Assembly (NCBI GenBank): GCA_015058145.1
Contig: SVCX01000012.1
Span: forward strand, 1 to 32,209
DNA from: Clostridiales bacterium
GTDB lineage: Bacteria; Bacillota; Clostridia; Peptostreptococcales; Anaerovoracaceae
Reading direction: 5' to 3'
Length of the DNA stretch: 32,209 nt
How positions within the stretch are numbered: position 1 is the first letter of the stretch; each line of letters opens with the position of its first letter. Below the pieces are notes generated by a model. That model searched no databases. It had not been told where the DNA came from and worked only from the letters and a program-made list of their open reading frames with translations. Below are positions 1 through 32,209 of this stretch, one piece after another. Both the position numbers and the translations under genes were made by a program.

Positions 1-297
1 GTTGTACGGCGCACTGTCTTCACTGATCAGCCAGCCGAAAAAAGCTCTGCCATAGCCAGCATCCGGGTACTTCAGTCCCCATTTTTTCATTGAGGCCACC
101 AGCAATTTCTTCACAGCCTCCTCATCGTCCAGCACCTCCCGGCGTTTCGCCTCCATCAATGCCTCTCCCACAGCGATTGTCATAACACTATCATCTGTAA
201 ATCTGCATCTCCGACGGAATAGTTCGAAATCTTTCGTCTTAATGTTGTGCCATTCGTATGGACTTCCGATGATGTCTCCTATGATTGCTCCTAACAT
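1..297 (-). CDS. ADP-ribosylglycohydrolase family protein, 3' part outside the window
   Basis: The first 99 codons are present; the gene runs off the left edge. The product begins MLGAIIGDIIGSPYEW and has the TDDSVMT motif near residue 38, the N-terminal signature of DraG/ARH-type hydrolases. In this family the paired Asp residues bind the metal ions used to remove ADP-ribose from proteins, nucleic acids or small molecules. The start is supported by a GAGGGGGG ribosome binding site about 7 bases upstream. The substrate cannot be told from the fragment. A second, divergent member of the family lies at 6959-7783, so the organism has at least two. The 185 bases between this start and the terminator at 482-507 hold only its leader; I see no convincing promoter there. 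Confidence 0.9.
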   Translation of the reverse strand, partial: MLGAIIGDIIGSPYEWHNIKTKDFELFRRRCRFTDDSVMTIAVGEALMEAKRREVLDDEEAVKKLLVASMKKWGLKYPDAGYGRAFFGWLISEDSAPYN

Positions 298-481
298 AAT
301 ATCCCCCCTCTGCTTACTCTCATTTCATCCCCTCTTGATGATATACTACATGATAAAGTGTCCGTTTTTCTTCCCTCAATCCCAATACCTCTTTTCATTT
401 TTCTCTAATATCCCTCCTTCTAATATCATTATGCCATATCGTTGTACGCGTGTGGTCGCTTTGCGGGCGACAATTTCACAA

Positions 482-507
482 CAAAACCCCCATCACAGAG
501 ATGGGGG
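482..507 (-). terminator. Rho-independent terminator of the yhbY-to-PNPOx operon
   Basis: Perfect 8-bp stem (487-494 with 500-507, CCCCCATC/GATGGGGG) and a 5-nt loop. Read on the minus strand it is followed by TTTTGTTGT. It lies just downstream of the stop at 526. Confidence 0.85.
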
Positions 508-525
508 CATTTACTGTCCAGCCTC

Positions 526-921
526 TTACAGCAGGTTCTCTCCTTCGCCCATCATAGCGATGTCTACTGCGGTTGCGTCTTCCAGGTGAAATGTCATCAT
601 CTTGTTGCCGGTCTGCTCGTTGTAGATGTTCCGCAGATCAGGGATCATATCCAGAATCGCCTCTGCGTACTTCGGATCCTCTTCGAATACTGCCTTGCCG
701 GTATAACGCATCCAATGACCATCCTGCTTGCAGGCAACGATCTCGACCTTTGGATTTGCCACGAGCTGCTTATACACATCCTTGAAGTCGCCTACGCCGA
801 AGAGGACCTTGTCATCCATCTCAAGATGTGCGCCCAGCGGTCTTACCTTCGGCTGGTCGCCGTCAACGGTTGCCAGGAAAAATACGCCAGCTTCTGTTAA
901 GAAATCATTTACCTTACTCAT
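526..921 (-). CDS. Pyridoxamine 5'-phosphate oxidase-like flavin-binding protein
   Basis: A 131-residue protein starting MSKVNDFLTEAG. The core FFLATVDGDQPKVRPLGA is the usual opening of the PNPOx-like split-barrel family, whose members bind FMN or F420, followed by VEIVACKQDGHWMRYTGKA. It is a single short domain, so it is more likely a small flavin-dependent reductase or FMN-binding protein than the true PdxH enzyme. A longer in-frame start at 957 exists, but the ATG at 921 has a GAGAGG site and overlaps the Nudix stop as ATGA, implying translational coupling. It is the last gene of a five-gene operon. Substrate unknown. Confidence 0.87.
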   Translation of the reverse strand: MSKVNDFLTEAGVFFLATVDGDQPKVRPLGAHLEMDDKVLFGVGDFKDVYKQLVANPKVEIVACKQDGHWMRYTGKAVFEEDPKYAEAILDMIPDLRNIYNEQTGNKMMTFHLEDATAVDIAMMGEGENLL

Positions 922-1616
922 TTTGTATTCCTCTCTTTCTCTTTTGCCAGCAGCCATGCCATGACGTGCACAGACTGCTGAAACTGTCCGTTATAAATCA
1001 TGTTCTCTATTTCATCCGCAGAGTACTTTTGAATATTCAGTACCTCGGTCTCGTCCAGATCCTGTCCCGCCACCAGGCGGCAGTTCTTTGCGCGGAACAC
1101 CGTCGCGTAGTTGTCCGCAATGGTCGCATTGGACGGCACGGTCAGCAGGTGTTCCCATTCATCGGATTCGTAACCCGTTTCTTCCATGAGCTCCCGCTTG
1201 GCTGTCTCCAGCAGCTCTTCCGCTGCCGAGGCCTCTGCGCCAGCCGAAGTCTCCTCTCCAACCGAGCCCGCAACGCCGGTAGCGCCCGCGCCCACAGCGC
1301 CTGCACCCCTGTACTCCTTCCCGTCAGTACGTTCCACGCCGCCTGCTGGAAACTCCGTGGTCACTTCCTTGATGCCCTGCCGAAACTGGCGCACGCAAAG
1401 ATACTGCCCATCCACATCCGACGCCACAATGACAACGTAGTCTTTGCGGCTGTAGCTGTAGAATGGCTCAAATACACGCCCATCCGGGTAGCGAAAAGCC
1501 GATTTCCGGAAGTCGATCCAATGGTCCTGCACAATGTGCTCCACGCTGATCTCCTCCCACGCCAGGTCTTTGTCTTTCGCCGGGACTTTCTCCAATTCTT
1601 TCATCGAATCCGTCAT
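918..1616 (-). CDS. Nudix hydrolase with a low-complexity insertion
   Basis: A 232-residue Nudix protein that probably hydrolyses ADP-ribose or another nucleoside diphosphate derivative. EFPAGGVE (near residue 90) and RELMEETGY of the Nudix box are present, so the metal-binding glutamates are kept. In typical members the GG..E segment and the box are about ten residues apart. Here a string of Gly, Ala, Val, Thr and Glu (about 29 residues, bases 1222-1310) is inserted, and the first Gly of the canonical box is not at its usual spacing. The ATG at 1616 is preferred over the GTG at 1619 because GAGG lies 7 bases upstream. It overlaps the next gene by 4 bases. Pairing with a flavin protein suggests redox or nucleotide housekeeping, which is inference. 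Confidence 0.88.
   Translation of the reverse strand: MTDSMKELEKVPAKDKDLAWEEISVEHIVQDHWIDFRKSAFRYPDGRVFEPFYSYSRKDYVVIVASDVDGQYLCVRQFRQGIKEVTTEFPAGGVERTDGKEYRGAGAVGAGATGVAGSVGEETSAGAEASAAEELLETAKRELMEETGYESDEWEHLLTVPSNATIADNYATVFRAKNCRLVAGQDLDETEVLNIQKYSADEIENMIYNGQFQQSVHVMAWLLAKEKERNTK
1222..1310 (-). repeat. GC-rich low-complexity repeat inside the Nudix gene
   Basis: On the minus strand the segment is built of degenerate GGC-GCT-type triplets and nonamers coding for Gly-Ala-Gly-Ala-Val and similar runs. It sits between two conserved Nudix segments and looks like an in-frame expansion. Similar composition is seen at 24628-24670 and 31722-31775. Confidence 0.6.
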
Positions 1617-1631
1617 CACTCTACCTCAAAC

Positions 1632-1814
1632 CTACTTCACTTCATACTTCCGCAGGTCAATGCCCTGCCGCTGCGCCATCTCCACCAGCTCCTCATCCGA
1701 GGCTCTTTCGATTTCGACGCTTTCTGCCAACGCACCGCCGAAACCGCCCACGAAAAAGGCGCCGTAATCCTCATTCAGCATATCTTCACGCAGTTTATCT
1801 ACATCAATGATCAT
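1632..1814 (-). CDS. Small acidic protein of unknown function
   Basis: A 60-residue protein starting MIIDVDKLREDML. It contains the Gly-rich stretch GAFFVGGFGGALAES and an acidic C-terminal half with ASDEELVEMAQRQG. I do not recognise a named family. The ATG at 1814 is 6 bases after GGAGG; the in-frame ATG at 1820 touches that site and is too close. It overlaps the end of the EamA permease gene by 11 bases in another frame and precedes the Nudix gene by 15 bases, so it is co-translated within the operon. The overlap and strong ribosome binding site argue that it is real. Confidence 0.75.
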   Translation of the reverse strand: MIIDVDKLREDMLNEDYGAFFVGGFGGALAESVEIERASDEELVEMAQRQGIDLRKYEVK

Positions 1815-2745
1815 AAACATCCTCCTTCACCGCCGCATCCGGCTCCGCTACCTCCGTCTTCACATCCGACCGGCTCAGCACAATCATCGCAACGACGACG
1901 ATTGCCATGCCGATAACGCCCAGCACAGTCGGCACTTCCCGGTACACGAGCAGCCCCAGAATCAAAGCCGCCGTTGGTTCGGCTCCGGACGCCAAGATTG
2001 ACGCCACGCCGGAATCCACAAATACAAAAGCAATCGTAAACAGCAGGTTCGGCATCAGTGAAACCACCACCGCATGGGCAAGCAAAAACAACGAACTCCA
2101 CAATGGCCGCTCCGCCACAAAGTCCACCATCACTCCATAGTCTGTAAACGGCGCCATGACAATCAATCCGATTAATGCCGTGTATACCTGTATGGTCAGC
2201 GGATGGACCTTCCGCACATCTGTTACTTCTTTCAGCACGATGGCAAAGAGCGCATTGGTCATGGATGACGCAACGCCCATGGCCAAACCGAGTATGCTCC
2301 ACTTCAGGGCGCCTGATTCCACAACGCCACTGAGCAGCACGCATCCCATCAGTGCACCAACCATGCACGCAAGCCGCACTACCGTGATCTTCTCTCCATA
2401 CAGAATCCTGCCGAAGATGATGACGAACACCGGTGCTGTGCACAGCAAAATCGACGCTAACGACATGCTCAATGTGGTGATCGAGATGTTATAGCAGATG
2501 TTCATCAGCACATAGCCGTCGATCCCGATGACTGCAAGCAGCCCCAGATCGCGCTTATTCACGCGGAAGAGGCTCTTATCATATACCAAGGTGGCAATCA
2601 CCAAAATCAGTGCCATCACCACCACCCTTGAAAAGGTAATCGTAATATTGTCAAATCCCGCTTCGTCGAGGGTGCGGACAAACACACCCGCGCTGCCCCA
2701 GCAAGCCCCGGCGATGAGCGGCAGCAGATAAGCAAATCGATTCAT
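1804..2745 (-). CDS. EamA/DMT superfamily permease
   Basis: A 313-residue inner-membrane protein with about ten hydrophobic segments in two EamA repeats. The N-terminal PLIAGACWGSAGVFVR and the mid-protein LSMSLASILLCTAPVFV are typical of the drug/metabolite transporter superfamily, as is ASGAEPTAALILGLLVYRE in the second half. Members export or import amino acids, nucleobases or other small metabolites; the substrate cannot be predicted here. It follows yhbY by 5 bases, with an AAGGAAG site overlapping the yhbY stop, and overlaps the small gene downstream. Length is normal for the family. Confidence 0.93.
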   Translation of the reverse strand: MNRFAYLLPLIAGACWGSAGVFVRTLDEAGFDNITITFSRVVVMALILVIATLVYDKSLFRVNKRDLGLLAVIGIDGYVLMNICYNISITTLSMSLASILLCTAPVFVIIFGRILYGEKITVVRLACMVGALMGCVLLSGVVESGALKWSILGLAMGVASSMTNALFAIVLKEVTDVRKVHPLTIQVYTALIGLIVMAPFTDYGVMVDFVAERPLWSSLFLLAHAVVVSLMPNLLFTIAFVFVDSGVASILASGAEPTAALILGLLVYREVPTVLGVIGMAIVVVAMIVLSRSDVKTEVAEPDAAVKEDVYDH

Positions 2746-2750
2746 CTTCC

Positions 2751-3050
2751 TTATCTCGGCAGTACGATCTTCCTGTCTTCCTTTTCCGGCGCCTGTCTGT
2801 ACAGCACGAACTTCCGGCCGATAGCCTGTACAAACTCCGCGTCGAGCATCTCCGCCAGTTCATTGGCAACCGGTTTGGCGTCCAGAATGCTTCCTTCCTG
2901 GATCTTGACTTTGACCAGCTCATGCGCCGTCAAATTCTTATCCAACTCCTTAATAACGGTTTCTGTCACGTCGTTCTTGCCTATGAATACGACCGGGTCC
3001 AGCTCCTGGCCCAGTTTTCTCAAATAACTTCTCTGTTTGCCTGTAATCAT
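2751..3050 (-). CDS. yhbY: YhbY/CRM-domain RNA-binding protein
   Basis: A 99-residue single CRM domain (MITGKQRSYLRKLG, then VVFIGKNDVTETVIKELDKNL). YhbY binds pre-50S ribosomal particles and helps assembly. The canonical GxxG loop reads GKND, so the second Gly is replaced. It is the first gene of the operon running to 526. The start has GGAG 8 bases upstream, and a TATAAT (minus strand, 3086-3091) lies at promoter distance without a clear -35. The antitoxin-like RNA at 3098-3168 is encoded just upstream on the same strand, so read-through from its promoter could reach yhbY. Confidence 0.93.
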   Translation of the reverse strand: MITGKQRSYLRKLGQELDPVVFIGKNDVTETVIKELDKNLTAHELVKVKIQEGSILDAKPVANELAEMLDAEFVQAIGRKFVLYRQAPEKEDRKIVLPR

Positions 3051-3097
3051 TTAAGTATCTCCAATTCTGTAATAACGGGTTTCTAATTATAGCTCAT

Positions 3098-3168
3098 AAA
3101 AGAAAAGCCCTGGAGTCGCACCTCCAGGAACAATTCTGTGCATAAATGTCTCATCACGACTTTTGCCT
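3098..3168 (-). ncRNA. Predicted antisense RNA of small-peptide locus 1
   Basis: Inferred transcript of about 70 nt. It would start about 7 bases after the -10 at 3175-3180 and end at a hairpin with a 7-bp stem (3109-3115 with 3122-3128) followed by a T-rich tract on the minus strand. Its 5' half is complementary to the peptide mRNA start region. Forward-strand matches are GTGCA (3138-3142 and 3283-3287), AAATG (3144-3148 and 3288-3292), CATCA (3152-3156 and 3298-3302) and GACTTTT (3158-3164 and 3304-3310). Promoter, terminator and targeted complementarity together indicate an antitoxin-type RNA. Ends are approximate. Confidence 0.75.
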
Positions 3169-3174
3169 AAATGA

Positions 3175-3204
3175 ATTATAGCAAATTGGAAAATAGTATG
3201 TCAA
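3175..3204 (-). promoter_or_regulatory. Promoter of antisense RNA 1
   Basis: Read on the minus strand: TTGACA (3199-3204), an 18-bp spacer, then TATAAT (3175-3180). Both hexamers match the sigma-70/A consensus exactly. Confidence 0.88.
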
Positions 3205-3211
3205 TAGCATA

Positions 3212-3240
3212 TTTACATTAATTTCCACTTATGGTATAGT
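3212..3240 (+). promoter_or_regulatory. Promoter of small peptide 1
   Basis: TTTACA (3212-3217), a 17-bp spacer, then TATAGT (3235-3240). The predicted start leaves a leader of about 43 nt before the ATG. It is divergent from the antisense promoter, with the two -35 boxes 7 bp apart. Confidence 0.85.
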
Positions 3241-3289
3241 CTTCTTGTTGCTATTCTCCTATACTGTAGCGGCAGAAAGGAGGTGCAAA

Positions 3290-3379
3290 ATGAATATCAT
3301 CATGACTTTTATTGTGTCTACTATAGCAAGTATAATAGCCTATTATATTTGCAAATGGCTGAGTAGATATCTCAAATAG
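3290..3379 (+). CDS. Small hydrophobic peptide, predicted type I toxin (locus 1)
   Basis: A 29-residue peptide: one membrane segment (MNIIMTFIVSTIASIIAYY) followed by a Cys and a basic tail, CKWLSRYLK. AAAGGAGG lies 6-7 bases before the ATG. The tail matches that of the peptide at 26215-26304 (CKWLERFLK), and both genes have a divergent antisense RNA. Short single-span peptides with a charged tail are typical of type I toxins such as TisB, ZorO, ShoB and Fst, which depolarise membranes when over-made. Toxicity is inferred, not seen. Bases 3375-3383, spanning the stop codon, can pair with 3247-3255 in the leader. Translation is probably repressed by the antisense RNA. Confidence 0.82.
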   Translation: MNIIMTFIVSTIASIIAYYICKWLSRYLK

Positions 3380-3392
3380 CAACCAGTCTTAT

Positions 3393-3418
3393 ATCTCCGA
3401 GATCGCACGCTCGGAGAT
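3393..3418 (+). terminator. Terminator hairpin of small peptide 1
   Basis: Perfect 9-bp stem (3393-3401 with 3410-3418, ATCTCCGAG/CTCGGAGAT) and an 8-nt loop, followed by a weak T-rich stretch. It lies between the peptide and the convergent gene ending at 3425 and may also close that gene. Confidence 0.7.
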
Positions 3419-3424
3419 GTAGTA

Positions 3425-3772
3425 TCATTTTAGCGTCTCCCATTCTCCCTGCTTAAAGCCGACCAGTACTGCATCGTCTTTGATCAGCAGTGGCCGCTTC
3501 ACCAGCATGCCGTCGCTGGCCAGCAGGTCATACATCTCATCTTCTGTCATATTCGGCAGCTTATCCTTCAGCTGCAGCTCGCGGTACAGCATACCGCTCG
3601 TATTGAAGAACCTGCGCAAAGGCAACCCGCTCTCCTTGTGCCACTTCACGAGTTCCTTCCTCGTCGGGTTCTCCTCTTTGATATCTCTTTCGTCAAAAGC
3701 AATCCCATTCTCCTCCAGCCACTTGCGTGCCTTCTTGCATGTGGAGCACTTCGGGTAACATACAAATAACAT
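3425..3772 (-). CDS. ArsC/Spx family thioredoxin-fold protein
   Basis: A 115-residue protein beginning MLFVCYPKCSTCKKARKWLE, which gives the CxxC redox pair of the Spx/MgsR/YffB branch. DERDIKEENPTRKEL and VLVGFKQGEW near the end are typical of the family. The RPLL motif (VKRPLLIKDD) is also present. Branch members are either small reductases or Spx-type regulators that bind RNA polymerase alpha; residues alone do not decide, though the length fits both. AGGAGG precedes the ATG by 7 bases. It is the last of four co-directional genes starting at 5850. Confidence 0.88.
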   Translation of the reverse strand: MLFVCYPKCSTCKKARKWLEENGIAFDERDIKEENPTRKELVKWHKESGLPLRRFFNTSGMLYRELQLKDKLPNMTEDEMYDLLASDGMLVKRPLLIKDDAVLVGFKQGEWETLK

Positions 3773-3784
3773 ATCACAACCTCC

Positions 3785-4480
3785 TTACTGGCAAAGCGAA
3801 TTCATATAATGATACGCCGTTTCTTCATAGATTTCACCCATATAGCTATGCGCGACCGCTCCAGGAACACTGTAGTTGATGTAGTGAATATGCACGACTT
3901 CCTTGTTTACCGCGTCAATCACGAATACATAGGTCACAATATCCAGTCTGTCAAGCGGCCCCATATAATAATCATGAGCCACATTGAAGCAAAGGGCCGT
4001 CATCAGAATCAAGTATTTGCACTGCCCTCTTGTATCTGCAAAAACTTCCGGCTTCGTCGGTGTGACTGCATTTTCTGAAACATAATGCGGAAGCTCCTCT
4101 TCCTGCCCTTCCTTCGGTCTGACGCATGGATCAACGCGCGGTGCTTCAGTCTCCGACTGAGTCGCGTACTCAGAACCCCAGATCACCTTACCTTCTTCCA
4201 GCCGGAAGTCATCTGCCGTCAGTGCAGCTTTCCCTTCTTCCGAAAGGAAGAGCTCCCCGTTCGCCTGGCATTTGAAAATCACACCCTCGTCCGGATCTTT
4301 CTCTGCATAGCCTTTGTCAAACATGTCCTGAACAGCACTGTCCCAGACATCCTTTGACCAGCTGTCATCCGTTACCCCCTCTTTATCCGCGTCTGGATTG
4401 AGCACAGCCGCATCTCCTCCGCATCCTGCAAAGGCAACGCATACCACAACCATCAGCGTCACAATCAACAGCTTTCTCAT
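3785..4480 (-). CDS. Lipoprotein of unknown function
   Basis: A 231-residue protein with a lipoprotein signal peptide (MRKLLIVTLMVVVCVAFAGC; lipobox AFAGC, lipidated Cys 20), so it is tethered outside the membrane. The mature part is acidic and unfamiliar. It contains CKYLILMTALCFNVAHDYYMGP and ends with several Tyr and His residues. AGGAGG lies 5 bases before the ATG. It sits 9 bases after the lipoprotein gene upstream. About 23 bases of the signal-peptide DNA are shared with that neighbour although the mature proteins are unrelated. Confidence 0.75.
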   Translation of the reverse strand: MRKLLIVTLMVVVCVAFAGCGGDAAVLNPDADKEGVTDDSWSKDVWDSAVQDMFDKGYAEKDPDEGVIFKCQANGELFLSEEGKAALTADDFRLEEGKVIWGSEYATQSETEAPRVDPCVRPKEGQEEELPHYVSENAVTPTKPEVFADTRGQCKYLILMTALCFNVAHDYYMGPLDRLDIVTYVFVIDAVNKEVVHIHYINYSVPGAVAHSYMGEIYEETAYHYMNSLCQ

Positions 4481-4489
4481 ATCTGCCTC

Positions 4490-5152
4490 CTAGAATCCCG
4501 GCTGCACGATATCGTCCTGTATCGTGTCATCCGCATTGAAGATATCTGTATCTCCGATTCCTTCATACACATCTGTGTTGCCGATACCATCGTAGTTTTC
4601 GTTGCCTGCATCAGGCGCAATCGGAACACCCTCTGGTAATCCTGATGATGTTGTTGTCGTGGTCGTTGTCTCTGTCTCCGGTGTCATGCCGGACAGATCC
4701 AGTTCCACTACATCTTCGTCGCTGGTGCCTTTGAGCGTTCCGCTCGTCGGAAGCGCTGTTCCTGCAGGGATGTCGAAATAGAACACCACTCTGCTTCCAT
4801 AGCCTTCCACCTCATCGGTAGCCGCAAAAGATATGGATTTCGGTGAATAGGTCGTATCTCCATCCGTCAGTGTCAGTTCGATGGCACTCTGCGAGTTCAA
4901 TGCGCCGCTGGTTCCCAAACCGCTGATAATAATCGGTGCCGAATTACCGACATGCAGCAGGCTTACTCCGTAGCATTCTGTTGAACTAGTATCCTCATCG
5001 ATCGCCCTTACTACTTTTTCGAGAGCATATGTGTCTTCTCCAAGCTGGAACTGCTCTCCCTCGGAATAGCCTGAACCTCCGCCGCATCCTGCAAAGGCAA
5101 CGCACATGATCATGACTGCCATTGCTGCGATAATCTTGTTCAAACTCTTCAT
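4490..5152 (-). CDS. Lipoprotein with C-terminal nonapeptide repeats
   Basis: A 220-residue lipoprotein (lipobox AFAGC, Cys 23). The mature part begins with a Gly/Ser linker and has a beta-rich central region resembling telokin-like lipoprotein domains (YGVSLLHVGNSAPIIISG), which is only a weak resemblance. A Thr-rich linker (about eleven Thr or Glu) and a tail with the repeat Y-D/E-GIG-N/D-TD follow. The ATG at 5152 has GGAGG 6 bases upstream; the ORF extends to a TTG at 5167. It belongs to the operon starting at 5850. Confidence 0.75.
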   Translation of the reverse strand: MKSLNKIIAAMAVMIMCVAFAGCGGGSGYSEGEQFQLGEDTYALEKVVRAIDEDTSSTECYGVSLLHVGNSAPIIISGLGTSGALNSQSAIELTLTDGDTTYSPKSISFAATDEVEGYGSRVVFYFDIPAGTALPTSGTLKGTSDEDVVELDLSGMTPETETTTTTTTSSGLPEGVPIAPDAGNENYDGIGNTDVYEGIGDTDIFNADDTIQDDIVQPGF

Positions 5153-5163
5153 TTCCTTCCTCC

Positions 5164-5850
5164 TCAACGTTTCAATAACTTCCTGATATCCTTTTCATCC
5201 GCATACGGCAGAATCTTCCTCATGTGGTCAAGCAACCGCTCATAAGAGTCTTCCGGTGTCCGCGCATAGACTTCTTCTGTAAAGGACTCTCCTAGAAACT
5301 GCTCCGGTGTTGCGTATTCCGCCACGCCCCAGCCGTACTCATTGCCGTTTTTGTCGATCATATAGGCAAAGTCGCTGATGATCACATATCCCTGTGCCTG
5401 CAAGCGGGTGATACTCGTATCAAAGCCCTTGTTTCCGCCTTTCCTGTAGTTGCCGAGGGCTTTCAGCCCCTTTGAGAGAATCGGTCCGTGGGTGTCGACC
5501 AACTCATATAACGCTTTGTCACGGAAGCTGGCCAGGCCGTCTTCATACCGCGCGTCGAAGTCGTATCCGTCCCGCCGGTAGTTCGCGAAGTCCGGAAACC
5601 ACTCTTTGCTGATATACACGGCCTTCTTTCCAAAAAACTTCCCGTAGGCGCACTGCAGGTCGTTTATCAGCGGTCCTTTCCAGTCCCAGATCTTCCAGTC
5701 TCCGTCCGACGAATACCATAGCATGGGATCCACGTGTTCCTCAATGGAAAACCCCGGCACACTGCACGGAAAGAGCGGCAGAAACCCTAATTCCTGCACC
5801 GCCTCTTTCAACTCGTCATATGAAGTGATGTAGATATCATCGATGGTCAT
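5164..5850 (-). CDS. AlkZ-related protein
   Basis: A 228-residue soluble protein starting MTIDDIYITSYDEL. Its core has WDWKGPL, CAYGKFFGKKAVYISKEW, NYRRDGYDFDARYEDGL, KGGNKGFDT and YGWGVAEYATPE. I recognise this set from proteins annotated as AlkZ-related, distantly linked to the YcaQ/AlkZ DNA glycosylases that open interstrand crosslinks. I cannot see a proven catalytic residue, so enzymatic activity is uncertain. The start at 5850 has AAGGG 6 bases upstream and is better than the longer start at 5877. It is the first gene of the run down to 3425. Confidence 0.75.
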   Translation of the reverse strand: MTIDDIYITSYDELKEAVQELGFLPLFPCSVPGFSIEEHVDPMLWYSSDGDWKIWDWKGPLINDLQCAYGKFFGKKAVYISKEWFPDFANYRRDGYDFDARYEDGLASFRDKALYELVDTHGPILSKGLKALGNYRKGGNKGFDTSITRLQAQGYVIISDFAYMIDKNGNEYGWGVAEYATPEQFLGESFTEEVYARTPEDSYERLLDHMRKILPYADEKDIRKLLKR

Positions 5851-5937
5851 AACAGCCCTTCTTTCCTCTGCCTGCATTATATCACAACTCTAGCGAGCAA
5901 AAGTAAATCCTGACAAAGTAAAACCAGTCAGAGTTTG

Positions 5938-5966
5938 TTTATTCCTTCCTCTTTTTGGTGTATGAT
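5938..5966 (+). promoter_or_regulatory. Probable promoter of the NYN-like gene
   Basis: TTTATT (5938-5943), a 17-bp spacer, then TATGAT (5961-5966). The transcript would start near 5973, downstream of the ATG at 5955, which supports translation from 6006. Confidence 0.6.
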
Positions 5967-6005
5967 GGTATGGAAAGTAATATTTTAGAAAAAGCAGGTA
6001 AATAT

Positions 6006-6950
6006 ATGAAATACTATCTTCTCGATTATGAAAACGTGAACTCAACAGGATTGGATGGTGTCCGTGAACTCGGTGCAGACAGCCGGATCATACTGTTCTA
6101 TACGAAGAATTCCAGCAAGATCGACCTGGGAATGGTCAATTTGCTGCGCGACATGAAAGCGGAACTGTCGATTATTGAGGTCCATCACGGTAAACAGGCG
6201 CTGGACATCCAGCTGGCCTCTTATCTTGGCTATCTGATTGGAACGGAGCCGAATGACTCAGAGTACTACATCATCAGCAAGGACAAAGGCTACCGCAATG
6301 TCCAGAGTTTCTGGCCTGACCGCCACATCGTTCTCTGCAAGAATCTGAATGCGGACAGTGAAATCGTCGATGAGCCGGCCGAAGAAAAGAAGACAGCTTC
6401 CAAATCCCGCTCCAGAGGCGGGCGGAAATCCACTGCCACAACGACATCCAATGCAAAGGCAGCAAAGTCGACGGAAGAGCTGAAGGCAGAAGAGCTAAAG
6501 CAGGCAGAACCAACAGAAGAGCCAAAACCAGCAGAAGCTCCGAAGCCAAATGCTTTTGCAGAAGCTGCTGCCATCGCCAAGGCCGTCGTAGAAGCAAAGA
6601 AGGCCAGAAACGAGGCAGAGCAGAAGAAAAAAGCCGAGTCCAAGCAGAAGACTCCGGCAAAGAAGAAGGCGGCGGAAAAGAAAGCTGAGCCTAAGAAAAA
6701 AGCCGAGCCGAAGAAAAAAACGACCGCGAAGCAGAAGGCTTCTGACGCCCGCGCTGAAGCCAACAACGAGATCCAGAAGATTCTCAGCAAGGAAGGATTC
6801 CCGGAAGAAGTGGTCAACTCCACTGCATCCTTTGTGTCCAAGAACATCGGCAAGGAAGGATACAAACAGAAAATCTACCGCGGCATCATCAAAGAAAATG
6901 GCCAGAAACAAGGTCTGGCCATCTATCGACTGATCAAAGACAGAGTCTGA
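6006..6950 (+). CDS. NYN/PIN-like nuclease-domain protein with Lys-rich linker
   Basis: A 314-residue protein in three parts. Residues 1-110 form a PIN/NYN-like domain: YLLDYENVNSTGLDGV with the leading Asp, then IILFYTKNSSKI, ALDIQLASYLGYLIG and YYIISKDKGY carry the expected acidic residues, as in RNases of this fold. Residues 125-245 are a low-complexity Lys/Ala/Glu/Pro region including tandem AEPKKK units, probably flexible and nucleic-acid binding. The last 65 residues form a helical domain (EIQKILSKEGFPEEVVN to the end) often paired with such domains in Clostridia. Target unknown. The start at 6006 rests on domain alignment and promoter position; the ribosome site is weak. Confidence 0.82.
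   Translation: MKYYLLDYENVNSTGLDGVRELGADSRIILFYTKNSSKIDLGMVNLLRDMKAELSIIEVHHGKQALDIQLASYLGYLIGTEPNDSEYYIISKDKGYRNVQSFWPDRHIVLCKNLNADSEIVDEPAEEKKTASKSRSRGGRKSTATTTSNAKAAKSTEELKAEELKQAEPTEEPKPAEAPKPNAFAEAAAIAKAVVEAKKARNEAEQKKKAESKQKTPAKKKAAEKKAEPKKKAEPKKKTTAKQKASDARAEANNEIQKILSKEGFPEEVVNSTASFVSKNIGKEGYKQKIYRGIIKENGQKQGLAIYRLIKDRV
6898..6922 (-). terminator. Terminator inside the 3' end of the NYN-like gene
   Basis: Perfect 8-bp stem (6898-6905 with 6915-6922, ATGGCCAG/CTGGCCAT) and a 9-nt loop. On the minus strand it is followed by TTTTCTTTG. It would end transcripts of the convergent gene 6959-7783 while lying within codons of the plus-strand gene. Confidence 0.7.
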
Positions 6951-6958
6951 TTATTCAA

Positions 6959-7783
6959 TTACCAAAGGCACTTATCGATCATGTCTTTGCCCCGCAATAC
7001 GTCCATGCACTCCTGTGCAAAGGCACCGTCGACGCCATAGACGATCCCTGCAAGTCCCCCTGCGACGGCTCCTGTCGTATCCGTATCATCGCCCAGGTTC
7101 ACCGCTGCGAGAACGGTGTCTTTGAAGTTATCGTACTTCGCCAATACCCACAGGGATGCTTCCAGGGTCTCAACAACGTAGCCGCCGGATCTGATGTCAT
7201 CCTCCTCCAGCTGATTGATTTTGCATAATCTGTCGAATGGCGCGTCATACTGCAGCGTCGGGATGATATCCTGAATCGTCTCCCCTGCCAGCAGTCTGCA
7301 TGCGATATGCACATAGATGACGCAGGCGTCTTTGGAAATCTTATGTCCGTGTGTGATGGCCGAAACCTCACGGATTTCATGATCGGTGCAATCGACGAAG
7401 GCAAGGGGCAGGATCCTCATCAGTGACCCGTTTCCGTTGCTGCGTTCGTCTGTTCCCGGAAGACCTGTATCCAGGGCGTTGCTTGTCCCAATACCGATGT
7501 CGAACAGTTTCCCATTACAATTGAAGTCCTTACTGCCTTTCCAGTCCAGGAAGTTGTTCACCATATCATAGAGAACCACTTTCCCATCGTTGTCCTTCAG
7601 GGCTTTCGCTGTGGCAATGGTCATGGATGTGTCATCCGACCAGGTGCCTTCCGGCTGATAGTGGGTCCCGAAGCCTGTCATCCCTGTACATTCGAACTCT
7701 CCCCGATTCTCAAATTCATAAGGCACACCCAGCGCATCTCCAATCGCCAACCCATATACTGCATTTCTCAATTTTTCATTCAT
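6959..7783 (-). CDS. ADP-ribosylglycohydrolase family protein
   Basis: A complete 274-residue DraG/ARH-type hydrolase. Metal-binding motifs are visible: WSDDTSMT near residue 48 and NLGDDTDTTGAVAGGLAG near residue 230. ALGVPYEF and GNGSLMRILPLAF fit as well. The family removes ADP-ribose from modified targets or cleaves related metabolites. AGGAGG lies 7 bases before the ATG. A TATAAT at 7826-7831 (minus) is the likely -10, with a poor -35. It is convergent with the NYN-like gene, 8 bases apart. Only distantly similar to the fragment at 1-297. Confidence 0.93.
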   Translation of the reverse strand: MNEKLRNAVYGLAIGDALGVPYEFENRGEFECTGMTGFGTHYQPEGTWSDDTSMTIATAKALKDNDGKVVLYDMVNNFLDWKGSKDFNCNGKLFDIGIGTSNALDTGLPGTDERSNGNGSLMRILPLAFVDCTDHEIREVSAITHGHKISKDACVIYVHIACRLLAGETIQDIIPTLQYDAPFDRLCKINQLEEDDIRSGGYVVETLEASLWVLAKYDNFKDTVLAAVNLGDDTDTTGAVAGGLAGIVYGVDGAFAQECMDVLRGKDMIDKCLW

Positions 7784-7837
7784 ATGTGTGCCTCCTTTCG
7801 TCCCTCACCTCTATCTTACAGTTACATTATAGCGTCT

Positions 7838-7872
7838 CAAAAACAGAAATGGTCGCCCATCAGGCGACATTT
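7838..7872 (-). terminator. Terminator of the WYL regulator gene
   Basis: On the minus strand, AAATGTCGCC and GGCGACCATTT form a stem with one bulged base around a 4-5-nt loop, followed by CTGTTTTTG. It sits right after the stop at 7874. Confidence 0.75.
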
Positions 7873-7873
7873 C

Positions 7874-8866
7874 TTAATCCGCATACTGTGCGGTCAGCCG
7901 TTTTGCCGCCTGCCGCATCTGGGCGACGACGTCATCCGGTCCTGTGATCTTCACGCCTTCTCCCAAGGCGATGATCCACCCGATAAACTGCTCGCTGACA
8001 GCGACACTGACGGTGATGCTGAAGTGGTCCTCATCTTCCGGCACGATGATGATATCTTTGCCGAACCGGTCGATCATGACGCCGACCAGATCGTTGGACG
8101 CCTCGATGGTGACTTTCTTCTCCTCGCCGCCGAACATGCCGAAGAGGCTCTTCGTGTAGTGCGGCAAGTCAAATTCCTTGAATTCCTGCTTGCCTTCGCG
8201 CCGTTCGTCAACGGTTTCTATATTCAGCATCTTATCCACTCGGTAGTGGCGGATTGTCCCATCTGCTGAGTTGTATGCGACCAGATAGTAGTTCTCATCA
8301 TCCCACATGAGACCCCACGGGCTCGTCTGGTACCACTGCCCGTCCCGGCGCAGTTCCATCTCCTTCTTCACGTTCCACTGATAGTACTTGAACCGGATCT
8401 GGCTGTCCGTCGCAATGGCCTCATGGAGTCTGTCCACGTTGTAGTAGATGCTCTCGTTCATGGTTTTGACGCGTCCTGCAATGAAGACCTGCCTTTGCAG
8501 CTTCTTTGCATCGTGTCTGCTGGCGAGGGATGCGATCTTGCGGATCAGTTCGCCGGACTTGCGGTCGGTGATGAACTTAGCCGACTGTACGGAATCAACC
8601 AAAAGCTTCAGTTCCGGCAGTTCGAACTCCCGTGCACCCACATAGTAATACCATTTGCGGCCATCCTGCTCGCTGATGATGTCCAGCCCAAAGGTCCGCA
8701 GTTCCTCCATGTCCATGTAGAGGGTTTTCCGGTCTGCGTTGACACCATATGCCTGCAGCTTCTCGATGAGCTGGGGCATGGTCAGCCCATGCTGCTCGTC
8801 CGTCTCCTCCAGAAAAATCCTCGTCAGATACAGCATTTTCAGTTTTTGATTGGAACCCTTTGCCAT
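7874..8866 (-). CDS. HTH and WYL-domain transcriptional regulator
   Basis: A 330-residue DeoR/YafY-like regulator. An N-terminal winged helix region (about residues 8-80, NQKLKMLYLTRIFLEE and VNADRKTLYMDMEELRTFG) is followed by a WYL domain at about 140-230 (WGLMWDDENYYLVAYN, then HYRVDKM) and a C-terminal WCX part. WYL domains bind ligands, including nucleic acid or nucleotides, and regulate DNA-damage, carbohydrate or defence genes. GGGAG lies 8 bases before the ATG. The upstream region holds a promoter and three spaced inverted repeats, plausible operators for self-regulation, which is inference. Confidence 0.92.
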   Translation of the reverse strand: MAKGSNQKLKMLYLTRIFLEETDEQHGLTMPQLIEKLQAYGVNADRKTLYMDMEELRTFGLDIISEQDGRKWYYYVGAREFELPELKLLVDSVQSAKFITDRKSGELIRKIASLASRHDAKKLQRQVFIAGRVKTMNESIYYNVDRLHEAIATDSQIRFKYYQWNVKKEMELRRDGQWYQTSPWGLMWDDENYYLVAYNSADGTIRHYRVDKMLNIETVDERREGKQEFKEFDLPHYTKSLFGMFGGEEKKVTIEASNDLVGVMIDRFGKDIIIVPEDEDHFSITVSVAVSEQFIGWIIALGEGVKITGPDDVVAQMRQAAKRLTAQYAD

Positions 8867-8898
8867 GATTGTCTACTCCCTACTTTTGTGTTTACTGT

Positions 8899-8927
8899 AT
8901 TATAAAACAGGAATGCATTCTCTGAAA
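8899..8927 (-). promoter_or_regulatory. Promoter of the WYL regulator
   Basis: On the minus strand: TTTCAG (8922-8927), a 17-bp spacer, then TATAAT (8899-8904). The first inverted-repeat arm (8937-8942) lies 9 bp upstream of the -35 box. Confidence 0.65.
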
Positions 8928-8936
8928 TATCAAAAG

Positions 8937-9177
8937 TGCCCCTTATTATCGTATTATCAATGTCTTTTGACATCATTGGGGCAACATTTCTCTTTAATAA
9001 ATCTGTTTCTCAAGTTACTCTTTTGCCCCTCTTTCATTAAAAAACAATGCTTCCAATCTATCATGGGGCAACATTTGATTTATTTTACCTGTCTTGTTAC
9101 TATCTTTTCTAATCCCGTTTGCTGTATGTTTGCCCCCGAGTTCTCCAAAACCCTTGATAATACGTCGTCATGGGGCA
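8937..9177. repeat. Three TGCCCC-N35-GGGGCA inverted-repeat units
   Basis: This holds most of the 368-bp gap between 8866 and 9235, where I see no gene. Arms lie at 8937-8942/8978-8983, 9024-9029/9065-9070 and 9131-9136/9172-9177. The distance between arms is exactly 35 bp in all three, although the inner sequences differ. Units 1 and 2 also share GGGGCAACATTT at the right arm and a later GTTACT. Units start 87 and 107 bp apart. They may be operators for the adjacent WYL protein or RNA hairpins. Confidence 0.75.
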
Positions 9178-9234
9178 CAGTGAGCGAGCATGTGACTTTA
9201 TCTTCCCCGCTTTCCTAAACTCGTGGCGTAATCT

Positions 9235-9663
9235 TCATATTCTCTCAATTATGGCATTCACCGGCTTCTCGATCACAAGGCTTGTGATCAGGCCGACCAG
9301 ATGGAGAATCGGATAGGTCGACCACCATACAGAGATGAGGTCACTTCCGAATCCGACATTGATGATCGCCAGGCAGAAGCTGATGATTGTCACGTAGATG
9401 GCGTTGATGATGAAGTTTCTGGCCAGCATCTCGCCAAAGGTTCCCGGCTTCTGTTTGCAGACTGTTTCGGCGAACCAGGCTCCGATCAGTCCCACCGGAA
9501 TAATCGCAGCTGCAATGGTATTGATCGTAAAGGCACAGCACGCACCTTTCATCCACCCTGCCGCCGTATCACCGCCGGCGAGATAAACCGCCGTCGAATT
9601 GATCGAAATGGCCATCAGTACATTCGTCAGTACATTCCATTTTAAAAACTTGTCTTTCGTCAT
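9235..9663 (-). CDS. Four-helix integral membrane protein of unknown function
   Basis: A 142-residue protein with four hydrophobic segments, roughly at residues 10-30, 42-65, 82-105 and 115-135, without obvious charged catalytic residues. The repeated pattern of two paired helices (NVLMAISINSTAVYL and INAIYVTIISFCLAI) suggests internal duplication, as in some small DUF membrane families, but I cannot name one. It follows the GNAT gene by 12 bases and is probably co-transcribed with it. The ribosome site is weak (AGAAAG). Confidence 0.75.
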   Translation of the reverse strand: MTKDKFLKWNVLTNVLMAISINSTAVYLAGGDTAAGWMKGACCAFTINTIAAAIIPVGLIGAWFAETVCKQKPGTFGEMLARNFIINAIYVTIISFCLAIINVGFGSDLISVWWSTYPILHLVGLITSLVIEKPVNAIIERI

Positions 9664-9675
9664 ATCTTTCTAGCC

Positions 9676-10092
9676 TTATTCCATCCACTTGGTCATGCCG
9701 GCACCCATGTGGCCTTCGCCCGGACGGCGTCTGAATCCGAATTTTTCGTAGAATTCTTCTTTGCCTTCTGCTGCCATCAGGTAGACCATCATAGTCGGTT
9801 TGCCTACCTTCTCCTGGGAAAGCCACGCATCAATTTCTTCGACCATGTGCCGTCCGATACCCTGTCCCTGATACTCCGGAGCTACGATCACATCCACGAT
9901 CAGGTAGATATATCCCCGGTCGCTGATGACCCGGGCAATGCTGATCGGCTTGTCTTCATCCCATGCGGAAATCAGGAAGGCTGAATTACGTAAGCCTTCC
10001 TCGGCCTGTTCCAAAGACAGACTGCGCCAGCCAGCGCCGACACGGAGATTATTGTATTCAGTTGGAGGGATGGTGTGTTTGTAGGTGATCAT
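9676..10092 (-). CDS. GNAT family N-acetyltransferase
   Basis: A 138-residue protein with the acetyl-CoA binding motif A, DVIVAPEYQGQGIGRHMVEEI (Q/RxxGxG/A as QGQGIG), and a C-terminal motif B region, EFYEKFGFRRRP. It would transfer an acetyl group to a small-molecule amine or a protein N-terminus; the substrate is unknown. Its ATG overlaps the stop of a DUF1653 gene fragment in ATGA form, showing an ancestral DUF1653-GNAT coupling. Membrane protein gene 9235-9663 follows. Confidence 0.92.
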   Translation of the reverse strand: MITYKHTIPPTEYNNLRVGAGWRSLSLEQAEEGLRNSAFLISAWDEDKPISIARVISDRGYIYLIVDVIVAPEYQGQGIGRHMVEEIDAWLSQEKVGKPTMMVYLMAAEGKEEFYEKFGFRRRPGEGHMGAGMTKWME

Positions 10093-10151
10093 TTATCCTC
10101 GACCTTCTCAAATCTGTATTTCTGCTTGATGTTTGGATACTTCTCATATCC
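10089..10151 (-). pseudogene. C-terminal fragment of a DUF1653 gene
   Basis: The 20 codons before the stop read GYEKYPNIKQKYRFEKVEDK, close to [20 protein letters not shown] in the intact DUF1653 protein at 10919-11209. No start codon or N-terminal part is present upstream. It is a relic left next to the GNAT gene, probably from duplication and deletion. Confidence 0.8.
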
Positions 10152-10166
10152 CCATCATTCATCCAT

Positions 10167-10922
10167 CTAATTTGAATAAATCGTTATCTTCACATCTCCA
10201 TTGCCCAGTAGTTCCGTCAGTTCATCCTCTGTCAGATTCACATGTCCCAGCATCGTATAGTCCCAGGAATTAGAGCCATAGAATATGACGATCTGATCTC
10301 CGGAATACAAAACGATATCGCCTGCCTTTGCAGTTATCTGCTTATTATCGCTGGTAATGCCCTGTCCGATTGATCCAACCTGTTCGAAATCACTGTACAT
10401 ACTCATCTGGATCGTGATCGGTTCGTTCTCCGCCAAAGATTTCAGCTCAGAAACAGAAGTGTTCTTCTCCCAACTGACCGGGACTTCTGTATTTCCAATC
10501 AGTAGTTTCATGTCACCCTCCGTCTGGTCTGTTACAATTTCACCCGTCCAGGTGTTGATCCCGCCGAATTCATACACATTGGTATATCCCATGTCAGCAA
10601 GTTTCTGGGATGCATCTTTACTGCGATTGCCGCTGCGGCAGTATATCAGGAGAACCTGATCCTTATCTGGAAGCTCGCTCGGAGGATTTGTTCCTATCGT
10701 CTCGTTCGGGATGCAGATTGCACCAGGAATATGCCCACTATTGAATTCTTCCTGCGTGCGCACATCAATGATCTTATGCATGTCCTCAAGTTGCATCATT
10801 TCCTGCGCTTCTTCCTGCGTGATCTGAGTGTAGCCTGAATCTGTATCTGATGAGCCTGCACACCCGGTCAATGCTATCATCATCACTATTAAAAATATGA
10901 GTACTATTCTTGCTTTCATCAT
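10167..10922 (-). CDS. Rhodanese/cyclophilin-like fusion lipoprotein
   Basis: A 251-residue lipoprotein (lipobox ALTGC, Cys 21). Residues about 30-130 form a rhodanese domain with the active-site loop YCRSGNRS, whose Cys would carry a persulfide, and [11 protein letters not shown]. Residues about 138-251 ([14 protein letters not shown] onward, [26 protein letters not shown]) match the bacterial cyclophilin-like fold family, which lacks proven isomerase activity. The fusion places sulfur chemistry or sensing outside the membrane; the role is unknown. Its ATG overlaps the DUF1653 stop (ATGA), so the two are translationally coupled. Confidence 0.85.
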
Positions 10923-11209
10923 TTCCTCGGCAGCTTAAACGCTTCTGATACCTTTTCAAACCTGTGCTTCTGCTTGATGTCCGGATACTTCTCGTGATCC
11001 ACCTCGCTCAAAAACATTTCAAGCGGCCTTACATACATTCCTTTATCCTCGTACAAAGGCTGATACACCATCATCGGTTCACCTGTTTCGCTGTGAGTAG
11101 CGATTCCTATGATCTTATATAGATATTTGTTTTGTGCTAAGGCTTTTGCGTCCAACGTTTCACGTTTGAAGTGCTGGACGATGTCGCCTGGGGTAAATCT
11201 GTTTTCCAT
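10919..11209 (-). CDS. DUF1653 family protein
   Basis: A 96-residue protein starting [17 protein letters not shown]. The pattern of [30 protein letters not shown] and [14 protein letters not shown] is diagnostic of DUF1653, a small beta-rich domain of unknown role. The ORF extends to 11239, but the ATG at 11209 matches the family start and has a GAGAGA-like site. It couples to the lipoprotein gene by a 4-base overlap. Confidence 0.88.
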
Positions 11210-11265
11210 TGGATCATCTCTCTGATATAAGATTACCATAACAAATTGTTGTAATAAAGCAAGAA

Positions 11266-11289
11266 GAGAGACAGTGTTTGCAGTCTCTC
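11266..11289 (-). terminator. Terminator hairpin after the gene at 11394
   Basis: Perfect 7-bp stem (GAGAGAC at 11266-11272 with GTCTCTC at 11283-11289) and a 10-nt loop, followed on the minus strand by TTCTTGCTTTATT. It separates the accessory block from the DUF1653 operon. Confidence 0.65.
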
Positions 11290-11393
11290 AGTTATATTCG
11301 TATTATTTATATGTCCAAGTCCCTCTCAGAACCAGCTCCTATGCTTTAGGAATAGTCAAATGCCTATAATTATCTTCTATCATCTCTTTTATA

Positions 11394-11684
11394 TTAATAA
11401 TTAACCCAATAGTATGCATTACACCTTGAGCACGGTTCTAAACCCCAAGCAACAGCTTGACCATATGTAGTCTCAAAACAACTACTCCGAAGACAGCTAC
11501 ATCCACTAACGTGATAACAATTCCCTGTTTTTGTATAAAAAACGGTTGTATCATCTATTTCTTCCTGTGTCCTGCTTTCGGTAACCATGCTAGACAATCT
11601 AGTAGTATCAAGATTAGGGATTACAAAAGCAACAATAATTAAGACTGCAATTAAACATCCAATCTGAACAATTCTTTTTTTCAT
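11394..11684 (-). CDS. Membrane-anchored Cys-rich protein, Ada-like zinc-binding tail
   Basis: A 96-residue protein with one N-terminal membrane helix (VQIGCLIAVLIIVAFVI). The extracytoplasmic part has VFYTKTGNCYHVSGCSCLR and ends GLEPCSRCNAYYW. The pattern YxTxTGxxYHxxxCxxL...PCxxC is that of small Ada-like metal-binding domains often found at the ends of secreted or membrane proteins in Firmicutes; it probably binds Zn through Cys/His. Function unknown. GGAGAG precedes the ATG. Confidence 0.72.
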   Translation of the reverse strand: MKKRIVQIGCLIAVLIIVAFVIPNLDTTRLSSMVTESRTQEEIDDTTVFYTKTGNCYHVSGCSCLRSSCFETTYGQAVAWGLEPCSRCNAYYWVNY

Positions 11685-11714
11685 TATTTATCTCTCCAAT
11701 TAACTATTCCAAAT

Positions 11715-11813
11715 TCATAAATGAACGATTGGACTAATGATTAAACCAATAATCAGGTAATGCGGAACCATAAATACAATTGCTGCAAGGAGAATAGCCT
11801 CTATTTTTTGCAT
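11715..11813 (-). CDS. Possible 32-residue hydrophobic peptide
   Basis: ATG at 11813 overlaps the 3' end of the methylase fragment in another frame. The product MQKIEAILLAAIVFMVPHYL continues with IIGLIISPIVHL, almost wholly hydrophobic. There is no strong ribosome site, so translation would rely on coupling. It could be a small membrane peptide or a chance ORF. Confidence 0.4.
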   Translation of the reverse strand: MQKIEAILLAAIVFMVPHYLIIGLIISPIVHL

Positions 11814-12484
11814 TTTCGCTCAACTTCTTTTACAACATCTGCATACATAATTTTCTTGCCCTCACGCATGCAATAGACTTCCGTTTTGTCTCCACCGCCG
11901 TCTACGTATCTTCGTAGAATAACGGATGCGTACTTCTCGTCAAGTTCCATCGTATAGCAGATACGATTCAGTTCCTCACAGGCCATTAGCGTTGATCCGC
12001 TGCCACCAAAGGTATCCATTACAATGCTATTCGCCTGGGTGGAATTGCTGATCGGATAAGCGAGCAGATCAAGCGGCTTTGATGTTGGATGGTCGTTATT
12101 TCTCTTTGGTTTATCAAAGTTCCATACAGTGGTCTGTTTCCTGTCGGAATACCACTTATGGTTTGCACCTTTGAGATACCCGTAAAGGATCGGCTCATGC
12201 CTCCATTGGTAGTCTGAGTATCCCGGCACCAGGGAGTTTTTGACCCAGATGCACACGCCGGAAAGATGAAAACCAGCATCTAAAAAGGCCTGACGGAATG
12301 TCAGACCTTCAGTATCTGCATGGAAACAATAAATACATCCTCCCTTTTGCAAATGCTCTCTCATATTGACAAAAGAATCAAAGAGGAACTTGTAGAACTC
12401 CGTCCCCTTAATACTGTCGTTTTGTATCGTAAGTCCTGCCTCGCTCTTAAAGGATACGCCATATGGCGGATCGGTAAGAACCAT
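11801..12484 (-). pseudogene. 5'-truncated DNA methyltransferase (DPPY, beta-type order)
   Basis: The remaining 227 codons hold MVLTDPPYG (catalytic motif IV) at the very start and DTFGGSGSTLMACEELN (SAM-binding motif I) near residue 165. This is the order of beta-class N6-adenine/N4-cytosine methylases. Full-length relatives carry 150-200 residues before DPPY, often with a ParB-like domain, as in phage methylases. The upstream in-frame codons still read LKVAN, matching the family, but a TGA follows within nine codons. The gene has therefore lost its 5' part. The terminator at 12527-12558 sits right before the break. It may yield a protein but lacks the N-terminal region. Confidence 0.8.
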
Positions 12485-12526
12485 ATTCGCTACCTTCAGT
12501 TGTTGTCTTCATGTTTAATTCCTTCC

Positions 12527-12558
12527 ATAAAAAAACAGCTGCCTATTCAGCAACTGTT
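12527..12558 (-). terminator. Terminator after the 12597-13658 gene
   Basis: 9-bp stem with one G-U pair (12534-12542 with 12550-12558) and a 7-nt loop, followed on the minus strand by seven T residues. Confidence 0.8.
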
Positions 12559-12596
12559 TTCACTCTTTTTCAAGTATTATTGCATCCTCAAATGAT

Positions 12597-13658
12597 TCAC
12601 TTATTAATAATTTGGTTTACCTTGTTCTCGACACTTGCATAGAAATAACGGTTACTATGCTCATCTGGAATGTTGTACTTTAGTTTTTTACTTACATCTT
12701 TTAATGAGAATCTTCCTTTCTTTCTCCCTACAAGGATTGCTTCTTTAAATATTTCAAAAGATTCTTCCTTCTCAAAGTATTTAAAAGGCAGTGTCATTTC
12801 AAGTGAGGCGATTTGCCTGCTGCTTATAAATCTTTCTCGGATATCATCCCATTCAAGATTCAAGTTCTCCTGAACTTTTAAAAACGGAACGGTAACGTAA
12901 TAATTATTGATTTCGAGCATGAAAATATCAGGCATACCATTTTCTAAATACTGCTTTTCCCATCCATCTTTAATCTTTTCAGTGGAAATCGCAGTTAGCT
13001 CATTCTTTTCCTTCATACCTGAAGTCTCAACATAGGCTGCTGCAAAGATGAACTCCAACGCCTGCTCATACTTCTTCTCCTCCAAAAGCAAGCTTGCCAT
13101 ATTCCCATAATTTGCAGATAGGCTTTCCCACATGCCCTTCCTAATATATTTCATTAAACGTCTATTGAATATTCCCCATGCAATATCGGCATTCTGTACC
13201 TTGTGCAGATTAGGGGCATTCTTAAAATCACTGATTGTAAGTGCATACTGAGCATGCTCATGAAGATATACGACATAATCAAGCTTTTTCAGTTCGTCTT
13301 TTCCTGTATCCGTAATCTTAACTATATTGTCTTCATCAGAAAGACATCCTTGTCTGATGTAGGAAGACATTACTCTGTTGAAATCAATTCCATATGAGTT
13401 CGCAAACCACTTCGGAAACTTGTTGGATGTCTTGTCATACCCCTTCTTCTTTTTTGCAAGCCACCACAAGACTAAAACATCATTTTCTGCACTTTGTGCC
13501 GTTTCTCTATTCCGAGCAGTCTGAACATATTGCATGGAAGGTGCCGATGAGGAATAAACCTTCTTTTTATCAGACTTTAACTCGTTTTTAGGTTTCGAGC
13601 CTTGCTCCGGTTTGGATTCTGCTTCTTTCTTACCAAAAAGTGAACTGAATAATCCCAT
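12597..13658 (-). CDS. Unknown protein with SAP-like winged region
   Basis: A 353-residue soluble protein. After a basic low-complexity start (residues 1-55) comes VLVLWWLAKKKKGY, then FPKWFANSYGIDFNRVMSSYIRQGCL, a helical pattern I have seen in Firmicute SAP-like or winged-helix hypothetical proteins. A tetratricopeptide-like stretch (YGNMASLLLEEKKYEQALEFIFAAAY) follows. The C-terminal half has no recognisable motif. It has an AAGGAAAAAG site and its own terminator. It lies between the SAM-synthetase-like gene and the broken methylase in the defence block. Function unknown. Confidence 0.75.
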   Translation of the reverse strand: MGLFSSLFGKKEAESKPEQGSKPKNELKSDKKKVYSSSAPSMQYVQTARNRETAQSAENDVLVLWWLAKKKKGYDKTSNKFPKWFANSYGIDFNRVMSSYIRQGCLSDEDNIVKITDTGKDELKKLDYVVYLHEHAQYALTISDFKNAPNLHKVQNADIAWGIFNRRLMKYIRKGMWESLSANYGNMASLLLEEKKYEQALEFIFAAAYVETSGMKEKNELTAISTEKIKDGWEKQYLENGMPDIFMLEINNYYVTVPFLKVQENLNLEWDDIRERFISSRQIASLEMTLPFKYFEKEESFEIFKEAILVGRKKGRFSLKDVSKKLKYNIPDEHSNRYFYASVENKVNQIINK

Positions 13659-13708
13659 ACTTTTTCCTTTCTTAAATCTGAATGAATTTGTATATTGATT
13701 ATATCATT

Positions 13709-14500
13709 CTAGCAGGGTCTCACCAATCCCCATTCCGCAAACTTCTCGAATCCGCCTATGCTCTTGATATACAGCCTCGCCGTTTCCACGATCTGACTAT
13801 ACGAAATACCGTTTATTTCTTCATCACCAATTGCACAGCAGAACTCAATTGGACACCCAGTATGCTGCGCCAGGATCCAGGCATAAATGTTCACGCTGAC
13901 ATCAGCCTTGGACAGGTCCTTTCCATGAAGCCTGCCGCCCGTTACGCTGTCGGCCATATCGGAACCCAGCTTTCTGTTTGTTGCACCACTGTCTACATCT
14001 GGGCCGCCGGTCCAATCTCCGAGTGGATTGATCTGTGCGTCTGGATACATCTTTTGTAGTGTTTCGCTCAGCGCATTGCTCTGACAAATGATGAGCTTAT
14101 CTTTATCGATAATGTACTTTCCATCATATGGAAAAGTGTGATACACATCTTCCGCAATGGCTGTAAGCATGCATTGCTCCTCCGTTACCGGCATGCCCTT
14201 AAAGATACCGTTATCTCCGCAACGGATCTTACCGGTCTGGTTTTCCGCCAGGTGCGTATCCTGCGGAACAAGCTGAAGATCCACTTCCATATCTCCTGCG
14301 ATGCGCTTTACGATTTTTTCAACTTCATCTTCAAAAAAATAGACAGATGTCTCTGCGATAATGTGACATCTGCCGTGTCCAATCAGGGCCTCTACTGCTA
14401 TCCTCGGGTTGCTCTCCTTCGCATATGCTAGGTCTACTAGTGCGCCTGCAATGCGATCCGCCACCTTGTCTGGATGAACAGGATTTACTTTTTCAAACAT
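13709..14500 (-). CDS. Compact S-adenosylmethionine synthetase-like protein
   Basis: A 263-residue homologue of methionine adenosyltransferase, which normally has 380-400 residues. Landmarks in order: HPDKVADRI (ATP-binding HPDK), CGDNGIFKG (for GDQG), TGGPDVDSGATNRKL (for IGGPxGDxGLTGRK), and GKDLSKADVSV (for GKDPSKVDRSA, keeping both Lys). About 120 residues of the central and terminal parts are missing. It may still make SAM, or the fold may be reused. GGGAG lies before the ATG, only 4 bases after the upstream stop, so it belongs to the restriction-modification operon. Such a gene beside DNA methylases suggests local SAM supply, which is inference. Confidence 0.8.
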   Translation of the reverse strand: MFEKVNPVHPDKVADRIAGALVDLAYAKESNPRIAVEALIGHGRCHIIAETSVYFFEDEVEKIVKRIAGDMEVDLQLVPQDTHLAENQTGKIRCGDNGIFKGMPVTEEQCMLTAIAEDVYHTFPYDGKYIIDKDKLIICQSNALSETLQKMYPDAQINPLGDWTGGPDVDSGATNRKLGSDMADSVTGGRLHGKDLSKADVSVNIYAWILAQHTGCPIEFCCAIGDEEINGISYSQIVETARLYIKSIGGFEKFAEWGLVRPC

Positions 14501-14504
14501 ATTC

Positions 14505-14904
14505 TTACTCCCTTGACCGCAGCAATCTCTCCATCAGGTCATCCTTCTGCTCCTTCTCCAAATCGGAGTCCAGAATCAGAGATGTGAGCGCCGTGTACAT
14601 CTCAGTTTCCTGCATCTGGTTTACTAATTTATCAATTATTTCATCCATAAAATAATCGCCTATAGAATTAACCAGCTCTGGTCTTCCCGCCGCCTTCTTA
14701 ATATTCTCAGGGATATCTGTAAGTTGTTGATACCAGTTTTTGGCGTATGTCGAACCGATCGTATAGAGATTTCCGTTACGATTAACTACCCCCGTCCAAA
14801 TCAATGATTGGTTTGAACAGCGCTTTTGCGACTTTTGTCATATTCGGTTTTGGTACACCCTGCTCAAAAGCTCTCGCAAAGGATGCGTAATTATAAGCAC
14901 GCAT
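14505..14904 (-). pseudogene. Frameshifted gene of unknown function
   Basis: From ATG 14904 (GAGGA 7 bases upstream) the frame reads MRAYNYASFARAFEQGVPKP and continues to KALFKPIIDLDGG, then stops. Removing one base of the C5 run at 14789-14793 (plus strand) joins it to VVNRNGNLYTIGSTYAKNWY and onward to the stop at 14505, giving about 132 residues. The second half has no ATG start of its own; only a TTG at 14804 is available. This is a one-base slip in a homopolymer or a sequencing error. The family is not recognised. The gene lies between the Mrr-like nuclease and the SAM-synthetase-like gene. Confidence 0.7.
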
Positions 14905-14940
14905 TGATCGTCCTCGCTACAAATCCTGCACTCGTAGGTA

Positions 14941-15927
14941 TCATTCTTCTTTTGGTACTGGAATGTACACCTTCTCCAGTGGAATTATCTGTTGATACTT
15001 CTCGTCCAAATCTTCATAGTATTTCAGAATCAAATCAACCAGTTCCAAGCCATTGATACCCTTGATGATAGGCACACTCTGGAGATACTTTCTCGCATTC
15101 GGTTTGTAATCTGCCAGTGTTACAAACAGGCCATAGTCGCCTTCACGCATGGCGCCCTTAAGAGACTGAATCGTGGCTTCCTTGATATCGCCGTCACCAC
15201 TCTTGGCCTGCACTAGAATCCTTGGCGGCAGTTCATCCTTATACGCTGTGATATCAATTCCGCTGTCACCACCCTGAGGAGACACCTCGGCCCGGTATCC
15301 CATCGCACGGAGAAGATCCGCCAGGAACAGTTCAAAATCATAACCCTTCAGATTCTTACTCAGTTCCTTCAGGATAAAGTCCTTTGTGCTCTCCTTGATT
15401 TCCTCCGCCGTAGCACCAATTGTGTTATCCGCTTCATCCGGCGGTGTCATTTTTTTAGTTCCGCCGGCCAGTGCCTCTAGGAACTCATCCGCATAATTCT
15501 TTACGGAAAAGAAGGACAGGGCCGATCCAACTTCATATAAAGCTCCTTGTGAAAAGAACGTGCGCGGCAGATGCTTAAGCCACTTCACATTTCTTCTATG
15601 AACGTATTCCCCATCCTCTTCATAATAATAGTCACCCTCGACGACTCCGATGTTGATTTTACGATCGACCTTCGATGGAAATACAACATAATCATTCGGT
15701 TGGATTTCATGGCGGAATCGATACAGCATTCCAGCGGAAGTTGAAATCTTTCCCTTCTTTGAATCCGGATATGTCTTTGCATAGTGATCCTTAAACGCTT
15801 CCCGGCTGTTATCGATCAGATTGAGATCACCGATCTCGCTCCATCCGAGCGCAATGACATCCTTCTTTAGAAATAGGTTGTCGTCCAGTGAGTGAATCCC
15901 CCAGACTCTTTTCTCTTCTGTACTCAT
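14941..15927 (-). CDS. Mrr-like restriction endonuclease
   Basis: A 328-residue protein. The N-terminal half (VWGIHSLDDNLFLKKDVIALGW, then NDYVVFPSKVDRKINIGVVEGDYYY) resembles PUA/EVE-like or Mrr N-terminal recognition modules. The C-terminal half holds the nuclease: GYDFELFLADLLRAMGY, then GGDSGIDITAYKD and ILVQAKSG, the D...QxK form of the PD-(D/E)xK site. Mrr-type enzymes often cut methylated DNA, but members also serve as type II nucleases. It follows the AlwI-like gene by 27 bases with an AAGGA site and is probably in the same operon. Confidence 0.88.
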   Translation of the reverse strand: MSTEEKRVWGIHSLDDNLFLKKDVIALGWSEIGDLNLIDNSREAFKDHYAKTYPDSKKGKISTSAGMLYRFRHEIQPNDYVVFPSKVDRKINIGVVEGDYYYEEDGEYVHRRNVKWLKHLPRTFFSQGALYEVGSALSFFSVKNYADEFLEALAGGTKKMTPPDEADNTIGATAEEIKESTKDFILKELSKNLKGYDFELFLADLLRAMGYRAEVSPQGGDSGIDITAYKDELPPRILVQAKSGDGDIKEATIQSLKGAMREGDYGLFVTLADYKPNARKYLQSVPIIKGINGLELVDLILKYYEDLDEKYQQIIPLEKVYIPVPKEE

Positions 15928-15954
15928 ATTTTTATTCCTTCTCTACTTTAAATC

Positions 15955-17910
15955 TTATGCAAGCGAATATGATCCATTTTCAAACAACTCTGAATTGGTC
16001 ATTACTATCCTTGGCTCTGCGTTATCACCTTCAAATGCAACTAGCACGCTGTTCTCTTGGAATCCCACAACACATCCAATTTCACCGGTTTCAGTATTTC
16101 GAACTTTTGAGCCGAAGTATATTCCGTAAGGAAAGGACATGTTATCATTTACGGTATATATCATTTGAGGTTCCGCTACGGCAAAACCTGTTTCAAAGGT
16201 ATCTCCCTGAATTCTGTCTCTAATTGTACCATCAATATAATTCTTCCACGCTGGAGCCTCCATTATATCTCGTTTTCTAGCACAATTGTCAATCAATTCA
16301 ACGAGTCTATCCGGAGTTGCATCCCCCGATGTAAACATGAAATCAAAATACTGTTGGAATTGTGCCAGAGTGAATGGAACAATATTCAATCGTTGCTGTT
16401 CATCCCCTCGTTTATACCAAACACCATGCCTAAACGTTTCGGCTGTATTGGTGTCTATTCTTACCGCTATGAACATGCCATAGACAGGTTTATCATAAGC
16501 TTCAACCGCATCCGCAACGTGTCGTCTAACAGGCTCTCCTTCCATTGCTTCCTGTCTCGTTGATGTTGACATGGTAACTTCAGTTAATATTGTGTAATCA
16601 TTAAACTCACAGTACAAATCTCCCCTACCACCTCCTGCAGCTGATACAGGAAGAAAATCTGAATCAAGCCTAAATCCACGTATTTCATACGGCTGATTTT
16701 GTAAATGATCTATTGCTAAAATAGCACGCCACAAAACCCATTCGAGGTATGCCGGCATCTCATCTCTTGGAACTTCTATCACATAGTCCTCATTATATCT
16801 TCTCGTCCCACCTCCGTTTATCAACAGCGTCATATAATCAGAAATCTCTTGCCATCTATTTCTCTGATCTTCTGCATAAAGGATCTCATCTGTTTCGGAT
16901 AACAGTCTTTCAAGTCTCCGCCTCGCAACATTCACTTCTGCTGCAGTTGTTAACGGTAAATCTGTGATATCAAATAGAATATGCCTTTCTCTCAAAACAT
17001 TCTGCAATTCGTCAAGGACTGCTGTTGCCACTTTAAGATTATCCGTTGGTAAAGGAGCACCTTCCGTTAGAATTTTGAATTCATCAAGCATAGGCCCTGT
17101 GCTTGCCGTTGCCTTTGCTAAACTTTCAGCGATTACATGCTTTGTTGGAGCAATAATAAGTCCACGGCCCTTTCGCTGAAGTACTCCGGATATGCGGAGA
17201 TACCTCATATTCATGTCGCTATAATCTAAAAAGTTTTCTTTTTTCTTATCATAATGTTCACCACGTTCTGCAATTTCATTTCTATCAAACACTCTTTTTG
17301 ATGGCGCTGCAGCCCGTCTCTCACGAAGGTCAATAATTCGGTCTACAACCTCGTTTAAATCATAACTTGGATTTGTTGTGTGCCCATATAAGCCAAACTC
17401 TATCCTGGACAGTTCCGACGTTCCTGTTCGCCGCTCCAATTCCAACATAATGGCGAGAATCCATCTGAAAGGAGAAAAGTGACCCGCATGATCTGGAAGC
17501 CAGAACTGCTCGACAGTTAAAGACCTCAGGAAGCACTCTTGCATGGCTGGTATTGTATCTGCAGTAAGAAAAACCCTACCGAACGGAGTGATCGAGTCAA
17601 GTTCTCCTAGTTCTTCCTGCCTGAACCCATTTTCTCTGCTTGCCTGACCATAAATGAAACCATTTTTCGCAAACATCAATCTCCATTTTCTTGCATGGCT
17701 TCCTGAAACATCGCGGCCAGCTTCATTTCGTATTACTCCGTTATCATTTAAGAATCTCATGAAACCGAGTTCCTGTTCGCGGCCATGAAGATTCCCAACA
17801 AAAGGAGAGCCTGCAAAGGCTCTAAACCCTTCTTGAATTCTCATTGGATTTCGAAGACCAGTATTGCCTACAAGCCAGATAGAGATCGCTTCATTTTCAT
17901 CAAATCTCAT
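15955..17910 (-). CDS. AlwI family type IIS restriction endonuclease
   Basis: A 651-residue protein. N-terminal TGLRNPMRIQEGFRAF and FLNDNGVIRN, and FGRVFLTADTIPAMQECFLRSL, are typical of the AlwI/BstNBI group. The putative nuclease core at about residues 425-445 reads GRGDLYCEF and ILTEVTMST, giving the D...EVT catalytic set. Known members recognise GGATC or GAGTC and cut outside the site. The specificity here is not readable from sequence. The ATG has AAGGAGGG 5 bases upstream and lies 11 bases after the methylase stop, so the two are translated together, methylase first, as expected for host safety. Confidence 0.88.
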   Translation of the reverse strand: MRFDENEAISIWLVGNTGLRNPMRIQEGFRAFAGSPFVGNLHGREQELGFMRFLNDNGVIRNEAGRDVSGSHARKWRLMFAKNGFIYGQASRENGFRQEELGELDSITPFGRVFLTADTIPAMQECFLRSLTVEQFWLPDHAGHFSPFRWILAIMLELERRTGTSELSRIEFGLYGHTTNPSYDLNEVVDRIIDLRERRAAAPSKRVFDRNEIAERGEHYDKKKENFLDYSDMNMRYLRISGVLQRKGRGLIIAPTKHVIAESLAKATASTGPMLDEFKILTEGAPLPTDNLKVATAVLDELQNVLRERHILFDITDLPLTTAAEVNVARRRLERLLSETDEILYAEDQRNRWQEISDYMTLLINGGGTRRYNEDYVIEVPRDEMPAYLEWVLWRAILAIDHLQNQPYEIRGFRLDSDFLPVSAAGGGRGDLYCEFNDYTILTEVTMSTSTRQEAMEGEPVRRHVADAVEAYDKPVYGMFIAVRIDTNTAETFRHGVWYKRGDEQQRLNIVPFTLAQFQQYFDFMFTSGDATPDRLVELIDNCARKRDIMEAPAWKNYIDGTIRDRIQGDTFETGFAVAEPQMIYTVNDNMSFPYGIYFGSKVRNTETGEIGCVVGFQENSVLVAFEGDNAEPRIVMTNSELFENGSYSLA

Positions 17911-17921
17911 GCCATCCCTCC

Positions 17922-20018
17922 TTAGAATCCTACAAACAAGTATTCCTGGACAACATTGTTATGCGTTTTGGCCGAACTTTGATTGCCGAAAAAGTATGTG
18001 TAGTCTATGGGCACAACTTCAACATTGTCTTTGTATTTTTTCAGTATTGCAACCATTTCTTCCTTTGTAGGAAGGCTATTAGATGAATATGAAACTATTA
18101 TAATACTGTCCTTATATTTTTTAAACAGAGTGTCAAAAGCAGTTGATGCACCGGTGCGCGATGAAAAAGGTGTGGGGTATGACCTGAACTTCTTTGTCTT
18201 GGTATGCTCTTGTATCTCTACGCCCTTCCAATCGCGAGCAAGGCCCTCGATAAAGTGGTACCTTCGAACATATTCATTGTCCGATTTCGTGGAATAGTAT
18301 GGTGGATCAATGTAGACGAGATCTGGACTATCCACATCTACATCCATTGCGTCTCCCCATATTGACTCGTTTTTCTGTTTGTTATCGAACACAGCGAAGT
18401 TGACCGCTTCAACTCCCTCTAAAAATTGCTGCCTCATTGATATTTTTAAATCCCTGCGGCCATCATTATGCTTTTCACCACTTCCCACATATGTAAATAT
18501 TCCACGAGGCCTTTTCTTGGTACATGCCCGAATCAAAGCAGTCATTGCAATGGCCTGCTTGTATTCATCATCCATGGTCCAAATATTCCCTCTAAGAACA
18601 TCAATCAATTGATTGTCTTCATCGGAAAAGTACAAGCCCTTAAACTTGTCTTCAACAAATGTATTCCCTCGGCCCTTGTCGATTAATAACTGTTCGGCTT
18701 CCTCCACGGAAAGCTTTACTGTATTGTTTTCGATCATAGCCTTTGCAAAAGTCGCTGACATCGCCATGTAATCATTACATACAACTCTCTTCCCCAGTGA
18801 TTTGAAAGCATATCCCACAACCCCTGAACCGGAAAACAAATCTAAAACTGACTCGTATTGAAAATGAGATGCAACACCTAGTATTTCCGTTATCAGTTTG
18901 CTCTTTGACCCCATAAATCTAGTTGGTGGATACTGCTTGATCTGTTCCGGAATATTCAACTCATTCTGTGTGAAAAAATTGATTTTAGGGAAAGCCGTAA
19001 CAATTACATCTTCTCCCTTGCGTGAACTTCCTTTAGACGAGATTGCGCGCTTTGTTTCTATAACATCGATGTCATATTCCTGGTACAGTTCATGAACCAA
19101 TGGCGTGTTGGAATTTGTCAGTATGACGTAACAGCCTTTTTCCCTGCATGTTTTTACAGCGGCCGCTAGATTTCTATGATCTTCTTCGTAAAACTGCTCC
19201 TTCGTATATCTCTTGAAATCACCATATTCTGAAACTGGAACATATGGCGGGTCGAAAAAAATGAAGTCTCCTGCTTCCGCATACTCTTTAAGCACATCCA
19301 AATAATCGCCACACACTATCGTAGCGTTTTTTAATGCCTCAGAAGCCTTTCTTAAAGTGTCTTCATCACAGATGTTCGGGCGTTTATATTTCCCATACGG
19401 AACATTGAACTGACCTTTTCGATTAACCCTATATAATCCGTTAAAACAAGTCTTGTTGAGATAAATAAATCTCGCAGCTGCCTCTACGCCGTCCAACTCC
19501 TGCCAATCCTGGCTTCTTACCTCGTAAAACATTTCTGATGTGTTTTCGTATTGTTTTAGCTTGGTAATGAGCTCCTCAACATTCGAAGCAATCTGTTTAT
19601 ACAAATTAATAAGTTCAGGATTGCTGTCTGCAATCACTGCCCTCTCAGGCTGTACTGCAAAGAACAGCGCTCCACCGCCAAAAAATGGTTCGATATATTT
19701 ACCTGGATACTCTGGGATTCTTGGCACTAATTCTTTCAGCAGTTGTGTTTTCCCACCAGCCCATTTCACAACTGGCTTTGCTAATACCGTTATTGGCTTA
19801 TCCTCACTTACACTGTCTGAAGAAGAAATGCTCATGATATCTTTAATATCGCATTTGAGTGCAACACATATTTTCTCGAGGATTTCAGTATTAACGTTTT
19901 CATTCTTTCCCAGCTTAGCCACAGAGGTATGACTGATCCCTGCGATTTCACAGAGATCTTTCTTTTTCATATTCCGATCTTTAAGCAAGCCCCATAATGG
20001 TTCATACGTAATTGCCAC
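17922..20018 (-). CDS. HTH-fused double DNA adenine methyltransferase
   Basis: A 698-residue protein from GTG 20018, chosen because GGAGG is 7 bases upstream and a promoter overlaps the longer ORF. Domains in order: a Cro/C1-type HTH at about 5-65 (KKKDLCEIAGISHTSVAKL), then an alpha-class Dam-like methylase at about 80-340 (KWAGGKTQLL, YIEPFFGGGALFF, FFDPPYVPV). A second methylase follows at about 360-698 (RFMGSKSKL, DLFSGSGVVGYAF, YIDPPYYST). Two methylase halves fit an asymmetric site, one per strand, as in the FokI methylase. The HTH resembles controller proteins and may repress its own promoter. Partner of the AlwI-like nuclease. Confidence 0.92.
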   Translation of the reverse strand: MAITYEPLWGLLKDRNMKKKDLCEIAGISHTSVAKLGKNENVNTEILEKICVALKCDIKDIMSISSSDSVSEDKPITVLAKPVVKWAGGKTQLLKELVPRIPEYPGKYIEPFFGGGALFFAVQPERAVIADSNPELINLYKQIASNVEELITKLKQYENTSEMFYEVRSQDWQELDGVEAAARFIYLNKTCFNGLYRVNRKGQFNVPYGKYKRPNICDEDTLRKASEALKNATIVCGDYLDVLKEYAEAGDFIFFDPPYVPVSEYGDFKRYTKEQFYEEDHRNLAAAVKTCREKGCYVILTNSNTPLVHELYQEYDIDVIETKRAISSKGSSRKGEDVIVTAFPKINFFTQNELNIPEQIKQYPPTRFMGSKSKLITEILGVASHFQYESVLDLFSGSGVVGYAFKSLGKRVVCNDYMAMSATFAKAMIENNTVKLSVEEAEQLLIDKGRGNTFVEDKFKGLYFSDEDNQLIDVLRGNIWTMDDEYKQAIAMTALIRACTKKRPRGIFTYVGSGEKHNDGRRDLKISMRQQFLEGVEAVNFAVFDNKQKNESIWGDAMDVDVDSPDLVYIDPPYYSTKSDNEYVRRYHFIEGLARDWKGVEIQEHTKTKKFRSYPTPFSSRTGASTAFDTLFKKYKDSIIIVSYSSNSLPTKEEMVAILKKYKDNVEVVPIDYTYFFGNQSSAKTHNNVVQEYLFVGF

Positions 20019-20049
20019 ACTGTTTCCTCCTTCGTAATAAGTCATTTTT

Positions 20050-20078
20050 ATTATACTCCCTCTTTTGGTTGCTTTCAA
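20050..20078 (-). promoter_or_regulatory. Promoter of the restriction-modification operon
   Basis: On the minus strand: TTGAAA (20073-20078), a 17-bp spacer, TATAAT (20050-20055). It would give a leader of about 25 nt to the GTG at 20018. Confidence 0.85.
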
Positions 20079-20084
20079 CGAAAA

Positions 20085-20100
20085 TTCAGCGATCACTGAA
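20085..20100. promoter_or_regulatory. Possible operator upstream of the R-M promoter
   Basis: TTCAGCGATCACTGAA is a 16-bp imperfect palindrome with 5-bp arms (TTCAG/CTGAA), ending 7 bp from the -35 box. It could bind the HTH domain of the methylase; no direct proof. Confidence 0.4.
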
Positions 20101-20110
20101 TTGTATTAAA

Positions 20111-20231
20111 TCCCAACTAAAACTGATGCTATCTCAACACCCCCGCTTTATTAAAACAACTATATCAACTCAACCTGTCCAAAAATCATCCCTGTCAACT
20201 CCAGATACCCCAAAAGTAGCTTTATCAACTC
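20111..20231 (-). repeat. Four degenerate 30-bp repeats
   Basis: Read on the minus strand each unit starts GAGTTGA or GTGTTGA and has TTTT 15-17 bases later. Starts are at 20231, 20201, 20171 and 20140, so spacing is 30, 30 and 31 bp. They fill most of the gap between the R-M promoter and the terminator at 20281. No ORF with a start runs through them. The regular three-turn spacing suggests protein binding sites. Confidence 0.6.
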
Positions 20232-20280
20232 TCATTCTCATTTTCAGCACAAATTCACGGTGTCTTTGAGGAAACATATC

Positions 20281-20310
20281 AAAAGAAAAACTCCCGGGTC
20301 GAAACCCGGG
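20281..20310 (-). terminator. Terminator with TTCG tetraloop
   Basis: CCCGGGT (20293-20299) pairs with ACCCGGG (20304-20310); on the minus strand the loop is TTCG and AGTTTTTCTTTT follows. A tandem TTCAAGGCC duplication lies beside it at 20322-20339. It ends transcripts coming from 20.4-21.3 kb. Confidence 0.85.
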
Positions 20311-20343
20311 AATAGCTTTATTTCAAGGCCTTCAAGGCCTCTT

Positions 20344-20412
20344 TCACTCAACTTTTGACATCAATACTACGCACTCCACATGCTCAGTATGTGGAAACTT
20401 ATCAATACGCGC
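20344..20412 (-). pseudogene. C-terminal tail of an RlmD/TrmA-type methyltransferase gene
   Basis: The frame reads ARIDKFPHTEHVECVVLMS then KVE and a stop. The FPxTxHVExVxLL tail is the C-terminal signature of 23S rRNA (uracil-5-)-methyltransferases. Nothing else of the gene precedes it; instead the stop of the Lys-rich gene at 20402 overlaps it in another frame. The 3' ends of such genes (rum/rumA) are known integration sites of mobile elements in streptococci, so this may be a leftover attachment-site copy beside the accessory block. Confidence 0.7.
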
Positions 20413-20686
20413 TCCGTCCTCCCCACTTCTTTGGTTTCTTCAGTGTGGACTTCTTCGTCGTTCTTCGCGGTTCGGCTTTTGCTTCTACTGTTGACTTTGC
20501 AGCTTTTGGTTTGCGTTTGACAACCTTAACAGAGCTGGTGCTGCGAGCAGGAGTCTTAACTTCCCGATCAAAATACTCGCAGCCGGTCTCGCTGCACACT
20601 TTCCCCTCTTCTGCGTGCATGCAGCGCTCTCCTGCCTTTGGGCAATAGACCCAGTCTTCTTTGTCTGTAACGAATGCTCTGCTCAA
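20402..20686 (-). CDS. Small Cys-rich protein with Lys-rich tail
   Basis: A 94-residue protein. Residues 1-45 carry four Cys (YCPKAGERCMHAEEGKVCSETGCEYF), a likely zinc site. Residues 46-94 are Lys/Ala/Thr/Arg-rich (KVVKRKPKAAKS, then KKSTLKKPKKWGG), resembling histone-like nucleic-acid-binding tails. The start is a TTG overlapping the preceding stop as TTGA, with AAGGAA upstream. Its 3' end abuts a foreign rlmD fragment, so its original C-terminus may be replaced. Function unknown. Confidence 0.7.
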   Translation of the reverse strand: MSRAFVTDKEDWVYCPKAGERCMHAEEGKVCSETGCEYFDREVKTPARSTSSVKVVKRKPKAAKSTVEAKAEPRRTTKKSTLKKPKKWGGRSAY

Positions 20687-20802
20687 CTTTTGAATTCCTT
20701 ATAAATATCGCCAATATTCATGAGAGCACTCATGGCGGCAACACCTAATATCGTGATAATCGGGTGTCCCATGATGAATGCCACTACAGCTATTCCAAAC
20801 AT
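20683..20802 (-). CDS. 39-residue single-span membrane peptide
   Basis: Product MFGIAVVAFIMGHPIITILG continues VAAMSALMNIGDIYKEFKS: one hydrophobic segment and a short polar tail. AGGAGG lies 8 bases before the ATG, and the stop overlaps the TTG start of the next gene. The strong site and coupling support a real gene; I do not recognise the family. The region 20803-20871 holds only its leader and the end of the upstream gene. Confidence 0.7.
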   Translation of the reverse strand: MFGIAVVAFIMGHPIITILGVAAMSALMNIGDIYKEFKS

Positions 20803-20871
20803 CTTTGCGACCTCCTTGTTTGTCCCCTCTTGATGTCATTATCGCAAAGGAGGTGTCCTGAAATCTTCCCT

Positions 20872-21285
20872 TTATCTCTTCCCGTTCTCTTCCTGCCACT
20901 TCTTATACTTATTCAGATCCATGTGCATGGCCTGCAGGATGATGCCCAGGATGGCCGCGTCGTCGAGAAGGCCTACGCCCAGGATGTACTCAGGCACTAC
21001 GTCCATCGGATTAACTACGTAGATGAGTCCAGCGATGCCGAGGAGGATCGTGCTCAGTGAAACATCTGTGTACTGCTTCTTGATGTATGCGCGCAGCATG
21101 GAGAGCAGCACTGCCAGATCACTGGCTCTTTTGCCTACCTTCGGGATGAGCTTCAGCTTTTCTTCGAAGTCTCTGAAGAGGCCTTCCATCTTCACATCAT
21201 CGTCCAGGAATGCCTTGGCCTTTTCTTTGTTCTCGTTCAGGGACTTCATCAGCTTCCGCTCGGAGTATTCTCTTTTTGTTTTCAT
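20872..21285 (-). CDS. YkvA family membrane protein (DUF1232)
   Basis: A 137-residue protein starting MKTKREYSERKLMK. The DUF1232 core is LSTILLGIAGLIYVVNPMDVVPEYILGVGLLDDAAILG, with the NPxDxxP and LDDA signature; two hydrophobic stretches flank it. Members are small membrane proteins of unknown role. The start has GAGG 8 bases upstream. A TATAAT at 21327-21332 (minus) is the likely -10. Confidence 0.9.
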   Translation of the reverse strand: MKTKREYSERKLMKSLNENKEKAKAFLDDDVKMEGLFRDFEEKLKLIPKVGKRASDLAVLLSMLRAYIKKQYTDVSLSTILLGIAGLIYVVNPMDVVPEYILGVGLLDDAAILGIILQAMHMDLNKYKKWQEENGKR

Positions 21286-21355
21286 ATGGATAACCTCACT
21301 TTCTCTATTCATCAGTTGTTGGCTTTATTATATCAAATCAGTGGGATAAAAGAAA

Positions 21356-21377
21356 ACGGCCAGCTTTCGCTGACCGT
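21356..21377 (-). terminator. Terminator of the C39-like peptidase gene
   Basis: 9-bp stem with one G-U pair (21356-21364 with 21369-21377), GAAA tetraloop on the minus strand, followed by TTTTCTTTTAT. The -35 region of the ykvA-like gene overlaps it. Confidence 0.8.
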
Positions 21378-21422
21378 TCTTCTGATTGCTTTTGCAATTG
21401 GAGCTCTTGCATTGTGATTATA

Positions 21423-22271
21423 TTACTTCAGACCAAGTTCTTCTGCTTTATCCATCGGCATGGCGACGAGATATGGCTGCTGTGCAGGGCCGTCGAGTGT
21501 TGAGGCCTCCCCTTCATGCCACTGATAGAAGAACCGCTCTGCGCTGTAGGTGTAGTAGCCGTCCTGGTACTGGTCACTGGTGTCATACGGATCGGCCAGG
21601 ATCAGCACGTCGTCCGCGGAATTGTCTTCCTGGCAGGTGTCGATGCCGATGATGCACTGCCAGTGGCCGCCCCAGTCAGACCAGTCGACCATAATTGGAA
21701 CCCCGTTGTCGATCATCTCAACGCAGTAGTCTTCAAAGTCCTGCAGCGGATCTTCGCTGTCGTCCCAGTTGAACTTTTCTGTCGTTGAGAAGTTGAACTC
21801 CGTGTACCAGCCCAGCTCATCCTTGAAGAAGCCGTTCATGCCTTCCGCGTCCGTGCCAGCATCTTCTGTGGTGCCGCTGAACTTGCAGATGGTGAGTTCG
21901 TCGTACTTGTTGACATCACCTCCGAACCAGTTCAGGACCATCACGCCGCAGGCCGGTCCGCAGGAGTATTCTGTGGACTGCTGATAAGATGCGAAGTTCG
22001 TGAGAATGTGCAGCGTTCCATCGCTTTCCATGTTGTAGTAGTCGTTGATTTTGAAGTATGGCGTGTCAGGATTGTCGCACCATCCATCGTAGCTGGAACC
22101 GCCGCCGGATGTAGTGTCATAACCATCAGGATATCCTAACAGGTGTTTTTCTGGAGCAGATGTGGATGCGGATTCAGAGTCGGTACTAGATGCGCCGCAA
22201 CCATAGAGGCAGAAACTAAACGCCAGTATCAGGCATGCGATAACAGCCAAAAGCTTTGTTCTGTTATTCAT
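21423..22271 (-). CDS. C39-like cysteine peptidase lipoprotein
   Basis: A 282-residue lipoprotein (lipobox LYGC near residue 25) with a Ser/Thr-rich linker. The peptidase domain has the Cys nucleophile in QQSTEYSCGPACGVMVLNWFGG, the His in WGGHWQCIIGID, and an Asp in ILADPYDTSDQYQDG, as in C39/papain-like peptidases. It would act outside the cell on a peptide or wall protein; it lacks the ABC transporter of bacteriocin exporters. AGGAGG precedes the ATG by 8 bases, preferred over the ORF start at 22319. Confidence 0.88.
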   Translation of the reverse strand: MNNRTKLLAVIACLILAFSFCLYGCGASSTDSESASTSAPEKHLLGYPDGYDTTSGGGSSYDGWCDNPDTPYFKINDYYNMESDGTLHILTNFASYQQSTEYSCGPACGVMVLNWFGGDVNKYDELTICKFSGTTEDAGTDAEGMNGFFKDELGWYTEFNFSTTEKFNWDDSEDPLQDFEDYCVEMIDNGVPIMVDWSDWGGHWQCIIGIDTCQEDNSADDVLILADPYDTSDQYQDGYYTYSAERFFYQWHEGEASTLDGPAQQPYLVAMPMDKAEELGLK

Positions 22272-22334
22272 TTTACTGAACCTCCTTATGTTTGTTTCTC
22301 TAACAACACAATTATACACCTGTTGTAAAGAGGG

Positions 22335-22457
22335 TCAGCAATAGTGCGTATCATCCCAGAATGAGGAACAATGACTGTTTAGGTCACCCGCCAAAAACCG
22401 TCTGCAATAATAATCATCCCAATTGAAAGCTTCCGGTCTATTTAGGTTATCACACAT
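22335..22457 (-). CDS. Possible 40-residue Cys/Trp/Asp-rich peptide
   Basis: ATG 22457 with GGAG about 5 bases upstream. The product MCDNLNRPEAFNWDDYYCRR continues FLAGDLNSHCSSFWDDTHYC and stops. It has four Cys and two similar WDD-Y/H-YC motifs, unusual for random sequence. No signal peptide and no match that I know. Except for this ORF, the gap 22272-22651 contains nothing I can identify. Confidence 0.4.
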   Translation of the reverse strand: MCDNLNRPEAFNWDDYYCRRFLAGDLNSHCSSFWDDTHYC

Positions 22458-22651
22458 CCCGACTCCTTTATTCCAAAACTGCATACAGATAGGTGTAATT
22501 GATATTATTATGGATTTTTAACTGTAAAACCGATAACCTTGCCCCTGTAAGAGCCAAAATGGTGCGCAAATCATGGGTGATAAGATTATGACGTAGACCC
22601 AATCAATTTAGAAAATGCTATCTGGGTTGATAATTGTCGCAGACATGAAAA

Positions 22652-23719
22652 TCAGCTCCGTTTCTTCTCTTTCTTCTGCTGTTTTCGTTCTTCTTTGAGG
22701 GCTTTCCGCTCCTCTTCCTCTTCCATGTAGCGGATGAGTTCGTAACGGCGCGCCATGACTTCATCTGTCGGCACGACGCGGTATTCTTCCATGTCCGGCA
22801 GCAGGTCGATGTAAACACTGTCGAAGTGGGTCTTTGCATCGTCGTTGATCTGCTTGTGCAGTTCCTTCAGACGGACCAGATCGACGGTGTTGCCGGCCGG
22901 AAGGAAGTAGATCTCCGCCCAGACTTTGCGTCCGGTCTTAATGACATCGATAGCTGTAATCTCGCAGCCTTCTGCCGTAAGCGTGGCTTTGCAGAGTTCT
23001 TCAACCTTGTCCCTGATTTCTTTATCCGGAGCAAAGAGCACCAGACTGCGCAGAGAATCAAAGATCATCTCAAGTGGCTCCTTGATCAGAACAATGGCCA
23101 GGATAATCGCGATGCCCGGGTCCACGTACGGACAAATAAAGGACAGCGACGTACGCATGAGGATCAGGTTCACCAGGAAAGCGCATCCCACGCCCAAAGT
23201 ACTCAATGCGTCCAGCTTCCAGATGAACAGCTCTGCCTTGATGGACGGTGAGGAGTACTTCTTCTGAAAGCGCGTGAGCACCAGGTACATGATGACACAC
23301 CCTGCGGATACGGCCAGCTCAAAGACAGCCAGCACGTTCGCGTCGACTTCGTTACCGCCGGAGAGAATCGTCTTCACACAATTGAGTACGAGTACTACAT
23401 CGACACCCAGGAGGATGCAGTACTTGATCAGCACGAACAACGACTCTACCTGCGCGAATCCGTAGGGCTTCCGCTCCGTCATCGGCTTGTAGAGCAAAGG
23501 CACCAGAACGATGAATGGTCCGATCATGACCAGATCGGCGATGTCGTAAACACAGTCCATCAGAACGGCCTTGGAGCCTGTGTAGATGGCGAAAAAGATC
23601 TCTGCCAGCAGGAACATGATGCTCCCTGCAAGGGATAAGTTCAGAATTTTCTTTTCCGTTTTGAGTTTTTTGTCTTTTTCCGTAGTGTTGTTGATATTGG
23701 TTTCCGTATCTGTTTCCAT
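22652..23719 (-). CDS. Cation diffusion facilitator family transporter
   Basis: A 355-residue CDF protein. Six hydrophobic segments lie between residues 28 and 225, with motifs AVLMDCVYDIADLVMIG (metal-site DxxxD in helix 2) and WKLDALSTLGVG plus YVDPGIAIILAI in the later helices. The cytoplasmic C-terminal domain (residues 235-315) ends in a Glu/Lys-rich tail (RKALKEERKQQKKEKK). It would export divalent metal by proton antiport. The helix 5 motif is KLDAL, lacking the His of classical zinc exporters, so Fe or Mn are also possible. Confidence 0.9.
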   Translation of the reverse strand: METDTETNINNTTEKDKKLKTEKKILNLSLAGSIMFLLAEIFFAIYTGSKAVLMDCVYDIADLVMIGPFIVLVPLLYKPMTERKPYGFAQVESLFVLIKYCILLGVDVVLVLNCVKTILSGGNEVDANVLAVFELAVSAGCVIMYLVLTRFQKKYSSPSIKAELFIWKLDALSTLGVGCAFLVNLILMRTSLSFICPYVDPGIAIILAIVLIKEPLEMIFDSLRSLVLFAPDKEIRDKVEELCKATLTAEGCEITAIDVIKTGRKVWAEIYFLPAGNTVDLVRLKELHKQINDDAKTHFDSVYIDLLPDMEEYRVVPTDEVMARRYELIRYMEEEEERKALKEERKQQKKEKKRS

Positions 23720-23836
23720 AATATCTTGTGGAATCTCTGATGTTTCTATATGATTCCCCTCTTGATACTAATGTAATCCATGAAAGCGTATTAGCTCAAT
23801 TACATATTTGCTGTTATTTTGTATTAGTTTGTTGTC

Positions 23837-23865
23837 TTGTAATGAATGCCTTTCATGCATTACAA
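23837..23865. promoter_or_regulatory. Inverted repeat at the start of the MMPL gene
   Basis: TTGTAATG (23837-23844) and CATTACAA (23858-23865) are perfect 8-bp arms 13 bp apart, with centre spacing about two helical turns. It is a plausible operator for a TetR-type repressor or an mRNA hairpin. It overlaps the earliest ATG (23846), favouring a start at 23867 or 23876. Confidence 0.55.
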
Positions 23866-23866
23866 T

Positions 23867-25954
23867 ATGACTGAAATGAGACGATTTTTCAGAGGTGTCA
23901 TAAACAACAGGAAGTGGATCGTTCCCCTGTTCATAGCTGCTGCTCTGGTCTGCGGTTACTGCAGAGGTCTTGTCGCGGTTAATTATGACATGAACGACTA
24001 CCTTCCGGAGCACGCGCCGTCTTCAGTTGCCCTCGATGTAATGAGCGAAAACTTCGACGGTGCGATTCCCAATGCCCGCGTCATGGTCAAAGCTGATAGC
24101 GTCAAGGAAGTCCGCGACATCAAGAAACAGATTGCGGACGTGGATGGCGTGATCGAAGTGACTTGGCTCGATGATTCCTATGGAAGCTTCTTGCCTTTGC
24201 ATATGTATCCGAAGACACTGGTGAAGAGCTATTACACCGATGGACACGCCCTGCTGACAGTGACCATCGACAAGAACAAGCGCATTCCGGCTGTCAACAC
24301 GATCCGGGAAATCTGCGGCGATGACTGCGCCATGACGGGCTCGGCGGTCAGCACGGCGGTAGCGACGGAGAGCACGATCAAAGAAGTCAAAATCATCACC
24401 ATCCTGGCTGTCCTCTTCGGGTTGCTGGTTCTGGTGTTCACGACGGCATCCTGGGTCGAGCCGCTCATGATTCTGTTCGGGCTCATCGTTGCGGTGCTTC
24501 TCAACGCCGGAACGCATATCATATTCGGCGAGATATCCTTTGTGACGAACGCTGCGGGAAACATCCTGCAGATGGCGGTATCGCTGGACTATTCCGTCTT
24601 CCTGATCCATCGGTATGAGAAGTGCCGGCGGGCGCAGGTGGGCGCAGGTGCTGGCAGGACCGGTGTGGACACTGTGAAGGCCATGGAAGACGCCCTCGTT
24701 GAATCGGCATCCTCCATCCTGTCCAGCGGTCTGACAACGGTCATCGGTTTTGCTGCCCTCATCACAATGCAGTTCCTGATCGGTCCGGACCTGGGTCTCG
24801 CCCTCGCGAAAGGCATCCTGATCAGTCTGATTACGGTCTTTCTCTTCGTGCCGGGACTCGCGCTCATGCTGACACCGCTCATCGACTGCACCATGCACCG
24901 CCCGCTGCTGCCGTCCTTTACAGGCCTCGGACGCATCGTTGCAAAAGCTATGGTGCCGCTGGCTTTGGTTTTCTGCATTATCATCGGGCCGGCCTTTTAC
25001 TTCAGCACCCAGAACGACTACTTCTACGGCGCATCCCACATCTTCGGCCCGGGCACCCAGTACGGCGACGACACCCAGAAAATCCGCGACACCTTTGGCG
25101 TCCAGGACACCTACGTACTCCTCATCCCGAAGGATGATGCAAAAGCAGAACGCGCTCTTGTTCGTGAGCTGAAGGACATGGACAATGTGATCAGTGTAAC
25201 GGGGATGACATCCCTGCGCGGATTCAGCATTCCATCTGAAATGATGCCTTCCTCCGTGGCGTCACAGCTGGAATCTCAGGACTGCCGGCGCATGCTTTTG
25301 TCTGTTTCGGTGGATTATGAAGGCACGCCGACTTGGAAACTGGTGCGCGGCGTGCGCGCAGCCACAGAAAAGTATTATCCGGGCGAGTACTTTCTGGCCG
25401 GCGAAGGTGTAAGCACGTATGATCTGAAAACGACGGTCTCTGCCGATATGATCAAAGTCAATCTGATTGCCATCTGTGCTGTGCTGTTGATTCTGATGTT
25501 ATTGCTGCGCGGATTCGTGCTGCCTGTGATCTTGGTCACGGTCATCGAGACTGCGATCTGGATCAATTTCGCCCTCCCGTTCTTCGCGGGAAAGGCTGTG
25601 TTCTACACAGCGTATTTGATCGTCTCATCGATCCAGCTGGGCGCAACCGTCGACTACGCAATCCTGTTCACCATGCAGTTCAGAAAGATTATCGGGGCCG
25701 ATGACGGCAGCGCACTCACAATGCGCGAGGTGACGATCCGCACCATTGCAGAAACGGCGCCGTCCATTTTCACCTCCGGCGTCACCATGACCGTAGTCGG
25801 CTTTCTGCTTTACTTCATCTCCTCCCATGGTGTCATCTCACAGCTCGGTTACTTCCTCGGCGCAGGCACCCTCCTGTCTATGACCCTTGTGTTCTTCGTC
25901 CTGCCAGGGCTGTTGGGTCTGTATTACCGCCGCAGAAAGGAATTGAAACGATAA
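23867..25954 (+). CDS. MMPL/RND family transporter
   Basis: About 695 residues with twelve membrane segments in two halves. Each half has a large extracytoplasmic loop. The first half contains NYDMNDYLPEHAPSS after helix 1 and the sterol-sensing-like segment AVSLDYSVFLIHRYEK; the second contains GATVDYAILFTMQF with its conserved Asp in helix 10. MMPL proteins export lipids or hydrophobic compounds using the proton gradient. The first intracellular loop has an unusual AQVGAGAGRTGV insert. Start uncertain: no good ribosome site; ATGs at 23846, 23855, 23867 and 23876 are in frame. Confidence 0.9.
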   Translation: MTEMRRFFRGVINNRKWIVPLFIAAALVCGYCRGLVAVNYDMNDYLPEHAPSSVALDVMSENFDGAIPNARVMVKADSVKEVRDIKKQIADVDGVIEVTWLDDSYGSFLPLHMYPKTLVKSYYTDGHALLTVTIDKNKRIPAVNTIREICGDDCAMTGSAVSTAVATESTIKEVKIITILAVLFGLLVLVFTTASWVEPLMILFGLIVAVLLNAGTHIIFGEISFVTNAAGNILQMAVSLDYSVFLIHRYEKCRRAQVGAGAGRTGVDTVKAMEDALVESASSILSSGLTTVIGFAALITMQFLIGPDLGLALAKGILISLITVFLFVPGLALMLTPLIDCTMHRPLLPSFTGLGRIVAKAMVPLALVFCIIIGPAFYFSTQNDYFYGASHIFGPGTQYGDDTQKIRDTFGVQDTYVLLIPKDDAKAERALVRELKDMDNVISVTGMTSLRGFSIPSEMMPSSVASQLESQDCRRMLLSVSVDYEGTPTWKLVRGVRAATEKYYPGEYFLAGEGVSTYDLKTTVSADMIKVNLIAICAVLLILMLLLRGFVLPVILVTVIETAIWINFALPFFAGKAVFYTAYLIVSSIQLGATVDYAILFTMQFRKIIGADDGSALTMREVTIRTIAETAPSIFTSGVTMTVVGFLLYFISSHGVISQLGYFLGAGTLLSMTLVFFVLPGLLGLYYRRRKELKR
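24628..24670 (+). repeat. GC-rich repeat inside the MMPL gene
   Basis: Contains a perfect tandem decamer GGGCGCAGGT (24630-24649) followed by related GCTGGCAGG units, coding Ala-Gln-Val-Gly-Ala-Gly-Ala-Gly. It lies in the loop after the first sterol-sensing-like segment, where related proteins have no such string. Confidence 0.6.
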
Positions 25955-25957
25955 AAA

Positions 25958-26010
25958 AGTGCCAGGAACCGCACTTTCTGTGTGTGTTTCCTAGCACTAT
26001 TTGCTTTTTC
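25958..26010 (+). terminator. Terminator of the MMPL gene
   Basis: AGTGCCAGGAAC (25958-25969) pairs with GTTTCCTAGCACT (25986-25998) with one mismatch; ATTTGCTTTTTC follows. Confidence 0.7.
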
Positions 26011-26029
26011 AAATCGCTGACGGATTCAT

Positions 26030-26098
26030 AAAAAACAACTCCGGAGCCGTATCTCCGGAGAAGTTTCGTGAGACTATGATCTCAACCGCTTTTCGCCT
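26030..26098 (-). ncRNA. Predicted antisense RNA of small-peptide locus 2
   Basis: Inferred transcript of about 69 nt from the promoter at 26105-26132. It ends in a perfect 8-bp stem (26039-26046 with 26053-26060, CTCCGGAG both sides) followed on the minus strand by TTGTTTTTTAT. It is complementary to the peptide mRNA over two blocks: 12 nt (26068-26079 matching 26207-26218, from the last base of the Shine-Dalgarno sequence through the ATG) and 13 nt (26082-26094 matching 26224-26236, codons 4-8). Pairing would block translation of that mRNA. The blocks differ in sequence from those at locus 1. Confidence 0.82.
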
Positions 26099-26104
26099 AT
26101 TTGT

Positions 26105-26132
26105 ATTATAACAAAGCAAGAAAAAAAGTCAA
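26105..26132 (-). promoter_or_regulatory. Promoter of antisense RNA 2
   Basis: On the minus strand: TTGACT (26127-26132), a 16-bp spacer, TATAAT (26105-26110). Confidence 0.87.
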
Positions 26133-26139
26133 CTATATG

Positions 26140-26168
26140 TTGTAAATAATTTCCATTTAAGGTAATAT
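26140..26168 (+). promoter_or_regulatory. Promoter of small peptide 2
   Basis: TTGTAA (26140-26145), a 17-bp spacer, TAATAT (26163-26168). Divergent from the antisense promoter with the same layout as locus 1. Confidence 0.75.
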
Positions 26169-26214
26169 ATTCTTGTTGCTACATCCAGACTGGCAACAGA
26201 AAGGAGGTGAGACT

Positions 26215-26304
26215 ATGAATATGTCAACCGCTTTTCTGATTTCGCTCGCAGCAAGTGTAGCTGCCTTCTGCATTTGCAAGTGGCTGGAGCGATTTTTAAA
26301 GTAG
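26215..26304 (+). CDS. Small hydrophobic peptide, predicted type I toxin (locus 2)
   Basis: A 29-residue peptide: membrane segment MNMSTAFLISLAASVAAFCI then CKWLERFLK. AAAGGAGG lies 7 bases before the ATG. It is a paralogue of the peptide at 3290-3379: same length, same CKWLxRxLK tail and an identical TAGCAACCAGTC at and after the stop. The leader segment 26175-26182 can pair perfectly with 26301-26308 across the stop codon. Together with the cognate antisense RNA this suggests tight translational control, as for membrane-damaging type I toxins. Toxic action is inferred from this pattern. Confidence 0.85.
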   Translation: MNMSTAFLISLAASVAAFCICKWLERFLK

Positions 26305-26319
26305 CAACCAGTCCATTAA

Positions 26320-26346
26320 CTCCGGAGCCGTATCTCCGGAGTTTTC
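26320..26346 (+). terminator. Terminator of small peptide 2
   Basis: CTCCGGAG stem (26320-26327 with 26334-26341), 6-nt loop, then TTTTCT. A 24-base stretch including it (26318-26341) is an exact direct copy of 26037-26060, the antisense RNA terminator. Confidence 0.88.
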
Positions 26347-26358
26347 TACCACTCCTCG

Positions 26359-26658
26359 TTAAAACACCCTGAAATTTCCGATGAACGGCAATGGTTCGTC
26401 GCTCATCTTCACAGCGCGGACGATACCCCAGATGGTAAATGCGAATGCAAACATGGCGATGATCCCCGCTGCATAGCCGATGATGCCGCCGATGCGGTTT
26501 CCTGTGGACACCAGAATCCCGACGATGTTCAGCGCCAGCGCCTGATTCAGGTGCTGTTTCAGAATGCGGTCATTCCTGTCGCCAAATACAAACGCGATGA
26601 TCCATCCGATCCACGTAATATAACTGATTACTGAAAACAGTTTGATGTTCTTGTTCAT
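26359..26658 (-). CDS. Small membrane protein, DUF4870/Tic20-like
   Basis: A 99-residue protein with about three hydrophobic segments: LFSVISYITWIGWIIAFVFG, ALALNIVGILVS and IIAMFAFAFTIWGIV. DRNDRILKQHLNQAL between helices 1 and 2 is characteristic of the DUF4870-like small membrane proteins, which often have phospho- or charge-rich loops there. Role unknown. GGGA precedes the ATG. Confidence 0.75.
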   Translation of the reverse strand: MNKNIKLFSVISYITWIGWIIAFVFGDRNDRILKQHLNQALALNIVGILVSTGNRIGGIIGYAAGIIAMFAFAFTIWGIVRAVKMSDEPLPFIGNFRVF

Positions 26659-26691
26659 TGCAATCCCTTCTTTCCCTTAAATTCGTGACAC

Positions 26692-26844
26692 CTACAGCAC
26701 CCAAAATCCGCCTGTGCCGACGGTCTTCTTCGCCTTCTTCAGCTTGGACTGTTTCGCTGCCTTGCGCGGCTGAGCCTTCACCCCTTTTGTTGCCTTTGCA
26801 GGGGCCTTTGTATTTTTAGATGTTTGCTTTTTCAGAATACTCAT
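26692..26844 (-). CDS. 50-residue Lys/Ala-rich basic protein
   Basis: Product MSILKKQTSKNTKAPAKATK continues to KLKKAKKTVGTGGFWVL; over a quarter of residues are Lys. GGGAGG lies 6-7 bases before the ATG, and an extended -10 promoter is upstream. It is disordered and likely binds nucleic acid, like the tails at 20402-20686 and 6006-6950, though it ends in a hydrophobic GGFWVL. Function unknown. Confidence 0.7.
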   Translation of the reverse strand: MSILKKQTSKNTKAPAKATKGVKAQPRKAAKQSKLKKAKKTVGTGGFWVL

Positions 26845-26874
26845 CTCATTCCTCCCGCTTTCGTGCTTTTGTAT

Positions 26875-26883
26875 ATTATACCA
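26875..26883 (-). promoter_or_regulatory. Extended -10 promoter of the Lys-rich gene
   Basis: TGGTATAAT on the minus strand; the TG extension can replace a -35 box. It would start transcription near 26868, 24 bases before the ATG. Confidence 0.65.
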
Positions 26884-26899
26884 TACTGTTTCCCCTTCC

Positions 26900-26928
26900 T
26901 TGCACTTTCCCCTTCATTTTGGTACACT
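26900..26928 (+). promoter_or_regulatory. Promoter of the MATE gene
   Basis: TTGCAC (26900-26905), a 17-bp spacer, TACACT (26923-26928). The transcript would start just before AGGAGG at 26940-26945, ruling out the ORF start at 26824. Confidence 0.7.
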
Positions 26929-26955
26929 TCTCGTGGCTCAGGAGGAACGACACGC

Positions 26956-28341
26956 ATGCAGGACAGCAAAGGCAACAGCAACAAAGACGACAAACGCATA
27001 TATATTCTCAGTGAGGAGCGGCCGGCAAAGGCAATCGTGAGCCTGGGCGTTCCTTTGGTTTTGGGTATGTCCATTATGGTTCTCTACAATCTGGTGGACA
27101 CCTTTTTTATTGGGCTGCTGCACGATGATTACCAGATGGCGGCGGTCAATCTGGCCTATCCGGTCATGATGATCATGATCGCCATTTCCAATATGGTCGG
27201 CGCCGGCGCGTCGTCGCTGATTTCCAGAAGCATGGGCTCCGGGGATTTCGGGAAGGCATCCCACACGCTGACGGCAGGTTTTCTGCTGACGGTGATCAAC
27301 AGCGCCGTCGTTGCTGCGCTGGGCTTGTTGCTTTTGCCTGCCATCGTCGATGGATTGGGAGCCAAAAGCAATACCTTTGGCTTCACATCCCAGTATGTGA
27401 TGATTATCCTGATTGGAAGCATCTTTGTTATGGGCAATTACACCTTCGGACAGCTTTTGCGCAGCGAGGGTTCTGTGAAGTATTCCATCGCGGGGATGAT
27501 TGCGGGAACAGTGGCGAACATCGCCCTGGATCCTCTGTTCATCTTCGGTCTGGGTCTGGAGATCAAAGGCGCCGCCATCGCTACGGTGCTCGGCAACGCC
27601 ATCGGCATGGGCATTTCCCTATGGTACTATGCCGCGAATAAGACATTGCTGCGGCCGGCGGTGCAGTACATCCGCCCAACTGGCGAGATTCTGAAAGAAA
27701 TCTTCTGGGTCGGCGTGCCTGCGGCGTTGGAGACGTTGCTCACGTCCGTCGCTTTTATCGTAAACAACAACCTGGCCGTCGCCTACGGGGAGCTGACCGT
27801 TGCGGCCATGGGTATCGCCCAGAAAATCATGTCTCTGGGCAACTATATCTACCAGGGGTTTGCAGCCGGTTCCCAGCCGATCATGGGCTACAATTACGGC
27901 GCAAAAAATTACCACCGGATGCTGCAGGTTCTCAAAGCAGGTGTTCTGGTGGTAAGTGGTATTGAGCTGTTTGTAATGCTGATCTACGGGGTCTTCGCTC
28001 CGCTTCTTATAGATATCTTTACGAATTCACCGGAGGTCATTGCCACAGGGAGCAAAGTCCTCCGGGCAATCATGTGCATTCTGCCTTTCGTCGGCGCTGT
28101 GTCCATGAGCCGCATGTCCTTCCAGTCTATGGGCAAACCCCAGTACGCCTTCGGCATTACTCTGGTGCGGCAGCTGATTCTGTACATCCCGCTGCTTTTG
28201 CTTCTGGATCACGCCTTCGGATTTGACGGCATGATCTGGGCCCAGCCTGTGACGGAAGTCATCATGATGGCCGCCTCCGTGAGTCTGCTGGTCCGCGTCA
28301 TCCGCCGGGAGCGCGCACAGCAGTCTGACCATCGCGCCTGA
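26956..28341 (+). CDS. MATE family efflux transporter
   Basis: A 461-residue MATE protein with twelve predicted membrane helices in two bundles. Family features: GVPLVLGMSIMVLYNLVDTFFIG at the start, NMVGAGASSLISRSMGSGD, and the second-half partner AAGSQPIMGYNYGAK, then RMSFQSMGKPQYAF. It belongs to the DinF/NorM-like group common in Firmicutes and would export drugs or cationic compounds using a Na+ or H+ gradient. The ATG at 26956 has AGGAGG upstream and fits the promoter. It converges with the formamidase gene 40 bases away. Confidence 0.95.
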   Translation: MQDSKGNSNKDDKRIYILSEERPAKAIVSLGVPLVLGMSIMVLYNLVDTFFIGLLHDDYQMAAVNLAYPVMMIMIAISNMVGAGASSLISRSMGSGDFGKASHTLTAGFLLTVINSAVVAALGLLLLPAIVDGLGAKSNTFGFTSQYVMIILIGSIFVMGNYTFGQLLRSEGSVKYSIAGMIAGTVANIALDPLFIFGLGLEIKGAAIATVLGNAIGMGISLWYYAANKTLLRPAVQYIRPTGEILKEIFWVGVPAALETLLTSVAFIVNNNLAVAYGELTVAAMGIAQKIMSLGNYIYQGFAAGSQPIMGYNYGAKNYHRMLQVLKAGVLVVSGIELFVMLIYGVFAPLLIDIFTNSPEVIATGSKVLRAIMCILPFVGAVSMSRMSFQSMGKPQYAFGITLVRQLILYIPLLLLLDHAFGFDGMIWAQPVTEVIMMAASVSLLVRVIRRERAQQSDHRA

Positions 28342-28380
28342 CATCTGCGATTTGATTCGCCGCGCCTGACGGCCGTTCCG

Positions 28381-29289
28381 TTATTCGATCACGTTTCCGA
28401 AGAGCAGTCCCTTCTTGTTCAGCAGTTTCGGTGTGCCGATGCGGAAAGTATTTCCGCCTGCCGTCGGTTCGATGCAAGCCTGGTTGGCGCTGAGTGTTCC
28501 GCTGAGGGTCATGTACATAGAGGCGTCGCTCAGATCCCAGTCATAGGCCTGGGCGATCAGCCTTTGCATCTCGCAGTAGCCCAGGGTGATGGCCTCGTCG
28601 CAGGTCGGCGCGTTGGTGTTCACGAACCAGGCGTCCTCTGTCTCTGTGACCGCCCAGTTCAATTCGAAGTTCTTCATCAGCCGTACGCGGACGGTGATTT
28701 CTCCGCCGACTTCCAGACCTGTACCGACGACTTCTCCGTCCGCCATGCAGGCGTGGATGTCTCCCATGGCCAGCAGCGCGCCCGGTACCCGGACCGGCAG
28801 CCACACAGTCACGCCCTTTGTGATGATGTTGCTGTCCATGTTGCCGCCGCAGTTGGATGCGTGAGCGGATGGAATGTCCTCGCCGTTCGGCGCTACACCG
28901 ATGGTACCGACCATCGGATTGATTGGTATTTTCACGTCTTTGTAGATGGCCTGACCGTCCTCGATTTTGAGAATTCTCGTGCGTGGATCGCTGTTCTTCC
29001 AAAGAGGCCCACAGTCTTCGCAGATGATTACTGCGCCACTGTCTTCCACCTGGACATCCAGAATGTCCACCGCCAGCACGTCGCCGGGCTCCGCCCCATT
29101 GATATACAAAGGCCCCGTCGTCGGGTTGGAATGGCTGTAGTCCGCATGATACGGCACATCGCTGTCCTCGGTTACCAGCCCCTCGAAGCAGTCCTTCGTG
29201 ACGAACTTGACCGTTTCACCCGGATCCGCGTAATCGATTGGTGTGTTGTCTTTTGAGAATTTGTATGTGAATTGTGTCAGTGTTTTCAT
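28381..29289 (-). CDS. Acetamidase/formamidase family protein
   Basis: A 302-residue protein of the FmdA_AmdA family, which hydrolyses short-chain amides such as formamide to ammonia and carboxylate. Recognisable parts are GPLYINGAEPGDVLAVDILDV, PMVGTIGVAP, SAHASNCGGNMDSN, MGDIHACMADGEVVGTG and the C-terminal TEDAWFVNT. Metal-binding His and Asp are in the GGNMD and MGDIHA segments. ATG 29289 has GAGGAG upstream and is preferred to the longer ORF start at 29346. It follows the DUF1295 gene closely and may share its transcript. Confidence 0.93.
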   Translation of the reverse strand: MKTLTQFTYKFSKDNTPIDYADPGETVKFVTKDCFEGLVTEDSDVPYHADYSHSNPTTGPLYINGAEPGDVLAVDILDVQVEDSGAVIICEDCGPLWKNSDPRTRILKIEDGQAIYKDVKIPINPMVGTIGVAPNGEDIPSAHASNCGGNMDSNIITKGVTVWLPVRVPGALLAMGDIHACMADGEVVGTGLEVGGEITVRVRLMKNFELNWAVTETEDAWFVNTNAPTCDEAITLGYCEMQRLIAQAYDWDLSDASMYMTLSGTLSANQACIEPTAGGNTFRIGTPKLLNKKGLLFGNVIE

Positions 29290-29335
29290 TTTTGCTCCTC
29301 TTCTTTCTGTCTGTTCCCTATTCCGGCACCGCTGC

Positions 29336-30160
29336 TTATGCGACAAAGGCCTTCCAGTTCTTCACGCTGTACAGCGGGATGAGTGGTATCATGATCGGCA
29401 CGGTCTTAACGTACTTCTGGTAGACCGGATCGTCGCCGTAGTTGCGGTCCTGTCGCATTTCCAGCCTGCGCGCACCGCTAAACATAACGTATGTTATGCC
29501 AACCAGTCCCAGAATCGCGATGATCCACTGCAATGCTCCCTGCAGGTATGGAATTCCTGCGATAAACACCCCTGCCCAGAGCACCAGTTCACCCAGATAG
29601 TTCGGACATCTGACGATTCTGTACAGTCCCGTATCTACAAAGCGACTCGGGTTCTTTTTCTTGGCTGCATTCTTCTGCATATCTGCTGCGATTTCCAGCA
29701 ATACGCCCAGAATCATCATGATCAATCCAATCCATGCAGCCGCCACATCCGGTGCAATCATCGCTGCTCCCTCTTCAATCAGATTCGCTGTATTCTCCAG
29801 CCGGAACGTGAACGGACTCGTCTGCAGGAAATACAAAATCGCACAGGATACCCAGATTGCGATTTTCACACCCGGTGCGATGCTTTTGCTTCTGTCGTTC
29901 TCAGGTTTCAATATCTTGTTGTAGGCCGCGCTCTTCATCTCGCGGATCATCAGATATCCGCCCAGCCGCACGCCGTATACGATGAACACAATGCAGGCGA
30001 TCCACGTCACCGGCGTCATGATTCCGTGGAACAGAATCAGCAGCGTAATGCCGATGCCGGCCACCGCAAATCCATAGCCCACCGAAAAGAAATAAACATA
30101 TCTCCAGAAACCCACCGCGCAAAGCAGCAGACTCACTGCGAGTATCACTATGTAAGTCAT
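29336..30160 (-). CDS. DUF1295 / steroid 5-alpha-reductase-like membrane protein
   Basis: A 274-residue protein with about seven membrane helices. The C-terminal region has the family signature NPSRFVDTGLYRIVRCPNYLGELVLWAGVFI and later RRLEMRQDRNY, as in isoprenylcysteine methyltransferase and 5-alpha reductase relatives. The bacterial DUF1295 group is mostly uncharacterised, and a SAM- or NADPH-dependent lipid modification is possible. AGGAG precedes the ATG. The formamidase gene starts 46 bases after its stop. Confidence 0.88.
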   Translation of the reverse strand: MTYIVILAVSLLLCAVGFWRYVYFFSVGYGFAVAGIGITLLILFHGIMTPVTWIACIVFIVYGVRLGGYLMIREMKSAAYNKILKPENDRSKSIAPGVKIAIWVSCAILYFLQTSPFTFRLENTANLIEEGAAMIAPDVAAAWIGLIMMILGVLLEIAADMQKNAAKKKNPSRFVDTGLYRIVRCPNYLGELVLWAGVFIAGIPYLQGALQWIIAILGLVGITYVMFSGARRLEMRQDRNYGDDPVYQKYVKTVPIMIPLIPLYSVKNWKAFVA

Positions 30161-30373
30161 CAGATATCTCCTTTTGCTGTTATTCTAGTGCACCTATACT
30201 CTACCACAAACTCCATTTCAGCAAAAGAGCCGCCTTGATCCTGCCACCGGTGTAAAAAACCTCAATGTTAAGGTCATTTCTCACTACTTTTTCTTTAGTC
30301 GTCAGTGGATTGTTGCGCTGATTACCATTATTTTACATTTTATTCCAGAAGAATTGTACTAATGTGTAAAACA

Positions 30374-30402
30374 CGAAAAAAAGATAGTGAATTCTCACTA
30401 CC
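30374..30402 (-). terminator. Second terminator behind azlCD
   Basis: Stem 30383-30390 with 30395-30402 (one G-U pair), 4-nt loop, then seven T on the minus strand. The gap 30161-30581 holds this and the stronger terminator at 30461-30507. Between 30161 and 30373 I see only an AT-rich leader for the DUF1295 gene and no clear promoter. Confidence 0.75.
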
Positions 30403-30460
30403 TCTCATAGCCATTATTACACCAAATCGCAGAAAAAAGCTCACTGACTCAAATATGGAG

Positions 30461-30507
30461 AAAAAATGGGTGTAACTTTTTCCGGAAACGAGCAAAAGTT
30501 ACACCCA
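30461..30507 (-). terminator. Strong terminator of azlCD
   Basis: Perfect 14-bp stem (30467-30480 with 30494-30507, TGGGTGTAACTTTT/AAAAGTTACACCCA), 13-nt loop, then TTTTTTC on the minus strand. Confidence 0.88.
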
Positions 30508-30581
30508 CCTTGCCGAAACACACACTGATCCGCACTTATTTTTTCAGTTCTTTCCGCTTTCCGTTGACTTCTCTATCCTTC

Positions 30582-30914
30582 CTACACAAACACCATCTGC
30601 AAAAGCATCATATACACGGCTGTCCCCAGCACGACGCTCACGATGGTGTTGCGCTTCCACAGGTAGGACGCGACAACGACTGCCATAGCGATGAGTTCCG
30701 GGATACCGTGGGTGCCGCCGAGAATCGAAACATCCCGCAGGCAATATACGATCAAAAGCCCCATAGCGGTGTATGGAATCACCTTGCCCAGGTAGAGGAT
30801 GAAGTCAGGCACCTTGGCGCTGCGGCCGAAGATGATGACTGGCACAATACGTGTGGCGAAGGTGGCTGCGCCCATGACGAGCATAATGATCAAAGCATGT
30901 CCGTAATCAGGCAT
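30582..30914 (-). CDS. azlD: AzlD family branched-chain amino acid exporter subunit
   Basis: A 110-residue protein starting MPDYGHALIIMLVMGAATFATR, with FATRIVPVIIFG and YLGKVIPYTAMGLLIVYCLRD, the usual AzlD/BrnE pattern; four hydrophobic segments. It partners AzlC to export branched-chain amino acids. The ATG at 30914 is 8 bases from AGGAGG and overlaps the azlC 3' end; upstream GTG/ATG at 30923/30920 are too close to the site. Confidence 0.93.
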   Translation of the reverse strand: MPDYGHALIIMLVMGAATFATRIVPVIIFGRSAKVPDFILYLGKVIPYTAMGLLIVYCLRDVSILGGTHGIPELIAMAVVVASYLWKRNTIVSVVLGTAVYMMLLQMVFV

Positions 30915-31710
30915 CCCCATCACCTCCTGTCTCCGCTGAATTGGCAGTCTCCTCCTGACTGGTCACCGCTACCCGGCCAGTCTCATCTGCCAGCTCCGAC
31001 GGTTCCGCCGACTCAATCCGCTTCCGCATCACCGTCATGGTCAGAACGATGATAACCATAGCCGGAATCAGGAAAATGTCCGGTCCGAAGATCAGTCTGC
31101 ACAAAAGCGTAGCGAATAGCCCGGTAAGTGCCGGGATGTGATTTTTGGTATCGATCCATTGCTGCAGGAAGACGGTGGTGAACAGGGCTGTCATAGCGAA
31201 GTCGATGCCCGTGGAATTGAAGCTGAGAAGCGTTCCGACGCAGCCGCCGAGAACGCATCCAAGCAGCCAGGACAGTTGGTCAAACAAGGTGACCAGCAAG
31301 CGGTAGCCGCTGACATTGACCCCTTCCGGCACGTCGTCTTTGCTCAGCATGGCGTAGGTTTCGTCACACAAAGCATAGAAAAGATACCACTTCCGGGCTC
31401 CTTCCCTGCTGTAGCGTCCAATCATGGAAATGCTGAAAAAGATGTGCCTGGCTGAGACCATCAGCGCGGTCAGTCCGGACATCAAGACAGAGCCGGTGCT
31501 CATCAGAGCGATGCTGACGAACTGGACCGTGCCGCTGAAAATAATGATCCCCGATGCGAGAGACCAGAGCGGTCCAAACCCGTGCTTTTGCATGAGGAGT
31601 CCGAACCCGATGCCGAGTACGATGAAGGTCACCATAATCGGGGATGAAGTCTTAAGCGCCGAGGATATTTCTTTCTTAGTGATGTTGAAATTTTTCGTGT
31701 TCAAATTCAT
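30907..31710 (-). CDS. azlC: AzlC family branched-chain amino acid exporter subunit
   Basis: A 267-residue protein with the AzlC/BrnF features SSPIMVTFIVLGIGFGLLM, FSGTVQFVSIALM, LMVSARHIFFSISM and FYALCDETYAM, plus about seven membrane helices. The C-terminal tail is acidic and unusual (AEPSELADETGRVAVTSQEE). No Shine-Dalgarno sequence is visible before the ATG, where a nonamer repeat occupies the leader. It overlaps azlD by 8 bases, indicating co-translation. Confidence 0.93.
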   Translation of the reverse strand: MNLNTKNFNITKKEISSALKTSSPIMVTFIVLGIGFGLLMQKHGFGPLWSLASGIIIFSGTVQFVSIALMSTGSVLMSGLTALMVSARHIFFSISMIGRYSREGARKWYLFYALCDETYAMLSKDDVPEGVNVSGYRLLVTLFDQLSWLLGCVLGGCVGTLLSFNSTGIDFAMTALFTTVFLQQWIDTKNHIPALTGLFATLLCRLIFGPDIFLIPAMVIIVLTMTVMRKRIESAEPSELADETGRVAVTSQEETANSAETGGDGDA

Positions 31711-31721
31711 ATGGAACGAGC

Positions 31722-31775
31722 AGTGCCCGCAGTGTCCTCTGTGCCTGCAATACCCACAGTACCCGCAGTGCCCGC
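31722..31775 (-). repeat. Six degenerate 9-bp repeats between azlC and the L,D-transpeptidase
   Basis: Plus-strand units are AGTGCCCGC, AGTGTCCTC, TGTGCCTGC, AATACCCAC, AGTACCCGC and AGTGCCCGC. They begin exactly at the transpeptidase stop and end 12 bases before the azlC ATG. On the minus strand they would code Ala-Gly-Thr-type triplets in another frame. Confidence 0.8.
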
Positions 31776-32209
31776 TATTCGCCCTTCTTCTGGTTGAGTG
31801 TTTCCATGTAGTCTATGACCACCACGCAGTCCGGCTGCACATTCTGCAAAACCTTCACCATCTGCTTCTCCGGGATGGCGACGCATCCGGCGGTGTATGG
31901 ATTGTAGCCGAGGCAGTGCAAAAAGATTGCAGAGCCTTTGCCCGGGGTGCATTTCTCATTCCAGCTGATGTTCAGGCAGTACAGATAGTGTGGATTGTAC
32001 TGAACAAGATGCTCGCTGGCGCTCTTGTTCAGATCCGGGTCGTCTTTGATGCTGACCATTTCATTGTAGTGGTGGCCCTCTCTCTGGTCGCCGGACCAGT
32101 AGTCATCCTTGGTGACCTGGTAGTATTCCATTGTGCTGCCAGGATCTTCCGCGATGCCGAAGGCCTTGGTGAACTTGTATGTGCCAGTCGGCGTCTTTCC
32201 GTCGCCTTC
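31775..32209 (-). CDS. L,D-transpeptidase (YkuD domain), 5' end outside the window
   Basis: The last 144 residues are present. The YkuD catalytic region reads FLHCLGYNPYTAGCVAIPE, with His, the SHGC-like TAGC and its Cys nucleophile. GKTPTGTYKFTKAFG upstream is typical of the fold. The enzyme cross-links peptidoglycan through L,D bonds or anchors proteins to it, acting outside the membrane. The stop codon is followed at once by nonamer repeats. Start, signal peptide and any PG-binding domain are beyond the right edge. Confidence 0.9.
   Translation of the reverse strand, partial: EGDGKTPTGTYKFTKAFGIAEDPGSTMEYYQVTKDDYWSGDQREGHHYNEMVSIKDDPDLNKSASEHLVQYNPHYLYCLNISWNEKCTPGKGSAIFLHCLGYNPYTAGCVAIPEKQMVKVLQNVQPDCVVVIDYMETLNQKKGE

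What the first reader, a model, noticed from the sequence alone, without database searches (positions are those of the whole stretch)
26030..26346. Undescribed-looking type I toxin-antitoxin locus with divergent antisense RNA
A 29-residue hydrophobic peptide gene and a divergent ~69-nt RNA have facing promoters, each with its own terminator. The RNA matches the peptide mRNA perfectly over 12 nt around the start codon and 13 nt over codons 4-8. This layout, divergent genes with complementarity in the 5' region, is known from zorO/OrzO and shoB/OhsC in E. coli. The peptide family (CKWLxRxLK tail) is not one I can link to a characterised toxin.
Basis: partly seen in the sequence, partly recalled or inferred. 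Interest (0 to 1): 0.92.

Follow-up and report, generated by a model that had tools for sequence, protein, structure and literature searches.

The report
Toxin-antitoxin locus with relocated RNA antitoxin
A tiny membrane-peptide gene is paired with a small RNA that appears to silence it, as in a known bacterial toxin-antitoxin system, but here the RNA gene sits on the other side of the toxin gene and the two RNAs keep matching hairpin loops that change together from locus to locus.

Summary
In detail: a 29-residue hydrophobic peptide gene (26215-26304, +) and a divergent ~69-nt RNA gene (26030-26098, -) share exact 12- and 13-nt complementarity over the start region. (1) The loops of the two separate terminators are also complementary (CCGUAU/AUACGG). 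(2) A second complete copy lies at 3098-3425, a third elsewhere in the genome. (3) Relatives in other genera have the classic Fst/par layout: convergent antisense RNA, one shared terminator. Of 97 family matches, 52 score convergent, 17 divergent, 28 unclear; all 17 divergent ones are in two genera. In 14 of 14 testable divergent loci the two loops match; for the 11 distinct undecayed ones, 0 of 110 non-cognate combinations do, and in some the stems differ while the loop is kept. The antisense RNA pairs best with its own mRNA in 10 of 10 loci tested. Best explanation: a par-like type I toxin-antitoxin system whose antitoxin gene moved, without inversion, to an upstream-divergent position, perhaps by tandem duplication and loss. 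New variant of a known kind; zorO/OrzO and shoB/OhsC are poor models. Transcription and toxicity are untested.

The parts
26030..26098 (-). antitoxin (antisense) RNA gene, ~69 nt, ends inferred
   Evidence: promoter and terminator; similar 5' end AGGC in 9 of 10 divergent loci printed
26105..26132 (-). antitoxin promoter TTGACT-16-TATAAT
   Evidence: 11 of 12
26039..26060 (-). antitoxin terminator hairpin; loop 26047-26052 complementary to the mRNA terminator loop
26068..26079 (.). repeat a (DRa-like), antitoxin copy
26082..26094 (.). repeat b (DRb-like), antitoxin copy
26140..26168 (+). toxin promoter TTGTAA-17-TAATAT, read by eye
   Evidence: sequence; not listed by the scan
26172..26181 (+). 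5' end of toxin mRNA (inferred), pairs with 26302-26311 (5'-UH-like)
   Evidence: fold; same helix at 3244-3253/3377-3386
26202..26209 (+). Shine-Dalgarno AGGAGGTG, predicted mostly paired (mean P unpaired 0.25)
26207..26218 (.). repeat a, toxin copy (end of SD and start codon)
26215..26304 (+). toxin-like peptide gene, 29 aa
26224..26236 (.). repeat b, toxin copy (codons 4-8)
26302..26311 (+). 3' partner of the 5' end (TAGCAACCAG), overlaps the stop codon
26318..26343 (+). toxin mRNA terminator; loop 26328-26333 CCGTAT
3098..3168 (-). second locus: antitoxin RNA gene (ends inferred); terminator 3109-3128, loop 3116-3121
3175..3204 (-). second locus: antitoxin promoter TTGACA-18-TATAAT
   Evidence: coordinates from the sequence
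3290..3379 (+). second locus: peptide gene MNIIMTFIVSTIASIIAYYICKWLSRYLK
3390..3421 (+). second locus: toxin mRNA terminator; loop 3402-3409 ATCGCACG

Best explanation
[quoted passage not shown] A short, structured mRNA (5' end paired with its 3' part, Shine-Dalgarno mostly occluded) encodes a 29-residue membrane peptide that is inferred to be toxic. A ~69-nt RNA made from a strong sigma-A-type promoter just upstream, acting in trans, first touches the mRNA by a kissing contact between the two terminator loops, then pairs with the Shine-Dalgarno/start codon block and the codon 4-8 block and shuts translation off. In the commoner layout of relatives the antitoxin gene lies downstream, convergent, and shares one terminator. 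Here it lies upstream, still on the minus strand, so each RNA has its own terminator and selection keeps the two loops complementary. Shown by sequence: architecture, covariation, similarity to convergent loci, change of place without inversion. Inferred: transcription, toxicity, kissing as the first contact, that convergent is ancestral, and origin by tandem duplication (P-tox-T-as twice) and loss to T-as-P-tox-T.
For: Layout: of all 97 family matches, scored by place, the window's genus has 14 divergent, 3 convergent, 3 unclear; genus g19 3 of 3 divergent; other genera 0 divergent, 49 convergent, 25 unclear (cut-off = shuffle 99th percentile, so one or two of some 190 region tests would pass by chance). 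Terminator loops match in 14 of 14 divergent loci with both terminators (near-copies L017, L018, L044, L054 not counted); for 11 distinct undecayed loci 11 of 11 cognate against 0 of 110 non-cognate, 0 of 200,000 permutations as high (hairpins set by hand). Of the 14 positions flanking the shared loop only 4 (L002), 5 (L052, L058), 6 (L056) and 9 (L045, L125A) agree. Start-region duplexes of 10 divergent loci (L044 and the two L125 loci not given): cognate mean -36.5, non-cognate -16.3 kcal/mol, cognate best in 10 of 10 rows and columns. Antitoxin promoters match 11 or 12 of 12 positions in 12 of 12 divergent and 36 of 51 convergent loci, against 1.2% of shuffles. Folds of both window copies: 5'-3' helix, mostly paired SD, open terminator loops. 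L052, L057 and L058 have a disrupted toxin but keep the antitoxin and its loop. Antitoxin-side terminators of L024 and L125B still carry T-tracts on the other side (by eye).
Against: No expression or toxicity data. No Pfam or NCBIfam family matches the window peptide; no relative scores above the Fst_toxin cut-off (0 of 21 genomes). The PXXXG motif is absent, and one divergent copy (L125B) has R in place of the conserved W. In the fold of the first window copy the start codon itself is open (mean P unpaired 0.83). No tandem intermediate was seen. The tree of 45 loci needs two changes of layout; 27% of bootstrap trees give one. L003 lacks the mRNA terminator, so its loop cannot be tested. In 4 of 14 loci the stem positions are identical, in 4 more 12 or 13 of 14, as recent duplication would give. 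The RNA of the third copy has an intermediate predicted pairing with the other two mRNAs (-23.1 and -19.9). The divergent layout is known only from two genera of MAGs.
Confidence: 0.86

Rival explanations
1. A zorO/OrzO- or tisB/IstR-like system: a divergent antitoxin acting on a 5' UTR standby or processing site, unrelated to par.
For: Divergent layout; complementarity lies toward the 5' part of the mRNA.
Against: The leader is only about 40 nt (inferred start) and the pairing covers start codon and codons 4-8. Terminator loops covary. Relatives in other genera are convergent par-type loci. The review says those E. coli antitoxins do not overlap the start site (passages).
Confidence: 0.05
2. 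The loops match only because the two terminators are recent duplicates or are homogenised by gene conversion, with no role in antitoxin action.
For: In L001, L024, L038 and L125B the flanking stem positions are identical, in L010, L046, L053 and L057 12 or 13 of 14.
Against: In L002, L052, L058 (related to one another), L045, L056 and L125A the stems have diverged while the loop is unchanged; the start-region blocks covary as well.
Confidence: 0.1
3. The peptide is not a toxin but a small regulatory membrane protein, controlled by the antisense RNA.
For: No toxicity test exists; the peptide is in no curated toxin family.
Against: Toxin disrupted with antitoxin retained in three loci, relatives on small plasmids, several paralogues per genome and par-type regulation fit an addiction-type toxin; all of this is indirect.
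Confidence: 0.12

Closest known systems
par of pAD1 (RNA I/RNA II, Fst) and chromosomal Fst-family loci
   Same: Short hydrophobic peptide with W before a charged tail; two direct-repeat blocks at the start region; complementary terminator loops; 5' end and Shine-Dalgarno predicted occluded in the mRNA; small antisense RNA.
   Different: Antitoxin gene upstream and divergent, two separate terminators with covarying loops, no PXXXG motif, no match to the Fst_toxin profile. The review states that convergent promoters and the bidirectional terminator were highly conserved in the homologs examined (PMC7472228, section 1 read).
zorO/OrzO, shoB/OhsC, dinQ/AgrB, tisB/IstR-1 of E. coli
   Same: Divergent antitoxin RNA gene, small hydrophobic toxin (the latter recalled).
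   Different: There the antitoxin pairs within a long 5' UTR and not with the start site or coding sequence (PMC4147584, passages seen); here it covers start site, codons 4-8 and terminator loop.
Clostridioides difficile type I systems (CD2517.1-RCd8 and others)
   Same: Type I toxin-antitoxin systems of Clostridia.
   Different: Those toxins are 50-53 aa and the convergent RNAs share a long complementary region (PMC6563280, passages seen). NCBIfam CD_typeI_toxin appears for 2 of 11 members of A1, best E 0.0029, not for the window peptide.

Membership tests
par/Fst type I toxin-antitoxin | convergent toxin and antitoxin promoters | tested here: not met
   Divergent in both window copies; 52 of 97 family matches score convergent, 28 unclear
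par/Fst type I toxin-antitoxin | one shared bidirectional terminator | tested here: not met
   Two separate terminators; the 34 convergent rows show a hairpin downstream of the peptide gene, in most with A- and T-tracts in the stem
par/Fst type I toxin-antitoxin | complementary terminator loops of the two RNAs | tested here: met
   14 of 14 testable divergent loci; loops unpaired in the four folds
par/Fst type I toxin-antitoxin | direct repeats DRa/DRb over the toxin start region | tested here: met
par/Fst type I toxin-antitoxin | intramolecular occlusion of the SD and of the 5' end of the mRNA | tested here: inconclusive
   predicted in both window copies, without shuffle control or probing; start codon open in the first copy
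par/Fst type I toxin-antitoxin | conserved W between hydrophobic helix and charged C-terminus | tested here: met
   W23 invariant in 11 of 11 rows of A1; charged tail by reading; R instead of W in L125B
par/Fst type I toxin-antitoxin | P/D/S/TXXXG motif in the helix (majority of members) | tested here: not met
   no such conserved motif in A1 (by reading)
par/Fst type I toxin-antitoxin | match to the Fst_toxin profile (PF13955) | tested here: not met
   no match for the window peptide or any of 11 A1 members; 0 of 21 genomes over cut-off; none of 14 control genomes either (7 match below it), so the sensitivity of this test is unknown
par/Fst type I toxin-antitoxin | toxicity, repression by the RNA | not testable with these tools
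   needs expression
zorO/OrzO, shoB/OhsC, tisB/IstR-1 | divergent antitoxin gene | tested here: met
zorO/OrzO, shoB/OhsC, tisB/IstR-1 | pairing within a long 5' UTR, not over the start site | tested here: not met

The most novel reading that the evidence does not exclude
A permuted par system: tandem duplication and reciprocal loss moved the antitoxin gene from convergent-downstream to divergent-upstream, turning one bidirectional terminator into two. These are held complementary by selection on the loop alone, giving a naturally occurring compensatory-mutation series for the kissing step and a loop-plus-repeat specificity code that lets several modules coexist in one genome.
Probability: 0.7. 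Interest if true: 0.66.

Novelty: new variant of a known kind. Interest (0 to 1): 0.6.

Why it matters
In classic par loci the terminator loops are complementary by necessity, because one DNA hairpin serves both RNAs; that complementarity alone says nothing about function. Here the two loops are encoded separately and still match in every testable locus while changing between loci, sometimes with diverged stems. That is evolutionary evidence that loop-loop contact is under selection. It also shows that a type I system can pass from convergent to divergent without an inversion, and adds a peptide family of Clostridia and their plasmids that carries no annotation in the four plasmid records read.

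Tried and rejected
Rfam scan of the region: three matches, all at E above 1 and far below gathering scores. Pfam and NCBIfam for the window peptide: nothing at E up to 1. For the 11 A1 members at E up to 10: weak matches only, such as Ldr_toxin in 2 (best 0.051), DUF2158 in 4, a holin in 1 (0.011), CD_typeI_toxin in 2 (0.0029). PDB sequences: none. Fst_toxin profile in relatives: nothing over cut-off. Phage records: four weak matches, E 2 to 7. Viral contig scan with the CKWL/AGCAACCAG pattern: one hit, an unrelated stretch. The same pattern in genome contigs gave 21 stretches; 7 (three Pseudovibrio, two Brevibacillus, Neolewinella, Paludibacteraceae) gave no row and were left out; L098, L103, L104 and L105 are convergent by score, the rest are the divergent class or remnants of it, L088 cut by its contig end.

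Literature searches of the held library: Fst/divergent/direct repeats/terminator, ICKWLDR, divergently/par locus/Firmicutes, T1TAdb, small protein/Clostridia, bidirectional terminator/RNA II, KWLDR with toxin, rumen type I: no divergent par-type locus and no mention of this tail seen in the listings and passages. Most subscription papers are not held; the 2010 type I survey of Fozo et al. (identity recalled) is not held.

Rows and filters: one search counts 75 distinct rows (51 convergent, 12 divergent, 12 unclear), including 7 from outside the family and near-copies; its motif and Shine-Dalgarno filters dropped rows, among them L048, L052, L057, L058 and also L075 and L082, which score convergent. 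I therefore repeated the count by place for all 97 family matches. Blautia L103 scores 17.4 upstream and 17.8 downstream; I judged the upstream match a gapped AT-rich chance match. One search picked a wrong upstream hairpin for L024; I set it by hand. L047 and L050 are cut by contig ends. L057 scores unclear; I call it a decayed divergent locus by eye. The tree is weak: 7 of 42 inner branches well supported. All shuffles in my scripts keep base counts only.

Full report
Observation. The repeat score, 22.5, exceeds all 2,000 shuffles of the loci then in hand (maximum 17.1). Beyond the claim, the same hairpin CTCCGGAG-CCGTAT-CTCCGGAG occurs on the plus strand at both ends. As the two RNAs are made from opposite strands, their terminator loops (CCGUAU and AUACGG) are complementary.

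More copies. A DNA search of the own genome found three copies: this one, a second complete one at 3098-3425 of the same window and a third on contig C66. The second has another peptide (MNIIMTFIVSTIASIIAYYICKWLSRYLK), another repeat b (13 of 14 identical) and another loop (TCGCAC on the antitoxin side, ATCGCACG on the mRNA side). The third (L003) has the peptide and the antitoxin gene but no mRNA terminator in the stretch read.

Relatives. A DNA search of the family matched 9 of 148 genomes. A profile of 11 peptides (A1) then matched 45 of 393 genomes of the order and 13 of 49 of the genus at E 0.01, and 57 of 349 of the family at E 0.0001. I fetched the loci and scored the toxin start region against upstream and downstream DNA. 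For all 97 family places the result is: window's genus 14 divergent, 3 convergent, 3 unclear; genus g19 (one genome, G101) 3 of 3 divergent; other genera 0 divergent, 49 convergent, 25 unclear. The three unclear ones of the genus are two contig ends (L047, L050) and L057, which I read as a decayed divergent locus. L058, a weaker hit, is a decayed divergent locus too. Thirty-four convergent rows looked at have a terminator hairpin just downstream, mostly with A- and T-tracts built into the stem, and 36 of 51 convergent rows have a minus-strand promoter of 11 or 12 matches in the stretch downstream. That is the par/Fst architecture as described in PMC7472228 (sections 1 and 2 read). Of 34 plasmid records with a match I read four, from an uncultured bacterium, Ligilactobacillus salivarius, Waltera intestinalis and Mediterraneibacter gnavus: all four score convergent, and none has an annotated gene at the peptide.

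Divergent class. Named records of the same loci are MAGs titled uncultured Clostridiales, Clostridiales, Firmicutes or Bacillota bacterium. In a tree of 45 loci the divergent label (11 rows) needs two changes against 9.9 for shuffled labels; one origin is not excluded, and 27% of bootstrap trees show it.

Covariation. In every divergent locus with both terminators, 14 of 14 (near-copies not counted), the antitoxin loop is contained in the mRNA loop. For the 11 distinct undecayed loci this is 11 of 11 against 0 of 110 non-cognate combinations, and no permutation of 200,000 reached the observed sum. With the three decayed loci included, 4 of 182 non-cognate combinations match, between loci that share a loop (L046/L057, L052/L058; matrix). 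The hairpins were set by hand from printed sequence; those of 12 loci were checked by script to occur in them, the two of L125 by eye. The flanking stem positions are identical in L001, L024, L038 and L125B and 12 or 13 of 14 in L010, L046, L053 and L057, which recent duplication could explain; in L002, L052, L058 (4 or 5 of 14; these three are related), L056 (6), L045 and L125A (9) they have diverged while the loop is the same. The start-region pairing covaries too. For 10 divergent loci cognate duplexes average -36.5 kcal/mol, non-cognate -16.3, best non-cognate -28.2 (90 combinations), and the cognate partner is best in 10 of 10 rows and columns (intermolecular pairing only). The two window loci pair poorly with each other (-12.2 and -13.7); the RNA of the third copy is intermediate (-23.1 and -19.9).

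RNA structure. Both window mRNAs fold with the 5' CUUGUUGCUA paired to UAGCAACCAG at the stop codon, the Shine-Dalgarno mostly paired (mean unpaired probability 0.25 and 0.28) and the terminator loop open; the antitoxin loops are open as well. The start codon is open in the first copy (0.83) and mostly paired in the second (0.25). I take the first two features to correspond to the 5'-UH and 5'-SL described for par (PMC7472228); that is inference.

Decay. L057 and L058 have deletions that remove the toxin start, and in L052 the frame is not open from the ATG, while the antitoxin gene and matching loops remain (by reading). Losing the toxin before the antitoxin is what an active toxin would enforce; three cases, two of them in one genome, are suggestive only.

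Origin. The antitoxin gene is on the minus strand in both layouts, so it changed place without inversion. Two tandem copies P-tox-T-as, P-tox-T-as that lose the first toxin and the last antitoxin give exactly T-as-P-tox-T with twin terminators. The upstream terminators of L024 and L125B still have T-tracts on the side they no longer need (by eye). I saw no tandem intermediate among the loci read, so this remains an inference, as does the direction convergent to divergent.

Verdict. By sequence the locus works like par, but it fails two defining layout features (convergent promoters, shared terminator), so I file it as a permuted variant and not as a regular member. No description was seen in the searches of the held literature, which covers openly licensed papers only.

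Noticed in passing
window 3098-3425: A second complete copy of the same kind of locus, with its own repeats and loop, next to an ArsC-like small protein gene (name recalled, not searched).
   Followed up: yes
L004:2007-2096 (contig C66): Third copy in the genome: peptide (GTG start) and antitoxin gene present, but no mRNA terminator in the stretch read.
   Followed up: partly
window 14941-20096: A likely restriction-modification cluster: Mrr_cat protein, AlwI-type restriction enzyme and a 724-aa protein with an HTH domain and two D12-class adenine methyltransferase stretches. It lies between the two toxin-antitoxin loci.
   Followed up: partly
L057, L058, L052: Loci with deleted or frame-broken toxin that keep the antitoxin RNA gene and matching terminator loops.
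   Followed up: partly
window 26692-26844 and 20402-20686: Two small very basic Lys/Ala-rich ORFs, both with an LKKxKK stretch near the C-terminus, without a Pfam match.
   Followed up: no
L044 and L001, left edge near window 26030: The same locus in two genomes of the genus has similar DNA downstream but different DNA upstream, with the break at the A-tract of the antitoxin terminator.
   Followed up: no
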